A stretch of 64,000 nucleotides of DNA, from positions 1 to 64,000 of the IMG/VR virus record IMGVR_UViG_3300005264_000040. One strand, given 5' to 3'. Below, piece after piece: positions 1-64,000 of the stretch. Position 1 is the stretch's first letter. Each line of letters starts with the position of its first letter. The translations under genes were made by a program, and so were the position numbers. This DNA comes from a virus. The notes below the pieces were generated by a model, which was not told the DNA's origin, did not search any database, and worked only from the letters and a program-made list of their open reading frames with translations.

Positions 1-1
1 T

Positions 2-295
2 GATCCGGAATTTTTAAATTCCAGAATAAAAGAAGTAAAAGGATATCTAACAGAAAAAGGAGCTAAAAAACTTGACTTTGATTTTATAGATGATACAATG
101 ATAATAGAATTCTATAAAAAGAAGCAAAAGGAAGAATTGAAATTAATAACAACTCCAGTACTAAATAATTGGGAAGGAGAGGAACTAATACACGAAGTCG
201 GCGGCATAACTATAGATGAAGCTTTAAAAATAACAAGCTATACTTTAATGGATTACTTAGTAGAAAAATATGTGAAAGGGGAGGATGAAGAATGA
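2..295 (+). CDS. C-terminal part of an unknown protein (5' end outside the window)
   Basis: The frame is open from the first bases of the window, so the start lies upstream. An internal ATG at 98 has no Shine-Dalgarno and is not needed. The visible 97 residues are charged (many K and E) with no recognisable motif. The stop overlaps the ATG of the AAA ATPase gene by 4 bases, so the two are probably translationally coupled. Function unknown. Confidence 0.6.
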   Translation, partial: DPEFLNSRIKEVKGYLTEKGAKKLDFDFIDDTMIIEFYKKKQKEELKLITTPVLNNWEGEELIHEVGGITIDEALKITSYTLMDYLVEKYVKGEDEE

Positions 296-1228
296 GGACC
301 GAAGAATTAAAAAAAGTATTACCAACATTAATGGAAATAGGAGAAGTACCAAACTTAATAGGACATGCTGGGGTAGGAAAAACCCAGATGCTTGAACAAA
401 TAGCGAAAGATACTGGAAGAGATTTATATTATGTAAATCTCGACCAGTTAGAACCGGGAGACTTTTATGGTCTCCCTATGATGAAAGATGGAAGGACTTA
501 TGAATCCTGCCACAGATGATTATGAAGTTAATGAAGTTGTAGATTCAGCATTCAATGATAGACTTGTTCATATAGTTGTAGTGAATCACTTTGAAGATTT
601 CAAAAGTTTTATGATGAGAAAATATGATGCTGACACAAGAATAGATGAATTTATAGCATCATTGGAAAATGTTAGAAAAACTTCTGGGGATCATGTATTC
701 CAAAAAGACGACATTATAGAATTACCAGAATTAACTCCAACTCCAAGGTCTTGGGAAAGATTATATAAAATATATAGACATGTAGATGATAAATTCTTCA
801 ATGAATATTTCTTAGAAATTGCAAGAGGAATAGTAGGAAAGGAAGCACCAATGTTTTATAGTGTCCTTGATAAAATGAGAAAAGAAGCATTCGCTTTAAG
901 TCCAGATGATCTCTGGAGAAAATCAGTGAGAAAACTTCAAAAGACCGAGCCAGCGTTAAGGATTGCTGTTTTAGATCAATTAAAGGAAGAAAACATTGCA
1001 ACCAGAGATGACGAAGAACTCTACAATTTCTTCGAGAATTTGGAAAAAGGTTATAAAACCGAAGAATTAAACATTCTTATGAGAATGGTTGTAGAAGATA
1101 AAGAACTCGCTGAGAAAATGGAAGAAATTAAATCAAGAGACAAAAAGCTCAGACGAGCCTATTTGAAACTAAAAGCAGGTAGTGACGACATCACTAACTT
1201 GCTTGACAATGTAGATAAATATTATTAA
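292..1228 (+). pseudogene. MoxR-type AAA ATPase with internal deletion and frame change
   Basis: The first frame (292-519) starts with an AAA N-terminus. It has a Walker A motif GHAGVGKT near residues 24-31 and a segment ending GDFYGLPMMKDGRTYE, then runs into a stop. A second frame, from about 488 to 1228, continues with NPATDDYEV, AFNDRLVHI and the helical lid. This is what MoxR/AAA_5 proteins carry after Walker B. In that family roughly 60-70 residues with Walker B (LDE) and the following helix separate these parts; here they are missing and the reading frame changes at the join. The downstream VWA-type gene is the usual partner of MoxR ATPases. As written the ATPase should be inactive. 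Translation of the second half from ATG 488 cannot be excluded, but no good ribosome binding site precedes it. An assembly error is the main alternative. Confidence 0.75.
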
Positions 1229-1242
1229 GGAGGGATGTGCAT

Positions 1243-1644
1243 ATGATTATGGTTTTAGATAGATTAAAAAGTTTTGTTGGGAGGCTTCAATGGACTAATC
1301 ATGCCTCCCACCAATTAAGGCAAAGATTGAATTCAAAGTATAGAGATGGAGGCATATTTAATCCATATAAACTTGGAGAATGGAAAGGTGTTATGCCAGT
1401 ATTCGACCCTGAAGACAATAAAAAAAATGCATATTATAAAAAACAATGGAACTTAGAAGACTACAAAGGTCAGAAGTTCCATATTTTTTTTTGGATTCAT
1501 TCTAACAGAGTAGTAGAATTGATTATTGACTGGCGAGAAGAAGAACCAAAAGTTGTAACAGCAATAGTTATAATGGGAAAAACCATAAGAAAAAAAGTAA
1601 ATACTTTTTATCCACAATACAAATTGATTAAGGAGGGGTCTTGA
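1243..1644 (+). CDS. Unknown 133-residue protein between the MoxR and VWA genes
   Basis: The start is ATG 1243, 8 nt after AGGAGGG. A GTG at 1237 would be too close. The N-terminus has TNHASHQLRQR, and the C-terminal half has alternating hydrophobic strands ending in VVTAIVI. This gives a weak resemblance to small RelE/BrnT or DUF4258-like folds, too weak to assign a function. A perfect 8-bp hairpin (1278-1310) lies 35 nt after the start. The stop is one base from the next gene, so the gene belongs to the MoxR-VWA operon. Confidence 0.6.
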   Translation: MIMVLDRLKSFVGRLQWTNHASHQLRQRLNSKYRDGGIFNPYKLGEWKGVMPVFDPEDNKKNAYYKKQWNLEDYKGQKFHIFFWIHSNRVVELIIDWREEEPKVVTAIVIMGKTIRKKVNTFYPQYKLIKEGS

Positions 1645-1645
1645 A

Positions 1646-3274
1646 ATGGACCAGGAAGGAAGGCAACGCCTAATAAAAAAATTATCTTCTGCTATAAAAA
1701 AAGCAAAAGGACTTGGAGTTATAGGATTGAAATATAGTCCTCAAAATAAGCAAGACGCCTTTTACAATATATGGTTACAAAAGATGCAGTTTGCAATATC
1801 CGCAAAGTTAAAAGCACCTGCAGCTATCACTTTTAATCATCATAAAAATAAATTTGTACTCTTTATTAATCCTTTAATGGCCTGGGCTTTCATACAAGCA
1901 GCATGGGAATATAAAGGAAACAGTGGAGAACCTGATGAAGAATTCACAGCATCTATTTTCAGAGGTTTTATTAAACATGAAATTCTTCATGGAGCATTAA
2001 AACATGTTTTTCTTTCTAAAAGAAGGACAAATCATGAACTGTCTAACATATGTCAAGATGCAATAATTAACCTAATGGTTGAAGAAATGGATAAACATGT
2101 ACCAAATGATTCAATAGAGGCGCACCTTGGTTTGGCACCATTTGAAATAGAGGCTCTTATTAAAGGTGTAAAAGGTTGGAAACTTTATGCTGAAAAGAAG
2201 GATCCAGCTTGGGAGGATTTATATGATTTTTATATAGAAAGAATGCCACCTCAACCTGAATCAAATGATGAAGAAGATGAAAATCAAGGTGGTGGCAGTG
2301 GTGAAGGTCAAGAAGGGACAGGACAAAACGGAGACCATGAAGGAAAAAGTAAAGGTAAAGGGCAAAGTTCTAAAAATGATGAAGGTGGCGATCAAGATAA
2401 AAAAGAAGATTCTGGAGGAGGTCAAGGGAATGATAAAGAGGGACAACCCACGCCCGAAGATGTAGAAGAAATAACAGATGAAATAAGAAAACAACTTCAA
2501 GAATTCGGAGAATTAGATGAAGAAGATGTAAGCGCAGATATAGAAGAACAAGCAGTTAAAGGTCAAGGAGTAAGACCAGATGCTGAAAGTGCTGCACAAG
2601 AAAAAATGAATGAAATGAATAAAGAAGCTATAAACGAACTACAACATGGAAAACTTAAAGGGGATAAACATTTTGATTGGCTTCTTAAAATATTGATAAA
2701 AGTTACCAAGAAAAGAATAAATTGGAGAAAATTATTAAAGAAAGCTGTGGTTAAATGGTTTGGAGAGTATTCCGATAAAAGATATTCTTACAAACGACCT
2801 AATCGAAGAATACCACAATTCATGGGTGTTAAACAAAAACCTTCCGCAGTAAAAATGTTAGTTCTCATAGATACTTCAGGTTCTGTGTCTGATAAACTAT
2901 TAAAAATATTTTTAGAAGAAACTATAAATCTTATAAGAATAAATAATATAGATGCAAAAATCTTCTCATATGACGTGACAACAAATGAAATACCAATGAG
3001 AGCAGCTAAAGCTGGGAGAATCACCATAACCGGAAGAGGCGGTACTTCTGTAGAAGCAGCTTTAAAAGAAGTACAACAAAAATATCCGAAATTATTCAAT
3101 AAAAAAAATATGCTGTTGATATTTACAGACACATATGATGATTTTCCAGACGAAAAATATCACAGCATATTTAAACATAAAATTTTAGTAAGTACAGAAG
3201 TGGTAGATAATGTGTTTGTATCAAAAGCTAAAAGTCATGGTTTCAAACATATTATTATTTCCGAAAAAGAGTAA
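1646..3274 (+). CDS. VWA-like protein with N-terminal metallopeptidase-like domain (DUF2201 type)
   Basis: This is a 542-residue protein. Residues 111-120 carry HEILHGALKH, an HEXXH zinc-protease-like motif. Residues about 207-270 are a low-complexity G/D/E/K linker. The C-terminal domain begins near residue 409 with DTSGSVS, a MIDAS metal-binding motif (DxSxS), followed by GRGGTS and FTDTYDD, which fit a von Willebrand A fold. This order is that of the DUF2201 family, which is usually encoded next to a MoxR AAA ATPase and thought to act with it in protein or cofactor remodelling. Here the ATPase gene upstream is damaged, so the protein may lack its partner. The start ATG 1646 has AAGGAGGGG upstream. 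The gene ends directly at palindromic element A. Confidence 0.75.
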   Translation: MDQEGRQRLIKKLSSAIKKAKGLGVIGLKYSPQNKQDAFYNIWLQKMQFAISAKLKAPAAITFNHHKNKFVLFINPLMAWAFIQAAWEYKGNSGEPDEEFTASIFRGFIKHEILHGALKHVFLSKRRTNHELSNICQDAIINLMVEEMDKHVPNDSIEAHLGLAPFEIEALIKGVKGWKLYAEKKDPAWEDLYDFYIERMPPQPESNDEEDENQGGGSGEGQEGTGQNGDHEGKSKGKGQSSKNDEGGDQDKKEDSGGGQGNDKEGQPTPEDVEEITDEIRKQLQEFGELDEEDVSADIEEQAVKGQGVRPDAESAAQEKMNEMNKEAINELQHGKLKGDKHFDWLLKILIKVTKKRINWRKLLKKAVVKWFGEYSDKRYSYKRPNRRIPQFMGVKQKPSAVKMLVLIDTSGSVSDKLLKIFLEETINLIRINNIDAKIFSYDVTTNEIPMRAAKAGRITITGRGGTSVEAALKEVQQKYPKLFNKKNMLLIFTDTYDDFPDEKYHSIFKHKILVSTEVVDNVFVSKAKSHGFKHIIISEKE

Positions 3275-3380
3275 AACGTCGCAAACCCACTATTCAAAGG
3301 GGTGCATTTGACGTTCAACGGTCCTATTATATATATATAATAGAGTCGTTACCCGTCATTTGCACCCCTAACGTTTCAGC
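3275..3380. repeat. Palindromic element, copy A (reversed relative to B and C)
   Basis: AGGGGTGC (3298-3305) and its inverted partner GCACCCCT (3362-3369) bound a 72-bp imperfect palindrome centred at 3333.5 on TATATATATA. The left arm extends outward through AACGTCGCAAACCC, and the right arm diverges after the box. The left arm is type 2 (AACGGTCCTATTA) and the right arm is type 1 (AACGACTCTATTA), the opposite order to copies B and C. It lies in a 348-base gap after the VWA gene. Confidence 0.9.
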
Positions 3381-3438
3381 TCTATAAGCGAGTTTTAGAA
3401 AATTCAAAACGTCTGAAATGAAGTACAATTTTACTAGA

Positions 3439-3463
3439 AAGGAGGTTTTACATTATGAAATAG
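3439..3463 (+). other. Strong Shine-Dalgarno followed by a two-codon ORF (ATG AAA TAG)
   Basis: AAAGGAGG is followed at normal spacing by ATG AAA TAG (3455-3463). The ribosome would initiate and stop at once. It resembles the micro-ORFs of the array at 24.3-24.8 kb. It could be a leader controlling the downstream gene or a chance remnant. Confidence 0.35.
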
Positions 3464-3510
3464 AACAATAGAAATGCTCCAAACATCGCTATAAAGAGGA
3501 TTAGAGATAT

Positions 3511-3544
3511 AATATGTATGCCATATTATGCTTAAGTTACATGT
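3511..3544. repeat. Second conserved box shared with copy B region
   Basis: The block AATATGTATGCCATATTATG, plus the AAGT.ACATGTT that follows it, is shared almost base for base with 43711-43744. It lies about 180 bases downstream of the palindrome centre in both places, so the palindrome and this box form a composite unit. Copy C lacks it. Confidence 0.75.
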
Positions 3545-3569
3545 TATATTTAAAATGTTAAATATTAAG

Positions 3570-3615
3570 CCACATCCATCTTTACACCACACACAAATCA
3601 AAGAAAAGGATGTGG
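3570..3615 (+). promoter_or_regulatory. Inverted repeat overlapping the ribosome binding region of the next gene
   Basis: CCACATCC (3570-3577) pairs perfectly with GGATGTGG (3608-3615). The right arm overlaps the AAAAGGA Shine-Dalgarno used by ATG 3622. Pairing would partly hide the ribosome binding site, so translational control is possible. The loop is long (30 nt), so stability is modest. Confidence 0.45.
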
Positions 3616-3621
3616 TCAAAG

Positions 3622-4035
3622 ATGAATAAGTTTTTTAAAATTGTTATGGAAGTATTAGAGGATGAAAAAATTGCACCATTATTAGTAGGAGGGTTAGCAT
3701 ATGCAGCTATGCGTTTTGCTACAGTATCAGATCATAAAATACCTTTAGCCAACAATTCATATTCTCAACCGAAAAAACAATCATTTAATCATGAAAAAGT
3801 TTATGATTGGCTGAAAATTATAATAACAGATATGATAAGGACAGGAGAATTACCAAAAATGAATTTCTATGATGTTGTAAGAATCGCAAAAGATGCTGGT
3901 GCAACATTTAGAGATTGGCAAACTGTATATGAACAAGTGAATTTTAAAAACAAAAAGCATGACAGAGTGTATAAAAAAGCAGTAGAACATTTCTATAAGA
4001 GAAGGATAAGTAATGGAAGGTACGAACTTGAATAA
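3622..4035 (+). CDS. Unknown 137-residue protein
   Basis: The start is ATG 3622, 11 nt after AAAAGGA. The upstream ATG 3610 abuts the Shine-Dalgarno. Residues about 17-32 form a short hydrophobic stretch (IAPLLVGGLAYAAMRF), then a basic, helical C-terminal half. No known motif. The gene stands alone between element A and a hairpin at 4040. Confidence 0.55.
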   Translation: MNKFFKIVMEVLEDEKIAPLLVGGLAYAAMRFATVSDHKIPLANNSYSQPKKQSFNHEKVYDWLKIIITDMIRTGELPKMNFYDVVRIAKDAGATFRDWQTVYEQVNFKNKKHDRVYKKAVEHFYKRRISNGRYELE

Positions 4036-4039
4036 AAAA

Positions 4040-4068
4040 ACCCGACCGGGTGCAGTCGGGTGGGGGTT
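4040..4068 (-). terminator. Hairpin with A-run upstream: intrinsic terminator oriented to the minus strand
   Basis: CCCGAC (4041-4046) pairs with GTCGGG (4055-4060), extended by A-T. On the + strand the hairpin is preceded by seven A and followed by G/T, not a T-run. On the - strand it is followed by TTTTTTT, the canonical layout. It may act on antisense transcription or, weakly, in both directions. Confidence 0.55.
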
Positions 4069-4176
4069 CTATACAGGGCAAAAGAGGGGTGTCTCCACAA
4101 TTAGTATAACATAGTTTTTCTAAGCTTGCTAAACCCTTTTTTTGTCCCGTGTAACCCTTATTTGGCAAAAAGGAAT

Positions 4177-4206
4177 TTGACTTCGTGTCACAGAATGTGA
4201 TATAAT
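4177..4206 (+). promoter_or_regulatory. Sigma-70-type promoter with overlapping TCACA-N3-TGTGA palindrome
   Basis: TTGACT (4177-4182), an 18-base spacer and TATAAT (4201-4206) with an extended -10 TGA. A perfect inverted repeat TCACA-GAA-TGTGA (4188-4200) fills the end of the spacer and touches the -10, a typical repressor site position. It drives the gene at 4250 and probably the operon to about 11.1 kb. A small GCGG-AAAAA-CCGC hairpin follows in the leader. Confidence 0.75.
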
Positions 4207-4249
4207 GAAAGTGACAGAAGCGGAAAAACCGCATAGGAGGGGAAGAAAA

Positions 4250-4669
4250 ATGCTTAAGAATTTCAAGTTTAAAATTTGTACAAGAGAAGATGCAATAAAA
4301 GTAGCAAATATATTTTTACCGTTTATAAAATCCAAACCTGTGACGGAAGATTATAAAAAATATGTGGAATTTTTGAAGAATGGGATAGAAGATGAAGGTT
4401 TAATTTCTTCAACGTTATACTTTTTAAGAAACAAGACTTATGAAGAAGCACCTTTAGCCTATTTACTCTTTAATAAAATGTTGTATGACAAAATAATTGA
4501 AATACAAGAATTAGACCCTAATGATTTATCAATAAAAGCAATTGTAGCATTGGGATGGTTTAACTATATGAGTTTATCAGAACTTCAAAAAGAAGCGGAC
4601 TACTATTCTAAAGAAGTTGCTGGTGAAATTCAAAGAATATTATTAGAAAATAAGGAAGGAGATGAATAA
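4250..4669 (+). CDS. Unknown 139-residue protein
   Basis: The start is ATG 4250 after AGGAGGGG. An in-frame ATG at 4205 lies in the promoter -10 and is rejected. The sequence is largely helical and acidic toward the C-terminus, with no motif recognised. It is the first gene of the operon from the 4177 promoter. Confidence 0.6.
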   Translation: MLKNFKFKICTREDAIKVANIFLPFIKSKPVTEDYKKYVEFLKNGIEDEGLISSTLYFLRNKTYEEAPLAYLLFNKMLYDKIIEIQELDPNDLSIKAIVALGWFNYMSLSELQKEADYYSKEVAGEIQRILLENKEGDE

Positions 4670-4670
4670 T

Positions 4671-5105
4671 ATGGATAGAATTTTAGAAGCTATAATGAAA
4701 TGCAAATCAATGGATTTGAATTTTTTAGATGAAGTTTTGTTAAACATAGAATATGCAACAGATGAAAGCGTAGAAGATTTAGTAGGTGGTGAATGTGAAT
4801 TTCATGCTGTTTTGTCGCATGCTTTTGAGGTTTTGATTCAAGATTTTAAAGATAGACTGTTTGATATGCTTTATGATGAATTCTATGAAGAATATTCTCA
4901 GGAATATATTGAAGAATGGATAGATGGGAAGGTGAAAGATGGATATTACTTAAATTATATAGATTCTCATCTCGAAGAACCAGCATTAGAAGAAGTAATT
5001 AAAGCAGATTACACAGAAGATATTGATGAAATATACAAAAGAACATTAAAAGAATATAAGAAACTTTTCTGTGATGAGAATAAGTTAGAATGCGGTAAAG
5101 AATAA
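4671..5105 (+). CDS. Unknown acidic 144-residue protein
   Basis: The start is ATG 4671, 9 nt after AAGGAG. The ATG at 4662 touches the Shine-Dalgarno. It is strongly acidic (many D, E and Y) with three cysteines, two of them near the C-terminus. No domain recognised. Small acidic phage proteins sometimes mimic DNA, but nothing here shows that directly. Confidence 0.6.
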   Translation: MDRILEAIMKCKSMDLNFLDEVLLNIEYATDESVEDLVGGECEFHAVLSHAFEVLIQDFKDRLFDMLYDEFYEEYSQEYIEEWIDGKVKDGYYLNYIDSHLEEPALEEVIKADYTEDIDEIYKRTLKEYKKLFCDENKLECGKE

Positions 5106-5128
5106 TATTGTAGAAAGGAGATGCCAGT

Positions 5129-6349
5129 ATGGATATTAATGAATTTTTAAAGAGAATAAAGTCGGAAGAGGAAAATCCTCTTCCCGACATTCTCGAAGAG
5201 ATAAAAAGGGAAGAGCCTATTAAAATAAAAAAAGAGCCTCTTCTTTTAGATGATGAAAAACCAGAAACTGAAGAAATAGATTTTATAGTAAAAGAAAATA
5301 AGATTCTCAATAAGCAAGAGCATGAGGTGGAATTCAGAAAACACGCAGTATATCCTGCAGTTAATCCAACTAAAATATTATTGCCAGATTATTATAAGAA
5401 AAACGGTTGGATTTCAATAGGAATAGAAGTTGCGACATTAAATGATCCTGAGGATAGATTTTCTCCTAGGACCAAGGTAAAAGCGGAAGCAATGCTTCAT
5501 ATTCCGCAAACTAATACTTCACCAGAAGAAATAAAACAAGCATTGCTAAATTTAGGAAGTACAGTTGAAGAAGCAGCATTAAAACAATTAGAACATACTT
5601 TAAGCAAACAACAAGAAAGGAGCGATATTATAATGATAGCAAAGATTAATATATGGGACAAAGTTTCGGAGGTAATTGATACATTAACCACAGATAATCC
5701 ACATCACGTATTCATGGTGATAAAGAAACAATTATATGTATTCTTTAGGGATAATTTAACTTTAAAGATTAGAAAGAACTTAATGGAACAATATCAATGG
5801 AAGAATGATGTAAAAAAATACATCAGTTTTAATGTTTCATCAGAAACTTCAGTTAAAACAGTAAAAGAAACAGATACATTCTATACGATAGAATTCGAAC
5901 TTGGTTCTGTAAGAGAAGTTGTTGATGCAGCAATTATGGAAATGGTAAATACAACTGAAATTGACAAAGAATTAGAAATAGAATTTAAAGAAAAGAAAAA
6001 GAAGAAGAGAAGAAACGCAAATAAGGAAATGACAGCAAAAGTTGTACAAGAAAAGCCAAAAGAAAAGAAACCAAAAAAGAAAAAAGAAGAAAAAGTTAAA
6101 ATGGATAATTTTTTAGATATGGCCAAACTTAATGAAATAAAGAAAGAAATACAGTCTAAAAAGAAAAGAACTACAAAGAAATCAATAAAAGCCAACGTTG
6201 CAAAAACAGAAGGTTCATGGATGACAGTAAAAGAGGCTGCAGAAAAATTAGGAATATCTACTAGAACAGTTTATAGAAGAATAAAATCTGGGGAATTTCT
6301 AATGAAAGAAGAAGGAAAGACCAAATATGTATTGATTAGGGGGAAATAA
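5129..6349 (+). CDS. DNA-binding protein with C-terminal excisionase/MerR-like helix-turn-helix
   Basis: This is a 406-residue protein. The C-terminus (about 363-406) has MTVKEAAEKLGISTRTVYRR followed by a short wing, the HTH_17/excisionase-like pattern. Residues about 285-350 are a very basic linker rich in K and E. The N-terminal 280 residues have no recognised fold. A strong hairpin (12-bp arms, AAA loop, one bulge) lies inside the coding sequence at 5161-5188, 32 nt after the start. It probably binds DNA as a structural or regulatory protein of the phage. The target is unknown. Confidence 0.65.
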   Translation: MDINEFLKRIKSEEENPLPDILEEIKREEPIKIKKEPLLLDDEKPETEEIDFIVKENKILNKQEHEVEFRKHAVYPAVNPTKILLPDYYKKNGWISIGIEVATLNDPEDRFSPRTKVKAEAMLHIPQTNTSPEEIKQALLNLGSTVEEAALKQLEHTLSKQQERSDIIMIAKINIWDKVSEVIDTLTTDNPHHVFMVIKKQLYVFFRDNLTLKIRKNLMEQYQWKNDVKKYISFNVSSETSVKTVKETDTFYTIEFELGSVREVVDAAIMEMVNTTEIDKELEIEFKEKKKKKRRNANKEMTAKVVQEKPKEKKPKKKKEEKVKMDNFLDMAKLNEIKKEIQSKKKRTTKKSIKANVAKTEGSWMTVKEAAEKLGISTRTVYRRIKSGEFLMKEEGKTKYVLIRGK

Positions 6350-6351
6350 AG

Positions 6352-7038
6352 ATGAGGCCAAGGAAAATTATAGATAAAACAGATGAAGATATTGCAACAT
6401 CTTTTTATTTTGAATTAAGACAAAAAGTATTGGAAGTAGAAAAAGAAATTATACAAAAATATGGAATAGGAAATACACAATTAATAGATTATGTGCTTCC
6501 AATAAACAATATGCCTATTTCAGCAGCATATAGATATGACAATCCAATAATCAAAGCATCTCTTGAATATATAGAAAATGAGTTTTTTAATAGTTGGGAA
6601 CATGCGGATAAAACAATAGAAATTCATATTGCTGTAGAAAAAAAATCTTTTAATAAATATATGAAAACACACGGAGGTTGGTTTGTAAGGGCCAATCTCC
6701 CTTTAAATTATTTTATATATGAACCAGTGATGCTATTTATGATTGCATATGCCTTTAGAAAAAAGGAAAATAAGTGGAAAGGACTTGCAAGTGGAAAAAG
6801 CGCGAAAAAAGTTTTAAATGCAGCTGGAGTTAAAAATGATTATATTATAGAAAATTTAAAAAAAGTAGTATATAAAAATGCTGATACTAATGAGAAAAGT
6901 TTCTATGTAGAAGAATTCATTCCTAGCAAGAAAATAAATTATAATTATGCTTTGTCTGGACTATTGACATTGAATTTACTTGGATTAATAAATCTTCCAC
7001 AATTGGAAGAAGCATTTAGAAATTACTCAAATTTATGA
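6352..7038 (+). CDS. Unknown 228-residue protein
   Basis: The start is ATG 6352, just after the previous stop, with AGGGGGAAA upstream. Mixed helices and a hydrophobic patch near residues 125-135 (VMLFMIAYAF) are visible, without motifs. It lies in the same operon as the HTH protein and the zincin-like protein. Confidence 0.55.
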   Translation: MRPRKIIDKTDEDIATSFYFELRQKVLEVEKEIIQKYGIGNTQLIDYVLPINNMPISAAYRYDNPIIKASLEYIENEFFNSWEHADKTIEIHIAVEKKSFNKYMKTHGGWFVRANLPLNYFIYEPVMLFMIAYAFRKKENKWKGLASGKSAKKVLNAAGVKNDYIIENLKKVVYKNADTNEKSFYVEEFIPSKKINYNYALSGLLTLNLLGLINLPQLEEAFRNYSNL

Positions 7039-7057
7039 GAAAGGAGTTGGATTACTA

Positions 7058-7684
7058 ATGATTATTTCTATCAAGGAACAGATAAAAGAAAGGATAGAAA
7101 AGATAGATACAGCAATAAGAAAGTATTTCGAAATAGACGATTTATTTGAACATTCATATGATAAAATTGTATTTACAGAGGAAGAAGCATCTGACGAATA
7201 CTATATTTATACAGCTGTTAATATTTTAAACGATAATGCTGAACTATGTTATGCTATCGGGCAACAAGAAAAAATAGAACAAATGATTATTGAAGGGATC
7301 GAAGATGGATTTTATCCAAAAGCTGCAACTGATTATGAATATTTTATTGCACATGAAATTATGCATTTAATAGAATGGAGAATCATCCTACATTATTTTC
7401 CAGAAATGAGATTTTCATATTTTGATGAAGCATTTTTGAGTAGAAAAATTCTAAATAAAATGAAAAATAAGTATTCTGAAAAAAGAATCATAGAAGAATT
7501 AGGAAAACATATTTTAGAAGATGAAGAAATAGAACCAAAAGAATTTACTGCAGCAATAGTAGGAGCTTATTTTAACACAAGATTGTTACCGAATGGTTTT
7601 TTGAATGACGGTATTTCTTTGATTGGTGCAGCAATCCAAGATATAAGGGGGAATTTTGATGGAAATCTTACAACAATGGCGTGA
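7058..7684 (+). CDS. Putative zinc metallopeptidase-like protein (HEIMH)
   Basis: A 208-residue protein with AHEIMHLIEW at residues 98-107. HEIMH (99-103) fits the HEXXH zinc motif of zincin proteases. A later EPKEFTAAIVGAYF could supply a third ligand glutamate. No secretion signal, so it would act in the cytoplasm or virion. The gene at 9653 is a paralogue that has lost the motif. Substrate unknown; the protease call rests on one motif. Confidence 0.5.
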   Translation: MIISIKEQIKERIEKIDTAIRKYFEIDDLFEHSYDKIVFTEEEASDEYYIYTAVNILNDNAELCYAIGQQEKIEQMIIEGIEDGFYPKAATDYEYFIAHEIMHLIEWRIILHYFPEMRFSYFDEAFLSRKILNKMKNKYSEKRIIEELGKHILEDEEIEPKEFTAAIVGAYFNTRLLPNGFLNDGISLIGAAIQDIRGNFDGNLTTMA

Positions 7685-7907
7685 TTATGTAATTCGAAAT
7701 AGAGAATTTGAAGAAAGATTAAAAAAAGCAATTCTGTATTCTCCAGAAGATTTCAATAAAACTTTCAAGAACAAAAAGATGGAAATGATTGATAAAGTTG
7801 AAAGTGAAATTGAAAGGATAAAAGCTTATGTTATGGATGAATATCTTGTAATTGAACATACAATATTTTTGCCAAAAAAGATTACTTTATTTTATGTTTA
7901 TTACTAA
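7659..7907 (+). CDS. Unknown 82-residue protein
   Basis: The start is ATG 7659 after AAGGGGG. It overlaps the end of the previous gene by 26 bases in another frame. Helical and charged, ending in a hydrophobic ITLFYVYY tail. No motif. Probably translationally coupled to the HEIMH gene. Confidence 0.5.
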   Translation: MEILQQWRDYVIRNREFEERLKKAILYSPEDFNKTFKNKKMEMIDKVESEIERIKAYVMDEYLVIEHTIFLPKKITLFYVYY

Positions 7908-7923
7908 TAAGGGGATGAAAAAA

Positions 7924-9648
7924 ATGAAACTAACAGAAGAACAAAAAACTATAGTAGAAGCAAGCAAAGGAGACTTTGATATACTTCGAATAAATGCATA
8001 TGCAGGAACTGGAAAAACAACTACTTTAGTAGAAATTGCAAAAGCTAATCCGCATAAAAGGTTCCTGTATTTAGCTTTTAATAGATCTATTGCTGAGGAA
8101 GCAAGACAGAAATTTCCTTCAAATGTAATTGCTTACACAACACATTCTTTTGCTTTACGTCAATTGAAGAAAAACGGTTTCAAAGCTAAGTTAAAAGATG
8201 ATTTAAGAAAAGAAATGAAAGAATTTGTGATAAGCACATCTAATTTCAGCCAACTTTCTGAAGAAAACAAAAGTGTTATAATAGAATTGATGAGCACAAC
8301 TATTTCTAAAATATGTAATTCTGATTTATCACCATTTATATTTGCAAATCATAATTCTGTAGAAGAAATGCTATATGATACTCAAGATTTTGAAGATGTA
8401 TATCAAAAGGTTGGCAAATACATGTCAATTAATTCTTTCATTACATCTATTGCGTTATTTTTAGAAACATATTTGCCGAGTGATATAGAAACTTTAACTG
8501 AAACTACGCATGACTTATATTTAAAATTGTTTCATATTCAACTTGGATTAGAAAACATAACAACAGATGAATATGATGTAGTTTTATTAGATGAAGCTCA
8601 AGATACTAATCCAGTTACTTATGAAATTTTTAATTTATTGAAAGGACAAAAAATCATAGTTGGAGATAATCTCCAGAAGATTTATGGGTTTAGGGGTTCT
8701 ATAAATATATTAGAAAAATACGATTATTCATTAACAACAAGTTTTAGATATACGCAAGATATTGCAGATAGAATAAAAGAATTTACATCGGTTTTGATGA
8801 ATCACAACATTGATCTTAAAGGAATACAAAAACAAAATACTATAAGGACGCAAGCAGAACTTGTGCGTTCTAATTTTGAACTATATCAAACTATAGAAAA
8901 AAGATCTGGCAAAGTTATTTCGTTAAGAAATCCATATGCAATTTTTCAACCAATTTTTGATATAATTTATTTTGAGAGAAATAGTTCGCCGTTTAATAAA
9001 ATTTTTAAAACAAAAGAAGAATTCAAAGAATTCGTAGAACTCACAAACAAATATTCTTATATTGCAGCATTTCGTATTTTAGAACGTACTTATAACAAAA
9101 GTAAAATATTTGCTTTGTACAATAAAGTAAAAGAAACCACAGCTAATAAGAATGCAGATGTATATGTAAGCACGGTACATTCCGCAAAAGGGCTAGAATG
9201 GGATAAAGTAATAGTAAATGTAAATATATTACATATTTTAGTAGAAAAACTAGCTTATATGGTAGCAAAAGGAGATTTGCCAGCAAATTACGATGAGTTT
9301 ATAGAAAACAAAGAAGTTTCTGAAGAATTAAATTTGTACTATGTAGCTTTATCAAGAGGTAAATATGAAGTAATAGAGAAACACAACGAACATAGTTATA
9401 GTGAAATACGAGATATAATGGAAGATATGATAACAGAAGCAACTGATTTTTATTTGGAATCTGAATTTTATAAAGATAATCCAAAGTTTAAAAGCATTCT
9501 TCTTCAAAGGCTTAAGAAAAAATTGAAAAAATACGAAAAATATCAGTCATTTGATGAAGATTACAAAGTAGAAGTAAATGAAGATGAAGAAATTTCAGAA
9601 AAAATGAAGCAGATTATCAAAGAGATTTTTAATATAAAAGAAGGTTGA
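7924..9648 (+). CDS. UvrD/FBH1-like superfamily 1 DNA helicase
   Basis: The 574-residue protein has the SF1A motifs in order. They are Walker A AYAGTGKTTT (about 24-33), Walker B VLLDEAQDT (about 220-228), motif III GDNLQKIYGFRG (about 247-258), motif V STVHSAKGLEWDKV (about 416-429) and motif VI YVALSRGK (about 472-479). The short 2B region and the 'NAYAGTGKT' style resemble FBH1/UvrD-like phage helicases. It should unwind DNA 3'-5' in replication or recombination. The start is ATG 7924. The longer frame overlapping the previous gene lacks a ribosome binding site. Confidence 0.9.
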   Translation: MKLTEEQKTIVEASKGDFDILRINAYAGTGKTTTLVEIAKANPHKRFLYLAFNRSIAEEARQKFPSNVIAYTTHSFALRQLKKNGFKAKLKDDLRKEMKEFVISTSNFSQLSEENKSVIIELMSTTISKICNSDLSPFIFANHNSVEEMLYDTQDFEDVYQKVGKYMSINSFITSIALFLETYLPSDIETLTETTHDLYLKLFHIQLGLENITTDEYDVVLLDEAQDTNPVTYEIFNLLKGQKIIVGDNLQKIYGFRGSINILEKYDYSLTTSFRYTQDIADRIKEFTSVLMNHNIDLKGIQKQNTIRTQAELVRSNFELYQTIEKRSGKVISLRNPYAIFQPIFDIIYFERNSSPFNKIFKTKEEFKEFVELTNKYSYIAAFRILERTYNKSKIFALYNKVKETTANKNADVYVSTVHSAKGLEWDKVIVNVNILHILVEKLAYMVAKGDLPANYDEFIENKEVSEELNLYYVALSRGKYEVIEKHNEHSYSEIRDIMEDMITEATDFYLESEFYKDNPKFKSILLQRLKKKLKKYEKYQSFDEDYKVEVNEDEEISEKMKQIIKEIFNIKEG

Positions 9649-9652
9649 TAAT

Positions 9653-10309
9653 ATGCGAAAAGCGCCTGAAAAGTTTATAAAAGAAGTACAACTTGCAAAT
9701 TTGAATCTTTTGAAAGCATTCAATTTACAAAATCGAATTGAAACAGTTTATGATAGAATATCAATAGATAACTTTGCTTTAATAATCCCAGATTTTTATA
9801 TCATGTCAGCTTTTGAAGAAAAGAAGCCAAATATATATATAGGCGAAATTATTTATAATACTATGTCGAAAAACATTGAGCACATCAACGTTGAATTAGA
9901 AAAATTAGTAGAAGACGGTTTTTTGCCAGATTTTAAACTTGACTATAGATATCTCATTTATAAAAGATTATTTAGGTTATTAATGGCGAAAATTATGGCA
10001 ATGTTTAAAGTTCATAATCCCACTAATCCAGATAACAATTTTGTCATAAACAAAACTTACAAATGGATATTGGATGTTTTTGATAAAGAATATATAATAG
10101 AATTGTTAGGTAATAATATATTAGATGGCGGATTAGACGATACTGGTATTTGGATATTAGAAGCAGATTTAATAGAACCTTTTAATCTTTGCGAAAATAT
10201 AGTAGCATTATATCTAACGCAAGAAAAACCTCTTCCAGATTTAATTGAAGAAGGCTTTTGGAAAATAGATTTTGAAATTCAAAATGCAAAAGAGAAAATG
10301 CTAGTATAA
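9653..10309 (+). CDS. Degenerate paralogue of the HEIMH protein
   Basis: A 218-residue protein that aligns by eye with the protein at 7058. Both have an EDGF(Y/L)P segment, then a D-Y-x-Y(L/F) helix, then D/EKxIIELLGxxIL, then a loop before an A(I/L)Y helix. The position of AHEIMHLIEW is occupied by YKRLFRLLMA, so the zinc motif is gone. It may be a non-catalytic partner or regulator. It follows the helicase gene after 4 bases. Confidence 0.5.
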   Translation: MRKAPEKFIKEVQLANLNLLKAFNLQNRIETVYDRISIDNFALIIPDFYIMSAFEEKKPNIYIGEIIYNTMSKNIEHINVELEKLVEDGFLPDFKLDYRYLIYKRLFRLLMAKIMAMFKVHNPTNPDNNFVINKTYKWILDVFDKEYIIELLGNNILDGGLDDTGIWILEADLIEPFNLCENIVALYLTQEKPLPDLIEEGFWKIDFEIQNAKEKMLV

Positions 10310-10326
10310 GAAAGGAGAATACCAAA

Positions 10327-11109
10327 GTGAATGCAAAAGAAGCAGCCAAGGATTTTAGAGAAAAATTTTACACAGAGGTAGTAGCTGGTATTTTTGAAAA
10401 ATGGTACAATGAATATAGATTTTTAGAACTAGAAGGCGAACTTATACAAGTTGCAGGAATGATTATTCCACCAAAACTAAGAGGGAATAAACATGTAAGA
10501 GTTGTAGAGGAAATGATACATGTTGATTTCAAAGTATCAAAAAAAGACTTAGAAGATATAGATGATTTTGAAGAATTCAAAGAACAACTTTTTCCTAAGT
10601 ACCAGATAATTTATGAAACTGAAGAGTATTATATATTTCGTGCAAGGGAAAATCTTAGAATGTTTTATTTGCCACAATTGCCAGATGATTTAAGAAATCT
10701 CAATCCTATAAGAGAATATATGCGTGAGCATTTGAAAAAACTAAAAGTAGAAAAATACGATATAGAAGACATACTTTATTATAATCAAGGAATATTAATG
10801 TCTATACATGATATAATAATGGATGTGCCACCTGATCTTAGAGTGGTTAATTATACAAATGAAGAAATTTATGAAAGGTTAAAAAAAGAAGGACATTATT
10901 ATAATTTTAAATTATACAAAACAACTAATGATTACGTACATAAAAAATATTTTAGTGAATTAGATAAAAGACTTTTTAAAAAGGTAATACCTTATTTTGA
11001 TGAATTCAAATTTATGAATCATGTAAAGAAAAGCGGGAAATTTTATCCTTTTTTTCTGCATGATGGCAGAGTATTAGAAATGATAATAAAAAAACCGAGA
11101 CGAAAATAA
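10327..11109 (+). CDS. Unknown 260-residue protein
   Basis: The GTG start 10327 lies 10 nt after AAAGGAG. No known motif. The C-terminal YPFFLHDGRVLEM resembles YPFILEDGSYLIT at the end of the protein encoded at 11647, suggesting a shared C-terminal domain. The coding end overlaps the 11093 terminator, so this is probably the last gene of the operon. Confidence 0.55.
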   Translation: MNAKEAAKDFREKFYTEVVAGIFEKWYNEYRFLELEGELIQVAGMIIPPKLRGNKHVRVVEEMIHVDFKVSKKDLEDIDDFEEFKEQLFPKYQIIYETEEYYIFRARENLRMFYLPQLPDDLRNLNPIREYMREHLKKLKVEKYDIEDILYYNQGILMSIHDIIMDVPPDLRVVNYTNEEIYERLKKEGHYYNFKLYKTTNDYVHKKYFSELDKRLFKKVIPYFDEFKFMNHVKKSGKFYPFFLHDGRVLEMIIKKPRRK

Positions 11110-11126
11110 GTCTCGGTTATTTTTTT
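11093..11126 (+). terminator. Intrinsic terminator overlapping the gene end
   Basis: AACCGAGAC (11093-11101) pairs with GTCTCGGTT (11110-11118), followed by ATTTTTTTG. A nine-bp stem with T-run ends the operon that starts at 4177. Confidence 0.85.
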
Positions 11127-11165
11127 GTAAGGGAATAAAAAACATTAATTGAAAGAGGTGAAATT

Positions 11166-11594
11166 ATGGTTGATTACGGAAAGAGGTATTTTTTTGATGC
11201 TTCAGTTAAAAATAAAGATGAAGAAAAATTAAGAATGTTAGATGTTTTATTAAATTATAGTGATTATCTTATTGAATACAAAGATGATGAAGCGTATAAC
11301 TTTTCTCTAATGTTAGAAAATCTGTTAAGTCATGAATATGATCATTTCTTGTATTTGTATCGCATTAGTTTAGATAAAAAGATTGGAAATGTAAAAGAAA
11401 GGTATAAATGTTATTGGTTTAAAGAAGGACTATTAAAAATGTTAGAAAACAAAGAAAAGTTAGAAAGCATGGAAGACGAAGATAAAAAGCATTATGAATA
11501 TCTTGTGTATTTCTATGATTGTTTTAAAGAATTGGATGATAAAACAAAACTACAAATTATTAAGTATTACGAAGAAACAAACGAAGATATTTAA
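11166..11594 (+). CDS. Unknown 142-residue protein
   Basis: The ATG is preceded by AAGAGGTG. The protein is helical and rich in Y, K, D and E, with no motif. It is the first gene after the terminator, but no clear promoter was seen in the short gap, so it may rely on read-through. Confidence 0.5.
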   Translation: MVDYGKRYFFDASVKNKDEEKLRMLDVLLNYSDYLIEYKDDEAYNFSLMLENLLSHEYDHFLYLYRISLDKKIGNVKERYKCYWFKEGLLKMLENKEKLESMEDEDKKHYEYLVYFYDCFKELDDKTKLQIIKYYEETNEDI

Positions 11595-11646
11595 TACGCT
11601 AAAATGAGCATATGTCAATAGTAAAATTTATAAGGAGGTATAAAAT

Positions 11647-12126
11647 ATGGGTTTATTCAAATTCGAATTAGAAAGATGGTTACATAAATATATAGCAAAT
11701 GAAAGTGTAATAAATTTTGTGGAAAATTGGATTTTTGAAGAATACAAGAAAGAAGAATTTGATTTTGAGCACTTTTATCAATTACATAGATTTTTAAGCA
11801 AAAACAAAGGGGAAGTGCAATATCTTGTGGTTTGGAAAAAACTAAAAGAAATTTCTGGTTTAAGAAACCTAAGCGATAATTTTGATATCTATTATTTCAA
11901 AACAAAAAAAGAAGTAATTGAAAGTAGGATTTTTAGCCGTGTTTTCAAAAAACATGAAGAAGTTATTTATTTGTTTGCACCTGACAAAGCTGTTGAAGAA
12001 TTTATTCAAATACTGAAAAAAGAATATAGGTCACATGCTTCTAATTTATATCCATTCATATTAGAAGACGGAAGCTATTTAATTACAGCAGATGGAAGTA
12101 GAAATATTAAAACGGAGGAGGACTGA
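11647..12126 (+). CDS. Unknown 159-residue protein
   Basis: AAGGAGG precedes ATG 11647. The C-terminal YPFILEDGSY motif matches the end of the protein at 10327. The rest is helical with no known domain. Confidence 0.5.
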   Translation: MGLFKFELERWLHKYIANESVINFVENWIFEEYKKEEFDFEHFYQLHRFLSKNKGEVQYLVVWKKLKEISGLRNLSDNFDIYYFKTKKEVIESRIFSRVFKKHEEVIYLFAPDKAVEEFIQILKKEYRSHASNLYPFILEDGSYLITADGSRNIKTEED

Positions 12127-12130
12127 GACA

Positions 12131-12934
12131 ATGCCAAATTGGTGTTATATTCACGCAAATATTACTGGGAATGAAAATGATATATATGAATTCGCAAAAA
12201 AATATCTTAGAGTGGATCCGTGGCGAAAAGAACCTATCTTAGATTTTGGACAAGTAATTCCAAAACCTGACTTTGTTTTGGATTTAACTGAAAAATCAAT
12301 GCAGGATTTGAAAGAAGAGTTATTTATCTTCAATAAGCTTGTAGAATCAGAAGAAAATTATAAGAAAATCCTTAAGGTGTTTAAAAATTATCAAAAATAT
12401 GAAAATAGCGAAGACGAAATAGAAAGGGCTGCATGGTATCTACTGCAGCCTGATGCTTTAAAAAAATATAAAAAATATTTAAATAAATTTAGGAAGGAAG
12501 AAATAACACCTGAAGAACACCAAAGGATAAAACAAATAGCAGATGAATATGATTGGAATATTGAAAATTGGGGGGTGAAATGGGATAGTCTAACTTCTAA
12601 GATATATATTGGAAAGGATGACGATGGTTCGTTGGGATGGATAGAAATTTATATGACAACACCATGGGATTTTCCAAGTCCAGTTTTCGAAAAATTACAC
12701 GAACAAAATCCACATTTAGATATTGAAGCATATTATGGGATAGAAGGGGGTTTTGAAAAAGGAAAATTTGAAAATGGAAAATATACAATAGTAGATAATG
12801 ATTTAGACGAAATAGATTGGACAAATTATGATTTTGGAGCAGATAACGAACCTATGATAGTATATGAAGGGAAAAAATCTGAACGTTGGGAAAAAATAAT
12901 AAAAGAACTTTTAAAGGAGGTTGATAAAAAATGA
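12131..12934 (+). CDS. YubB/Api92-like protein (DUF1281, ferredoxin-like fold)
   Basis: This is a 267-residue protein. MPNWCYIHANITG at the N-terminus, IPKPDFVL in the first third, NWGVKWDS near residue 148 and a TPWDFPSP...Y.GIEGGFEKG region are signatures of the phage and plasmid DUF1281/YubB family. The family's role is unknown. The start is ATG 12131 after GGAGGAGG. A longer frame into the previous gene is not supported. Confidence 0.7.
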   Translation: MPNWCYIHANITGNENDIYEFAKKYLRVDPWRKEPILDFGQVIPKPDFVLDLTEKSMQDLKEELFIFNKLVESEENYKKILKVFKNYQKYENSEDEIERAAWYLLQPDALKKYKKYLNKFRKEEITPEEHQRIKQIADEYDWNIENWGVKWDSLTSKIYIGKDDDGSLGWIEIYMTTPWDFPSPVFEKLHEQNPHLDIEAYYGIEGGFEKGKFENGKYTIVDNDLDEIDWTNYDFGADNEPMIVYEGKKSERWEKIIKELLKEVDKK

Positions 12935-13194
12935 CTCATATTATAGTAATACAAGAAACTAAAGATGGCCCTAAAGTTACTAGATATGAGGATGTTAGAT
13001 TGTATTATATATATGATAAAGAAGTACTGGAAGAAGATATAATGGATGTCATTGGAGAAGATAAGTATGAAAAGCTTACTAAAGAACAGAAGGAAAGATT
13101 GATAGACGTGGCAGAAAGTACTACAAGACAAGAGATGGATATTAGTTTTGGATATATTGCAGAAGCAATTCAAGATGAATACTATTCTTTATAA
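12931..13194 (+). CDS. Unknown 87-residue protein
   Basis: The ATG overlaps the previous stop by 4 bases and follows AAAGGAGG. Acidic, with no known motif. Translationally coupled to the DUF1281 gene. Confidence 0.5.
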   Translation: MTHIIVIQETKDGPKVTRYEDVRLYYIYDKEVLEEDIMDVIGEDKYEKLTKEQKERLIDVAESTTRQEMDISFGYIAEAIQDEYYSL

Positions 13195-13207
13195 GGAGGG
13201 ATTTGGT

Positions 13208-13558
13208 ATGGGAAAATTTGAAGAAAGAGTAGAAAAGGCAAAGAAATTGGCAGACAAACACGTATTATGGAATCAGAGTATGGTGGTAGAAGATATGTTA
13301 AAGGCAGGATTGTTGGATTTGGAAGAAGATTCAAATTATTTAGAAGTATTATCAAAAGAGGGAGAAGAATACGAAGATGCAATATTAGAAATATTTGAAT
13401 GGTATCTAGTAACTCCATGGTTAGCAAACAGATTAAAAGAAAAAGGTGAAGTTGTATTGGATAGTGGCAGTATGGATTTTTGGTGGGGGAGAACTACAAC
13501 CGGCCAATCAGTTATAGTTGATGAAGTAATACAAGAAATTGCAGAAGAGAACCTCTGA
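13208..13558 (+). CDS. Unknown phage protein with WYLVTPWLA...GEVVLD motif
   Basis: The start is ATG 13208 after AAGGAGGG. The 116-residue protein ends in a conserved-looking block (EWYLVTPWLANRL, GEVVLD, FWWGRTTTGQ) that resembles a small phage protein family of unknown function. No catalytic motif. Confidence 0.5.
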   Translation: MGKFEERVEKAKKLADKHVLWNQSMVVEDMLKAGLLDLEEDSNYLEVLSKEGEEYEDAILEIFEWYLVTPWLANRLKEKGEVVLDSGSMDFWWGRTTTGQSVIVDEVIQEIAEENL

Positions 13559-13572
13559 TTTCCGGCCAGAAA

Positions 13573-13601
13573 TAGACAAAATCAAAAAAATATGATATAA
13601 T
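13573..13601 (+). promoter_or_regulatory. Sigma-70-type promoter
   Basis: TAGACA (13573-13578), 17 bases, and TATAAT (13596-13601) with extended TGA. It drives the small gene at 13623 and probably dUTPase. Confidence 0.7.
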
Positions 13602-13622
13602 ATTTGAAAGGAGATGGAAGAT

Positions 13623-13940
13623 ATGAATAAAAAATTATTAAAAGAGTTAAAAGAAGTAGTGGATGAAATGTTTGAAAATTCAGAAACAACATTTTATACA
13701 GATTTAAAAGATTTACCAGAAGAAGAAAAAACTACAGATATTATAGAGTTGATAGAAACTTTTGATAAAGATGATGAAGTGTTTTATAAATATTTTAAAG
13801 AGAAATATTTCCCTAAATTATCAAATGAAGAATATTGGAATACAATGATGGAATATTTATCCAAACTTTGTGACAGAGTTTCAGATGAAGGGGATACCAT
13901 TGAATTAACGAGAGTTTTGAAATTATTTGAGGAGGATTGA
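13623..13940 (+). CDS. Unknown acidic 105-residue protein
   Basis: The start is ATG 13623, 9 nt after AAAGGAG. The ATG at 13614 abuts it. Helical and acidic, without motif. First gene after the 13573 promoter. Confidence 0.5.
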   Translation: MNKKLLKELKEVVDEMFENSETTFYTDLKDLPEEEKTTDIIELIETFDKDDEVFYKYFKEKYFPKLSNEEYWNTMMEYLSKLCDRVSDEGDTIELTRVLKLFEED

Positions 13941-13944
13941 AAAC

Positions 13945-14091
13945 ATGGAAGATATTACTCAAGAAGAAGTTGTTGCTTCTTTCTATGAGTACCAGGAGTG
14001 GGGTATTGATCCTATACAAGCAATGGCCGAAGATTACGATTTATCCTATGAAGAAGCAAAAGAGCTATTGCGAAAATATAATTTGATATAA
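13945..14091 (+). CDS. Unknown 48-residue acidic protein
   Basis: This small ORF starts at ATG 13945 after TTGAGGAGG. It fills the gap between two better-supported genes. It is helical, with two amphipathic segments (EEVVASFYEYQEWG and SYEEAKELLRKYNL). It could be a small HTH-like or partner protein. Supported by ribosome binding site and spacing only. Confidence 0.5.
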   Translation: MEDITQEEVVASFYEYQEWGIDPIQAMAEDYDLSYEEAKELLRKYNLI

Positions 14092-14112
14092 TATTCTAAA
14101 GGGGGTTATACA

Positions 14113-14562
14113 GTGGCAGAAGAGGTTTTAGCTGAAGATAAGATAGTAGAATTTTACGTAGAAAGCAAAGAGGTTGTACCTTACAAAAAACACAAAGGTG
14201 ATGCAGGATGGGACCTAAGAAGCAAAGATCATTATACTATCTTACCAGATGAAACGATGAAGATTCCAACTGGAGTAAGGGCTGTAATTCCGGAAGGATA
14301 CGTTGGGATAGTTAAACCAAGAAGTTCTTGGGGAATAGAAGGATTTGATGTTACAGCAGGGGTAATAGATTCAACATATAGAGGGGAAATCCATGTTGTA
14401 CTTCAAAACCATTCTAATAGGGCAAAATACATAGGAAAAGGCGAAAGGATAGCACAACTTATAGTAGTACCTATCCTTATGAAAGCGAAAGCAAAATTGG
14501 GGAAACCACCAATAGATACTGACCGTGGAGAAAAAGGGTTTGGTTCTACAGGAAAAGAATAA
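14113..14562 (+). CDS. dut: dUTP diphosphatase
   Basis: A 149-residue trimeric-type dUTPase with all five motifs: DAGWDLRS (I), PRSSWGIEG (II), GVIDSTYRGEI (III), RIAQLIV (IV) and RGEKGFGSTG (V, glycine-rich tail). It converts dUTP to dUMP and pyrophosphate, protecting phage DNA from uracil and feeding dTMP synthesis. GTG start with AAAGGGGG upstream. Flanked by the 13573 promoter and the 14568 terminator. Confidence 0.95.
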   Translation: MAEEVLAEDKIVEFYVESKEVVPYKKHKGDAGWDLRSKDHYTILPDETMKIPTGVRAVIPEGYVGIVKPRSSWGIEGFDVTAGVIDSTYRGEIHVVLQNHSNRAKYIGKGERIAQLIVVPILMKAKAKLGKPPIDTDRGEKGFGSTGKE

Positions 14563-14567
14563 TACAG

Positions 14568-14592
14568 GGTGCTCGCAAGGGCACCTTTATTT
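14568..14592 (+). terminator. Intrinsic terminator after dUTPase
   Basis: AGGGTGC pairs with GCACCT across TCGCAAGG, followed by TTATTTTG. The stem is short and the T-run interrupted, so termination may be partial. Confidence 0.6.
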
Positions 14593-14612
14593 TGATGATA
14601 AGGAGGGAAAAA

Positions 14613-15311
14613 ATGCCAAGAGCACTATTAACAGATGCTGGTTCTATCAAAATATCATATTTTCAACCTGCTTTTAATATTGCGGAAGTAAAAATCACAG
14701 CTCCTTTACTAGTATTAGATTTTAAAAGTATACTTATGAAATATATAATAAACACAACAGATATGTTTTATGTGCCAGATTTAGTTACAGAAGAACTAAT
14801 GAATGCTTTTGAAGATAAAGATGAAAAGAAAAAATTCGAAGAAGAATTTGAAGTAGCTGGTGAAGTTTTAAGAACTACAATGAGGAGAATCAAAGAAGTA
14901 GAGGGGAAAGCACTGTATGCAGACATGCTTTCTTCTAAGTTTTTCTATGTAAATGCTGTAATATTATTGGATGTTGATAAACTCAAATTAGAAAAACCAT
15001 TATATCATGCACAAAAGTTTTTCAAAGATTGGATTTTAAAAGTCTTGGAACATCCTAAGAAAAACATAAATGTATTTGAAGAAAATGCATTACAAACAGG
15101 TGTTGTAGAATATGTTTTAAAAACACCTTTCTTCTTAAAAATTCAAGATTCACCCATAATATTTTCTAAAACAGATTATGCACAGATATTTAATAGAAAT
15201 TTTGTATTAAGAATAAATGGGGAAAAACAAGATTGGGAAATAGGAGATATTCTAAGAGTAGATTATATAAATAAAACATTAAAATTAAAAAAAACGGAGG
15301 TGTCTAAATGA
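14613..15311 (+). CDS. Unknown 232-residue protein
   Basis: The start is ATG 14613 after AAGGAGG. Upstream in-frame codons lie in the terminator. No recognised domain. The stop overlaps the transglycosylase start by 4 bases, so it belongs to the lysis-like group and may be a partner. Confidence 0.5.
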   Translation: MPRALLTDAGSIKISYFQPAFNIAEVKITAPLLVLDFKSILMKYIINTTDMFYVPDLVTEELMNAFEDKDEKKKFEEEFEVAGEVLRTTMRRIKEVEGKALYADMLSSKFFYVNAVILLDVDKLKLEKPLYHAQKFFKDWILKVLEHPKKNINVFEENALQTGVVEYVLKTPFFLKIQDSPIIFSKTDYAQIFNRNFVLRINGEKQDWEIGDILRVDYINKTLKLKKTEVSK

Positions 15312-15892
15312 AAAAAATAGCAGTTATACTTTTAGTTCTAATAAGCGTGGTGAGTTTTGCTTCTTACAAGATACATTATACGGCTATGGATTACACAAGA
15401 GACTTACTGGTTATGAAATTAGGAGTAAATGTAGGAGAAAAGATGTTCCAATCTATTAAAGAAGAATTAGAACTTCTAAACAACCCTCAACTTGATCCTT
15501 TTTTGATCTTAGCTATTATGCAAACTGAATCTTCGTTTCGAAATATTGAGGGAGACCATGGCAAAGCTATTGGCTTTTTTCAATTACACAAAGTTACAAT
15601 AGAATATGTTATTCAGTTTTATCCGGATTTAAAAGAGAAATATGCTATAATAACCGCAGGATGGAACCACGATTTCAAAGATATAAAGAAATACCCTATT
15701 TTCCAAAGCAAAGTAGCAATAAGATATCTACATTTAATATTACAATATTGGGCTAATGGAGACCTAAATAAAGCGTTATCTTTTTATAACGGTAGAGGAG
15801 GAACACAACCTTATAATGAATATGTGGTAAAAATTTTGAATTATAAAGTATTATTCATGGAGGATTACTTATCAACTATAAAAGGGATGTGA
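15308..15892 (+). CDS. Secreted lytic transglycosylase (SLT, GH23-like)
   Basis: A 194-residue protein with a clear signal peptide (K-K, hydrophobic 4-15, then SFAS). The SLT motifs are MQTESSF with the catalytic Glu near residue 75, KAIGFFQL about 15 residues on, and a C-terminal YNGRGG...YNEYVVKI. It cleaves peptidoglycan glycan strands. Export by signal peptide suggests release through Sec (lysis) rather than a tail-tip enzyme. Next to small membrane proteins, so a lysis cassette is likely. Confidence 0.85.
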   Translation: MKKIAVILLVLISVVSFASYKIHYTAMDYTRDLLVMKLGVNVGEKMFQSIKEELELLNNPQLDPFLILAIMQTESSFRNIEGDHGKAIGFFQLHKVTIEYVIQFYPDLKEKYAIITAGWNHDFKDIKKYPIFQSKVAIRYLHLILQYWANGDLNKALSFYNGRGGTQPYNEYVVKILNYKVLFMEDYLSTIKGM

Positions 15893-15898
15893 TAAAAA

Positions 15899-16543
15899 AT
15901 GCTTTTAAATTTATATTTTATAAGTATAATAGTAAATTTGACTTATGTTATTTACTACAAAATAGAGTTTGAACGGTACAAAGAGCTTGCGGATTATCCG
16001 TGTTGTGCCAAACATTTTCCCCAGGCTAAAGTTTCTTCTTTTTTGTTTTTCTTTGTTCCTATTTTAGGAATGGTCAAATTTCGACAAAGACATATCAAAC
16101 TTTTTAATTTGCTTAAAATAAGAAAAGATGAGAATTATGATATCGATTTTTTAAAAAAAATAAGAGGTTTAATAAGGAAAATAAACGAAGAAAGTGATGT
16201 CAAAGAAGTATTAGTACAAAGATTGCTTGATAATTTATTAGAAAATATAATATTTAAAGATTCTTATCCTTTAGGATATTATTATTTCGAAAAATTAATA
16301 TTGAATGAAATAACACCGTATGAAATTAAAGACGATTTATGTATTCTATCTTTAATATTTGGTGACATAAACAAATTGTATTCGATTTTTACTGACCATG
16401 ATAGATATGAATTATTACGAAAATATGGAAAATATTCTGTTAAAGAAGCTAACGAAAAAAAAGCAAATAGAACAGAATATATTTTTGCCTTTTTGAAATA
16501 TTTAAGGAAAAGATATATTACGGAATTTTCGGTGATAGATTAA
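15899..16543 (+). CDS. Unknown membrane-anchored 214-residue protein
   Basis: Hydrophobic segments at about 1-20 and 46-59 flank a loop with a CC pair. The remaining 150 residues are soluble and charged. It starts six bases after the transglycosylase stop. It could assist lysis (holin or spanin-like) or modify the envelope. No motif decides this. Confidence 0.5.
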   Translation: MLLNLYFISIIVNLTYVIYYKIEFERYKELADYPCCAKHFPQAKVSSFLFFFVPILGMVKFRQRHIKLFNLLKIRKDENYDIDFLKKIRGLIRKINEESDVKEVLVQRLLDNLLENIIFKDSYPLGYYYFEKLILNEITPYEIKDDLCILSLIFGDINKLYSIFTDHDRYELLRKYGKYSVKEANEKKANRTEYIFAFLKYLRKRYITEFSVID

Positions 16544-16556
16544 AGGAGGGAATAAA

Positions 16557-16796
16557 ATGTTTAGAGTATTATTAATAGGATGGATATTAAACTTAGTAGT
16601 AGCAGCATTACATTGGAAAGTGTTTTTGTATAATTTTAAAGAGAATTTCTATGGAAAAACGGATTATAACAAAATTGTATTAGTAAGTGTTGTTGTTGTT
16701 CCTTATACGATTACATTGATTGCAATTTCCAAAGTTGTTGCGGATTTAATCGTGTTTCTCAAACGCAAGGGTGTTGCTTTCTTCAAGAAAATATGA
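16557..16796 (+). CDS. Small two-helix membrane protein, holin candidate
   Basis: 79 residues with transmembrane segments at about 3-20 and 41-68 and a basic C-terminus (KRKGVAFFKK). Size, two helices and position after a secreted transglycosylase fit a class II holin. AAAGGAGGG precedes the ATG. The call is from topology and context only. Confidence 0.5.
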   Translation: MFRVLLIGWILNLVVAALHWKVFLYNFKENFYGKTDYNKIVLVSVVVVPYTITLIAISKVVADLIVFLKRKGVAFFKKI

Positions 16797-16802
16797 TATA
16801 AT
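16774..16802 (+). promoter_or_regulatory. Sigma-70-type promoter inside the 3' end of the holin-like gene
   Basis: TTGCTT (16774-16779), 17 bases, and TATAAT (16797-16802) with extended TGA. It serves the gene at 16840. Confidence 0.7.
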
Positions 16803-16839
16803 TAAAGTATCATAACTCACTAGAAAGGAGATGGAAGAG

Positions 16840-17673
16840 ATGTTACTGATTAAAGGATTTGATGCCACAAGGGGAGCGCAACTCGGCTTCATAAAAATAG
16901 GTGGAAAAGGGCAGGAAAGAGTTTCAGCAAAAGGGTACAAGTATAGGATGCCAGTAAAATTTGCAGGATTCCTTATTACTTCTATGGTTAAAGATAAAAC
17001 AGACAATTATACTCCGCATCCTTTATATTCGAAAATGTTAGAAAATTATGGTGTGCAGATTGGTGATAATAAGTTTTTGAGGAGTTTTCCAGTAACTTTT
17101 GCATCTGACGACATAGAAGAAATAGTATATACATACAAAGGAGTTTTTACTGCTTCAGAAACAGTATGTATTTCTAAAGACGGAGAAATAGGATTCAATT
17201 ATCAAAAACAAGAAAATGTAGCATGTGAGACTTGTCCTATGAAAAAAGATTGTAAATTGCACGGAATCGTAAAAGTGTTGTTGAGGCATCCTGAAAATCC
17301 TCAAAAAGTTTTAACAGGTGGAAGTTTCTTATTTAAAACAGTGTCTTACAATTCATTAAGAGCAATAGTAGATTCTTTAGTTCAATTAAAAAAAATACAT
17401 GGAAAATTAACTGGGATTCCAGCATTTATGACGTGGGATGAAACGATGGTAAAAAGACAAACAGAACAGGGTACCGTAATGCAAACTGTTCCTATTGTAT
17501 ATTTTACATCCCAGTTAGATATAGAAGATATGCAAGAAAGACATACGGAAATCACTGTTAGTGACCCATTAGCACATCTTGCAGATGAAGATGTTGATGT
17601 GGATGAAGTTGTTGAAGCAGTAATTGATTCAGGTAGCAGCGAATTTGATGATTATTTAGAAACCAAAGAATAA
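16840..17673 (+). CDS. Gp3/recombination-directionality-factor-like protein
   Basis: A 277-residue protein. A central C-x2-C-x5-C cluster (CETCPMKKDC) sits between a domain with PHPLYSKML...YG and one with GGSFLFKTVSYNSLRAI...GKLTGIPAFM. This arrangement resembles the Gp3-like proteins often labelled 'recombination directionality factor-like' or 'hydrolase or metal-binding protein' in phages. The C-terminus is acidic (DEDVDVDEVVEAV), as in many ssDNA-interacting proteins. It is probably a metal-binding recombination or replication accessory protein. No integrase is seen in the window. Confidence 0.45.
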   Translation: MLLIKGFDATRGAQLGFIKIGGKGQERVSAKGYKYRMPVKFAGFLITSMVKDKTDNYTPHPLYSKMLENYGVQIGDNKFLRSFPVTFASDDIEEIVYTYKGVFTASETVCISKDGEIGFNYQKQENVACETCPMKKDCKLHGIVKVLLRHPENPQKVLTGGSFLFKTVSYNSLRAIVDSLVQLKKIHGKLTGIPAFMTWDETMVKRQTEQGTVMQTVPIVYFTSQLDIEDMQERHTEITVSDPLAHLADEDVDVDEVVEAVIDSGSSEFDDYLETKE

Positions 17674-17677
17674 AAAA

Positions 17678-17706
17678 AAGCGCCTTTGAGAAGGCGCTTA
17701 ATTTTA
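17678..17706 (+). terminator. Intrinsic terminator, possibly bidirectional
   Basis: AAGCGCCTT (17678-17686) pairs with AAGGCGCTT (17691-17699) around TGAG. Eight A precede it and AATTTTAT follows, so it could act on both strands. Confidence 0.7.
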
Positions 17707-17721
17707 TAAGGAGGGATAAAA

Positions 17722-18132
17722 ATGGCAGAAATGACAATTAAACAATTGGTAGATAAAATAGCAGAAATAAAACAATTGGAAAATGATATGAGAAAATATA
17801 GAAAAGAATTAGAAGAACAATTGACAAATTATGTAAAAGAAACTACAAACGATAAAACTGTTTATTTGGAAGGAGAAAAAGCTAAAATAAAAGTATCTAG
17901 GACATCTTCATTAAAAATTGACCAAAAAGCAGCAAGAAAATTTGCAGAAACACATCCGGACATTTCACCAAAAATATTCACAATAAGTTATAAACCAAAG
18001 AAAACAGGTTTTACTATTTTACATGAACTTGTGAAGAAAGATAAATCACAAAAAGAAGTTTTAGAAGAATTTCAAAGTTTAGTAACCGAAGAAGAATCAA
18101 TTAGGATTACTGTCGAAGAAAAAGAAGAATAA
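17722..18132 (+). CDS. Coiled-coil 136-residue protein, possibly Gp157/Gam-like
   Basis: The first 50 residues form a long amphipathic helix. A basic strand region (KIKVSRTSSLKI) and a KPKKTGFTIL segment follow. The pattern is reminiscent of small phage proteins encoded beside recombination genes (Gp157 or Gam-like), but no diagnostic motif is present. It lies between two terminators and may depend on read-through. Confidence 0.4.
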   Translation: MAEMTIKQLVDKIAEIKQLENDMRKYRKELEEQLTNYVKETTNDKTVYLEGEKAKIKVSRTSSLKIDQKAARKFAETHPDISPKIFTISYKPKKTGFTILHELVKKDKSQKEVLEEFQSLVTEEESIRITVEEKEE

Positions 18133-18136
18133 TGTA

Positions 18137-18165
18137 TTGACAAAATAAAAAAAATATTGTATAAT
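18137..18165 (+). promoter_or_regulatory. Consensus sigma-70 promoter
   Basis: TTGACA (18137-18142), exactly 17 bases, and TATAAT (18160-18165): one of the best promoters in the window. It reads first into a short structured RNA, not a gene. Confidence 0.85.
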
Positions 18166-18171
18166 AAATTA

Positions 18172-18252
18172 AAGCGGTGTTTCCCAGCCATAAATGGGAG
18201 CCAAACATTGTAATTTTAGTTACAGGGCTCGCAGACGTGCGAGCCCTTTTGT
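18172..18252 (+). ncRNA. Short structured RNA or leader with three hairpins and a terminator
   Basis: Downstream of the promoter come three stems: TCCCA/TGGGA (18182-18199), TGTAA/TTACA (18209-18224) and GGGCTCGCA/TGCGAGCCC (18225-18246) followed by TTTTGT. The last is an intrinsic terminator. The transcript would be about 80 nt with no usable ORF. It may be a small RNA or an attenuator/riboswitch-type leader for the gene at 18298. It matches no riboswitch class I can recognise. Confidence 0.6.
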
Positions 18253-18297
18253 ATTAAATAAGTTATAAACTACAATAAAAAAAGGGGGAAGATGAGT

Positions 18298-19137
18298 ATG
18301 AAAAAAAGTATTATAATGGTAATTGTAGTATTAATGGTAGTTTTAAGTTTTGGTAGTAAATACAATCAAAGAACAATGGATGTAAGCAGATTAATCAAAC
18401 AAGGATATGTTATCGATCCAGAATATGTCTTTTTTGAAGATTATATGAGGGATACTTTTACCCTTACTCAAGTAAATGCTATTAATAATTATATGACTTT
18501 AATGATTTTACAATACGTAGAAGAACTCAAAGACGGGAAAAAACCAGCATACGCTTTAGATGAAGTAATGGGTTGGGGTTTTGGCTCTTTGGAAGGAACA
18601 AATTATGATGTTGGACTTGGAAAGAAATTTTTAGAGAATTATTATAGCACAGATCCTAATGACGTAGAATTCAATTTTCATATATCTGTTTTACTTGATT
18701 ATCTGGAGTACAGATTATCCCAAGAATTTTTAGATAAAAGCAACGTACCTTATGATGATAATTGGGAAACAAACAGTAAAATTAGTTCAGATCATTTGAA
18801 TTTAATAAAACTATTTTTAATTGACAATGGGGATCTTCAAGTTGATACCCCTATTTATACTTTTTATATTTCAAATGTATCCGAAATTGAAGAATTAGAA
18901 AATCATAAAAAGAAATTTGGGAATGTGTCGAAATTATTAACAACTGTTCATGATACTGAATCACATGAAAAATTTCAAGAAGAGGTAATCGAATTAATTG
19001 ATCTTTCAACTACAACCTATATGTTTTTTGCAAGAGTACATGCTTTGCCAATTGCATATGATTTGCTAGCGTTTTTAGATGAAGACTTACATGTATTATA
19101 TATAATGGTTACAACATTAACTGTCGAATCTTTATAA
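18298..19137 (+). CDS. Exported 279-residue protein of unknown function
   Basis: The start is ATG 18298, 9 nt after AAGGGGG. The ATG at 18292 is too close. A typical signal peptide (K-K-S, hydrophobic 5-17, then SFGS) is followed by a soluble, helical and acidic domain without known motifs. It could be secreted or periplasmic, perhaps altering the envelope during infection. It lies behind the structured RNA and ends at a terminator. Confidence 0.6.
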   Translation: MKKSIIMVIVVLMVVLSFGSKYNQRTMDVSRLIKQGYVIDPEYVFFEDYMRDTFTLTQVNAINNYMTLMILQYVEELKDGKKPAYALDEVMGWGFGSLEGTNYDVGLGKKFLENYYSTDPNDVEFNFHISVLLDYLEYRLSQEFLDKSNVPYDDNWETNSKISSDHLNLIKLFLIDNGDLQVDTPIYTFYISNVSEIEELENHKKKFGNVSKLLTTVHDTESHEKFQEEVIELIDLSTTTYMFFARVHALPIAYDLLAFLDEDLHVLYIMVTTLTVESL

Positions 19138-19149
19138 TAAACAATAGTG

Positions 19150-19176
19150 AGGCCTGCAAATATGCAGGCCTTTTTT
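19150..19176 (+). terminator. Intrinsic terminator
   Basis: AGGCCTGCA pairs with TGCAGGCCT around AATA (19150-19171), followed by TTTTT. It closes the unit before the virion-type cluster. Confidence 0.9.
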
Positions 19177-19209
19177 AGTCAAATTATTATTTTAAGGGTG
19201 TATTCCTTA

Positions 19210-19239
19210 TTAGCAATTCATAATAAAATATGTTATAAT
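19210..19239 (+). promoter_or_regulatory. Promoter of the virion-type cluster
   Basis: TTAGCA (19210-19215), 18 bases, and TATAAT (19234-19239). The same TTAGCA-18-TATAAT form precedes the other virion-type cluster at 62447, suggesting a shared late promoter style. Confidence 0.7.
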
Positions 19240-19270
19240 ATTTATAGTTTTATAAAAGAGAGGTGAAAGT

Positions 19271-19579
19271 ATGGATTTAATACCGCAACAAAACAAACCT
19301 CAATTTCATATAAAGAAAGCTGCAATCAGTCATGGTCTTCGAAGTATGGTTGCTCCTAAATTATTTTCTGTAGGACGCAAAGTTAATAAATTAGGTGATA
19401 GAGCCGCTTATTCTTTTGGCACGAAAGTTTTAGGGTTTAAACCTGTGACAATGAAATTACCAGAAGCAAGAAATTCTGTAAAAGGCGCATTGGCTGCAGG
19501 AGCAATTGGTACTGCAGGGTTAATGGGGTACGCTAATGGAAAAAGAAAAAACAATACACAACAAAATAGATATTATTAA
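19271..19579 (+). CDS. Small virion-type protein with glycine-rich hydrophobic tail
   Basis: 102 residues, with FHIKKAAISHG near the N-terminus and a G/A-rich segment (about 76-91, AAGAIGTAGLMGYANG) before a basic end. It shares the K-x-A motif and the glycine-zipper style with the following genes. Likely an internal or membrane-active virion protein. No homologue recognised. Confidence 0.55.
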   Translation: MDLIPQQNKPQFHIKKAAISHGLRSMVAPKLFSVGRKVNKLGDRAAYSFGTKVLGFKPVTMKLPEARNSVKGALAAGAIGTAGLMGYANGKRKNNTQQNRYY

Positions 19580-19596
19580 GAGGAGGTTGGATATTT

Positions 19597-19806
19597 ATGA
19601 AAAGAGAGGTTATAAAAAATGCAGTATTTGGACAGTTGGTTAAGAAAGCTGCATTAGTAAAAACAAAAGAAGAGAATGGTGTAGATACATTAGTCAAAAG
19701 AGCATCCTTAAAAAGAGAACAAACTACAGAGGGAAGGGAATTAATTAAAAATGCAACTTTTGGAGCATTAATAAAGGTAGCGATGAATAAAGCTAAAGGG
19801 GAGTGA
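19597..19806 (+). CDS. 69-residue protein with an internal duplication
   Basis: Two copies of a motif RE(V/L)IKNA(V/T)FG(Q/A)L(V/I)K(K/V)A occur at about 3-18 and 48-63, with LVKRAS between. Basic, with K-x-A motifs like its neighbours. AGAGGAGG precedes the ATG. Possibly a virion component. Function unknown. Confidence 0.55.
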   Translation: MKREVIKNAVFGQLVKKAALVKTKEENGVDTLVKRASLKREQTTEGRELIKNATFGALIKVAMNKAKGE

Positions 19807-19811
19807 AATTT

Positions 19812-21146
19812 ATGCAAGATGAAATAATAGTAGCGTTACAAAAAATAGCTGCAAGCGATCCTCGTGGTGAATGGACAAAAGAAAAAAAAATAAAAAAAAG
19901 TGATGTTGAACTCCCAAAGGAATCTAAAGTGGTAAGTTTTTTTAAAAATTTATTCACTCCTAAAAAACAAGAACCACAGCAAAAAGTAATAAATAAAGCT
20001 ACTGCTCCTTCAAAAACATCTGCAAGTTTAACTGCAGGGAACCTCGGCTATAACAAATTGACAAATTCTCAAAAAAAAGAATTCAACTATAAAAGCGAAT
20101 TAAGAAATTTAAAAAATCAATTAAATGATGGAGATATAAGTAGAGCAGAATACGCTAACAAAATAAGATCTTTAGAAACACAACATTCGAATTATTTAAA
20201 AGAACAAAATAAAATATTAAAAGAACAGAAAATAGAAAGGAAGCAAAAAGCATTAAAAAGTCCGGAATACAGAGCAAGTCATACTAATAATGCAAAAAAT
20301 CTAACAGCACTAACAGCAGGTGCTGGAGCCAAACCTTTAACGAAAGGTCAAGAATTAAAAGCTAAAGCAAACGAAATTACACCTATTAAGTTTAATTATA
20401 TAACAGGAGATAAAAATAAAGTAAAAAAAGCTTTGAACAAAATAAAAGAAAAGGATAAAATAGACAGAGTAAAATCTAGAAATAAAGAATATTGGAAACA
20501 ATATGAAAATTACTGGAAGAAAAAGACAGTAAGTGGGACTTCAAACAAAAATCTAGCTACAGGATTATCAGTAGGGAATTTAACAGGGAAAAAACCTAAT
20601 ATTGACAAAATAAATAAAGTAAATAGAATAGCTGCAAACAAAGATTATAAAGAAAAATTCAAAGCAAAGAAACCAGCAGGTACCTCTAATTCTAACATTG
20701 CAGCTGCATTTACCGCTGGTACAGGAACAACTTCAACGAAACCTCATGCAAAAATAAAAAAAGAAATGCAAATTCAAGGATTGAAAAATAGAATAAAAGA
20801 AATACCATCTAAATTAAAAGAAATAGGAAAAACTACAATAAATAAAACAAAAGAAACATCTCAAAAAGCAATTAACTATGCAAAAGAACATCCTAAAGAA
20901 ACTGCTGCTGCAGGAGCAGGTGCTGCAGGTTTAGCTGCATTAGGTACAGCAAGCGCAATTGCTTCAAAAAGAAGAAAAGCTCGAGAAGCAGCAAGATTAG
21001 CTCAGTTAGCAAAAAAGAAAAAAATGATCAGAAGAGGAGGAATAGCAGGAGCCGCATTAGCAGGTGGAGCTGCTTTGACTTCTTATATTTTAAAGAAAAG
21101 GAAGAATAATGAAAGGAAAAAGGAGGAGGCAAAAAATAATGCATAA
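19812..21146 (+). CDS. Lysine-rich virion-type protein with C-terminal glycine-zipper cassette
   Basis: The 444-residue protein starts at ATG 19812. An in-frame GTG at 19803 overlaps the Shine-Dalgarno. The N-terminus has LQKIAASDPRG. The middle is a low-complexity basic region with four spaced repeats of T(A/S)G.L or LTAG type (for example SLTAGNLG, LTALTAGAG, GLSVGNLTG, AFTAGTGT). The C-terminus (about 360-444) is an A/G-rich hydrophobic hairpin, then AKKKKMIRRGGIAGAALAGG. That cassette recurs in the next two genes. Probably an internal virion or DNA-ejection protein able to insert in membranes. Confidence 0.6.
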   Translation: MQDEIIVALQKIAASDPRGEWTKEKKIKKSDVELPKESKVVSFFKNLFTPKKQEPQQKVINKATAPSKTSASLTAGNLGYNKLTNSQKKEFNYKSELRNLKNQLNDGDISRAEYANKIRSLETQHSNYLKEQNKILKEQKIERKQKALKSPEYRASHTNNAKNLTALTAGAGAKPLTKGQELKAKANEITPIKFNYITGDKNKVKKALNKIKEKDKIDRVKSRNKEYWKQYENYWKKKTVSGTSNKNLATGLSVGNLTGKKPNIDKINKVNRIAANKDYKEKFKAKKPAGTSNSNIAAAFTAGTGTTSTKPHAKIKKEMQIQGLKNRIKEIPSKLKEIGKTTINKTKETSQKAINYAKEHPKETAAAGAGAAGLAALGTASAIASKRRKAREAARLAQLAKKKKMIRRGGIAGAALAGGAALTSYILKKRKNNERKKEEAKNNA

Positions 21147-21636
21147 AAACATTTTGCTTAAATTAGCTAGCGGACCTATATATCCTCCAGGAACTACTGA
21201 AGAACAAAAAAAGAAAATTAATGATTATTACGCAAAATCATATTTACTCTTAAATAAAAAAGATATTGCTAAACCAGAAAGGTTACCAGATATACGAGAA
21301 AAAAAACCAGAAGTTGAACTAATTACTAAAATAAAAGAAAATACTAATAAACTATTAAGCGGAGTAAAAAATAAAATAAATAATATGTCTGATAACGATA
21401 AAAAGAAAGCAGCAATAACTTCTGCAGGAGTTGGCGCAATAGGAATAGGAAGTTTAGCTGCAGCAAAACACAAAGCCAAGAAAAAAGCTAAAGCTGCTGA
21501 ACTAGCTAAACTTACCAAGAAGAAAAAACTTCTAAAAGGAGGAATAGCAGGGGCTGCTTTAGCAGGTGGTAGTGCATTAGCAGCTTATGCTTTGAACAAA
21601 AAAAAGAAGAAAGAGGAGGCAAAAAATAATGTATAA
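21139..21636 (+). CDS. Paralogue with glycine-zipper cassette, 165 residues
   Basis: The start is ATG 21139 after AGGAGGAGG. The frame from 21109 is inside the previous gene. N-terminal ILLKLASGP, then a short charged region, then two hydrophobic G/A-rich segments separated by a K-rich loop (cassette at about 100-165). It is a shorter version of the flanking proteins and overlaps both by 8 bases. The repeated junction sequence shows tandem duplication. Confidence 0.6.
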   Translation: MHKNILLKLASGPIYPPGTTEEQKKKINDYYAKSYLLLNKKDIAKPERLPDIREKKPEVELITKIKENTNKLLSGVKNKINNMSDNDKKKAAITSAGVGAIGIGSLAAAKHKAKKKAKAAELAKLTKKKKLLKGGIAGAALAGGSALAAYALNKKKKKEEAKNNV

Positions 21637-22825
21637 GAACAATATAATTAAGTTAGCAGATATAGGAGGCTCAGCATTATATAACACCAAAAAAGTTCCA
21701 GCTATTCAAAGAAAACTAGATGAAGCCGAATACGAAATGGAAGATAATCTATCTAGGAAATTACATAAAATAAAAAAATTTGTTTCTAAAAATATGCAAA
21801 AAGCAAAAGAAAAATTAATTGAAGAACCAAAAAGAAATGCTAAAAATTTACAAATATCTAATTCAAGTGTAGCTGCTTTAAAGCACAAAACTAAAGGCCC
21901 TTCAAAAACAGTCAGTGATTTTAAAAGAAAAGTAGATGAAGCTGCTTATAAAGCAAAAGATTTTGCTTCTAAAAATAAGGATAAAGCTGCAGTTGCTGGT
22001 GCAGGAATAGCAGGTATAGCAGGTCTTTCTATGCTTAGTAAAAAAAATAAAGCAAAAAAAGCTGCTGAATTAGCTGCTTTAGCAAAAAAGAAAAAAATGA
22101 TCAGAAGAGGAGGAATAGCAGGAGCTGCTTTAGCAGGCGGTAGTGCATTAGCAGCTTATGCTTTGAAAAAGAAAAAATCTAAAAAAAAACAAGAAAAAAC
22201 AGCTAGTTACGTAATACCAGCTATAAAAGGAGCTCTCGTAGTAGGAGGACTTGCAGCAGCTCACGTTGCTGATAAAAAGAATCAAGCCAAAGCTATGAAA
22301 TTAGTAAATGATATATTCGAAGAAGGTGTAAGAACAGGAAGAAAAAAAGGTTTTAGAAATGGAGTATTAGCAGGAACAGGTGCTGGTGTTGGAACCACTT
22401 TAACTGCTTTAGGTATTTCTAAAACAAGAAATAAAAAAGGAAACAATAAGAAAAAGAAGGAATTGCAACAAAAAAAGAATACATCATTAAAGAAGTCAGC
22501 CGCAGCTACCTTAACAAATGATGAATTACAAAAATTATTAAATGTAAAAAAAGAAAACATGGAAAGAATGCAAAAAACTGTAAAAGAAATAGCACCAAAT
22601 GGTGCTGCTCCGGTAGCAGGATTAGGATTAGGTCTTAGAGGCGGAGCAGGATTAGGATTAGGCAATATAGGAAGACCTAGAAGAGGTAGAGGTTTAGCTG
22701 TTGGTTTAGGTGCTGGTGCTGGTGCAGGTACAGGATTAGGCGCTTTAGCATTGTACAATTTAAGCAAAAAAGAAGAAGAAGATAAATCCAATAAAAAGGA
22801 AGACAAAAAAACCTCAAAAAAGTGA
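21629..22825 (+). CDS. Paralogue with glycine-zipper cassettes, 398 residues
   Basis: N-terminal IIKLADIGG. The first K-rich cassette lies at about 115-187, nearly identical at DNA level to the one ending the 19812 gene. After EKTASYV comes a second hydrophobic stretch with GVLAGTGAGVGTTLTALG. Near 325-375 there is a very glycine-rich repeat (GLGLGLRGGAGLGLG type), and the end is charged. Likely a membrane-active virion or ejection protein. The minus-strand frame over the glycine-rich part is a composition shadow. Confidence 0.6.
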   Translation: MYKNNIIKLADIGGSALYNTKKVPAIQRKLDEAEYEMEDNLSRKLHKIKKFVSKNMQKAKEKLIEEPKRNAKNLQISNSSVAALKHKTKGPSKTVSDFKRKVDEAAYKAKDFASKNKDKAAVAGAGIAGIAGLSMLSKKNKAKKAAELAALAKKKKMIRRGGIAGAALAGGSALAAYALKKKKSKKKQEKTASYVIPAIKGALVVGGLAAAHVADKKNQAKAMKLVNDIFEEGVRTGRKKGFRNGVLAGTGAGVGTTLTALGISKTRNKKGNNKKKKELQQKKNTSLKKSAAATLTNDELQKLLNVKKENMERMQKTVKEIAPNGAAPVAGLGLGLRGGAGLGLGNIGRPRRGRGLAVGLGAGAGAGTGLGALALYNLSKKEEEDKSNKKEDKKTSKK

Positions 22826-22836
22826 GGATGATATAA

Positions 22837-23475
22837 ATGGAAACTATTTTGGATAAAATTTTAAGTCAGAAAATGAATGAAGGATACATTCTAAAAAACG
22901 AAATGAAAAAGGAAGCCGGGATTTTCGGCTCTCTGAAAAATGTTGCAAAAGGTGTAAGGCGATGGACAAAAGCACCTTACACTAAATTTAATCCTCAAAG
23001 AGCTTCAACTTATGAATTTGCAAATTCAATAAAAATGAATAAATATAAACAAAGATTACTTAGAAAGAAAAATAGATTAGATGCGCAAAAAACACGTAAA
23101 TTATCACAACAATTTTATTTGGACCCAGCAAAAGTTGATAAATATCAAAAAACACAAATGAAAAAAAAGATATTAGGACCTTATTATAAACCTAAAAATA
23201 CAACAACTACACCAAAAAACAATATTCCAACGCCACCAAAAAATCCCACAGCAACACCACCACCAAATGCACAAGCTGGTAATACCAACGTGGGACATTC
23301 CGCAATACAAAGTGCTTTAAATACGATTAAAAAAAGACCAGCTGTATCTGCAAGTGCTTTATTGACAGCTGGCACATTAGCAGGACAAGCATACGGTTCT
23401 TATAAAGAAAGACAAATACAAAAAGAAATGCAAAAGTATCAAAATCCTACCGGAAGAAGAATACTTATAGTTTGA
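22837..23475 (+). CDS. Basic virion-type protein with proline-rich linker
   Basis: 212 residues. N-terminal MKKEAGIFGS carries the K-x-A motif of this cluster. A basic helical region follows, then a T/P/N-rich linker (about 118-150), then an A/G hydrophobic segment (RPAVSASALLTAGTLAG) and a charged end. It is the last gene before the 23487 terminator. Probably another internal virion protein. Confidence 0.55.
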   Translation: METILDKILSQKMNEGYILKNEMKKEAGIFGSLKNVAKGVRRWTKAPYTKFNPQRASTYEFANSIKMNKYKQRLLRKKNRLDAQKTRKLSQQFYLDPAKVDKYQKTQMKKKILGPYYKPKNTTTTPKNNIPTPPKNPTATPPPNAQAGNTNVGHSAIQSALNTIKKRPAVSASALLTAGTLAGQAYGSYKERQIQKEMQKYQNPTGRRILIV

Positions 23476-23486
23476 AAACAATGTTA

Positions 23487-23514
23487 AAAGACCCTTTTAG
23501 AGGGTCTTTTTTTA
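23487..23514 (+). terminator. Intrinsic terminator of the virion-type cluster
   Basis: AAAGACCC (23487-23494) pairs with GGGTCTTT (23502-23509), followed by TTTT. It ends the 19.2-23.5 kb unit. Confidence 0.85.
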
Positions 23515-23581
23515 TATAAATAAATCAAGATTTATTGGTATATATATAGTAATTTATTATAAAACACAGGAGGTGTTTAAC

Positions 23582-24250
23582 ATGGATAATACTTTTTTTG
23601 AAGAAAATATAGTTGGGATTCTCATTGAGGATCCCAAAATTTTTAGAAAGGAGGTGAAAAAGAACGGAATGATAGACCAAGAGTTTGTGGCACAACTAGC
23701 TAAGTATATTGTCACCCAACTCCAAAAAGATGAACCTATTTTTATAAAAGGGGAGGACGACTATTATGTTGATTACGAATACTATCGTCCTTCAACTTTA
23801 TTGCATTTGAAAAACCCAAAAGCGTTTAATTCGATGTTGGAAAAAATGATTAATTATGCAAGAAAGAGACTCCCGAGGATTGAAAGAGACTTTATTGTAG
23901 ATTTAATTGTAAAAGTACAAAGAGATTTTATAAGCCCATATAATTTCTTGATTGGTATTGATAATTATTTATCCGCAAACTACGATTATGAATCGTTCTA
24001 TACTGACGAAGAATTCGAAAGATTAGAAAATAGTATTTTAGAAAAAGAATCTGAAATTATAAGAACTAACAACAAAGAAGATTTCCTAAATTGGACTGAT
24101 AAAGGAGAGTTTATACCAGCATGGTATATCAACGATCGAATCGACGGTTTCTTTTATAAGTTCTTCAAAGATGTATATGATTACGACTATGACAATTCTA
24201 ATTTTGACTTCTGGGACTTTTTAGAAAGAAGAAGAATTTGGTATTCATAA
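23582..24250 (+). CDS. Unknown 222-residue protein with possible second internal start
   Basis: The ATG 23582 follows AGGAGG at 8 nt. No motif; rich in D, Y, F and charged residues. Inside the gene, 31 nt after the start, an 11-bp hairpin with ATT loop (23613-23637) is followed by a full Shine-Dalgarno AAAGGAGGTG (about 23648) and an in-frame ATG at 23669. A protein about 29 residues shorter could therefore be made from the same message, depending on the hairpin. Confidence 0.55.
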   Translation: MDNTFFEENIVGILIEDPKIFRKEVKKNGMIDQEFVAQLAKYIVTQLQKDEPIFIKGEDDYYVDYEYYRPSTLLHLKNPKAFNSMLEKMINYARKRLPRIERDFIVDLIVKVQRDFISPYNFLIGIDNYLSANYDYESFYTDEEFERLENSILEKESEIIRTNNKEDFLNWTDKGEFIPAWYINDRIDGFFYKFFKDVYDYDYDNSNFDFWDFLERRRIWYS

Positions 24251-24281
24251 GTATGTTTATAAATAAAAAAGGAGGTGAAAA

Positions 24282-24326
24282 ATGGAGAGTATTTTTACTC
24301 TCAGTTTCCATGGGTTGAGAGTATGA
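24282..24326 (+). other. Micro-ORF 1 (14 residues)
   Basis: The ATG follows AAGGAGGTG. The peptide is MESIFTLSFHGLRV. The first codons form a perfect hairpin GAGAGTA-TTTT-TACTCTC. It may be a leader peptide or only a ribosome loading site. Confidence 0.35.
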
Positions 24327-24405
24327 TTCTCATAAGCTTTTTTAAAAAGGTAGCTTAATCAAAGCGGGTTCCGCTTTATTATTTTATAAATAAGGAGGTG
24401 TCCTT

Positions 24406-24447
24406 TTGAAAAGAAACGCAATGTTGCTTTCGCAACATATCTCATAA
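24406..24447 (+). other. Micro-ORF 2 (13 residues, TTG start)
   Basis: The TTG lies 7 nt after AAGGAGG. The peptide is MKRNAMLLSQHIS. A perfect hairpin ATGTTGC-TTTC-GCAACAT lies inside it. A longer GCATCC/GGATGC stem follows after the stop. Confidence 0.3.
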
Positions 24448-24555
24448 AGCATCCGGTCATTCTTTGTGTGGTGTAAAAGATGGATGGTTGGATGCGAATA
24501 AAAAAATCCGCGAGCGGTTTCCGCTCTTTTTTATTATATAATAAAGGAGGTAGAT

Positions 24556-24615
24556 ATGAAGAATTTGATTAAAAGTTCAGCTCTTGAACTTTTAAACTTG
24601 ATAAGTACTTTTTAG
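24556..24615 (+). other. Micro-ORF 3 (19 residues)
   Basis: The ATG follows AAGGAGG. The peptide begins MKNLIKSS and is related to micro-ORF 4. A 9-bp hairpin AAAAGTTCA/TGAACTTTT lies within it. Confidence 0.35.
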
Positions 24616-24672
24616 TAGTAAAGTTTTGGGAGTGGTTTCCACTCCTTTTATTATATAACAAAGGAGGGAGAT

Positions 24673-24708
24673 ATGAGTAGATTGCTCAAAAGTTCCTACA
24701 ATCTGTGA
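24673..24708 (+). other. Micro-ORF 4 (11 residues)
   Basis: The ATG follows AAGGAGG. The peptide is MSRLLKSSYNL, sharing the L-(I/L)-K-S-S core with micro-ORF 3. A 9-bp stem CAAAAGTTC/GAACTTTTG spans its end. Confidence 0.35.
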
Positions 24709-24799
24709 GAGAACTTTTGTCTAATAAGTACTACTTTAGTAGTAAGTAGAAACGTGCGGATTCCGCATATTATTTATAAAAAAAGGAGGATGATAAAAG

Positions 24800-25357
24800 A
24801 TGGCAAAATTAAAGGTATTACCAGCAGGAGAAGCAAGTTATATAAGGAAAGACAAGCAAAACTATTATGTAGAGAATTGCTTGTTGAATTGGGCATACAG
24901 TTTAAACCCTAAAACAATAGGAATAACAAGAGTAGAAGGTACAGATGTATATGCTTTAGTGATAGATGGATATGTAATCAGGCCAACAGAGCATCCAATG
25001 TTCTATGAGGTTTTAGAGGAAAAATGTGATGATGCAATAATCATAGAACAAAACAAAGAAAACGAACCTGTCAAAATCAATTCTAAAATCCTTTTGAGAT
25101 CAGAAGGTATTCCGGAGGTTAATGTTGTAAAACATATTAATACTATGTTCGTTACTGTAGATTATGGCAAAAAAGAAGATACTATATTAGTACCTATTAC
25201 AACAAAAAGAATTGTTCTCGGTGCTGCAAGTATTAGAGGTGTATATTATTATTACGAAATAAAAGATGATATTATAAGCACAAAAATAATTCCAGCATCA
25301 GCAGATCTAAATTTGGAAGATATAAAATTATTATTAGAAGAAAAAGGAAATCTTTAA
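24800..25357 (+). CDS. Unknown 185-residue protein
   Basis: AAGGAGG precedes the ATG directly after the micro-ORF array, so the array is effectively its leader. Mainly beta-type sequence with alternating hydrophobic strands (VYALVIDGYVI, TMFVTVDYG). No known domain. Confidence 0.55.
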   Translation: MAKLKVLPAGEASYIRKDKQNYYVENCLLNWAYSLNPKTIGITRVEGTDVYALVIDGYVIRPTEHPMFYEVLEEKCDDAIIIEQNKENEPVKINSKILLRSEGIPEVNVVKHINTMFVTVDYGKKEDTILVPITTKRIVLGAASIRGVYYYYEIKDDIISTKIIPASADLNLEDIKLLLEEKGNL

Positions 25358-25380
25358 AACAAAAAAGGAGATGGTGAGGT

Positions 25381-26019
25381 ATGATGAAAAATAGTATAAT
25401 TAACCAAATGATAGGAGATGTAATAAAAGTTTATGAAGGAAAAGAATATTTTTATGAGGTTGTAGAAGCAGAATGGGTAGAAAATCCAAGGCAATATGCA
25501 GATGCTTCGTATTTTTATATGAGCCATAGGAACTATGATTTTGGAGATAACATATCTCTAGATACTTCTGATTGTTCCTCTTGGGAAGATGTAAAAGAAA
25601 TAATTGAAAAAGAGTATAACGTGTTTGCTATTTTACCTGTTTATATGTATGATCATTCAGGAATTACAATAAATACAACAGGATATTCTTGCGGTTGGGA
25701 TAGCGGACAAATAGGTTGGATCTGGATGACTAAAGAACAAGCAATGGAATATGGATATAAAACGAAAAAAGAAGCAGAATTATTTTTAGAAACCGAGATT
25801 GCTACACTTGACAAGTATCTCACAGGAGATGTATATGAAATAAGAATGAGAAGCAAAAAAGACCCAACGGAAACTGATACATATATAGGATACATTTATG
25901 GTTGGGAAGAAACTTTAGCTGAGATACCAAAAACCGCAAAAGAAATAAAGAAAAGTGATTATAAAGACAAATTTGAAGTTGAGGTGAAAATAGTATATGT
26001 AGATGAAGAGGAGGAATAA
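25381..26019 (+). CDS. Unknown phage-type protein with HSG...WDSGQ motif
   Basis: The 212-residue protein has PVYMYDHSGITINTT followed by a CGWDSGQIGWIWM block, then a helical part and YLTGDVYEI. I recognise this pattern from uncharacterised proteins spread among phages. No function is established that I can name. The acidic tail ends 4 bases before the next gene. Confidence 0.6.
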   Translation: MMKNSIINQMIGDVIKVYEGKEYFYEVVEAEWVENPRQYADASYFYMSHRNYDFGDNISLDTSDCSSWEDVKEIIEKEYNVFAILPVYMYDHSGITINTTGYSCGWDSGQIGWIWMTKEQAMEYGYKTKKEAELFLETEIATLDKYLTGDVYEIRMRSKKDPTETDTYIGYIYGWEETLAEIPKTAKEIKKSDYKDKFEVEVKIVYVDEEEE

Positions 26020-26022
26020 TAA

Positions 26023-27027
26023 ATGAGAAGAATAATGGAATATGCCGGACGTATAGCTTATACGTCCGGCTATACTTTTATATTTGATGATATGAAATTT
26101 AAACTTTCTAAAAGAGTTACATCTTTTTATATAGATAAGTTTCATTCCTTTGTATTTTTGAATTCTAAAGATGAAACTTTGATATTAAATTTATCAACAG
26201 GAAAAATAGAAGGTACCTTGCCTCCAGCAACTAAAATAAGAACCTCTCCAACAAAGATTTATCTAATGCAAGGAAAAGAGGTTGTAAATGTTTATGACAA
26301 GTTTTTGTTAAACAGAATATATCAATATTCAATGTCAAAAAATAAATTATTCAAAGATTTTGATATATCTATAAGGTATATCGCGAGCCCAGATGAAGCG
26401 TTATTTATATATGATGGAGATAAAGTCTTGTATTGGAAAGATTATTTGACTTATCCATTAGAAGCAGACACAGCACCATATCCTGCTCAAGCTTCAGAAA
26501 TGTTTTCGGCAGGAGAATCTGTTAATATTTTGGATAAGAAACACGCAAAAATAGATTGTTATTCTTCGCTGTCACATCAAAAAGATACAAGTTATTCTAT
26601 TTCTTATTTTGAACATGAAATTGTTGATGCAAAGTTTGTTGAAGGTTATTTGAAAAATAGATTATTAGGATTAGTTATTGAAAGAAGATATCTTGTGTTG
26701 TATTTTAATGCAGACCCAATAGGTTCTGTAAATTTTCATATAAAACCTTATTATTCTTCTGATTTTCCCATTGCATTAGCGAACTTTGAACATTTAAAAA
26801 TATTAGATATACAGTATAATTTTTACAATGGATTTGTTGTAGCGTTATTACATGAAACAGATGAAGATGAATATTTCTTTTTTATAGCTCACAAAAACGA
26901 ATTCTTTAACTATAAAAAAATAATAGCAGCTAATAAATTAGATGGTAGATACGCCATAGACTTAAAAGAGATTGTAGTATGGCGAGGAGGGAAAATAAAA
27001 CGTATTCCATTAAAGGAAGGTGATTAA
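26023..27027 (+). CDS. Beta-propeller-like protein, 334 residues
   Basis: Repeated beta-strand pairs with turn residues (FVFLNSKDETLILNL, IYLMQGKEVVNVY, ALFIYDGDKVLYW) suggest a propeller fold, though no classic WD or kelch signature is present. It is the first of a run of similar proteins to 32.4 kb. A perfect 12-bp hairpin with GCT loop (26044-26070) lies inside the first codons, 21 nt after ATG 26023. Role unknown. Host- or virion-surface binding would fit the fold. Confidence 0.55.
   Translation: MRRIMEYAGRIAYTSGYTFIFDDMKFKLSKRVTSFYIDKFHSFVFLNSKDETLILNLSTGKIEGTLPPATKIRTSPTKIYLMQGKEVVNVYDKFLLNRIYQYSMSKNKLFKDFDISIRYIASPDEALFIYDGDKVLYWKDYLTYPLEADTAPYPAQASEMFSAGESVNILDKKHAKIDCYSSLSHQKDTSYSISYFEHEIVDAKFVEGYLKNRLLGLVIERRYLVLYFNADPIGSVNFHIKPYYSSDFPIALANFEHLKILDIQYNFYNGFVVALLHETDEDEYFFFIAHKNEFFNYKKIIAANKLDGRYAIDLKEIVVWRGGKIKRIPLKEGD
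26044..26070 (+). promoter_or_regulatory. Perfect 12-bp hairpin inside the start of a coding region
   Basis: GCCGGACGTATA, loop GCT, TATACGTCCGGC. It is GC-rich against its surroundings and encodes YAGRIAYTSGY. Position and stability suggest translational or RNA-processing control. Confidence 0.65.
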
Positions 27028-27030
27028 AAT

Positions 27031-27609
27031 ATGGTAAGAGTTCTTGAAGATCTTGCATGGATGGTGAGTGTTATATACGAAGGTGAAGAATCACTAATAT
27101 TTGATGAAAGTTTTGCAAGGTTCATTCGTGAAGAAAATGGTCGTTATGGGAATTATTTTAAATTGATAAAAGATAAAATAGGTTCGCAGAAAAAGTTTGG
27201 AATAGATGATTATTACTTTGAAATACCAAATCTTATTTTGAATGGAATAATAGTAAGTTATAATCCTGGAATAAATTACGAAAAAAAAGTAGCGTTAAAT
27301 GGCAATCCGCAGATTTTTGATCCTTTAATATTAGGGACAAAAACTTTTTATTTATTAAAGCTTAAGGGGGAATTTGAAGTTGTTGAAGGAAATAATGTTG
27401 TAGCTGCAACTTATAGCAAAGACGATATGTACAAAGTTTATAAATTCGATGTTCCATATATTATTGTAATAGAAGGAGATCATTTGTTTTATGTAGATTT
27501 TATATCAAAAACGTCAAGGTACTTAAAACAAATGCCGGGTTTTAGTCCTGGAGATTATTTATTGTTGCACGAAGAAGGAGGTTTTGATAAATGGAAGAAC
27601 TTAAATTAA
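27031..27609 (+). CDS. Unknown beta-rich 192-residue protein
   Basis: Alternating hydrophobic strands (TFYLLKLKGEFEVVEG, YIIVIEGDHLFYVDF) resemble the neighbouring propeller-like proteins, but it is about half their length. It overlaps the next gene by 19 bases. It may be a half-length relative or an assembly partner. Confidence 0.5.
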   Translation: MVRVLEDLAWMVSVIYEGEESLIFDESFARFIREENGRYGNYFKLIKDKIGSQKKFGIDDYYFEIPNLILNGIIVSYNPGINYEKKVALNGNPQIFDPLILGTKTFYLLKLKGEFEVVEGNNVVAATYSKDDMYKVYKFDVPYIIVIEGDHLFYVDFISKTSRYLKQMPGFSPGDYLLLHEEGGFDKWKNLN

Positions 27610-28682
27610 TTCAAGCAATAGAACCAAGGCCTACTTTAGGATTCTTTGATTATCATTTCCCGTTTTATCTACAAAACAACAAATTATATCTGATTACAAA
27701 TGTTCCTATAACTAATGTTATGGGTTTTATAATAGATATTGATACTTTAGACTTTTCATATTTAAAAATTCCTGAAGTAGATTATATTGTTTCAATTTCA
27801 GAAATAGCCAGAAACCCATATGATAATATGTTATATGCAATATTGAATCCTAATGAAAACATTGATGACAATGAAATTACTTATTATACACAAAAGATTA
27901 TCAATATCGAAAGTGGATTCTGTTATGAAACCAAAATGACATTAAATGAAGAACTAATGTTTTCACGTATAGTTAAGTATGACATTCCAGGCTACAAGTT
28001 TATGTGGGGCTTTTTTAAAAACAAAGCTAAGAAAATAGCACAACTTTATGATTTATTTGGAAGGCCTCTGTCACCTGTTTTGCAACTTCCTTTAAAAGAT
28101 GTTGCAAGCAATGGATTATACATAAAAAATAATAAGATTTACGATTTGTTTCAACAAAAGTTTGTATCTCCCGAATTAAAATATATGACAGGGAAGAATA
28201 AAATGAAAAATATAGAAATAGTCAGAGTAAATACAGGTTATTATGTAATAGGGACTATAAAATATAGTGGAAAACGAATTCCTATAGTCCAATATACTGA
28301 CGGAGAATATATTTCTACTAAACTAATAGACGATATTGAATTTGAAAAAATAAAAGTATATCGAATAGGACATGACGCAATTTGGGTTGGACTGGATAAT
28401 CAAAAATATGGATATATTTTCAAACCAAATATATTTGGAAAACCCATGAGATTCCCAGGGAGTATAAGTTTCTTAGGATTAGATAAAAAAGGAAGATTTC
28501 TTGCTTATAGAGTTATAAATGGAACGCTTGAACTTTATATAGAAGATAAATGGTATTATTATGATTTAGGTTCATATCAATACATTTTTGATGAAAAATA
28601 TAAAATTTTCTTGTATAAAAAAAATGTATATCTTTTCCTTGGAAATACAGATGAAATGGTAACACTCAAATTGTCAAAATGA
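27591..28682 (+). CDS. Beta-propeller-like protein, 363 residues
   Basis: AAGGAGG precedes ATG 27591. Strand-turn-strand units throughout (KLYLITNVPI, AIWVGLDNQKYGYIF, LELYIEDKWYYYDLG, NVYLFLGNTDEMVTL). Similar in length and style to the proteins at 28697, 30147 and 31264, so probably paralogous. No catalytic motif. Confidence 0.55.
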   Translation: MEELKLIQAIEPRPTLGFFDYHFPFYLQNNKLYLITNVPITNVMGFIIDIDTLDFSYLKIPEVDYIVSISEIARNPYDNMLYAILNPNENIDDNEITYYTQKIINIESGFCYETKMTLNEELMFSRIVKYDIPGYKFMWGFFKNKAKKIAQLYDLFGRPLSPVLQLPLKDVASNGLYIKNNKIYDLFQQKFVSPELKYMTGKNKMKNIEIVRVNTGYYVIGTIKYSGKRIPIVQYTDGEYISTKLIDDIEFEKIKVYRIGHDAIWVGLDNQKYGYIFKPNIFGKPMRFPGSISFLGLDKKGRFLAYRVINGTLELYIEDKWYYYDLGSYQYIFDEKYKIFLYKKNVYLFLGNTDEMVTLKLSK

Positions 28683-28696
28683 AGGAGGCATAAAAA

Positions 28697-29761
28697 ATGA
28701 TATTACCATCTGTTAAACCTCTTACGTCAATTGAAGCGGGTAAGCTATTTTATTATGGTGAAACAAAAGACTACCTGCTTTTTAACTCGTTTCCTTATTA
28801 TAATTTATCGAAAGTATATATAATGAACAAAGAAACATATGATTTCAGAATAATAGCTGAATCTGTAATTGCAGCACGAATAGACACATATCATGGCAAC
28901 GCTCTTTTTTATGTTCAAATTAGAGAAGGGATACCACACATGATATGGCATGATTTGCTTACTGATAAAAGCATTGTTCTTGGCAAAGAAACTAAACTTC
29001 CTTACGACATCAACAATTGTTATATGATAACAAATGAGAATATTGTAGTGCATCATCAATCAATATCTACAAATTCACTATTGCATTTTGATTATAATTT
29101 TGAATATAAAGGTTCTGAAGATTTTGAAAAGCTATCAACAGTATCTCCTTCATATTACATGGGAGGAGAATTTGTTTATAGAGATAAAACTAAAGCATAT
29201 TATAAAGGTTATACTGTAGAACTTGGAACTACGTATTTTCTTGGAGAAGTCTTTGAACGAGGAAATTATATTATTATAAAAGCAACACCTAAAAATATGT
29301 TTTCTGTTTTTAAATATAGAATATTCTTTATAAATAAGCTTACACAAGAAATAACAATCAGAGATGTAATTTCAACTGATTGGATTTTTAAAGTAGAAGA
29401 ACGCATATCTGAATCAAACTATATTGCTGCAAATGTAAAAAAAACAAAAAACGATCTTGAAGTAGTATTGTTCAAAATTGATGATTTGATAAAAGGAAAC
29501 TATATTTATGAAAAATTCGAACCAAAATTTGCAAAAGCATGTTATAAAAATGACGTTTATGGATACGAAATGAAGGACCCACTTAAATCAAATCTTTTAA
29601 CTATATATGAAAATCAAAAACCATATGTCAAAATAAGCTTAGATCCACTTGTTGCAAAACAACACATGCATACACAAATTCAAACATTTTCCACTCCAAT
29701 AGGACTATTGTTATATTATCATGGTGAAAATTACGGAACATTCTATATTATTGATAAATAA
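28697..29761 (+). CDS. Beta-propeller-like protein, 354 residues
   Basis: Strand repeats such as DYLLFNSFPYY, GNALFYVQIREGIPHMIW and LLLYYHGENYGTFYI. AAGGAGGC precedes the ATG. It belongs to the same family-like run. The gene ends just before an extended -10 promoter and structured RNA. Confidence 0.55.
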   Translation: MILPSVKPLTSIEAGKLFYYGETKDYLLFNSFPYYNLSKVYIMNKETYDFRIIAESVIAARIDTYHGNALFYVQIREGIPHMIWHDLLTDKSIVLGKETKLPYDINNCYMITNENIVVHHQSISTNSLLHFDYNFEYKGSEDFEKLSTVSPSYYMGGEFVYRDKTKAYYKGYTVELGTTYFLGEVFERGNYIIIKATPKNMFSVFKYRIFFINKLTQEITIRDVISTDWIFKVEERISESNYIAANVKKTKNDLEVVLFKIDDLIKGNYIYEKFEPKFAKACYKNDVYGYEMKDPLKSNLLTIYENQKPYVKISLDPLVAKQHMHTQIQTFSTPIGLLLYYHGENYGTFYIIDK

Positions 29762-29773
29762 TTATGATATAAT
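29750..29773 (+). promoter_or_regulatory. Extended -10 promoter candidate
   Basis: TATGATATAAT ends at 29773, giving an extended -10 (TGATATAAT). No good -35 lies at the expected distance. It would transcribe the structured unit below. Confidence 0.4.
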
Positions 29774-29778
29774 AAAAG

Positions 29779-29887
29779 AAAGGGAGGTGGAAATTCTATA
29801 GGTTAATACCTTCAGGCATAGCGTTATAAGCTCTCTCGTAGAGGTTGAAAAAAAAATCTTAGCTGCGGATACCGCAGCTTTTTTTAT
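29779..29887 (+). ncRNA. Isolated fifth hairpin unit resembling the 24.3 kb array
   Basis: AAAGGGAGGTGG is followed by AGGT-TAAT-ACCT and CTCT-CTCGT-AGAG hairpins. A terminal AGCTGCGG-ATA-CCGCAGCT with T-run follows, then the Shine-Dalgarno of the next gene. No start codon follows the first Shine-Dalgarno at a usable distance, so the unit looks like RNA structure rather than a peptide gene. Confidence 0.55.
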
Positions 29888-29911
29888 TTTAAAAAAAAAG
29901 GAGGGAATATT

Positions 29912-30127
29912 ATGGCAAATGATTGGAGATGGTACAAAGACCAATGTTATAACATAGTAGAGATAATGCAAAGGAATAAAAAATTTGAAAAAATTGAAAT
30001 TGGGGTAGTACCAATAACTAAAACTAAATTTTTAACAATTGATAACAAAACATTATTTGCAAATAGTTGGGAAAATTTATATGCTATTTTAGATATGTTA
30101 GGGTATTATCGTCATCATGGCAGATAA
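29912..30127 (+). CDS. Unknown 71-residue protein
   Basis: AAGGAGGG precedes ATG 29912. MANDWRWYKDQCYN at the start, then alternating strands. No motif. Directly behind the structured unit. Confidence 0.5.
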   Translation: MANDWRWYKDQCYNIVEIMQRNKKFEKIEIGVVPITKTKFLTIDNKTLFANSWENLYAILDMLGYYRHHGR

Positions 30128-30146
30128 AAAAGAGAGGTGAAGTGTA

Positions 30147-31037
30147 ATGTTATTTGATATTGATCTCAAGTTTAATGTTAAATATAAAACCGATATTGAA
30201 AATGTTTCTATTGTAGAAAAAAGTAATAGAATTTTAGTTTTTGTACAGCTTGAAAATAAAGTAGAAATATTTGAAATTTTAAAAGGAATACAAAAAGGAC
30301 TAACATGGACTATTAATTATGCACCAGATAATTTGTTCATTGCTGATAGAGGGTTTGATTTAATGTTAAATGAACCATTTTTAGTAAATTCTGATATCTT
30401 AGCAACACCCCATATTATAAAAGAATTTAAAGAAAATGTGCTTTACTACATGATAAATAATTCTCCATATTATTTATATCATGATCCCAAAAACAAAGAA
30501 CAAGTATTTCTTTCTTATTATGATTCAAAAATAAAAAAAATAGAAGTAAAAGACCAGTACTATGCATATAACAGTTATTTATATAATAGTTTTTCCGTTT
30601 TTGATAAGAATGATATTTTGTATTTTTATGATACAACAGGCAACCTCTTAAAAAAGATAGATCTAGAAATATTACCTGATAGAATTCGCAATTTATTTAA
30701 AACTCGAGATTTAAATGATATTCAATTGTTAATACCAGAAAAAGACGCTTTTATTTATTCAGTTATAGGTAATGAAAACGTTTTTTATATAAAAGATCAC
30801 CAAATAATAGCAGATATTCCTATAGCTTTTGATGATTGTAGCGAAGAAGGAGTTAGGGGTTCAAAAGCATTTTCTCTCCATTCTTTTACTGCTAAAAAAA
30901 TGTATGTTTTAAATTTCAAATACAAAGATCCTTTTATATATCCAATAGAAAATTTAAATTATAAAAGAAACAACATTTCATCTTTTCCTATAAGTGAAGA
31001 TTTATTTCTTATATTGGAAACAAATGCGACAAAGTAG
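30147..31037 (+). CDS. Beta-propeller-like protein, apparently truncated by a frameshift
   Basis: 296 residues with the same strand-rich style as its neighbours but 60-80 residues shorter. Another frame, open from about 30985 to 31261, continues with propeller-like strands and has no ribosome binding site of its own. Together they would give about 375 residues, matching the paralogues. The shift lies near 30985-31037. AGAGAGGTG precedes ATG 30147. Confidence 0.55.
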   Translation: MLFDIDLKFNVKYKTDIENVSIVEKSNRILVFVQLENKVEIFEILKGIQKGLTWTINYAPDNLFIADRGFDLMLNEPFLVNSDILATPHIIKEFKENVLYYMINNSPYYLYHDPKNKEQVFLSYYDSKIKKIEVKDQYYAYNSYLYNSFSVFDKNDILYFYDTTGNLLKKIDLEILPDRIRNLFKTRDLNDIQLLIPEKDAFIYSVIGNENVFYIKDHQIIADIPIAFDDCSEEGVRGSKAFSLHSFTAKKMYVLNFKYKDPFIYPIENLNYKRNNISSFPISEDLFLILETNATK

Positions 31038-31060
31038 CTTGTGATATTCCTTTTGTAGCA

Positions 31061-31261
31061 ATGGCCAATAATTGGTTTACAATGAGAAATACCGATAAGA
31101 AAACATTTGGTTTTTTTATAAGAAATCTCTGGGAAAAAAATGCTTTTGTCAATGTTTCGTTTTTTGATAATCAAATAGAAATATACAATATCAAAATTAA
31201 CAAAGCAGAATTAATAAAATATTTGAAACCGTTACCTACCTTACCTTTTAGGAGGGATTGA
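31061..31261 (+). pseudogene. Detached C-terminal fragment of the preceding propeller-like protein
   Basis: 66 codons from the first ATG, but the frame is open further upstream and no Shine-Dalgarno precedes the ATG. The peptide (FGFFIRNLWEKNAFV, FFDNQIEIYNI) looks like the last blade of a propeller. Best read as the continuation of the 30147 gene after a frameshift, or as a sequencing error. Confidence 0.5.
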
Positions 31262-31263
31262 AA

Positions 31264-32400
31264 ATGAAAAGTTTTTGGAAACAACACGACATTAAATATA
31301 TTGATGAAAATGAAAGAAATAGATATGTAACAGCATTTGATACAGATAATTTTGTTTTTGTTGTAGATTATACTTATAAAGACATTCCGATGTTTAAAGC
31401 TACTGTTAGAAGAATTCACAAATATACAACAGAAAAAACTATATGGAATTTCAATATTCCTATTTCAAACTTAAAGATTGCCTACATTAATTTTGGATAT
31501 GATAAATATAAGGATCTGCCTTTTGTATTGATAAATGGGAATATTTGGTTTTTCCCTGGAGGGAATAAAATTCGTGGAAACAAAGACTTTCTTATAACAG
31601 GTTCTTCACCATTCAATCATCATATTCAAAATAAAACTTTAACTTTGGCATATTATAACAAAATCATTAAACAGTACGAACTAGAAGACGGCGATATAAG
31701 ATATCATTTTGATACAGAAAAGGATTATATTGCTATCTTTAACGAGAAAAACTACAAAATCAAAATATATTCTCCCGAAAAAGAGCCTATAATGTTTCAA
31801 ACTCCTTTTTCAAAAGGTACAGTGAATGATTTTAAAATAGTGAAGCCAGAAAAAGATTCAATTTATACATGTAGTATATCCACAAAAGAACAAGGCTCTA
31901 TACACTATGAACCTACTGGCGCTAATATGAAAACTTATATATGCAGAGGGAATAAAATATTATCTGAATTAGATTATTGTTCTACAACAATATCAGAAAG
32001 ATATGTAATTGCCGAATATAAGAAATTTGTAAAAGATGAAGACGCTGTCAGAAATGTAGAAAAAGTTGAAGAAACTATTTATAATGTTTATGATATAGGG
32101 AACAACAAATTGCGAAAAATAAAAAGCGATTCTACCTCAACTAATTACACATATTTCAAAATAATGAAAGATTATGCGGTAGAAGTTTCAAAAACAAAAG
32201 GATATTTTAATGGATATAAATTCACCGTAATTAATCCTAGCAATTTTCAGAGAAACCAAATATTACAGGAAATTTCTAATATTAGAATGACAGAAGGGTA
32301 TTTTATATTTCCTATAAAAAATACAAATGATTTTTTTGTAGTACTTGATGTACTTCAAACAATTGTAATAGACAAATACACAGAAAGGAGTGAGTATTGA
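31264..32400 (+). CDS. Beta-propeller-like protein, 378 residues
   Basis: The start is ATG 31264, 7 nt after AGGAGGG. Many strand pairs (LPFVLINGNIWFFPGG, DYIAIFNEKNYKIKIY, YFIFPIKNTNDFFVVL). It completes the run of similar proteins starting at 26023. No active-site motif. Role unknown. Confidence 0.55.
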   Translation: MKSFWKQHDIKYIDENERNRYVTAFDTDNFVFVVDYTYKDIPMFKATVRRIHKYTTEKTIWNFNIPISNLKIAYINFGYDKYKDLPFVLINGNIWFFPGGNKIRGNKDFLITGSSPFNHHIQNKTLTLAYYNKIIKQYELEDGDIRYHFDTEKDYIAIFNEKNYKIKIYSPEKEPIMFQTPFSKGTVNDFKIVKPEKDSIYTCSISTKEQGSIHYEPTGANMKTYICRGNKILSELDYCSTTISERYVIAEYKKFVKDEDAVRNVEKVEETIYNVYDIGNNKLRKIKSDSTSTNYTYFKIMKDYAVEVSKTKGYFNGYKFTVINPSNFQRNQILQEISNIRMTEGYFIFPIKNTNDFFVVLDVLQTIVIDKYTERSEY

Positions 32401-32401
32401 T

Positions 32402-33142
32402 ATGAAAACAGTAAATAAATATAAATTAGAGGTGGCAAAGAAATTAATGAGTTTAATCAAAAAGTATGTGGTGACTAACAAGTTTGCTACAATAGAAGAT
32501 TTAGTAAAATTATCACCAGATGCGCTCGGAACAGAAGAATTCTATTTCAAATATAACAATTTAGTAATTTGGGATGGAGTTTCAGAAGAATTTATAAATG
32601 CAGTGATATCTTTGTTAAGTGCAGGAGATATGGTTGCATTAGTAGCTCACCCAAGACTATATGATAGAAAATTAAAATATAAAGCTGTCAAAATAATGGA
32701 AAGTGCAAAAGGTACAAAACATAAAGTATGGGCTCCTTTGTTATTAACTGTTGATAAAACTTTAATTGATTACATTAAAGAAAGGAACCTAGAAGCAGCT
32801 ACTAACCATATCCCACCTAAAGCTTTAGTTTTAAAGAAAAATTATGCTAGAAGAGTAAAAGACATGAAATCCCTTTATAGAATGATTAATTTATATGGTG
32901 AATATAAATTTTTAACAGAAACAATGAATATCAATCCAAGTTGGATTAAAGTTTTCGTAGAGATACATCATGACAAAATGACAGATATAGTAGGAGTTGC
33001 TATAGTGCATAAACGACAATTTAATATGGGAGCATTAAGACAAACAGTAAAAGATTATCTTGAAGATGGTAGAGATTTTCATTATAAAGGATTTAGATTT
33101 GAAAAGGATAAATTAATTGTCACATATGAAGTGGAGGGATGA
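32402..33142 (+). CDS. Unknown 246-residue protein
   Basis: The start is ATG 32402, 12 nt after AAAGGAG. The GTG at 32390 abuts it. Mixed alpha/beta sequence with a helical N-terminus, no recognised motif. It overlaps nothing but touches both neighbours, so it is in the same operon. Confidence 0.5.
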   Translation: MKTVNKYKLEVAKKLMSLIKKYVVTNKFATIEDLVKLSPDALGTEEFYFKYNNLVIWDGVSEEFINAVISLLSAGDMVALVAHPRLYDRKLKYKAVKIMESAKGTKHKVWAPLLLTVDKTLIDYIKERNLEAATNHIPPKALVLKKNYARRVKDMKSLYRMINLYGEYKFLTETMNINPSWIKVFVEIHHDKMTDIVGVAIVHKRQFNMGALRQTVKDYLEDGRDFHYKGFRFEKDKLIVTYEVEG

Positions 33143-33144
33143 CT

Positions 33145-33459
33145 ATGTACGTTGTTGCGTGGATAGGAGACGATGCTACTGAAGAAGAGATAAAAAAAGC
33201 TCAATATGTGTTGAAGTTAGCTGGTATAAAATATGTAGATCTTGTAAGATTTATTTCGTATCGAAAAGACTCAGAAATTAAAGAAGCATTAGAAGAAGCT
33301 AAAAAGAAACATAATTGGAGCAAATCAGCAGATGAACTTTTTGAAGAATTTTATGACTTTTGGATGCAGTGGGATGTTTCTGATTCTATTGAAGAATGTT
33401 TTGAATCTTTTGTACAAGTAATAGATGCTGAAGAAAAGGAGGAATTAAAATGGAATTGA
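33145..33459 (+). CDS. Unknown 104-residue protein, first of a tandem pair
   Basis: The start is ATG 33145 after GTGGAGGG. It pairs with the next gene: both have a beta start (VVAWIGDD / LIVYTSDK), then a K-rich helix ending in a LKxxGI/VGI turn. Both then have FxxFW/xxYW followed by D-S-(I/M)-(E/D)-E-C and a final helix. Function unknown. Confidence 0.5.
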   Translation: MYVVAWIGDDATEEEIKKAQYVLKLAGIKYVDLVRFISYRKDSEIKEALEEAKKKHNWSKSADELFEEFYDFWMQWDVSDSIEECFESFVQVIDAEEKEELKWN

Positions 33460-33794
33460 ATTTATTGATTGTATATACTTCTGATAAAGAAGAAAAAAAG
33501 AAAGTAAAAGAAATGCTTAAATATGTTGGAATCGACGCATCAAACATCGAAGAACCTATGATAATTCAATCGTGGAATAAAGAAGATTTACTATTACTTT
33601 TATCGAGGTATTATGATGATGAAGAATTTGAAATGTTTAATCATGAAAGACTACTAAATGATTTTAAACATTACTGGTACGGGCAATATGAAGGAGATTC
33701 GATGGATGAGTGTGCTGATATGTTTGTGGATTATATAAAAAAAGAAGAATATTTACAAGGAAGAAATTCAAAAAAAGAAAGGAGTGAATATTAA
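33450..33794 (+). CDS. Unknown 114-residue protein, second of a tandem pair
   Basis: Paralogue of the preceding gene (shared W/Y-W and DSMDEC segment) and overlapping it by 10 bases. The conserved cysteine and acidic residues may bind metal or a partner, but this is not shown. AAAGGAGG lies inside the previous gene's end. Confidence 0.5.
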   Translation: MELNLLIVYTSDKEEKKKVKEMLKYVGIDASNIEEPMIIQSWNKEDLLLLLSRYYDDEEFEMFNHERLLNDFKHYWYGQYEGDSMDECADMFVDYIKKEEYLQGRNSKKERSEY

Positions 33795-34106
33795 ATGGAA
33801 AAAGAAAGAAAAATTAGAAGAATCAACATAGGTTATTGGCTTAAAGGTGGAGGTTTTTCCCCTGATAATAAAGTTGTAGTAAAAACAGCAGAACATTTAT
33901 GGACTTTATGGAAATTATATGTATTTGTAGAAAATGGTGATGTTTCAGAAATGATGTATAAAGCTGAAATGTTAAATATTTGTCCTGAAGATGTAGAAAA
34001 AACGCATAACGGATTACCTGTTTTTCGAACAAAAGAAGAAGCAAATAAAGCATATGAAGATGTTTTAAAAAAAATAGACAAAACTATAAAAAGATGGAAA
34101 TGGTAA
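33795..34106 (+). CDS. Unknown 103-residue protein
   Basis: AAAGGAG precedes the ATG. Basic N- and C-termini, with HLWTLWKLYVFVENGD in the middle. No motif. Last gene before the 34119 terminator. Confidence 0.5.
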   Translation: MEKERKIRRINIGYWLKGGGFSPDNKVVVKTAEHLWTLWKLYVFVENGDVSEMMYKAEMLNICPEDVEKTHNGLPVFRTKEEANKAYEDVLKKIDKTIKRWKW

Positions 34107-34118
34107 TTAAAAAATATA

Positions 34119-34147
34119 CAACTGCCTATAATGGGCAGTTGATTTTT
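34119..34147 (+). terminator. Intrinsic terminator
   Basis: CAACTGCC pairs with GGCAGTTG (34119-34141), followed by ATTTTTT. Confidence 0.85.
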
Positions 34148-34166
34148 TAAAAAAAGGGGTGAAAAT

Positions 34167-35462
34167 ATGAGTAAAGAACTTATTATGTATGGAACAAATA
34201 TAAGTAAATTGTTTGATGAGTTAGTAGAAGCATTTAAAGAAAAGGATGAAGAAAGATTTGCCGAAACATATAGAAAGATTTATGACGTACAATTTAGGTG
34301 CGAGAATAGTCGTGAAAGAGCAAATATGCCAGAAGAAATAAAAGATATTGATAGAACATTGATTAAGAAGTTAGCATATTTCTTTCCAGTTATATCAAAG
34401 AAAGATTTTGCTAATTCAAATATAAGTTTCTTGTTAGCAAAAAAATATAAAGATGTTAAAAATATACAAGAAAATATACATAGAAGTGTATTCGAAAAGA
34501 ATAATAAATATATGATTAGACAGTGGGAAACATTAAACCCTTGCACTGGTTGCTTTGAAAAAATACGTAACTTACTATGGCATACAATATTATTAGAGAA
34601 TCTTAAATTAGAAAGATTAAATATCGAATACGAATACTTAGTTATACACAACGGATTTAAAACGTACGAAGATGCTTTAAAGGCAGAATTTTATTATCAT
34701 AAAAATATACATTGGTTAGATATCATGAAGAAGTTTAATTTAGCAGAAAATAACGTATTTATTATAGTTGAAAATTATGACGAAGGCATGAGAAAGTTAA
34801 AGTTAGAAAACGTCGAAAAAATAGAAATGGAATACTTTACTATAACAAATCATTTTTGGAAAAAAATAGATCAATGGATTTATTATTATAAGAAAAATTA
34901 TTTGAATAAAGATAAATTAAAAATGATAAAAAATGATAGTATAGACAATACTATAAGAATATTCTTAGACGAAAAAAAAGATAAAGTATATTATGTTGAA
35001 GATAATTTAATAGATTATGTTGATTTAGTACTAACATTATGGGATGAAAATGAAGAAATACGCAAATTTATATATAATTATTTTGAAAAAGATTACACAA
35101 ATTTTCTATTACATATAGAAGAATCAAATTACGAAGATTACTTAAAGAATGTTGTATTAAAGGATTATTATCCAACAAAAGAAACATTGAGAAATTTTTT
35201 GATTGAAATTGCAGAAAAAGAACTATTTTATATAATAGATTTAAATGATAGTATTATTAAACCATTGGTAGATTATGTTTATGACTTTTGGGAATACACA
35301 TATCCAGATTTTTTTGAATATGATTTAAATTTCTCCAACGAGGAATATACTATATTAGCTCTAATGCACGGCAAAGAATTTGCTGAATGGGTAGAATTTG
35401 ATTGTCCGTTCCCTTTGAACGAAGATGGCAAAGAGGGAAAAACGATTGTTTTTATTGAATAA
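34167..35462 (+). CDS. Unknown 431-residue protein
   Basis: AAAAGGGGTG precedes the ATG. Almost entirely helical and rich in Y, N, K, D and E. One CTGC pair near residue 128 could bind metal but has no partner motif. No domain recognised. No promoter is visible in the short gap. Confidence 0.5.
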   Translation: MSKELIMYGTNISKLFDELVEAFKEKDEERFAETYRKIYDVQFRCENSRERANMPEEIKDIDRTLIKKLAYFFPVISKKDFANSNISFLLAKKYKDVKNIQENIHRSVFEKNNKYMIRQWETLNPCTGCFEKIRNLLWHTILLENLKLERLNIEYEYLVIHNGFKTYEDALKAEFYYHKNIHWLDIMKKFNLAENNVFIIVENYDEGMRKLKLENVEKIEMEYFTITNHFWKKIDQWIYYYKKNYLNKDKLKMIKNDSIDNTIRIFLDEKKDKVYYVEDNLIDYVDLVLTLWDENEEIRKFIYNYFEKDYTNFLLHIEESNYEDYLKNVVLKDYYPTKETLRNFLIEIAEKELFYIIDLNDSIIKPLVDYVYDFWEYTYPDFFEYDLNFSNEEYTILALMHGKEFAEWVEFDCPFPLNEDGKEGKTIVFIE

Positions 35463-35505
35463 CAACAGTTTATTAGATTATTTCTAATAAAAAGGAGGGA
35501 TTAGT

Positions 35506-35751
35506 ATGTTTTATGTATATGGCATAAAAGGTGAAAAGAATGTAAAGGTAAAATGCAGAACTGTAGAATGGGCTGCATTTTGGAGGGCAAAATTACAAGA
35601 ATATGGTTACAGAGAAGTTGTTATTTCCGAAACAGAATTAACAGATGGAATTACTTATGAATGGTCAGGATATGATTTGCCAAAAAATCTCAAAGAAGTA
35701 TTTGATGCAGAACAATTTGTTCTTTTTAAAAGACCAAGTTATAATAATTAA
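35506..35751 (+). CDS. Unknown 81-residue protein
   Basis: AAGGAGGG precedes the ATG. Small alpha/beta sequence (YVYGIKGEKNVKVKCR, AAFWRAKLQEYGYREVVI). Ends before a terminator. Function unknown. Confidence 0.5.
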   Translation: MFYVYGIKGEKNVKVKCRTVEWAAFWRAKLQEYGYREVVISETELTDGITYEWSGYDLPKNLKEVFDAEQFVLFKRPSYNN

Positions 35752-35760
35752 TATTATAAT

Positions 35761-35793
35761 ATCGGGTGACTTTTATACTGTCACCCGATTTTC
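35761..35793 (+). terminator. Intrinsic terminator
   Basis: ATCGGGTGAC pairs with GTCACCCGAT, a perfect 10-bp stem, followed by TTTC. The short T-run suggests partial termination upstream of the reverse transcriptase operon. Confidence 0.65.
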
Positions 35794-35837
35794 AAAAAGA
35801 GACCAGCGAAAATATCCTAGAAAGGAGATGATGCGAT

Positions 35838-36638
35838 ATGATGAGAACCAAATTTGATTATAAAATAATGAGGAAAAGGAATCGTGATGGGATCTTACCT
35901 CTTTATGATGAAACAAAATTATCTAAAAGTTATATTGATATATTCGATAAATTATCTACTAACTTTTTCAACGACACTACAATATCTTTAGTATCTTATA
36001 AAAGAACTATTTTAAAATTGAACTATGGGCACATAGTTGCTGTAGTGCAAATTGATACATTTAGAAACCCAATCAAAATAAAATTCTATGTAACTATGGT
36101 AAATATCGTAAAAAGAAAAGTTGTATATAAATCTGTGCAAGAAATTAATTCTGAAAATGAGTATGAAATATTTGGGCCTTTGTATCGACACATAGCAGGA
36201 GTTTTCAGCGCAGCATATAACCTTAATAATCCAAAATATTCTAACTGCAAATTGATTATACCACAAAACAATGCTTTTGTGCAAGTGCTTTACTCAAAAA
36301 ATAGAATAAAATCTTTAAAATTAATGGGAACTTATGAAGAAAAAGGTACAAAAGAAAGTACAATCATGAAAGATGCAGATACTATCCTAATCACAAGTAA
36401 GAAAAACGGCTTGTTAATTTTAAAGAAAGGTGATATAGTAAAAAACGTTAAAGAAAAAATAAGTAATTTTACTGATGAACATTTAGTGTGGGTAAAAGAA
36501 AATAACGGATTTTTATCAGTAGTATATTGGGATGCAAAAACTTATAATAAAGGAAAATATAGTCTCAAATTTAAACCTACTGAACTTACTGTAGAAGATT
36601 TAATTCTTGCACAAAAAGGAGATGAGGATATTGGTTGA
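35838..36638 (+). CDS. Unknown protein coupled to the reverse transcriptase
   Basis: 266 residues, beta-rich in the second half (AFVQVLYSKNRIKSL, NGLLILKKGD, GFLSVVYWDAK) in the style of the propeller-like family but shorter. The stop overlaps the RT start by 8 bases, so the two are translationally coupled. It may be an RT partner. Alternatively it is only an accessory propeller protein. Confidence 0.5.
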   Translation: MMRTKFDYKIMRKRNRDGILPLYDETKLSKSYIDIFDKLSTNFFNDTTISLVSYKRTILKLNYGHIVAVVQIDTFRNPIKIKFYVTMVNIVKRKVVYKSVQEINSENEYEIFGPLYRHIAGVFSAAYNLNNPKYSNCKLIIPQNNAFVQVLYSKNRIKSLKLMGTYEEKGTKESTIMKDADTILITSKKNGLLILKKGDIVKNVKEKISNFTDEHLVWVKENNGFLSVVYWDAKTYNKGKYSLKFKPTELTVEDLILAQKGDEDIG

Positions 36639-37626
36639 AACTAAAGAAAAGATGATATATGGAATTCAAACCATACCACAATTTGCGGGGTTCCTGCAAG
36701 AGTATCCACAAACTGTTACTTGGATTGAAAAAGTAAAACCCAGGTTATATAATGAGTTTAAAATTCCAAAACACAAAGGTGGATTTAGAAGCATCTCTAC
36801 ACTTGTAAAAAAGGACAATGAAGTTATTGTTCTTAAAAGAATCCAAAGAAAAATAAAGGAAAAAATAATTGACAATATAATATTTCCTGATTCTGTACAT
36901 GGATTTGTAAAAGGTAAAGATATTTATACTTGCGCAAAAGTTCATTCAGGCCATCATATTGTTGTATCTTTAGATATAAAAGATTTTTTTGATAGTATAA
37001 AAGCTGGAAGATTAATTCCGTTGTTCCAGAATTTGTTCAATATGGAATGGCAACCAGCTTGGCTATTTGCTCAACTCGTAACTTTTAAAGGAAGATTGCC
37101 CCAGGGTACTTATACTAGCCCTGGAATTTCTAATTTATATATGTATTATTTTGATTTGTATATGGACGAAACATTTAAAGAATCTGGTATGACCTATACC
37201 AGATATGCTGATGATATTACTTTCTCTGGTGATTTTTCCAAGGAGGAAGCAAAAGAATATATTAAATTCATAAAAGCAGAACTGCAGAAATTAGGTTTAA
37301 AACTTAATAAAAAGAAGACTAAAATATATGAGAAACCAGCAAAGCAAATTGTATTAGGGATGGTTGTAAATGATCATCCAAATATTTCAAGAGAAGAAAG
37401 GTTTTTACTAAAAGCTATGATTTATAATTTTGTTCATAAACACATTATAAATATAGATTATACAACAGATCCCAAAAAATATAAAAGAATACTTATGGGT
37501 AAAATAAATCATGTGCTTCATGCAAATCCAAATTTAGCTACTTTCATCAGATATAAAGAAGAGTTAAGGAAGTTAGATCCAAATAAAATTAAAGACTGGA
37601 ATTTGATGACTTATAAGGAGGGTTGA
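36631..37626 (+). CDS. Retron-type reverse transcriptase
   Basis: The start is TTG 36631, 9 nt after AAAAGGAG. The ATG at 36622 touches it. The 331-residue protein has RT motifs in order: IPKHKGGFRSI (about 44-54), HGFVKGKDI (90-98), motif A LDIKDFF (114-120), motif B LPQGTYTSPGISN (156-168), motif C YADD (192-195), and IVLGMVVN (240-247). A CAKVH segment before motif A and VLG near the end sit where retron RTs have NAxxH and VTG, so the type is retron-like but diverged. No msr/msd-like RNA adjoins the gene. Its role (defence, DGR-like or other) is open. Confidence 0.85.
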   Translation: MVETKEKMIYGIQTIPQFAGFLQEYPQTVTWIEKVKPRLYNEFKIPKHKGGFRSISTLVKKDNEVIVLKRIQRKIKEKIIDNIIFPDSVHGFVKGKDIYTCAKVHSGHHIVVSLDIKDFFDSIKAGRLIPLFQNLFNMEWQPAWLFAQLVTFKGRLPQGTYTSPGISNLYMYYFDLYMDETFKESGMTYTRYADDITFSGDFSKEEAKEYIKFIKAELQKLGLKLNKKKTKIYEKPAKQIVLGMVVNDHPNISREERFLLKAMIYNFVHKHIINIDYTTDPKKYKRILMGKINHVLHANPNLATFIRYKEELRKLDPNKIKDWNLMTYKEG

Positions 37627-37630
37627 AATT

Positions 37631-38686
37631 ATGGAGGTAGTTTTATATACATCAAAGGAATATCCTTTACTTTCATTAAGAGGAAAATTCCCAAATGGTA
37701 AAAATTTTGAAAGAATTGTTCTTAAAAATTATTATGTAATAGAAGAATTGATCGCAAATTTAAAAAAGCAATTTCCTTTCCAAGAAAAAAGTATATATGA
37801 ACAGATGACAATGTCTAATTTTCATTATACTAAAACTCCTAGACTTCTTTTTGAAGAGTTTGGATATGTCCAATATGAATATGGCACCACAAAAAAGTTT
37901 GTCACAGATGGTTTTTATAATTTTGGATTTATTGATTTATCATATAAAAACTTCATAAAAGATTTAAAGAAACATCAAATATATACAGAATATAATTATC
38001 TGCCTTTTGCGCTTAGTAGAATGGTTGCTTTTAGATACTTTTATACTGACGAAAACAATAATGTTGTAGCTTTTGATTTAGGAGAAGATTTTGATGTGAT
38101 TACTAAAATAAAATATGTAGGTTCTACTATCAATAGAGCACCTATTTTCTACAATATTCCAAAAGAGGATTTTGATTTTGATAAGTATAAAAGAAATCCT
38201 TTGGGAATAAATTCAGATGTGTTTTCAAATTCGTACAGAAATCCTGCAGATCTAGAGGAAGAACACCCTTTACTTCAAAAGAATGTAGTTCTAATTCAAA
38301 CCGAATATAAGTATGAACAAAATGGAATTATATGGCATATTATGTCTAAAAACAACTCCTCACAACATTTCAAAATTGCTGATATGCCTTTCCGTGCATT
38401 GTATCAACACGAAAAAACATTTTTTGAAGCAGTTAGTTTTAATGGTTATCAGATAAAAAATGGAGAATTAATATTAGATAAATTAAGAACTTTCAAAATG
38501 TTAATATCCATGGTATATGGTAACAAGAAAAATTATATGAAAGATGAATATTTTAGTAGAAAAGTACCTATGTTACACATTCCAGGACAAACAGGTGATA
38601 TTCCTGATGAAGGTTTGAAATTTATTGTGTTTCCGGATTTACCGGAAGAAGTTTTAGAAAACATTTGGGATGTAAAAAATTTTTAA
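37631..38686 (+). CDS. Unknown 351-residue protein downstream of the RT
   Basis: It starts 4 bases after the RT stop with AAGGAGGG upstream, so it is co-expressed. Rich in aromatic residues (Y and F), mixed alpha/beta, with no recognised effector domain such as a nuclease, ATPase or TM segment. Its position makes it a candidate partner or effector of the RT. Confidence 0.5.
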   Translation: MEVVLYTSKEYPLLSLRGKFPNGKNFERIVLKNYYVIEELIANLKKQFPFQEKSIYEQMTMSNFHYTKTPRLLFEEFGYVQYEYGTTKKFVTDGFYNFGFIDLSYKNFIKDLKKHQIYTEYNYLPFALSRMVAFRYFYTDENNNVVAFDLGEDFDVITKIKYVGSTINRAPIFYNIPKEDFDFDKYKRNPLGINSDVFSNSYRNPADLEEEHPLLQKNVVLIQTEYKYEQNGIIWHIMSKNNSSQHFKIADMPFRALYQHEKTFFEAVSFNGYQIKNGELILDKLRTFKMLISMVYGNKKNYMKDEYFSRKVPMLHIPGQTGDIPDEGLKFIVFPDLPEEVLENIWDVKNF

Positions 38687-38698
38687 GGAGGGAAAGTT

Positions 38699-38995
38699 AT
38701 GACTACAGAAAGAATGTTAGAAAAATTAGAAGATTTATTGGAATGGTGGGAAAGTGATTTAGATATTGAGGCAGAATTTAAAAAGAAGGAAGATGGAGTA
38801 ACAAGAACAATACTTGTAACTATTTATTCGGAGACTTACTATTATAATGGTGAGAGACATTATAAACCTTTAAGAGATGTGGAAATTGTTGATGAAGACG
38901 AAGATGAATTAATCGAATCAAGAAGGTTTATAGATAAAGAAGAAGCTTCACAAATATTCGAAAATTTAATTGAAGATGGTTGGAAATTAATATAA
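38699..38995 (+). CDS. Unknown acidic 98-residue protein
   Basis: AAGGAGGG precedes the ATG. LEKLEDLLEWWESDLDIEAE, then a beta hairpin and a highly acidic segment (DEDEDELIE). No motif. Part of the RT operon by spacing. Confidence 0.5.
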   Translation: MTTERMLEKLEDLLEWWESDLDIEAEFKKKEDGVTRTILVTIYSETYYYNGERHYKPLRDVEIVDEDEDELIESRRFIDKEEASQIFENLIEDGWKLI

Positions 38996-39007
38996 GGAGG
39001 GGTTTTT

Positions 39008-39628
39008 ATGTTATTTGATAAAATATATAATATATTATTACTAAGAAACCATGATTATACATTTGTTGATAAATTCGTGCATCCTTCAAAATACAAAGAT
39101 ATAAAAGTAACAAAAGAAAAAGAAATTTTTACTGTGTTTGTTCAAGATTCTAACAAAGATCCATTATACAGTAGAACACATAAATTATACGAATATGAAA
39201 ACGGAGATATTGTTGTAGGAACGCATTTCTCAAATTATTCTCCTGATATGCATTGGGAAGATGTTTATTTCTTAATTAAAGATGTAATTGAAGAGCCTGA
39301 AGAAAAATCAAAGAAAAATCTATATCATGAACTAAAACGAATATATTCATGGAATTCTAAAGAAAGGTTAAAAAAAACAGCAAACTTTTTATTTTCTAAT
39401 GGAATAAATCATTTGAATTTTGATGAAAAATGCATGTATATTTATTTTAGTAAAGATGATTTTGTGAGCTTTAGATTATTTGATGAACCAGCTGAAGAAT
39501 ATTGGCAAGCTTTGGGATTTATCGATTATAAAAAGTTTTTTGACCATTATTCTCAAAACAGAGCTATTTTAGAATTTTCAGATAATTCACTTGTAGTTTA
39601 TGAATGTCCAAGATATTATAGGGAGTGA
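39008..39628 (+). CDS. Unknown 206-residue protein
   Basis: AAGGAGGGG precedes the ATG. No known motif; mixed strands and helices, aromatic-rich. It continues the accessory operon. Confidence 0.5.
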   Translation: MLFDKIYNILLLRNHDYTFVDKFVHPSKYKDIKVTKEKEIFTVFVQDSNKDPLYSRTHKLYEYENGDIVVGTHFSNYSPDMHWEDVYFLIKDVIEEPEEKSKKNLYHELKRIYSWNSKERLKKTANFLFSNGINHLNFDEKCMYIYFSKDDFVSFRLFDEPAEEYWQALGFIDYKKFFDHYSQNRAILEFSDNSLVVYECPRYYRE

Positions 39629-39632
39629 TAAA

Positions 39633-40307
39633 ATGACAAAACTTATAGTTCAGAAATATAAAGATGATGAAGTAGGGATTAAATTCCCTACTTCTTTTAG
39701 AAAATCCAGAACTATAAAATCAAAGAATATTTATGCGAAATATTTTCTCAATACTAATCCGTTTTTTGTAGATTTAGCATCTGATATTTCTTTTACACAT
39801 ATTTTAGTACCTAATATCAAAAAAAAGAATAAAAGTATTTGGGGTTTTTATAATGATTATTACAATATAGTATTATCCCCTATATTTATAGAAAAAATTC
39901 CTGTATTAATTTCATTTAAAAAACAATCATTCGATGCTTTTTTTTCTGGAACACACTTTTTTGATTATCCCATCAGACACACTGGACAATATTGTATTGA
40001 CAAACCCTATAAAATTATATATAGAAATAAAAATTTAGACGGTACAGGATATCCTGCTATTTACAATGCACCAATTTATTTTAAAGAAGAACAAATACAT
40101 ATTGATTATGCTGAAAATTTTATAGTCTTAAGTGATTATAACCCACAAAATAAAACTATAAAAACATCTGGTTTTTTTATAAGAGAAGCAAATAAATTAT
40201 ACATAAAACTTAGTACAATTGTACCTAAAGAAGTTATTCCGCATTCATGGTATAATAGTATATTGTTTTATGAATCAATACCTCAAAAACTATTAGAAAA
40301 ATATTAA
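39633..40307 (+). CDS. Unknown 224-residue protein with start-proximal hairpin
   Basis: The start is ATG 39633 after AGGGAGTG. Beta-rich, with motifs such as FFVDLASDISFTHILV loosely similar to the proteins at 40724 and 41565. A perfect 10-bp hairpin GAAGTAGGGA/TCCCTACTTC (39669-39694) lies 36 nt after the start. Confidence 0.5.
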   Translation: MTKLIVQKYKDDEVGIKFPTSFRKSRTIKSKNIYAKYFLNTNPFFVDLASDISFTHILVPNIKKKNKSIWGFYNDYYNIVLSPIFIEKIPVLISFKKQSFDAFFSGTHFFDYPIRHTGQYCIDKPYKIIYRNKNLDGTGYPAIYNAPIYFKEEQIHIDYAENFIVLSDYNPQNKTIKTSGFFIREANKLYIKLSTIVPKEVIPHSWYNSILFYESIPQKLLEKY

Positions 40308-40322
40308 AAGGAGATGGTAAAA

Positions 40323-40694
40323 ATGGTGACAGAAACTTTAGATTTAGATTTTCTTTTAGAGACACATGATTTGCTATTTTGGGAAGATGTATTTTTACCA
40401 GAAGAACTAAAATTGTTTAAAAAGATAGATAATGCTGCTGAAAATTTCTTCTTTAAAAACAAAACACAAAAAACTGTATCTTTCGAATTGTTAAAAAAAG
40501 AAGATTCGGTTTCTTATTGGTTGATAAAATATAAGGATTATCTTTTCATAGCCGAACATGCTTTGGAAGAAGTATCGAATGTGCATATGACAGAAAAAGA
40601 ACTTATGCAAACTTATATAATTTATCAACTTACAGATAAAAAAGAAAAAGAAGAAAGAGAAAGTTTATCATTTTGGAAATATGGCTCCTGTTAA
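40323..40694 (+). CDS. Unknown 123-residue protein
   Basis: The start is ATG 40323, 9 nt after AAAAGGAG. Acidic N-terminus (ETLDLDFLLETHDLL) and charged C-terminus. No motif. The gene end is part of the 40683 hairpin. Confidence 0.5.
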   Translation: MVTETLDLDFLLETHDLLFWEDVFLPEELKLFKKIDNAAENFFFKNKTQKTVSFELLKKEDSVSYWLIKYKDYLFIAEHALEEVSNVHMTEKELMQTYIIYQLTDKKEKEERESLSFWKYGSC

Positions 40695-40709
40695 TGGGGC
40701 CTTTTGTTT
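40683..40709 (+). terminator. Intrinsic terminator overlapping a gene end
   Basis: GGCTCC pairs with GGGGCC (one G-T pair) around TGTTAAT, followed by TTTTGTTT. Confidence 0.6.
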
Positions 40710-40723
40710 AAAGGAGGGATAAA

Positions 40724-41575
40724 ATGTTAGATCTATTATCTTTTATGGAAAATAAAAAATATACACCAATCTTTAAGTTAATAACAAGTTTAAATGCTGA
40801 TGGAACATCTATAGGAGACACTTTAAGTTACGAATATTATAAAACCAAAGAATATAAAAACATCAAGCTAGAGCTCAGCGAAACTGTTTTAAAATTTATA
40901 AAAAAAATAATAAAAGATTATTCTTTTAAAAAACTAACCCTCGAATTTCAACCTAATCAAACTTTGACTATATTTGAAGAAGATCCTAAAATGTTTGGTA
41001 CAAATCAAATAATAAAAAGAGCTATAGGTATTATAGCACATGAATCATTTCATAGAATTATTATTGATGATTATTATTCATATGTATCTGCTGGAAAAGC
41101 TTCTGATGTTTTGCCTTTTGTTTTGTTAAATAAAGAACATAACGAAAATGAAAACGAAGAAAAAATTTGTGTTCAGCAAAAAGGAGCTAAATATACTATT
41201 AAACTACTTGATAAAGGAAAAATAGTTGTACAAAATAACAATAACACAGTTCCTGCATTTCATCCTAAAAAGAAAATATGGTTGTATTTACCTCAACATT
41301 TTTGCAATATGGATCCTTATTTTATGGTTCCAACAAAAGATGTAATAGATACTAAAGATAATAGTAAGATTTTTTATGAACCGCAAAATGATAATATTAT
41401 TCTACTAAGTTATATGGAAAATTATATTTCATATTTAATTGCAAAAAATATTCATACTGATAGTTTTACCAAAGGAACAATAGAAAGATTTATAAAAATA
41501 GATCAAACAGGGCTTTCACCAACTGATTATATGGAGCTGCTAAAAGAAAAAGGAGGTTTTCGTAATGAAGATTAA
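40724..41575 (+). CDS. Unknown 283-residue protein, first of a paralogous pair
   Basis: It shares with the next protein a middle LPF(V/I) segment, a P(A/K).HPKKKIWLYLP-like block and a C-terminal TGLSPTDYMELL motif. It contains AHESFH, which fits HEXXH by pattern but is not conserved in the paralogue. Function unknown. Overlaps the next gene by 11 bases. Confidence 0.5.
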   Translation: MLDLLSFMENKKYTPIFKLITSLNADGTSIGDTLSYEYYKTKEYKNIKLELSETVLKFIKKIIKDYSFKKLTLEFQPNQTLTIFEEDPKMFGTNQIIKRAIGIIAHESFHRIIIDDYYSYVSAGKASDVLPFVLLNKEHNENENEEKICVQQKGAKYTIKLLDKGKIVVQNNNNTVPAFHPKKKIWLYLPQHFCNMDPYFMVPTKDVIDTKDNSKIFYEPQNDNIILLSYMENYISYLIAKNIHTDSFTKGTIERFIKIDQTGLSPTDYMELLKEKGGFRNED

Positions 41576-42395
41576 AAATTTTCCTTCTTTGTTTGAAGGA
41601 AAAGAAAAAGGATCTAACTTAAAATTTGGATTTGTAAGTGATAACTTTATATATGTAACAGCAAATACCACATTTCCTGAAAATCTATTTTATATGGTTG
41701 AAGATTCCGATAGAAAACCTGTTAATTTTTCATTTCAAATTTCCGATACTATGTTTGATTTCTTTGAAAAAATAATAAATGATTTTAGGTTCAATAAAAT
41801 AGTAATAAGTTTTTTAATGGCAAAATCTTACAGTGATTCCATAACAAAAAATCATGTTTCAGTTTATGGGATTTCAAATATATTCATAGATAATTATAAA
41901 GTATTTTTATATCCAACTTTATCTGCTGAAGTTTTGCCTTTTATAGAATTTACACACCTTAAAAAGAAACCAACATCACAATATGCTAATCCTATTTATG
42001 AAGAAGAATTTGAAAATTTTACTTATAAATTATTTCCAGATAGATTTGAAATAGAACGTAAAAAAAGAACTCGATATTTTAATCCCAAAATCCAAAGATG
42101 GTTATACATTCCAGAATGGAGAGATAAAGATAAGAAACATGTGTTTGTTTTTGAACACTCAGCTTTATTACACGCAAAAAAAGAATTCTACATTCCGCCA
42201 GATAATAATTATATTTTAGTTGTAACTGAAGGAGAAAAAGTATCTTATTTATATTCAAGAGATATGTTAGACGGAACTGTAGAATTTGAACAGAAATCTT
42301 TTGTGAGCCTTAAGAAAACAGGATTGAGTGGAGAGGATTATGCAGAACTTTTAATAATGAAGATTTTGAGAACTTGGCGAGATGCAATTTTGTGA
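41565..42395 (+). CDS. Unknown 276-residue protein, second of a paralogous pair
   Basis: Paralogue of the previous gene (VLPFIEF, RYFNPKIQRWLYIP, KTGLSGEDYAELL). A 9-bp hairpin TTTTCCTTC/GAAGGAAAA (41579-41603) lies 14 nt after the start. The gene is followed by a long GA-rich structured RNA region. AAGGAGG precedes ATG 41565. Confidence 0.5.
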   Translation: MKIKNFPSLFEGKEKGSNLKFGFVSDNFIYVTANTTFPENLFYMVEDSDRKPVNFSFQISDTMFDFFEKIINDFRFNKIVISFLMAKSYSDSITKNHVSVYGISNIFIDNYKVFLYPTLSAEVLPFIEFTHLKKKPTSQYANPIYEEEFENFTYKLFPDRFEIERKKRTRYFNPKIQRWLYIPEWRDKDKKHVFVFEHSALLHAKKEFYIPPDNNYILVVTEGEKVSYLYSRDMLDGTVEFEQKSFVSLKKTGLSGEDYAELLIMKILRTWRDAIL

Positions 42396-42471
42396 TGTGA
42401 GAGTATAGAAAAAAAGTGAGAGCTACCCACCTGACCTGTATAATAAGAAGAGCAGGCAGGTGTGGTAGCAA

Positions 42472-42535
42472 GAGAGAATGAGAATGAGAGAATGAGAGAG
42501 AATGAGAGAGAATGAGAGAATGAGAGAGAATGAGT
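42472..42535 (+). repeat. GAGAATGA-type tandem microsatellite
   Basis: Imperfect tandem units of GAGAATGA and GAGAGAATGA, about seven in a row, purine-only except for T. It lies in the loop region between two long hairpins. Such tracts can slip, so length may vary between isolates. Confidence 0.8.
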
Positions 42536-42546
42536 GTCATAAATAG

Positions 42547-42608
42547 GGAGGTAGGAGTAGCAGAGGAGCGGCTTCGGCTGCTCTTCTGGTACTCCGCCTC
42601 CTTTTTTT
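42547..42608 (+). terminator. Very strong intrinsic terminator with UUCG tetraloop
   Basis: The left arm starts GGAGG at 42547, the right arm ends CCTCC at 42601, the loop is C-TTCG-G, and seven T follow. The stem is about 25 bp with few mismatches, the most stable hairpin seen in the window. Confidence 0.9.
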
Positions 42609-42627
42609 ATTGAGAGGAGTGAAAGAA

Positions 42628-43068
42628 ATGAAAGATGCAAAATATTTATTTCCAAGAGGGTTAGCTTTAGATGTAATTATTGAATATAGTGACCAAACCT
42701 ATCCAAAACAAGTACAACATTTTACTGTATGGAGAAAAACTTATTACGATCTTTATTTGGTAGTATTCAGTTATTTATCACTAACTGGACCATCTATTGC
42801 TATAGAAAAATATGCAACAATTTTTGATGATGATTTAGTAAAAGATTATTTTAATAGATTAAAAGACATACCAACAGGAGATGGCATTACTCAACCTATA
42901 AAAGATGTAACTGTGAGTTTTATAAAATATTCTTTTCCAAATAAAATATTAGAAACAAAAGTTTATGAGCCAACTGAATTTGTATTTGATATAGTATCAG
43001 AAGATTGGGTACGAAACAAATTAATAAAATTAGACCAATTATATGAAACGGAGGTTGGGAAAACATGA
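42628..43068 (+). CDS. Unknown 146-residue protein
   Basis: The start is ATG 42628 after AGAGGAGTG. Alpha/beta sequence with no motif. Overlaps the next gene by 4 bases. It follows a strong terminator with no promoter seen, so expression may depend on read-through or an unrecognised promoter. Confidence 0.5.
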   Translation: MKDAKYLFPRGLALDVIIEYSDQTYPKQVQHFTVWRKTYYDLYLVVFSYLSLTGPSIAIEKYATIFDDDLVKDYFNRLKDIPTGDGITQPIKDVTVSFIKYSFPNKILETKVYEPTEFVFDIVSEDWVRNKLIKLDQLYETEVGKT

Positions 43069-43463
43069 TTAAAATCAGTAAAGGAAAATATATAAATTTT
43101 GCATTTGAAGATTTTTTTACTAACGAAGCATATGGATTAATAGTACATCAACCTGAAATTTCTATGCCAACATTCTATTTAATTATTTATCAAAAAAACG
43201 TATCTAATAATGATTCTATTTTTTATATTGAGGATATAACGCATTATCAAAACGTCACTCCACAGTTAATAGAATATATATACGACTATCTAACAGAGCA
43301 AGACAACTTAATAGACGAAGAAACCCCTTATGGACTAAACACATATGTAGCAAAATATGAAGATGGTTTATTGGAATTTAAAGAACCAGATTTTCTATCT
43401 GGAGGTTATGAAATATCTAAAGAATTAGTAGAAAAATTGTTGTTAGAATTAGTACGTTTATAA
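43065..43463 (+). CDS. Unknown 132-residue protein
   Basis: Coupled to the previous gene (ATGA overlap) with ACGGAGG upstream. Aromatic and acidic, no motif. The last gene of its module; palindromic element B begins directly after its stop. Confidence 0.5.
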   Translation: MIKISKGKYINFAFEDFFTNEAYGLIVHQPEISMPTFYLIIYQKNVSNNDSIFYIEDITHYQNVTPQLIEYIYDYLTEQDNLIDEETPYGLNTYVAKYEDGLLEFKEPDFLSGGYEISKELVEKLLLELVRL

Positions 43464-43466
43464 CGA

Positions 43467-43572
43467 TCGTCGCAAATCCACTGTTCAAAGGGGTGCAAAT
43501 GACGGGCAACGACTCTATTATATATATATAATAGGACCGTTAAACGTCAAACGCACCCCTATGAATAGCGAC
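43467..43572. repeat. Palindromic element, copy B
   Basis: AGGGGTGC (43489-43496) and GCACCCCT (43553-43560) bound the same 72-bp core as in copies A and C, centred at 43524.5 on TATATATATA. The left arm is type 1 and the right arm type 2, as in copy C. Outer sequences GTCGCAAATCC (left) and its shortened partner GCGAC (right) extend the symmetry. Confidence 0.9.
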
Positions 43573-43710
43573 TTTGAGGTACTTTTTGGGTACTGTAATG
43601 CACCTCGAAATTACCATTTTTTCCAAAAATAACTCCAACAGAGAAAAATCTTTAAAATTACGATGGCTGTAATAGGCATAGAAAGTATCTTACAGAAGAA
43701 CAATATATCA

Positions 43711-43744
43711 AATATGTATGCCATATTATGCTCAAGTAACATGT
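43711..43744. repeat. Second conserved box shared with copy A region
   Basis: Nearly identical to 3511-3544 and at the same distance (about 186 bases) from the palindrome centre. It lies about 45 bases upstream of a consensus promoter. Confidence 0.75.
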
Positions 43745-43789
43745 TTATTAAATACTTAAAAGGGATTTTGTAACAAAAAATGCTTGAAT

Positions 43790-43818
43790 TTGACAACCTA
43801 TGCTTAAAATGTTATAAT
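43790..43818 (+). promoter_or_regulatory. Consensus sigma-70 promoter of the replication module
   Basis: TTGACA (43790-43795), 17 bases, and TATAAT (43813-43818). It drives 43835 onward. The 372-base gap before it holds element B and the conserved box. Confidence 0.85.
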
Positions 43819-43834
43819 TATAAGGGGTGATAGA

Positions 43835-44146
43835 ATGAAAGAAATCGCAGATAAATTAGAAAATATTGTTGATTTTCACATTAGAATTGAAACAGATAAA
43901 AAGTTAAGAGAAGTTGAAAAATTAATACTAAAACTTTCTAAAGAAGAAAAAATAGAATTATTTGCAGAAATATTCAAAAGAAAGATAAAACATATTCCAG
44001 TAATTTATTTTGCTAAGTATGAAAAAGATTATGATACTGGTTTTATAGATGTTGCTTTACAAAGAGAAGAGACCATTTTAGGAAGGATATTAGATATTCT
44101 AGATGAGGAGGATGATGATATTGTTTTACCTGAAGATTCCATATGA
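43835..44146 (+). CDS. Unknown 103-residue protein
   Basis: AAGGGGTG precedes the ATG. Helical, with charged heptad-like spacing in the first 50 residues, and an acidic end (DEEDDDIVLPED). No motif. Its 3' end contains the ribosome binding site of the SNF2 gene. Confidence 0.5.
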   Translation: MKEIADKLENIVDFHIRIETDKKLREVEKLILKLSKEEKIELFAEIFKRKIKHIPVIYFAKYEKDYDTGFIDVALQREETILGRILDILDEEDDDIVLPEDSI

Positions 44147-45884
44147 TCCGGAAAAGATTCAAATTTTAAAGGACCATGGGTTTAGGTGGGATCCTGACAA
44201 GAAACAATGGTATGGAGAACCTACACCATGGAATGTAAAAGCGTTAGAAATCGAAGATTATTTTAACCCGGTTCCAAAAAGAATTGAATTGTTTTCAGAT
44301 TATTTAAACAACAGAAAACCTTTACCTGATTATTTATACGGGTATCAAAAAGAATTTGTGCTTTGGGCTTTAGAAAGATATGTGAAAAAGTATAAAGGTT
44401 TATTACTTGCAGATGATATGGGAATAGGGAAAACTGTACAAGCTATTGCGTTTTTTTCTCTTCTTATGAAAACATACTACAAAGAAAGAAGGATGCAAAC
44501 TGCAACTGTATATGTAACCACGAAAAGTGTTAAACAACAATACAGAGATGAAGTAGTTAGATTCGAACCAGAAATCCTTGCATATGAAAAGATAACAGAA
44601 GTACCAAAAAATGTTCCTTTTGCATTAGTTTTACATTATGAACAAATAAAAACGTTTTTTGAGCATAAAACCAAAAACAAACTTACTGAAGAAGAAAAGA
44701 TTTTAGATTCTATTCTGAAAAAATTTCAAGAAGGTGAAATTCCATATTTTGTAGTTTATGATGAAATTAGTAAAAAGATGAAAAACAAACAAACCGGAAA
44801 TACAAAATCTTTAAGAAAAGCATTTCCAAATCCTATACTAACATTAGCTACAACAGGAACTCCTATGGAATTGAATCTGAAAGAATTTTATACAATTGTT
44901 GATATTATTTGGCCAGGGTATTTCCCTTATAAAGTATTTGAAAGAGACCATGTAGTAAAAAAAGAAATATTTAATAGACACACAAGAAGAAGGCAAGAAA
45001 TAATTTCACATTATAAAAATCAAAAATTATTTTATGAAAGAGTAAAAGATATTATGTTGCGAAGATTAAAAGAAGATCAAAAGAAAAATGGCACTATGCA
45101 ACTTGGAGAAAAGCATATGATGTTTTGGGAAGTCCCATTAGATAAAACTCAAGAAACATTTATAAATATTCTTATCAAACAAATTGAAGCGCAAGTTGAA
45201 GATAAATCCCAAATACCGTTTAAAGCTTCTCCATTTTTAAGACAAATATTTAATCATCCTGCAGGAATGTTAATGTCAGATACAGAAGTTATTGATATGC
45301 AAGATTTCCCGAATATACCAGAAGATTACGTTCCTCCTAAATTTAAAAAAATAAAAGAGAAAACAGAAGAATTATTATCAGAAGGAAAGCAATTAATTAT
45401 ATTCACTTATTACACAAGGACTGCGAAATTGTTGGAAAAGTATTTAAAGACAGAAATTCCAAGTATAGGAATAAAAGTATTATCAGGTGAAGTTCCACAA
45501 AAAAGAGTAACTGCAGCTATAAAAGAATTCAAAGATAAAGCATATAATGCTATTATAGCTACTGATACAATTGCATATGGTGTGAATTTACAATTTGTCG
45601 ATCACATGATTATGGTAGAAACACCTTACAATCCAGCAGTATTCCTCCAAAGAACAGATAGAATTTATAGAAGCGGTTCAACTACAGATAAATTTATTTA
45701 TGTATTATACTCAAAAGCAGAAGAAAAAATCATTAAAAGATTAATAAAGAGGATGGAAGATGCAACAGAAGCTGTAGAAGGACGTAGAAAAAAAGCAAAT
45801 GTAGCTTTCGTTAAAGAGTTAGATATGATGTTATATGATGATTTGGTAGGGTTGAAAAGAAACAAAAGGAGGCTTTTAAAATGA
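44121..45884 (+). CDS. SNF2-type DEAD/DEAH helicase with N-terminal DUF5710-like domain
   Basis: The TTG start 44121 lies 9 nt after GAGGAGG. ATGs at 44112 and 44115 are too close. The 587-residue protein begins with a short HGFRWDPDKKQWYG domain typical of DUF5710. The SF2 motifs follow: Walker A ADDMGIGKT (about 97-105), Walker B VVYDEIS (about 211-217), TTGTP (motif III), TDTIAYGVNLQ (V) and QRTDRIYRSGS (VI). The family remodels protein-DNA complexes or translocates on duplex DNA. A replication, repair or fork-remodelling role is likely. Confidence 0.88.
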   Translation: MFYLKIPYDPEKIQILKDHGFRWDPDKKQWYGEPTPWNVKALEIEDYFNPVPKRIELFSDYLNNRKPLPDYLYGYQKEFVLWALERYVKKYKGLLLADDMGIGKTVQAIAFFSLLMKTYYKERRMQTATVYVTTKSVKQQYRDEVVRFEPEILAYEKITEVPKNVPFALVLHYEQIKTFFEHKTKNKLTEEEKILDSILKKFQEGEIPYFVVYDEISKKMKNKQTGNTKSLRKAFPNPILTLATTGTPMELNLKEFYTIVDIIWPGYFPYKVFERDHVVKKEIFNRHTRRRQEIISHYKNQKLFYERVKDIMLRRLKEDQKKNGTMQLGEKHMMFWEVPLDKTQETFINILIKQIEAQVEDKSQIPFKASPFLRQIFNHPAGMLMSDTEVIDMQDFPNIPEDYVPPKFKKIKEKTEELLSEGKQLIIFTYYTRTAKLLEKYLKTEIPSIGIKVLSGEVPQKRVTAAIKEFKDKAYNAIIATDTIAYGVNLQFVDHMIMVETPYNPAVFLQRTDRIYRSGSTTDKFIYVLYSKAEEKIIKRLIKRMEDATEAVEGRRKKANVAFVKELDMMLYDDLVGLKRNKRRLLK

Positions 45885-46081
45885 AGAAAATTTTGATATT
45901 ACGAACCTTATTTATAATTTTGTTTTGGATAGTATGGATAGTAGCATTTAGCTATTTACCAAAAGAAATTATAGTATATATTACTTCATTTATAATATGG
46001 TTCTTTTTAGGAATTTCATTAAATATGTCCTTGCATAAAAGTATAAAAAAAAGAATAAACAAAGAGAAGCGTGAAAACTAA
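45881..46081 (+). CDS. Small membrane protein, two helices
   Basis: 66 residues with transmembrane segments at about 4-24 and 29-48 and a basic tail. It overlaps the SNF2 stop by 4 bases (ATGA) and shares a base with the next start. Function unknown. Confidence 0.55.
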   Translation: MKKILILRTLFIILFWIVWIVAFSYLPKEIIVYITSFIIWFFLGISLNMSLHKSIKKRINKEKREN

Positions 46082-46491
46082 TGGAAAAAAGTAGTATTAT
46101 ATTTTACATGATAGGATTAGGTATAATATCTACAATGATATTATTATTTAACGAAGTATTTCATTATAAAATTATTTTATTTGCAAAAAAGAAAAAACTA
46201 TTTGTTTATAGGTTAGAACAGGAAGAGATGGATGAAATTGAAACAGAAAATAGAACTTTGTTTGTAATAGAACTAGCTGTAATATTTTTTATAGGATTAT
46301 TTGTATTTTTAAATTATTATATAGTAACAATAATTTCATTAGTTGTATTTGTGGGTTTAATAACTTACCATTTGCTTTTTGCAAAAAAACTTTTTTTTAT
46401 ATTTGAAATTTTTAAAATAAGGGAAGGAGATAAACAGCATGAAAGAAATCTTAGAAAAATTAATGCAAATATCATACGAAAAAGAAAATGA
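46081..46491 (+). CDS. Membrane protein, three helices
   Basis: 136 residues with hydrophobic segments at about 7-24, 62-82 and 84-105, and a basic tail. The start overlaps the previous stop (TAATG), so expression is coupled. Its end overlaps the MazG-like gene by 53 bases. Function unknown. Confidence 0.55.
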   Translation: MEKSSIIFYMIGLGIISTMILLFNEVFHYKIILFAKKKKLFVYRLEQEEMDEIETENRTLFVIELAVIFFIGLFVFLNYYIVTIISLVVFVGLITYHLLFAKKLFFIFEIFKIREGDKQHERNLRKINANIIRKRK

Positions 46492-46753
46492 AATCCCAAA
46501 TAGGTTTATGAAACTTATAGAAGAAGTAGGAGAAGCAAGTCAAATGGCATTAGCTTTTCAAAGAAATATAAGTGCTTCTGAGAGTAAAAAGGCTATAGCA
46601 ACAAGAGAAAATGTGTTAGAAGAATTAGTTGATGTTTTAATAGTTGCTTTTGATATATATATACAGATGTCTGATGCTGAAGATTGGATTTCTGAATTAG
46701 AAGAAATTATGAATAAAAAATTGGAAAAGTGGCAAAGAAAAGCCACCTCCTAA
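46439..46753 (+). CDS. MazG-like nucleotide pyrophosphohydrolase
   Basis: 104 residues with the MazG/all-alpha NTP-PPase signature. KLIEEVGEA supplies the EExxE part and ENVLEELVDVLI the ExxD part, with KLEKWQRK at the end. It hydrolyses nucleoside triphosphates to monophosphates. Phage versions may clean up non-canonical nucleotides or lower (p)ppGpp signalling. AAGGAG precedes the ATG. Confidence 0.8.
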   Translation: MKEILEKLMQISYEKENEIPNRFMKLIEEVGEASQMALAFQRNISASESKKAIATRENVLEELVDVLIVAFDIYIQMSDAEDWISELEEIMNKKLEKWQRKATS

Positions 46754-46764
46754 TTACTACTTTT

Positions 46765-46806
46765 GCTCGGGGCAGGGCAAACGGGGTGCTCTCCTCGAGA
46801 CTTTTT
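46765..46806 (+). terminator. GC-rich hairpin followed by T-run
   Basis: CTCGGGG pairs with CCTCGAG, an outer stem around a G-rich loop, then ACTTTTT. The GC-rich block stands out in an AT-rich genome. Probably a terminator. An alternative TTTGC/GCAAA pairing in the loop is possible. Confidence 0.45.
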
Positions 46807-46829
46807 AAAATAAAAAGGGGGTATGATTG

Positions 46830-47084
46830 TTGAAAACAGTGGTTTATAAACACTATAAAGGCAAAGAATACATGATTCTTTTAGATAATGCCTTTATAGA
46901 AAAAAACTTAGAAAGAGCAGTAGTTTATAAAAGCATTGACGATGGAAAAGTTTGGATTAGACCGTATGATGAGTTTTTTGGTGAGGTGGAAATAAATGGA
47001 AAGAAAATTCCAAGATTCCAAAAAAGATTAAAAGAGGATACCTTGCAAGAATATTATTCTAGGAAAACAAGTTTAGAAAAATAA
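46830..47084 (+). CDS. DUF1653 protein
   Basis: 84 residues matching the DUF1653 pattern: YKHYKGKEY, a VVYKS strand, WIRPYDEFFGEV and a final IPRF. The TTG start (46830 or 46827) follows AAAAGGGGG. The family is widespread in bacteria and phages and of unknown function. It has been seen near nucleotide or repair genes, and here it follows MazG. Confidence 0.75.
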   Translation: MKTVVYKHYKGKEYMILLDNAFIEKNLERAVVYKSIDDGKVWIRPYDEFFGEVEINGKKIPRFQKRLKEDTLQEYYSRKTSLEK

Positions 47085-47107
47085 AATCAAGAAAGGGGAT
47101 GTAATGC

Positions 47108-48358
47108 ATGAATGTTATTTTGGAAAATTACAAAATGCTTCAAGAAGAAATAAAAAATGAAAAAATAAAAAAAGGAAAGCAACTTATGCAAGATGGACAT
47201 ATTGCAGAAGGGTTGAAAATTTTATTAAAAGAAAAAGTTCTTGTACCAGGAGCAACTGAATATTTAAAACATCCAGATGCCAAAGTAAGGATTGCAGCTA
47301 TGCAATATTTAATTAAAGCAAAAAATGAAGAGGATTTTTTAGAAGATATGGTTCATGATGAAAATCCACAAGTCAGAATCAAAGCTATTGAATTATACTT
47401 TGATTATGTACCCGCATCAAATGTCAGCAAATTCTTGGAATTTTTATTAGATGAAGATTATAAAGTTAAAATAAAAGCTTTTATATTGTTATTAGAAAGT
47501 GGTTTTTTTGAAGATACAAAGAAGTTTGTAGAAGAACATAATATAATCGAATTTAAAGATATATTTACAGGAGATTCAATTGATATATTAAAAGATGAAT
47601 CTGTGCCTAAGAAAATAAAAGTTACTCTTTTAAACTACATAGTTATGAATATGCCTATGTCAGAATTTGATGAAAAATATTTTGATTTATATAAACAATT
47701 AAATAATGATTTGAAAAAACAACTTTTAATTTGGATAAGTAAAGCGCCAGAAACTGAAAAAAGATTAGAGAAACTTTGGAAAATAGAAGGTAATGACGAA
47801 TTAAAAGCTATAATGCTTGGAATGGCAAGAAGTAAAATTGTCGAAGAAGCTGAATTAATAGATTTAATAAATGAAACAAAATCAGTTAAACTAAAAAAAG
47901 CAATATTGAATTATGCAAGAAGAATAGATAGCCTTAATTTTATAGATGAAGCGAGAAGACTAATAAATAATGATGAACTTGCAGAAGAAGCTGCAGCTTA
48001 CGCCATATCTATGTTAGATTATGAAGCATTAAACATTAATAGAATTACAGAATGGTTAGAATCAAAATCTCTGGGAAAAATCAGAAAAGCTTTGGCAGGA
48101 ATAAAAAAATTAAAATATGAAGAAATGGCTCCTGTTATTTATAATAAAATAATTGAAAATAAAAAATATCCAACAAATATAAGGACTGCTGCAATCAATA
48201 CCATTAAAATGCTGAAATTGCCAGAATACGCAAATGATTTCATGAAATTAACAAATGACATAGAAGAAGATTTAGCAGTCAGAGAAACTGCGTTGAAAGC
48301 AGTTGCAAGACTAGACCCAAGTCTTTTAGAAAATTTACACAATACCCCAAGCGTATAA
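47108..48358 (+). CDS. HEAT-repeat-like helical protein
   Basis: 416 residues of repeated helix pairs. HPDAKVRIAAMQYLI, DENPQVRIKAIELYF and DEDYKVKIKAFILLL are typical HEAT/PBS-type repeats (D.xxVRxxA), with weaker copies to the end. It is likely a scaffold for protein-protein or protein-DNA contacts in the replication module. The coding end forms part of the 48346 hairpin. Confidence 0.7.
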   Translation: MNVILENYKMLQEEIKNEKIKKGKQLMQDGHIAEGLKILLKEKVLVPGATEYLKHPDAKVRIAAMQYLIKAKNEEDFLEDMVHDENPQVRIKAIELYFDYVPASNVSKFLEFLLDEDYKVKIKAFILLLESGFFEDTKKFVEEHNIIEFKDIFTGDSIDILKDESVPKKIKVTLLNYIVMNMPMSEFDEKYFDLYKQLNNDLKKQLLIWISKAPETEKRLEKLWKIEGNDELKAIMLGMARSKIVEEAELIDLINETKSVKLKKAILNYARRIDSLNFIDEARRLINNDELAEEAAAYAISMLDYEALNINRITEWLESKSLGKIRKALAGIKKLKYEEMAPVIYNKIIENKKYPTNIRTAAINTIKMLKLPEYANDFMKLTNDIEEDLAVRETALKAVARLDPSLLENLHNTPSV

Positions 48359-48372
48359 CGCTTGGGTTATTT
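48346..48372 (+). terminator. Hairpin terminator overlapping a gene end
   Basis: CCCAAGCGT pairs with ACGCTTGGG around ATA, then TTATTTAAG. A strong stem with a weak T-run, so termination may be partial. Confidence 0.55.
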
Positions 48373-48391
48373 AAGAAAGGAGATGATGCTT

Positions 48392-48715
48392 GTGGATATG
48401 GATATGGAAATGTTATGGTTTAAAGCGTTTTTGGTTTCTGCAGAATACATTTTAATTAAAGAAGAAGATGAACAAATTTTTGAAGAACAGGTAGAAGAAC
48501 TTTCTTTTATTTTGTATGATTCATTAGAAAATAAAGAAGATATTGATAGAGACGAATTAACAAGAGAAATAAGAAATACATTGAGAGCATTTGTGAATAA
48601 ATTAAAAACATTGAGGAACACCGAAGAAAATACAGTTAAAACTAATGAAAGATTTGAAGGTTTTTTCATATCTTTGGAAAAGGCTTTTACAGCTAATTTA
48701 ACATCTTTAAACTAG
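48392..48715 (+). CDS. Unknown acidic 107-residue protein
   Basis: GTG 48392 lies 9 nt after AAAGGAG. ATG 48383 and 48386 are too close. Helical and acidic, no motif. Confidence 0.5.
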   Translation: MDMDMEMLWFKAFLVSAEYILIKEEDEQIFEEQVEELSFILYDSLENKEDIDRDELTREIRNTLRAFVNKLKTLRNTEENTVKTNERFEGFFISLEKAFTANLTSLN

Positions 48716-48733
48716 AGAAAGGAGTTGAACAAT

Positions 48734-49351
48734 GTGAAAATAAATTATCCAACAAGAACAATGATTATAGGAGAAAAAAAATATTTAGAAGGGGTAATAA
48801 GAGCTTTAGATTATGAGAAAGAAAACATCGCTGCATCATTAGAATTACAAGTTTCAAAACGTACTCAATTTTCAAAAGAAGGAAAATCATATTTTACGAT
48901 TGTAACATATAGTCCTGATGTTAATCCTACAGAATTAATGGAAACCATAATAGAAATAAAAAATAAACACATAGAACCAGTAGTATTATATGCAACACAA
49001 ACTAAGAATGGTTTAAAATTAGAAAATTTAGAACTAAGAAGTTTTGACGCAGTATATGCTGATTTCAAAAAGGTAATTGAAGACACAAAAGTTGAAACCA
49101 TAAATACTATAATTAATACAATAAAATATGGAACTTATATAGAAGTGCAGATAGACGAAGACCAACTACAAGAAATAAAAGCTTTAGCAAAGAACATTTT
49201 AAGTCCTTCTGAATTTAAAAACGCTATAATGGATGTATTTGAAATTTTGCTGGATCGTAATATCGTAAAATTCAAAATTTTTGATCAAAAGAAAGAAAAA
49301 AAACTTTTAACTTTTGATAGTTTATTGGAGGTGTTGGGCATTGAAAAATGA
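48734..49351 (+). CDS. Unknown 205-residue protein
   Basis: GTG 48734 lies 9 nt after AAAGGAG. The TTG at 48725 abuts it. Alpha/beta, no motif. Overlaps the next gene by 11 bases. In the replication module by position. Confidence 0.5.
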   Translation: MKINYPTRTMIIGEKKYLEGVIRALDYEKENIAASLELQVSKRTQFSKEGKSYFTIVTYSPDVNPTELMETIIEIKNKHIEPVVLYATQTKNGLKLENLELRSFDAVYADFKKVIEDTKVETINTIINTIKYGTYIEVQIDEDQLQEIKALAKNILSPSEFKNAIMDVFEILLDRNIVKFKIFDQKKEKKLLTFDSLLEVLGIEK

Positions 49352-50303
49352 ATTACTTTACTACACTTTTAAAGATTTGTTTAAGGCTCTTTATAGCAGA
49401 TATAGATATCCGCAGGAAATTATTTCACAATATTTGGATTATGCTGATGCTATCTATTATTATGAACATACACACGACAAGCTAATGAATTTATATGAAA
49501 AACTTTTTCCTTTAAGATGTATGGGAGAATTAATAGCAAAAACATACACTAACGATAACGCCAGAATGTTCTCCGTACCTTATTTTGATAACAATTTTCA
49601 AAAACATATGTATACTTGCATAGCAATTCCTGAATATAGTGAAAAAAACTTTATTGTATATATGAATAATATTAGATTTACATTTGAAGAACTGAAAGAT
49701 TTAGAAAGAATAGTCGAAACGTTTTTAAGAGATTCTTTTGAAGATGTAAATAAAATAGAGTTCAGAAGACTTCTTGTAAATAAAGCTGAATTAAATCCTT
49801 TTTATTCAAACGAAGCTATATTAAAAGATGATAACGAAACTATAATTAATAAGGTTTATTTGTTTTATGAAGAAGTAAATCCGGAGTATGCAAAAAAAAT
49901 CAAGAAAAGAATTACTTATATGAAAAATCTTTATTTAGAGTTATTTGGTGAAGAAAAGGAACACGAGTTTTATAAAAAATTGATAGATTATGTAAGCAGA
50001 CAATCTGCAGATTTTTCTGGGTTTATCAAAGAATTTATTAGAAGTTATTTAGAAACAAAGCTAATAGAAAAAACAATAGCAGAGTATGCAAATTTTAAAG
50101 TACAAAAAATTCATTTCGGTTCAGAAATTGCAGAAGTTGAAGATGTTGTTAGACAAACGTTATATAATTTAAGAGTTTATAAAGGAACAAATATTATAGA
50201 AATTTATATGGGGAAAGAAAAACTTTTAAATGTAGATTTAAAATATACCTCAGAATACGCCTTTGCGGTAAAACTAAAAACTTTATTTAAAGGGGGTAAT
50301 TAA
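49341..50303 (+). CDS. Unknown 320-residue protein
   Basis: TTG 49341 lies 9 nt after GGAGGTG. Helical, aromatic-rich, no recognised domain. Coupled to the previous gene. Confidence 0.5.
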   Translation: MKNELLYYTFKDLFKALYSRYRYPQEIISQYLDYADAIYYYEHTHDKLMNLYEKLFPLRCMGELIAKTYTNDNARMFSVPYFDNNFQKHMYTCIAIPEYSEKNFIVYMNNIRFTFEELKDLERIVETFLRDSFEDVNKIEFRRLLVNKAELNPFYSNEAILKDDNETIINKVYLFYEEVNPEYAKKIKKRITYMKNLYLELFGEEKEHEFYKKLIDYVSRQSADFSGFIKEFIRSYLETKLIEKTIAEYANFKVQKIHFGSEIAEVEDVVRQTLYNLRVYKGTNIIEIYMGKEKLLNVDLKYTSEYAFAVKLKTLFKGGN

Positions 50304-50304
50304 A

Positions 50305-50547
50305 ATGGAAGGACCATCAGGATGGTTATGGTTTCTATGGGCAGGACTAGCAGTTTGGGTTTTTTTAGACGCATATTATAAAAAAAATAAAACTGAATTA
50401 GTCTCTTTCTTATGGGGGTTAATAACATTCCTTTTTGGAATTTTTGGAGCTCTGGCTTATTTTTTTATTACATTTGCAGAAAGAAGAAATATGCAACTGA
50501 GGAAGGAGGAAGAAGATGAAGAAAGAAATTCTAGAGAAGATAACTAA
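50305..50547 (+). CDS. Small membrane protein, two helices
   Basis: 80 residues with hydrophobic segments at about 6-22 and 33-57 and a strongly charged tail. The topology would fit a holin-like or membrane-anchor protein, but no lysis gene is nearby. Confidence 0.5.
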   Translation: MEGPSGWLWFLWAGLAVWVFLDAYYKKNKTELVSFLWGLITFLFGIFGALAYFFITFAERRNMQLRKEEEDEERNSREDN

Positions 50548-50992
50548 AAAAATAATAGAAGAAAAAAATAATCAACCACATGAAGAATATATAGAATTAA
50601 TTGATGAAAATACAAGGTTAGATCTTGAAGCATTTGCAGAAGAAATTCAAGAATATCCAAAAGAAAAAGTTGAAGAACTAATAAGCCATACATACGTAAA
50701 ACTTTTAAATATTGCAACATTCGGACTTTCTACACCAAATGAAGGAATTACTTTGAAAGGATATGTTCATATGATGTTGAACACTATTTTGAAATTAAAA
50801 CTTCTTATGGAATTGTATCCTGGATATAACGAGTCATTAATAAACATGCATAGCAACGTGGTTTCTGGAAAATACACAGGAAGTAATGCTGATGGAAATG
50901 TTCATATTTATTTTAAAGCCAAAACAAATTCAGCTCTTGCTGATAAAATGTTTAAAATTTTGAAGAATATTGAAGAATTCATGAGGCCTTGA
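50516..50992 (+). CDS. Unknown 158-residue protein
   Basis: The ATG follows AAGGAGGAAG and overlaps the previous gene by 32 bases. Helical, with no motif. Confidence 0.5.
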   Translation: MKKEILEKITKKIIEEKNNQPHEEYIELIDENTRLDLEAFAEEIQEYPKEKVEELISHTYVKLLNIATFGLSTPNEGITLKGYVHMMLNTILKLKLLMELYPGYNESLINMHSNVVSGKYTGSNADGNVHIYFKAKTNSALADKMFKILKNIEEFMRP

Positions 50993-51003
50993 GGGGGGAA
51001 AAA

Positions 51004-51429
51004 ATGAAAGATATAATTATTTATAGAACATCAGAAAGGAATATATTAGTAAGGATAGAAAAACTATTGCGTTTATTAAAATATAAAAATTTGATAGAAG
51101 GATACGTAAGAGAAGAAGAAGGATACGATTATATTTTTTATTTGGACGTAGTGAAAAAAGAATATTTTATAATGGATTATCATCAGTTATATACTTCTAT
51201 TACTTTAGGGATTCCTTTGGAATTGGATGTTTCAAAGTGGAGAAGAAGAAGCGTTTCTACTTTCTTTGAATTAGAAACATTTATAAAGGAAAATATTATA
51301 GACCAGCTTACAGAAGAAAATTTAAATAATATTTTGAAATATTATATTTATGAAAAAACTTTTGAAACTTCAAATCCGCACATTCTAAAAAAAACTAATA
51401 TAAAGATAAGAGAATGGCAACACAAATAA
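51004..51429 (+). CDS. Unknown 141-residue protein
   Basis: The start is ATG 51004 after GAGGGGGG. Basic and helical, no motif. Last gene before the 51435 promoter. Confidence 0.5.
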   Translation: MKDIIIYRTSERNILVRIEKLLRLLKYKNLIEGYVREEEGYDYIFYLDVVKKEYFIMDYHQLYTSITLGIPLELDVSKWRRRSVSTFFELETFIKENIIDQLTEENLNNILKYYIYEKTFETSNPHILKKTNIKIREWQHK

Positions 51430-51434
51430 ATGAT

Positions 51435-51463
51435 TTGACAAAAATCGCATAATATGGTAGAAT
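51435..51463 (+). promoter_or_regulatory. Sigma-70-type promoter upstream of the SSB group
   Basis: TTGACA (51435-51440), 17 bases, and TAGAAT (51458-51463). Confidence 0.75.
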
Positions 51464-51498
51464 AGAATAGCAATAACTTCTAGGAAGGGAGTAAAAAG

Positions 51499-51864
51499 AT
51501 GAGTGCATTAACTGATAAAATGGCTATAGTAAAGTCTGTATTTATTCAGAATTTTGTGCAGGAATTTGCGCATTTTGAAGTTAAAAAAGGGACACAAGAA
51601 ATGAAGTTTATAGAATTTAAAAACAAGGGGAACTTTGCGGAAATCTTTGCAAAAAAAGTTATATTTTACGAATTCATGTTATTAGATGAAGAAATGAAAA
51701 AATACAGAGAAGAATTTAAAGAATACGAACCAAAATTTATTCAAGAATTGCTTGATTACACTCAAAATATTTTAGAAGGACAATTTGAACAAAAACCTGA
51801 AGATTTTACTCTTCCTACAGTGGATGAAATAATGGAAGAAATAAAGAAAAACAGGAATTACTAG
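51499..51864 (+). CDS. Unknown 121-residue protein encoded beside SSB
   Basis: GGAAGGGAG precedes the ATG. Helical with aromatic-rich N-terminal half; no motif. It is the first gene of the SSB transcription unit and may work with it. Confidence 0.5.
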   Translation: MSALTDKMAIVKSVFIQNFVQEFAHFEVKKGTQEMKFIEFKNKGNFAEIFAKKVIFYEFMLLDEEMKKYREEFKEYEPKFIQELLDYTQNILEGQFEQKPEDFTLPTVDEIMEEIKKNRNY

Positions 51865-51880
51865 AAAGGAGTGGTTAGGT

Positions 51881-52345
51881 ATGATGAGAGTGACGATACC
51901 ATTGGGGTATGTTGGGAAGTTTTATGATTCATTTCAGTATCAAAATGGGACGATAGTAAAAAGGTTTAATTTTAGTACAAGAAAAGGATATCAAGGAAAG
52001 AACGATCCAGAAAAATATATGTATTTCACTTTAAAAGTTATAGGGAAACCGGATCATTTTAAATGGCCACACTTAGTTGAAAATGCAAAAATAGCGATTT
52101 TAAATGGTTCTTATAATGTAGAAACTTATGTAGATCAAAATCAACAGAAACAAAGGAAACATGTAATAGAAGCGCATATTTCAGATATAGAATTTGTGCA
52201 AACTTTTGAAAAACAAAACGTACAGCAACCAGTAACACAGCAACCAACTCCACAACCAGTTCCACAACCAGTTCCACCTGTGCAGCAGACTGTACAACAA
52301 CCTTTACCACAACAAACTTATTACAATCCACCAGTTCAACCGTAA
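51881..52345 (+). CDS. ssb: Single-stranded DNA-binding protein
   Basis: 154 residues. The first 110 fit an SSB OB-fold: VGKFYDSF, a FNFSTRKGYQGK strand, YFTLKVIGK, a KIAILNGSYNVETY strand and KHVIEAHISDIEFV. A Q/P-rich flexible tail follows. The bacterial acidic DDDIPF-like tip is absent, so host-protein recruitment through it is unlikely. It should coat ssDNA in phage replication and recombination. Confidence 0.75.
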   Translation: MMRVTIPLGYVGKFYDSFQYQNGTIVKRFNFSTRKGYQGKNDPEKYMYFTLKVIGKPDHFKWPHLVENAKIAILNGSYNVETYVDQNQQKQRKHVIEAHISDIEFVQTFEKQNVQQPVTQQPTPQPVPQPVPPVQQTVQQPLPQQTYYNPPVQP

Positions 52346-52360
52346 TAAGGGGTTGATTAA

Positions 52361-52561
52361 ATGTTATTTGATAATGTGAAAAAATTTTTACAAGAATTAG
52401 ATAAAGTTTCGTCAGAAAAAGGTGAATTAGAGGATAAAGATATGTATGACGCTTTTTCAACAGCATTCAAAGATGAAGCTGGAAGAATAAAAAGAAAATA
52501 TAAAAAACAAAGTGTATTAAAAGAAATGGAAGAAATATTCAATAAAGGAGGAGAAAAATAA
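52361..52561 (+). CDS. Unknown 66-residue protein
   Basis: AAGGGGTTG precedes the ATG. Helical, charged, no motif. Its stop overlaps the next start by one base. In the SSB unit. Confidence 0.5.
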   Translation: MLFDNVKKFLQELDKVSSEKGELEDKDMYDAFSTAFKDEAGRIKRKYKKQSVLKEMEEIFNKGGEK

Positions 52562-53019
52562 TGGATATAAACGATTTTTTGAAAGCAGGGCCAAGCGACG
52601 CAAACGCAAATGCAAACCCAAACTTATCATTAGAAATAGCAACAATGAAACAACAATTACAAATGGTATTACACGATTTAGCAGCAACAACACAAATATT
52701 GCAGACTATGTCGAATATGACAATATTACCTCTTTACAAGATTTTATATGATAACGGCCTTATCAAAACAAAAGAAGATTTAATTGAAGCTATGAAAAGT
52801 AACGTAGATTTTGTATATGAAGCAGTAAAAGATGTACCAGAAATTGCAAGAGGTTTTGAACAAATGAAAAATGCAGTAGAAGTAAAAGCAGATGAAATTT
52901 GGTATTGGTTGCAAAACGATGATTCTCAATTAAAAGAAATTGTTGCTCAAGAAAAACAAAGAATAGAGGAAATTAAAGCTAAACAGGCATCTAATATTAT
53001 TAATCCATTTGGTGGATGA
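52561..53019 (+). CDS. Unknown 152-residue protein, predicted coiled coil
   Basis: The N-terminus is low-complexity (SDANANANPN), then a helical region with coiled-coil spacing (SLEIATMKQQLQMVLHDL), and the end is NIINPFGG. The C-terminal NPFGG is typical of tails that bind partner proteins. It may be an oligomeric replication accessory protein. Confidence 0.5.
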   Translation: MDINDFLKAGPSDANANANPNLSLEIATMKQQLQMVLHDLAATTQILQTMSNMTILPLYKILYDNGLIKTKEDLIEAMKSNVDFVYEAVKDVPEIARGFEQMKNAVEVKADEIWYWLQNDDSQLKEIVAQEKQRIEEIKAKQASNIINPFGG

Positions 53020-53035
53020 GAAATTGCATGAATTG

Positions 53036-53066
53036 CCGCAGTCTTTATGACTGCGGTTTTTATTTT
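53036..53066 (+). terminator. Intrinsic terminator of the SSB unit
   Basis: CCGCAGTC pairs with GACTGCGG around TTTAT, followed by TTTTTATTTT. Confidence 0.9.
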
Positions 53067-53083
53067 ATAAAGGAGGGATTAAT

Positions 53084-53251
53084 ATGTTAATATATTCAAT
53101 TATATGGTTCGATAGAGAAGGAAATTTTTCTTTGTTTGAAGAACATAGTTATGTAGATCCAGAAAAAGTAGAAGAGATAATTTCTATTAAGCAATTCACA
53201 GATGAAAACCATGCTTCATATAAAATTCTAACCACTGATATTATTAAATAA
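53084..53251 (+). CDS. Unknown 55-residue protein
   Basis: A short ORF between a terminator and a promoter, with AAGGAGGG 9 nt before ATG 53084. The sequence (SIIWFDREGNFSLFEEH, KILTTDIIK) looks like a small alpha/beta protein. Supported by ribosome binding site and by filling the gap. Confidence 0.5.
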   Translation: MLIYSIIWFDREGNFSLFEEHSYVDPEKVEEIISIKQFTDENHASYKILTTDIIK

Positions 53252-53255
53252 GTCA

Positions 53256-53285
53256 TTAGCATTTCAAATAAGAATATAGTAGAAT
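53256..53285 (+). promoter_or_regulatory. Promoter candidate
   Basis: TTAGCA (53256-53261), 18 bases, and TAGAAT (53280-53285), upstream of the gene at 53332. Confidence 0.55.
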
Positions 53286-53331
53286 ATAAATTGGAATAAA
53301 AATCACATTCATTCCAGAAAGGGTGATAAAA

Positions 53332-53589
53332 TTGAAATTAATATTCGGGCCAGATTCTTATGAAGTAACGGAAATTATTCCTAAAATGGTTTTCAACAAG
53401 AACGTTATTGCTCTAGATGATTTAATTCAAGAATACAAGAAGATTTTGAAAACGGATAAAAAATTAAGGTTGTCATTTATTAAAAAGAACGAAAAGGACT
53501 GGATCCTTATTTTACGAGTTTTAGAATTAGAACCTTGTACATATGCAACTGTATATTTAGAAAAAACAAAAGAGTTTGCAATTTCCTGA
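53332..53589 (+). CDS. Unknown 85-residue protein
   Basis: TTG 53332 lies 8 nt after AAAGGG. The GTG at 53323 overlaps it. Alpha/beta sequence; no motif. Confidence 0.45.
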   Translation: MKLIFGPDSYEVTEIIPKMVFNKNVIALDDLIQEYKKILKTDKKLRLSFIKKNEKDWILILRVLELEPCTYATVYLEKTKEFAIS

Positions 53590-53597
53590 TTTAATCC

Positions 53598-53626
53598 TTG
53601 CAATTATATATTTTTTTTAGTATAAT
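53598..53626 (+). promoter_or_regulatory. Sigma-70-type promoter of the RecB-like nuclease
   Basis: TTGCAA (53598-53603), 17 bases, and TATAAT (53621-53626). Confidence 0.7.
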
Positions 53627-53636
53627 ATATATATAA

Positions 53637-53660
53637 AACATAGCGTGACTACGCTATGTT
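53637..53660 (+). promoter_or_regulatory. Perfect 10-bp hairpin at the predicted transcript 5' end
   Basis: AACATAGCGT-GACT-ACGCTATGTT begins about 10 nt after the -10 box. A 5'-terminal hairpin commonly protects mRNA from RNase E or pyrophosphatase-started decay. No T-run follows, so it is not a terminator. Confidence 0.6.
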
Positions 53661-53690
53661 CATTTAATTCCGAAAGAAAGGAGATTTAAT

Positions 53691-54812
53691 ATGCGTTATT
53701 CGTATTCATCAATTTCTACTGCAAAAACTTGTCTTTATAAATGGTATTGGGAATATGTAAAAAGAGAAAGGATACCTTCAGGAAAAGCAGCGCAGGTAGG
53801 AAGTTCAATGCATGCAATTTTAGAAACATATTATAAAACTATACCTGGAAACAGTCATGACAAAAACCATTTATTAGAACTAGCAAAAGAAATGACAGTT
53901 GGTGCTGGCCATTCTCATAGAGAGGAAGTAATTTCTACTTTAAAAAAATTTGATTTAACTTTATTGCCCGAACCTATGTTTAGAAAATACATAGCTACAG
54001 AATTACAAATCAAATTAAATGAAAATTATGAGGTAGATGAAAATGCTGATTTCTTTATAGGAATAATTGATTTATTATATTATGATCCAACAACAAAGAA
54101 ACTTTGGGTTATTGATTATAAAAGCAATAAAAGGCCAAATGCCGACACACAACAATTAAAACTCTATAGTTATTTAGCTTATAAAGCTTTTAAAGGAAAG
54201 CTTGATATAAAGTCAATAACTACAAAATATGTTTATTTGAGATTAAACCAAACAATAGAAGATACACCAAATTTAGAGACATTAGAAGAAGATTTGGAAA
54301 CTTATTTAAAAGAAAACATAAATCATCTAAATTTCTTAGTAGAAAAAATTCCAGAAGAACCTACACCAGAACAGATAGCTGAAGTATTCAAACCAACGCC
54401 TAGCTGGTTATGCTCATGGTGTGGAGCAAGAGCAGCTTGTCCTTTATATCAGCACGGAATGCATGTTGCAAGAACTATAATAAAGAAAGAAAACACTGAA
54501 TATTCAATAGAGGAAATGGCTGCCTTTTTGATTATGCAAAAAACAATAGCAAAAGATATTGAACAGGCTTTAGCAGACAAACTTTCAGCTCAAAATCTTT
54601 TTGAATACAAATTTAATGGTAAAGAATTAATAGTTGAATATGAATACGATTTAGATTTTGAAAGCTTTGAAGATATAATCGTAAAAAATCATCCGGACAA
54701 AATATCATGGATTGAGAATCCTCCTTCTTACAATGAGCTAAGAAGAGTGCTAACATTCGAAGAATTCGAATCGTGCGTTATTTCAAAACCCAAGGGAGTA
54801 AAAGTCCGATAA
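53691..54812 (+). CDS. RecB/Cas4-like PD-(D/E)XK exonuclease with probable Fe-S cluster
   Basis: 373 residues with the RecB-type nuclease motifs: GSSMHAILE (about 42-50), GIIDLLYYD (Asp near 125), WVIDYKS (about 140-145) and QLKLYSYLA. One cysteine near residue 14 and a C-x2-C-x5-C cluster (CSWCGARAAC, about 241-250) match the four-cysteine iron-sulfur layout of Cas4/AddB nucleases. It probably processes DNA ends in recombination or degrades host DNA. AAAGGAG precedes the ATG. Confidence 0.85.
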   Translation: MRYSYSSISTAKTCLYKWYWEYVKRERIPSGKAAQVGSSMHAILETYYKTIPGNSHDKNHLLELAKEMTVGAGHSHREEVISTLKKFDLTLLPEPMFRKYIATELQIKLNENYEVDENADFFIGIIDLLYYDPTTKKLWVIDYKSNKRPNADTQQLKLYSYLAYKAFKGKLDIKSITTKYVYLRLNQTIEDTPNLETLEEDLETYLKENINHLNFLVEKIPEEPTPEQIAEVFKPTPSWLCSWCGARAACPLYQHGMHVARTIIKKENTEYSIEEMAAFLIMQKTIAKDIEQALADKLSAQNLFEYKFNGKELIVEYEYDLDFESFEDIIVKNHPDKISWIENPPSYNELRRVLTFEEFESCVISKPKGVKVR

Positions 54813-54911
54813 ATTGCATAAAAAGATACTCCAGAAATAGCAACAAAGATGTAACATTCCATAAAAAATAGAGGAAATGCGGAGTTCGTGAATTTCTACT
54901 AAATGTAACAA

Positions 54912-54941
54912 AATTGCGCCCTTTACAAGGCGCAATTTTTT
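54912..54941 (+). terminator. Intrinsic terminator
   Basis: AATTGCGCC pairs with GGCGCAATT around CTTTACAA, then TTTT. Its loop contains the -35 of the next promoter. Confidence 0.85.
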
Positions 54942-54951
54942 GTGATATAAT
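54922..54951 (+). promoter_or_regulatory. Promoter of the primase-helicase/polymerase genes
   Basis: TTTACA (54922-54927), 18 bases, and TATAAT (54946-54951) with extended TGTGA. The -35 lies in the loop of the preceding terminator. The leader carries a C/G-rich block (CCCCG/CGGGG, about 54992-55016), unusual for this genome. Confidence 0.7.
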
Positions 54952-55048
54952 ATATAGCGAACTAAAAAATAAGGGGAGTAAAAATAAAACCCCGAGCCCA
55001 AAAAGGAACCCGGGGACCCCAATCTAATAAAGAAAGGAGTTGAACAAT

Positions 55049-58000
55049 ATGAAATACAATAAAATAAAAATCCAAAAAGAAAGAAAAATTGACCCTAGAC
55101 TCAAATGGATTCCGGCAACAGCCATTGTAGCGGAATTCCGTGTATGCCCAAAATGCGGCGATGCAAAAGGACATTGTGGATACTACGAATTTGAAGATGG
55201 ATCAATAAGAGAATACTGTGTAAAATGCGAACATAAACACATATTCAAAACATCTTCAAAAAAATTATATCATGATGATGTTAAGGTTGTTTCACAAGAT
55301 TATTACAATATGATAAACAAGATAGAGAATATATATCCTTATTCTATCCGAACAGAGGATGAACTCGCATTTTTCGAATGGGCTAAGTCTAGAGGGTTTA
55401 ATGACGAGTTCTCTGAATATCTGTTCGGGCGTCGTTATTTTTATATGCAATCTCCATTATTTAATTCTGCATTGAAAAATTCTCCTGTTATTTCTATTCC
55501 TGTATATGACATTAGTGAAAGAATTGTCGGTGTTAGGTACAGAATGATTAATCCTGGCAAACACGGCAAATATTTATGGGATAGAAACTACAAAACCAAA
55601 CCAACTCCTTTCTATACTTTCGTTAGAGGTTCCAAACCTAAAATAGAAACTATTTATATTGTTGAAGGTGAATTTAAAGCTGAATTCATTTCATGGACTT
55701 CTGGTCAAGCAGCTTTAGGTATCATCGGGTTGGGGAATCTTAAGAATAAAAAAATAGCAGCAATACTTGAAAAATTCAAAGATTTAAAACAAGTTATCTA
55801 TGTACCAGATAGAGATGTATTTACTCAATGGCATAAATATGAAATGATAATGAAGGAAATGTTCTACCTTCAAAAACGTATTTATGGATTGAATGTAGAT
55901 GTTTTATATTGGCCGTTTTATGAAATTGAAAAGAATGGTTTTGATGATTATCTCCTTTCTTTGCAAAAAGGAGAAAAGCCTTTAACGTCTAAATTTAATA
56001 TAGAAGAGTTAGCAACTCCTTTAAAAGAAGAAGTAGAAAAACAGGTTGATATACTTCTTAAAAAAGATGATACTTTTAAATTTATTAAAAACAAAGAAGG
56101 TACTTCTTTGTTCGAAGTTATAAAACCTGAAATATCTACTTCTAGTACTTATACAGGAGAATCAAGAATTGAACTTTGGAGACAAGCTTTGTTAAAAAGG
56201 AAATTTGTATTGGATGTTTCAGGTACTGGTTCTGGTAAATCTCATACTACAGCTATCGATTTGAAAAAAGTTGTAGAAAAAGGCGGTTTTAAAGTTATTC
56301 CTAAAAAAATGACTAGAGAGGACGGTACTGAAGTAGAATATTTATCTACTCCGTTCAAAATTTTCTATGTTAGTCAATCTCCTATAAATCCTACTATTGA
56401 TAAATTTGATGAATGGTTCTTATACAGAGGGAGAACTCCTAACGGTCATTGGTATTCTGAAACATTAGAAAAATGGGAAGAAGCTCCTTCTCCTGATAAA
56501 GCTCATGAAGATTATCCACCAACATGTTTAAATCCGGATTTATATACTATTAGAGAAGATACTAATTCAAACTTATTTACTAATAACTATTGTGATTTAT
56601 TCTGTCCTATGAAAGAAAATTGTAATTATATTGCTCAAAAAAGAGAAATGATGGACAGAGAAACAAAATTTGTTAGAATTTCTTATAAATCATTGCCTTT
56701 AATGGATGAAACTTTGGTAATTATAGATGAATCTATAATTTTCTCACATCTTGAACATATTGAAATAAATCTTAATCATTTAGCTCAATTGAATTATGCT
56801 GCACATAGTGCAAAAGAATTATTAAGGCATGTTATTGTTTTAAACAATTCACACATGTTCGATGAAGAATTAAATAAAACATTATTAGAAGAAGAAGTAG
56901 AATCTACTGTTAAATTTTTCGAATTATTCTCTTTGTTTTTAAATTCAGCAAACTTTGGAAAATTGCAAGCTAAAAAGAACGCTACCTTTAAAGAAGTGCA
57001 TGATGCTTTTGCTGATTTCTTAGTAGAAAATGAATTAACTCCTCTTGAAAAATTAATAAATCCTTATTTCGATTTTGATTTTGAAAAAATGGAAAAACTT
57101 CTTGAATCACTTTTTATTTTAGGTAATGCAATAAAACAAAACAAAAACGGAAAATTACCAAGAGAAGCAAGAAAAGCAAAAAGATGGTTAGAAAAGAATA
57201 ACGTTAATTATTATGGCGTCTTAAACAATGTAGAAAATTATCATGAATTATTAAGGATAATGTACGCAATTAAAAGCATGGGACGCAACGGTTCTGTTTA
57301 TGTTGCAAATAAAAAATTGTTTGTTGTAGTACCAGATTTGAAAACATTGTCTTTATTGCAAAAAGTAAAAGACGGAAAAATCTATTTAATTATTTTAGAA
57401 GCTACTCCTAATAACCCTACAATTGAATATATTACTAAATTCCTGAACCCTGTTACTGTTGGGGATTATACTATTCCCAAAAACTTAACCCTGATTAAAA
57501 CAAAAGGTTTAGGTAAAATGACTTTTAAACCTACAAAGAAAAAATCAGAGAAGAGATTGGAATATATTAAAGAATTCCATGAAAAACGTTTTGGTGATAA
57601 AAAGAAAGGTATTATTACTTCACAAAAAGAAATTATATTAATGCATGATGAATTCAAGAAAGAATTCGTAAAATATGGATACTGGTTTAAAGATGATAGA
57701 GGAAGTAATAAATTCCAGGATGTAGAAGTATTATATCTGCAAACTCCTCCTATAAGAAACCTTGCTACGGTTTCTGGTGAAATAATTGCTTCAAACTATT
57801 CCCTTGAAGGGGAAAGTACTTTCATATTAAACCAAGTTGAAAAAGAACTTTCTAATACATATGTTCAGGCTGTTGGTAGATTAAGAGCTCATAGAAGAGC
57901 TAATAAAGATTTATATGTAGTTTTTACTGATGATATTCCTTTACCTTTTAGCGTAGATGAGGAAATTGAAATTGGTGATTATGTTGATAAATTGAAAAAA

Positions 58001-59269
58001 GGAAACAATGTTATTGAGAGATTGAATAAAGAAAAGCATAAACAAGCCTTACTCAGAATAGGTGAATTATATCGTTTCTTTGATTTTGTGTATAGACGTT
58101 TTATTCCTACAAAAACAATTGTTAAGTTTGCTGCTAAAAAATTCGAAATGAAAGAAGATTATGTACAACGAGTTTGGAGTGAATATTTAAAGAAAGTACA
58201 GCCAGTACCAAAAATTACAAATGAAGAGGAAATAGAAGCATTCAGAAAAGATTTTCAGCACATCCCAATTACAACTTCAAGTTTGGGATTTGCTAAAACT
58301 TTCTTATTATCAAAATTATTGTTAGATAATTTTATGGATAGTCCTGACAAAGGCAAATTCTGGCAGAGGTTAGGATTAAATCCTAAAAAATCAGATTATA
58401 ATAAGGGGGTAATTAGGCGCATGTTAAAACATTTTAATTTTGAGGAAGAAGATCCAGATGCTATTTTAAAAAGCATCGAAAAATCATTTGGCAGTGAAAT
58501 TATTGAACATATCGATAAATTAACGGAAGAATATGAAAAAACTTTAAACATGATAGAAGAGCACAAAGAAAATATGCAAATTGATAGATTTAAGTTGTTA
58601 AAGAAAGAAATGCCTAAATTAGAAAAATGGTTCTCAGATGACAAAATGCCAGATGCAAGTTTCAAAACAACTGGTCCGGATGGAAAACCAGTTTATATAG
58701 TTAGGAATCCAACTGATATGTACAGAGTAATGAATTTCATTTTAAGATTCGTAAATTCAGGAAAAAGATTAAAAATGATGGTTGATAAATTCTACAAAGA
58801 AGCACCAAAGGAAAAAGGTGTAAAACCTTTCTCATGGAAAGACAGACAAATTCTACATATGTATATTGATGTAGAAACTTATAAACCGAATGACGGTAAA
58901 TTTAGCAAACCAAAAGTATTTATGACAGAAGAAGAAATAGAAGCATTGCCTACAGATGATGTTATGGTTAGAACTATTACTTTAAGAATTCCGTTCTTGG
59001 ATAATGCAACATTCGTTTTTGATATAGAAAAAAGTGATCCTATAGCTAATGGTGCATTAGATACATATTACCACCCTATGAATTCTACAGATGTAAGATT
59101 CCATTTGCAACATTACGATGAATACAAAGCAAACAAAGAATTCTTAATGTCTAAAAGAGCAGAGTATTTAAAAGAAAGAACAGAACTTTTAGAAAAAATA
59201 AAAAGACAAGGTGTTCCTTTTCAAAGATTAAAAGAATTAGATGAAAAATATAATGGCAAGGATACATAA
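55049..59269 (+). CDS. Primase-helicase: zinc ribbon, Toprim and Fe-S SF2 helicase fusion
   Basis: ATG 55049 lies 9 nt after AAAGGAG. The 1406-residue protein has a zinc ribbon (C33, C36, C57, C60) and a Toprim-like part (VEGE at about 205-208, PDRD at 253-256). Then come Walker A GTGSGKS (392-398), four cysteines (493, 515, 519, 525), Walker B LVIIDES (556-562), ATP at about 785 and a motif VI QAVGRLRAHRR (940-950). The cysteine set lies between Walker A and B with C-x3-C-x5-C spacing, as in DinG/XPD Fe-S helicases. The last 400 residues are unknown. It probably primes and unwinds DNA for the polymerase encoded next. Confidence 0.75.
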   Translation: MKYNKIKIQKERKIDPRLKWIPATAIVAEFRVCPKCGDAKGHCGYYEFEDGSIREYCVKCEHKHIFKTSSKKLYHDDVKVVSQDYYNMINKIENIYPYSIRTEDELAFFEWAKSRGFNDEFSEYLFGRRYFYMQSPLFNSALKNSPVISIPVYDISERIVGVRYRMINPGKHGKYLWDRNYKTKPTPFYTFVRGSKPKIETIYIVEGEFKAEFISWTSGQAALGIIGLGNLKNKKIAAILEKFKDLKQVIYVPDRDVFTQWHKYEMIMKEMFYLQKRIYGLNVDVLYWPFYEIEKNGFDDYLLSLQKGEKPLTSKFNIEELATPLKEEVEKQVDILLKKDDTFKFIKNKEGTSLFEVIKPEISTSSTYTGESRIELWRQALLKRKFVLDVSGTGSGKSHTTAIDLKKVVEKGGFKVIPKKMTREDGTEVEYLSTPFKIFYVSQSPINPTIDKFDEWFLYRGRTPNGHWYSETLEKWEEAPSPDKAHEDYPPTCLNPDLYTIREDTNSNLFTNNYCDLFCPMKENCNYIAQKREMMDRETKFVRISYKSLPLMDETLVIIDESIIFSHLEHIEINLNHLAQLNYAAHSAKELLRHVIVLNNSHMFDEELNKTLLEEEVESTVKFFELFSLFLNSANFGKLQAKKNATFKEVHDAFADFLVENELTPLEKLINPYFDFDFEKMEKLLESLFILGNAIKQNKNGKLPREARKAKRWLEKNNVNYYGVLNNVENYHELLRIMYAIKSMGRNGSVYVANKKLFVVVPDLKTLSLLQKVKDGKIYLIILEATPNNPTIEYITKFLNPVTVGDYTIPKNLTLIKTKGLGKMTFKPTKKKSEKRLEYIKEFHEKRFGDKKKGIITSQKEIILMHDEFKKEFVKYGYWFKDDRGSNKFQDVEVLYLQTPPIRNLATVSGEIIASNYSLEGESTFILNQVEKELSNTYVQAVGRLRAHRRANKDLYVVFTDDIPLPFSVDEEIEIGDYVDKLKKGNNVIERLNKEKHKQALLRIGELYRFFDFVYRRFIPTKTIVKFAAKKFEMKEDYVQRVWSEYLKKVQPVPKITNEEEIEAFRKDFQHIPITTSSLGFAKTFLLSKLLLDNFMDSPDKGKFWQRLGLNPKKSDYNKGVIRRMLKHFNFEEEDPDAILKSIEKSFGSEIIEHIDKLTEEYEKTLNMIEEHKENMQIDRFKLLKKEMPKLEKWFSDDKMPDASFKTTGPDGKPVYIVRNPTDMYRVMNFILRFVNSGKRLKMMVDKFYKEAPKEKGVKPFSWKDRQILHMYIDVETYKPNDGKFSKPKVFMTEEEIEALPTDDVMVRTITLRIPFLDNATFVFDIEKSDPIANGALDTYYHPMNSTDVRFHLQHYDEYKANKEFLMSKRAEYLKERTELLEKIKRQGVPFQRLKELDEKYNGKDT

Positions 59270-60939
59270 TGATATCAGATACTTTGAATTGGTTTAAATA
59301 TATTGCTACCAAAGAAACCAGTGTAAGAGACTTTATAGGAATTTTTGACCAAAGAAAACCTATAAAACTTATAGACTTTATCAGAAAATATGATGATACT
59401 TTTATTCCGGAATTTGAACAGTCATGGTGGCAACAGAATAGAATGACCAAAGAACATTATAAACATGCTTATGTTTCAATTTTCTATTTAGATAGAGTTA
59501 CAAGAATGGGAAGACAGGTTATGAGATACGTTCATACTGATATTGGTATTATAGATTACAGAGGAGAAGATGTAGAAGCATTCATCAGATTCCAGGAAAG
59601 ACTAGGAAATAGAACTTATATCGCATATGATAGAATGGTAAAAGTCTCAACGGATATAACAAGGAACGGTTTTGCTGTAGATGTACATGCATTGAATGTC
59701 GCTGAAAACGGATTAAAACTCATGTTCAATCGAATAAAAGCAGTATTGCACAACCAATATAATTTAACATCTTTATCCAAACCACATTTATTAGCAAAAC
59801 ATATAAAAGAAAGATTAGAGCTTAAAGATGAACAATATGCTGAATATGCAATGGAAGCTACAGGAAACGAAACATCTTTAACAGCAAAAGAAACTCTCGA
59901 GACATTGATTTATTATTATCCAGACCATGAAGAATATCTTAAGTCTATACTACATTACAAAGATATATATGCAAAACTCAATGTAGTAAAACAAATCAGA
60001 AAACACATGAAATATCATCCGGATGAAGATATTTATAGAATCCATTCTATATTTAGACATAATACTTCAGCAACAGGACGTTTCATTTCATCTAATCCGA
60101 ATATACAGAATTTCCCAAAAGACAAAGATATAAGAAATATTTTAGGATTCCCTTATGGTTCAGATAAAGTATTAGTAAGTGCTGACTATCCACAAATTGA
60201 GTTAAGAGTGTTTGCTGATTTAAGGGCTGATTTCCATATCACATATGATTTGATAAAAGCATTCCAAGAAAATAAAGATTTACATAGAATTGCAGCATCG
60301 GCTATTTATAATAAACCATATGAAGAAATTACAGATGAAGAAAGACGCGTAGGTAAAGTATTAAACTTCGGTATATTATACGGTATGTCCCCTCAAGGAC
60401 TTAAGAGGTTATTATGGACGCAATTAAAAATGGATGTAACTGTTGAGGAAGCAAAACGATTCATAGACTTATATTTGAGTAAAAACGAATTTGTTGCCAT
60501 TAAACATTGGCACGAAGATATGTGGCCATACGTTTCAAATCGTGTTGATTCCAGAAATGGAAGAATAAGACACGACAATGAATTAAGGATTTTAATAGCA
60601 GACCATGCATTCTTATTAATACCATTCCATAAAGGTGAAAGAATAGAAACTACATTTAGAAGAATATTAAACTATCAGATACAGGCATCAGCAGCTAACT
60701 TAATAAAATATGCATTATCTTTATTAGATAAGAGATTAATTTCTGAAGGATTAGATGAAAAGATTAAGATAGTTAATGTAATCCACGATGAAATTATATT
60801 AGAAACAGAAAAGAAATATGCAAACAAAGCTGCAGAAATATTGAAATGGGCTATGGATACAGCAGCTAATACTTACTTAAGAAAAGTTTCAGCTGATGTA
60901 GAAGTCAATGTGAATCAAAAATGGGGTAATCTTAAGTAA
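59269..60939 (+). CDS. Family A DNA polymerase without exonuclease domain
   Basis: 556 residues. Palm and finger motifs are clear: motif A SADYPQIELRVFA (about 304-316), motif B with R-x3-K-x7-YG (RRVGKVLNFGILYG, about 357-370) and motif C VIHDEIILE (about 503-511). The N-terminal 140 residues are too short for, and lack the DxE/DxxxD motifs of, a 3'-5' proofreading domain. The start shares a base with the primase-helicase stop, so they form one replication operon. Confidence 0.92.
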   Translation: MISDTLNWFKYIATKETSVRDFIGIFDQRKPIKLIDFIRKYDDTFIPEFEQSWWQQNRMTKEHYKHAYVSIFYLDRVTRMGRQVMRYVHTDIGIIDYRGEDVEAFIRFQERLGNRTYIAYDRMVKVSTDITRNGFAVDVHALNVAENGLKLMFNRIKAVLHNQYNLTSLSKPHLLAKHIKERLELKDEQYAEYAMEATGNETSLTAKETLETLIYYYPDHEEYLKSILHYKDIYAKLNVVKQIRKHMKYHPDEDIYRIHSIFRHNTSATGRFISSNPNIQNFPKDKDIRNILGFPYGSDKVLVSADYPQIELRVFADLRADFHITYDLIKAFQENKDLHRIAASAIYNKPYEEITDEERRVGKVLNFGILYGMSPQGLKRLLWTQLKMDVTVEEAKRFIDLYLSKNEFVAIKHWHEDMWPYVSNRVDSRNGRIRHDNELRILIADHAFLLIPFHKGERIETTFRRILNYQIQASAANLIKYALSLLDKRLISEGLDEKIKIVNVIHDEIILETEKKYANKAAEILKWAMDTAANTYLRKVSADVEVNVNQKWGNLK

Positions 60940-60954
60940 TAATATAAATAAGTC

Positions 60955-60978
60955 AGCGCCTTTAAAAGGCGCTTTTTG
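60955..60978 (+). terminator. Intrinsic terminator after the polymerase gene
   Basis: AGCGCC pairs with GGCGCT around TTTAAAA, then TTTTTG. Confidence 0.85.
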
Positions 60979-60982
60979 TGTT

Positions 60983-61010
60983 TTGTTTAAGATATTTTAT
61001 ATGTTATAAT
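60983..61010 (+). promoter_or_regulatory. Sigma-70-type promoter
   Basis: TTGTTT (60983-60988), 16 bases, and TATAAT (61005-61010), upstream of 61044. Confidence 0.55.
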
Positions 61011-61043
61011 TAGATAGAATTAAATCTATAAGGAGGGGAAACC

Positions 61044-61403
61044 GTGAAAATTGATTTAGAAATTGTAACTCCAGATTCAAAAATAGTGGATAGTATGCAG
61101 GTTATTTCTCAAGTGCGATTGTTGTTGCAATCAGTTTATATCCTTACTATGAATACTGTCGAAGAGGATATAAAAAAAATAGGACAAATTAATAAACTTA
61201 AACATGACCCTAAATTACTTACGGAATTAAATGCAAAATTAAAAACAGTTCAAAACAGGTTCAATGTAATGCCTCCTATTGACGCTGTTATTTCTAATTT
61301 GAATATTGAATATAAAGAAGAAAAAGATGCAGTGACGGCTATTATGAATATTGAAATAAAAACGAATAACGGCACTACCCTCAAGTATCAACAAAACTTA
61401 TAA
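61044..61403 (+). CDS. Unknown 119-residue protein
   Basis: GTG start after AAGGAGGGG. Mixed alpha/beta with a long central helix; no motif. First of three small genes between the polymerase and element C. Confidence 0.5.
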   Translation: MKIDLEIVTPDSKIVDSMQVISQVRLLLQSVYILTMNTVEEDIKKIGQINKLKHDPKLLTELNAKLKTVQNRFNVMPPIDAVISNLNIEYKEEKDAVTAIMNIEIKTNNGTTLKYQQNL

Positions 61404-61416
61404 GGCGGGATTTCTT

Positions 61417-61737
61417 ATGGGTACTTTAACAAAACAAATTAAAAGATATGAAAAAATAGTTTTAGAAGATGAAGAACAAAAAAAACACTATATAATATAT
61501 GATCCCATAATGCATTATATGTATTGTGAGACTTGCAATGAAAAAATTATCGTCTCTATGGCCTCCAGGAACGTCTCAGAAGTCCGATTTAATGTTTCTG
61601 ATACCATTTACTTAGAAATAGATAAAAACGTTGAAATAAAGGCTGATTTTTTTTCTTTTGAATGTAAATGTTCTAAATATAAAATAAATGCTCAATCTTT
61701 AAAAACACAATTAGACGAAGCAAAAAAAGGGTGGTAG
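61417..61737 (+). CDS. Small protein with possible zinc-binding cysteines
   Basis: 106 residues. CETC near residue 37 and CKC near residue 85 could form a split zinc ribbon. The strands between them would suit a small nucleic-acid- or protein-binding fold. The Shine-Dalgarno is weak (AAGGCGGG). Function unknown. Confidence 0.5.
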   Translation: MGTLTKQIKRYEKIVLEDEEQKKHYIIYDPIMHYMYCETCNEKIIVSMASRNVSEVRFNVSDTIYLEIDKNVEIKADFFSFECKCSKYKINAQSLKTQLDEAKKGW

Positions 61738-61738
61738 T

Positions 61739-62167
61739 ATGTATGCGCAAATATATTTAAGCGGTAATTCCGCTTTATCTGAAATGCTAAAAACTAACGC
61801 TTCTTACGTTATATTAGCCCAACCTTCTACAGAAGTATTTTTTACTTCTCCAGCAAATATCTTAATTTCAACGGATCCGGAAGATGCGATAGCAGTATCT
61901 GCTCCTTTGAGTTCTATAAACGAATTGAATTATTATTTAAAATTATTACAAGATAAGTTTAATTTTCCTTCTACCATAAAGCATGATTTGAAGAAAAATA
62001 GCTTGTTAAGCATTGATAAAGATGTTTCACAGTATAAAAAAAGTTTTTTAAACTTTTGTTTTGTAGAACATCTTAGAATGTTATACTTGCCAAATTTCTT
62101 TACTTACACGCTTACTATTCCTTACGAGGAAGGTAAAAAACTCCTTCAGACTATGTATTACTTTTAG
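61739..62167 (+). CDS. Unknown 142-residue protein
   Basis: AAAGGGTGG precedes the ATG. Alpha/beta, no motif. A 6-bp hairpin AAGCGG/CCGCTT (61759-61775) lies 20 nt after the start. The stop is inside the following terminator. Confidence 0.5.
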   Translation: MYAQIYLSGNSALSEMLKTNASYVILAQPSTEVFFTSPANILISTDPEDAIAVSAPLSSINELNYYLKLLQDKFNFPSTIKHDLKKNSLLSIDKDVSQYKKSFLNFCFVEHLRMLYLPNFFTYTLTIPYEEGKKLLQTMYYF

Positions 62168-62189
62168 TCCCTTGTGGGACTTTTTTTTT
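62166..62189 (+). terminator. Intrinsic terminator
   Basis: AGTCCC-TTGT-GGGACT followed by eight T. It precedes element C. Confidence 0.85.
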
Positions 62190-62212
62190 ACCATGTGCAC
62201 TAAAAATATAGG

Positions 62213-62331
62213 AACGTCTGTAACCCGCTATTCATAGGGGTGCGTTTGAGGGGCAACGACTCTATTATATATATATAATAGGATCGTTAAACGTCATTTG
62301 CACCCCTTTGAATAGTGGATTTGCGACGTTT
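62213..62331. repeat. Palindromic element, copy C (most complete)
   Basis: AGGGGTGC (62236-62243) and GCACCCCT (62300-62307) bound the 72-bp core centred at 62271.5 on TATATATATA. Here both outer arms are kept, from AACGTCTGTAACCC on the left to GGATTTGCGACGTT on the right. The whole is a near-palindrome of about 118 bp. The left arm is type 1 and the right arm type 2. A small AACGCAA/TTGCGTT hairpin follows at 62335-62361. Confidence 0.92.
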
Positions 62332-62446
62332 TGGAACGCAAATATGCTAATCTATTGCGTTTTGAATATCATAAAAAATATGGTAAAATAAATTAAAGTT
62401 TCAAAATAAGCAATGAAAGCATAAGATGTCATAAGATAAACGTTAG

Positions 62447-62476
62447 TTAGCAGAAATAAAAGACTTATGGTATAAT
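62447..62476 (+). promoter_or_regulatory. Promoter of the second virion-type cluster
   Basis: TTAGCA (62447-62452), 18 bases, and TATAAT (62471-62476), the same form as the promoter at 19210. The 342-base gap before the next gene holds element C and this promoter. Confidence 0.7.
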
Positions 62477-62508
62477 AATATCGAAAAAGAAGAAATGGAG
62501 GGTGCATT

Positions 62509-63612
62509 ATGGATGACAATGCAGTAGTATATCAAAGATATGCTCAAGAAGCAGCTGAAAAATTTCTTAATCAAAATATACCCCTTAACGATACAATTGC
62601 TAAAATAGCAAAAGAAAATAGACTTGCCGAAGAAGAAATCCGACGTATAGTTGGATATGCAAATAAAATAGTCTTCTTAAAACTTTATGCTTCAACAGAA
62701 GAAAAAGATAAAATAAACTTTCCTTTAGCAGATGCAGATGAAATATTTTCAATGATTCCAGAATTAGAAAAAGCTCAAGAAAGAGCAAATGCAGCGTCAA
62801 ATGAAAATTTAACGAACGAAGAAAAAAGAAGTGGAACTGTAGCTGAGCAAGAAAAAACTGCTTCAGCTATAGATTCTTCATTATTTGATCTTACTGATGA
62901 AGAATTAAAAGAAATAGAGAATATGAATCCTTATGAAACAAAGGTAGAAGCATTTAGAAAAAAAGCTAGTATGGATTCATATTATGTAGATGAAGATATG
63001 TTTATAGATGTTACACGTCCTCTTACTGAAGAAGAACAAATGTATTTTGATATGATGAAAGAAAAAGAAGAAATAAAAAAAAGTTATGAGCAAAGTAATG
63101 AAATAGCAAAAAAATATGCATCTTTAGACGGTAATAGACTTGTTTTAAACAATGAAAAAATAAATAAATTATATATAAACTTCAAAGAAGCACACACAAA
63201 ATATGCAAGCTATAGAACACAAAGCGTACATTTGAGAAATGCTTTGGAAAAAGAAATATTAAGGTTGAGCAAAAATGAAGGATTACTACCTACCGATATA
63301 GTAAAAATTGCAAGGAATTTTGCTAAAAAAGACGGGACAGAATTTGATGCAAATGATATTTATTTATTAAAAGGTGTAGCAGAAGAAATAGTAGAAACAC
63401 ATCCGGAAATAATTCAATTCGTAAAAAAAGCAAATTTGGATTACAACTCAACAGTAAAAGAATCGTTAGAAAAAATAATGGATACTACTAAAGCTTTACT
63501 TACTAGTATAATAGAAACATCTTATTATAAAAACACATATCAAGAAAAAGAGGAAGAACTAAGGAAAGTAGCAAGGGCGTTTCCAGAAATATATTCAATG
63601 TATAAAATATAG
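62509..63612 (+). CDS. Virion-type protein with repeated K-x-A-S motifs
   Basis: 367 residues, highly charged and helical. Motifs EKTAS, RKKAS, KKYAS and TKYAS and variants (LYAS, VKKAN) recur along the chain, resembling the N-terminal K-x-A motif of the 19-23 kb proteins. This could mark cleavage sites of a prohead protease or docking points. ATGGAGGG precedes ATG 62509. Probably a scaffold, internal or structural protein. Confidence 0.55.
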   Translation: MDDNAVVYQRYAQEAAEKFLNQNIPLNDTIAKIAKENRLAEEEIRRIVGYANKIVFLKLYASTEEKDKINFPLADADEIFSMIPELEKAQERANAASNENLTNEEKRSGTVAEQEKTASAIDSSLFDLTDEELKEIENMNPYETKVEAFRKKASMDSYYVDEDMFIDVTRPLTEEEQMYFDMMKEKEEIKKSYEQSNEIAKKYASLDGNRLVLNNEKINKLYINFKEAHTKYASYRTQSVHLRNALEKEILRLSKNEGLLPTDIVKIARNFAKKDGTEFDANDIYLLKGVAEEIVETHPEIIQFVKKANLDYNSTVKESLEKIMDTTKALLTSIIETSYYKNTYQEKEEELRKVARAFPEIYSMYKI

Positions 63613-63637
63613 GGTTCTATATAAAAAAATGCAAAAG

Positions 63638-63686
63638 AGGAGGTGAAAAGTTCCGGGGTTAATAAAACCTGGAACGAATTAATATG
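63638..63686 (+). promoter_or_regulatory. Shine-Dalgarno, hairpin and start codon: hairpin between ribosome binding site and ATG
   Basis: AGGAGG (63638-63643) lies 40 nt before ATG 63684. In between, GTTCC...GGAAC (63650-63675) with further pairs to an AATAA loop forms a 26-nt hairpin. Folding would bring the Shine-Dalgarno to about 14 nt from the ATG, as described for T4 gene 38. Confidence 0.6.
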
Positions 63687-64000
63687 GAAAAATGGAGAAC
63701 ATTATTAATGAAATTAGCTGAAAAGGGTGCAGAAACACAGAATACCAAAGAACAGGAAACACAACCAGTAGAAACACCTGAAACCGAAACAGAAGACAAA
63801 CCAGTTTTATCTTTGGACGAACTTACGGAATTGGATGCTTTAGCAGAAAAAGCTACCGATATGATAGAAGAAGGTAAAAATCCAGAAGAAGTTTTAGGGA
63901 AAGCAGAAGAAATTGTTGAAGAATATTTTGAAGAAAAACAGTTAGTAGATAAAGAAATATTAACAGAAGAAGATGTAGCTAAGGCTTTAGATTATTTGGT
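63684..64000 (+). CDS. N-terminal part of an acidic virion-type protein (3' end outside the window)
   Basis: 105 residues are visible. The start is MEKWRTLLMKLAEKG, again with the K-x-A N-terminal motif, then a T/E/P-rich linker and acidic helices (ELDALAEKATDMIEEG). Expression probably depends on the hairpin between its Shine-Dalgarno and ATG. Role unknown; a scaffold or structural protein fits the composition. Confidence 0.55.
   Translation, partial: MEKWRTLLMKLAEKGAETQNTKEQETQPVETPETETEDKPVLSLDELTELDALAEKATDMIEEGKNPEEVLGKAEEIVEEYFEEKQLVDKEILTEEDVAKALDYL

Follow-up and report, generated by a model that had tools for sequence, protein, structure and literature searches.

Four tandem units, each made up of the Shine-Dalgarno (SD) sequence AAGGAGG, a micro-ORF, an early stem, a terminal stem with a three-base loop and then a T-rich stretch, occupy positions 24,262-24,790 of a 64,000-base stretch of viral DNA (hereafter the window; the first 64,000 bases of a virus record of 177,768 bases), between genes 23582 and 24800. 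The layout of this array, whose units are each ~110-150 nt long, is statistically real and far above chance. Judged by its sequence, the array looks like a selected RNA element rather than a set of tiny genes. The explanation that we tentatively prefer, with somewhat less than even confidence, is that the array and a solitary copy at 29.77-29.91 kb constitute a five-copy family of intercistronic ribosome-parking RNA modules, which, working mainly in cis upstream of the 24800 operon, would serve as partial terminators and stability blocks. The ingredients of such a module are known, and their tandem combination is undescribed as far as could be found; our confidence in the function is modest.

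The original prediction had described four tandem SD/micro-ORF/hairpin units, and all of their parts are present where it had placed them (Table 1). The strong AAGGAGG was confirmed at 24269, 24392, 24544 and 24661, the ORFs of 11-19 codons were found to have 14, 13, 19 and 11 codons (that of unit 2 with a TTG start), and both the early stem and the three-base-loop terminal stem are present in every unit. Two further claims held only in part. The T-rich stretch said to close each unit is convincing in units 2 and 3 and weak in units 1 and 4, and the proposed terminal form GCGG-NTT-CCGC occurs in three of the four units, unit 3 carrying GTGG-TTT-CCAC. The terminal stems of units 2 and 3 are GC-rich and directly followed by a U-run, as in intrinsic terminators. 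In units 1 and 4 the tail is interrupted and contains A, which makes it poor by intrinsic-terminator rules, although perhaps not by those of the phage RNA polymerase. Because of these weak tails, only units 2 and 3 resemble ordinary intrinsic terminators.

Table 1. Positions in the window of the array units, their solitary relative and the flanking features.
Feature	Position	Strand	Remark
Intrinsic terminator AAAAGACCC-TTTTA-GAGGGTCTTTT with T-run	23486..23510	+	Closes upstream gene cluster
Promoter-like motif TTGGTATATATA	23535..23546	+	Occurs exactly five times in the 178-kb record, always on +
Gene 23582, upstream of array	23582..24250	+	222 aa
Unit 1 AT linker and SD	24256..24275	+	AAGGAGG at 24269-24275
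Unit 1 micro-ORF (MESIFTLSFHGLRV)	24282..24326	+	14 codons
Unit 1 competing stem GAGAGTA/TACTCTC	24285-24302	+	Mutually exclusive with TACTCTCA/TGAGAGTA
Unit 1 ribosome-edge stem TACTCTCA/TGAGAGTA	24296..24323	+	8 bp; starts 15 nt from A of ATG
Unit 1 middle hairpin	24334..24356	+	
Unit 1 terminal hairpin AAAGCGG-GTT-CCGCTTT	24361..24377	+	Weak T-tail ATTATTTTAT
Unit 2 AT linker and SD	24379..24398	+	AAGGAGG at 24392-24398
Unit 2 micro-ORF	24406..24447	+	TTG start; 13 codons
Unit 2 ribosome-edge stem ATGTTGC-TTTC-GCAACAT	24421..24438	+	Begins 16 nt from first base of TTG
Unit 2 long middle hairpin	24449..24495	+	
Unit 2 terminal hairpin GAGCGG-TTT-CCGCTC + TTTTTT	24512..24526	+	Strongest T-run among the four
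Unit 3 AT-palindrome linker TTTATTATATAATAAA and SD	24531..24550	+	AAGGAGG at 24544-24550
Unit 3 micro-ORF	24556..24615	+	19 codons
Unit 3 ribosome-edge stem	24569..24595	+	11 bp; begins 14 nt from first base of ATG
Unit 3 terminal hairpin GGGAGTGG-TTT-CCACTCCT	24628..24646	+	
Unit 4 AT linker and SD	24648..24667	+	AAGGAGG at 24661-24667
Unit 4 micro-ORF	24673..24708	+	11 codons
Unit 4 ribosome-edge stem CAAAAGTTC/GAACTTTTG	24687..24719	+	Begins 15 nt from first base of ATG
Unit 4 middle hairpin TACTAC-TTTA-GTAGTA	24729..24744	+	Absent from unit 3
Unit 4 terminal hairpin GTGCGG-ATT-CCGCAT	24754..24768	+	Weak T-tail ATTATTTATA
SD (AAGGAGG) of gene 24800	24783..24789	+	Junction context as in the units
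Gene 24800, downstream of array	24800..25357	+	185 aa; structure model poor (pLDDT 53)
Fifth, solitary relative	29768..29911	+	R1 match outside the training set; part upstream of 29859 read by eye
Fifth copy terminal hairpin AGCTGCGG-ATA-CCGCAGCT	29861-29879	+	Then T-run, linker and SD of gene 29912

A layout detector, which calls an SD, an ORF of 5-25 codons, a GC-rich hairpin with a T-rich tail and a next SD, returns exactly the four units from the 64-kb window. None of 2000 dinucleotide shuffles of 24241-24800 holds even a single unit by this detector, one of 40 whole-window shuffles has one unit, and one unit is found in 1.37 Mb of other phage DNA read on both strands. The fold of the whole array is more stable than that of its shuffles (z -5.65), and the individual units exceed theirs only moderately (z -1.8 to -4.4).

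Counted from the first base of the start codon, the early stem begins at 14-16 nt in all four units (offset 13, 14, 14 or 15), a spacing that puts it where the leading edge of a starting ribosome would lie. The leading edge of an initiating ribosome gives a toeprint at +15/+16. The early-stem score of the units is equalled by only 1-3 of 74 real gene starts (Mann-Whitney p 5e-4) and has a P of 0.0007-0.02 per unit against shuffles. The offset window of 13-15 has a P of about 0.1 per unit in shuffles, and since this 3-nt window was picked after the data were seen and the units share ancestry, the P values are not to be multiplied blindly. When the model places a ribosome on the start codon, the RNA downstream of that ribosome forms the edge stem, the middle structure and the terminal stem in each of the four units. 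The edge stem of unit 1 competes with another stem at +4; because the modelled ribosome would cover the latter, the +15 stem would be left free. The stop codon of the unit 4 micro-ORF sits in the loop of its edge stem. All stems except the terminal ones are AT-rich, and the middle hairpin is not retained between units 3 and 4.

The codon score of the micro-ORFs (53 codons) is -0.05, compared with 0.37 +/- 0.11 in gene samples of equal size, none of 2000 of which is as low, and because the stems dictate much of the micro-ORF sequence this score is no proof against translation. Shifted reading frames score -0.16 to -0.20 on the gene-frame scale. The micro-ORF codons are thus unlike those of the phage genes, and the peptide sequence is not visibly under selection. 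The four peptides contain no repeated codon runs and no shared or arrest-like motif, and they resemble one another only where the stems dictate the sequence. Collectively, the strong SD, the edge stem and the non-gene-like codons appear to favour a ribosome-binding role at the RNA level.

The junction between units, consisting of the terminal hairpin, an AT-rich linker and the SD, is conserved in all four units, and the linker preceding unit 3 is a perfect palindrome. The original prediction held that the sequence drifts while the layout is kept, and this is true in part: the junction is conserved throughout, and units 3 and 4, a diverged duplication, share 84% identity across the first 50 nt. 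All pairs of the terminal stem are held in the four copies, with two of the six pairs changed on both sides; these paired changes come from four related copies, two of them (units 3 and 4) mutual duplicates, and searches found no relatives of the array.

A covariance model of the junction, R1, was built from the four array copies and run on the 178-kb record. It gives one further copy, at 29,859-29,911 (34.3 bits, E 2.8e-4), the next best match having an E of 0.13. Because the junction recurs just once more in the record, it is a specific family within 6 kb rather than a generic terminator of the phage. Ahead of its hairpin, the fifth copy has an AT linker resembling those of the units and an SD-like GGGAGG; it has no ordinary ATG/GTG/TTG micro-ORF and no edge stem at the spacing seen in the units. 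The micro-ORF may not necessarily be the constant part of the element. Portal and RNA polymerase alignments led to 28 records of remotely related phages, many of which are fragments, and the same model detects no junction in any of these (best E 0.29).

These features can be joined into a mechanism in which the strong SD and start codon of each tandem copy would recruit a ribosome. Because the first base of the edge stem lies 14-16 nt from the start codon, this ribosome would meet the stem at its own leading edge and should pause, and the 11-19 codons would be translated afterwards. The module would be closed by a YGG-NTT-CCR hairpin with a U-rich tail that yields a partial 3' end, such that some transcripts would stop at the module and 3' exonucleases would be blocked, while the parked ribosome would shield downstream RNA from 5' decay. 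Four modules in series would separate gene 23582 from the 24800 operon and set the mRNA level of that operon. We infer ribosome pausing, partial termination, mRNA protection and common transcription from 23535 as elements of this mechanism. It is doubtful, but conceivable, that the modules form a new class of intercistronic RNA element, present in multiple copies, in which the initiating ribosome is clamped between a strong SD and an edge stem; a phage that has its own multisubunit RNA polymerase would use them in tandem to segment and tune operon mRNA.

The main rival of the ribosome-parking reading is neutral cassette duplication. The array would then be tandem debris, i.e. a terminator-linker-SD cassette that was duplicated or left over from gene loss, with ORFs and hairpins as functionless by-products. 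A terminator directly ahead of the SD of the next gene is a common arrangement in this genome, so a cassette of this kind could duplicate neutrally. The early stems fit such an origin poorly, given that they lie at one offset in all four units and are stronger than those at nearly all gene starts, and the terminal stem has been retained despite changes on both sides, with the strong SDs all intact. The clear duplication of units 3 and 4 and the absence of the junction from the distant relatives noted above are what would be expected of debris, but on balance we regard this explanation as unlikely.

The original prediction also raised the possibility of a multi-step transcription attenuator of gene 24800, in which translation of the micro-ORFs would decide whether the terminators form. 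This proposal did not stand up well, and we consider it improbable. The order of SD, short ORF, hairpins and terminator ahead of a gene is that of an attenuator, and unit 1 has two mutually exclusive stems (GAGAGTA/TACTCTC and TACTCTCA/TGAGAGTA). However, none of the four units has a clear antiterminator against its terminal stem: freeing this stem costs 5-12 kcal/mol, of which new pairing of the 5' arm regains at most ~2 kcal/mol. In addition, the distance from stop codon to terminal stem is 13-65 nt, which puts the stem out of reach of a ribosome positioned at the stop codon. With this gap and no clear antiterminator, classical attenuation is unlikely. The peptides, with neither a single-codon run nor a shared arrest-like motif, the loss of the middle hairpin between units 3 and 4, and the codon use also argue against it.

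The original prediction had further suggested a set of small RNAs or a ribosome decoy. Quite improbable as well is such a decoy function, whereby short stable RNAs acting in trans would capture ribosomes or the anti-SD and so draw translation away, perhaps with peptidyl-tRNA drop-off from the minigenes. Tandem pairs of strong SD and start codon, bounded units, multiplied copies and non-gene-like peptides would suit such a role, but four units in one operon are few relative to cellular ribosomes unless very strongly transcribed, and the units have no separate promoters. That the array encodes four very short functional peptides is the least probable of these explanations, since good SD spacing and an ATG start in three of the four units are set against peptides with no common sequence beyond the parts dictated by the stems, codon use unlike that of genes, and a fifth copy without an ordinary micro-ORF.

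Other candidate interpretations were tried and rejected. A TATAAT-like linker serving as a promoter for each unit would begin transcription inside the SD. SD sequestration as a common switch was dismissed because the SD pairing probabilities (0.25-0.8) overlap those of ordinary genes. The best sub-threshold match in Rfam, to the sRNA SpR08 on the minus strand, reaches 32.6 of 80 bits and was judged to be a chance likeness of AT-rich hairpins.

No Rfam family is matched at the gathering score anywhere in the record, window included, no DNA match to the array was found in phage records, and the publications searched describe no comparable phage system. These results, together with the search by the junction model, agree with the initial statement that no such phage system was known. 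It had also been suggested that related phages be searched for arrays with GCGG-NTT-CCGC stems; a collection scan for this stem followed by AAGGAGG returned 115 stretches, none with a full unit.

Several known systems share some of these ingredients. In all four units a strong SD has no normal gene behind it (11-19 codons follow), an arrangement that recalls the STAB-SD or polypurine 5' stabilisers of Bacillus (cry genes, hbs), in which a ribosome sitting on a strong SD guards the RNA downstream against 5' decay and no long ORF is required (PMC3997798). In Bacilli, a strong SD alone, even without a start codon or translation, stabilises the RNA downstream (PMC3997798), and this supports the protection reading by analogy only, as the host may differ. 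STAB-SD stabilisers are single and lie near the 5' end of the gene's own leader, whereas the array has four in tandem in an intercistronic position, each of which also carries a micro-ORF, an edge stem and a terminal hairpin of its own. Leader-peptide attenuators of the trp/erm/vmlR type likewise combine an SD, a short ORF, alternative stems and a terminator before a gene. These normally have one leader per gene and an antiterminator or anti-SD switch; no such switch was found for the terminal stems of the array, whose ORFs are too distant from those stems.

In the bar minigenes of phage lambda, too, translation start signals are followed by very short ORFs, and these can tie up translation. 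Lambda bar ORFs have two codons and act via drop-off of one tRNA species, whereas the ORFs of the array, at 11-19 mixed codons, exceed the two or three expected of a bar-type minigene and are set in structured modules. Type III toxin-antitoxin RNA arrays (ToxI) resemble the array in having tandem structured RNA repeats and a terminator before a gene. ToxI repeats are near-identical, are about 36 nt long and lack individual SDs and ORFs. In contrast, the array units are diverged, ~110-150 nt long and each equipped with an SD and a hairpin end, and gene 24800 matches no family, with no ToxN-like identity in Pfam or PHROGs.

The record represents a tailed phage whose genes include those for a family-A DNA polymerase, helicases, baseplate and portal; its genome has a GC content of 29%, and a tRNA/tmRNA search returned no genes. 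The phage encodes its own multisubunit RNA polymerase (L003:7676-14030, minus strand; record 91.7-98.0 kb). This includes a 1,473-aa protein in which the C-terminal part of beta is fused with beta' (L003:7,676-12,097, minus strand) and, beside it, a separate protein that carries an internal beta domain. Relatives of the RNA polymerase were found in IMG/VR (n = 23; 31-37% identity over long stretches, on contigs of up to 181 kb), and none were found in genome contigs. The portal and RNA polymerase proteins share ~25-37% identity with those of the nearest phages found.

Because motif TTGGTATATATA at 23,535 sits between the terminator at 23,486-23,510 and gene 23582, we infer that gene 23582, the array and gene 24800 may be one transcription unit read from 23535. 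The motif is likely to be a phage-specific promoter; the remaining four copies lie at 175033, 175402, 175508 and 176405 of the record (plus strand; 175.0-176.4 kb), and every copy has an inverted repeat shortly upstream (CTTAAAAA in three of the five).

Protein searches of viral contigs, Pfam and PHROGs found no relatives of genes 23582 and 24800, and a search of viral contigs found none for the DNA polymerase. By tblastn, gene 24800 has no matches, and gene 25381 and the DNA polymerase have distant matches only. A structure model of gene 28697 was too poor for use. Very stable hairpins also occur within coding sequence, close behind the start codon, in gene 26023 (26044-26070, z -5.1) and gene 23582 (23613-23637, z -2.5); these have 12 and 11 bp, with GCT and ATT triloops.

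Additional RNA-like elements were observed elsewhere in the record. Three genes have a common 5' leader element (L007:11090-11145, 11785-11841 and 13258-13313, plus strand; record 175.1-177.3 kb). It comprises a stem of 9-10 bp, with five pairs changed on both sides, and loops (TTCCCA, GCTCTCA and ACTCCCA) that complement the bases between SD and ATG (TGGGAA, TGAGAGC and TGGGAGT). The predicted pseudoknot would block the start site, and the element is possibly an undescribed translational regulator; no further copy was found in the record and none that was convincing in relatives. An identity of these pseudoknot leaders (175-177 kb) with the array units was considered and found no support (model R2, only 14.9 bits at 24291, E 0.025). 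In the same region, gene L007:11838 has a GC-rich, hairpin-dense leader of ~330 nt (L007:11402-11838; record 175.4-175.84 kb), which is perhaps a structured RNA and has no Rfam match at threshold.

Within the window, three related self-complementary intergenic elements of ~120 nt (..AGGGGTGC..CAACG-CTATTATATATATATAATAG..GCACCCCT..) lie at 3275-3400, 43464-43620 and 62200-62330. The intergenic gap at 42396-42627 holds a purine-rich tandem repeat (GAGAGAATGA) and a 12-bp TTCG hairpin (z -10). Repeats with a 63-nt period (GAGGACAACTGTCTTC..) at L003:3072-3528 (plus-strand coordinates) are inside a minus-strand ORF of 1,110 aa, probably a repetitive structural protein.

If the array is debris, it still illustrates the multiplication of terminator-SD cassettes. 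If the modules truly hold ribosomes, the level and stability of the operon mRNA would be set by stacked ribosome-binding blocks. The array would then also offer a compact natural test of the effect of an edge hairpin on initiation, and an example of RNA-end marking by a phage with its own RNA polymerase.
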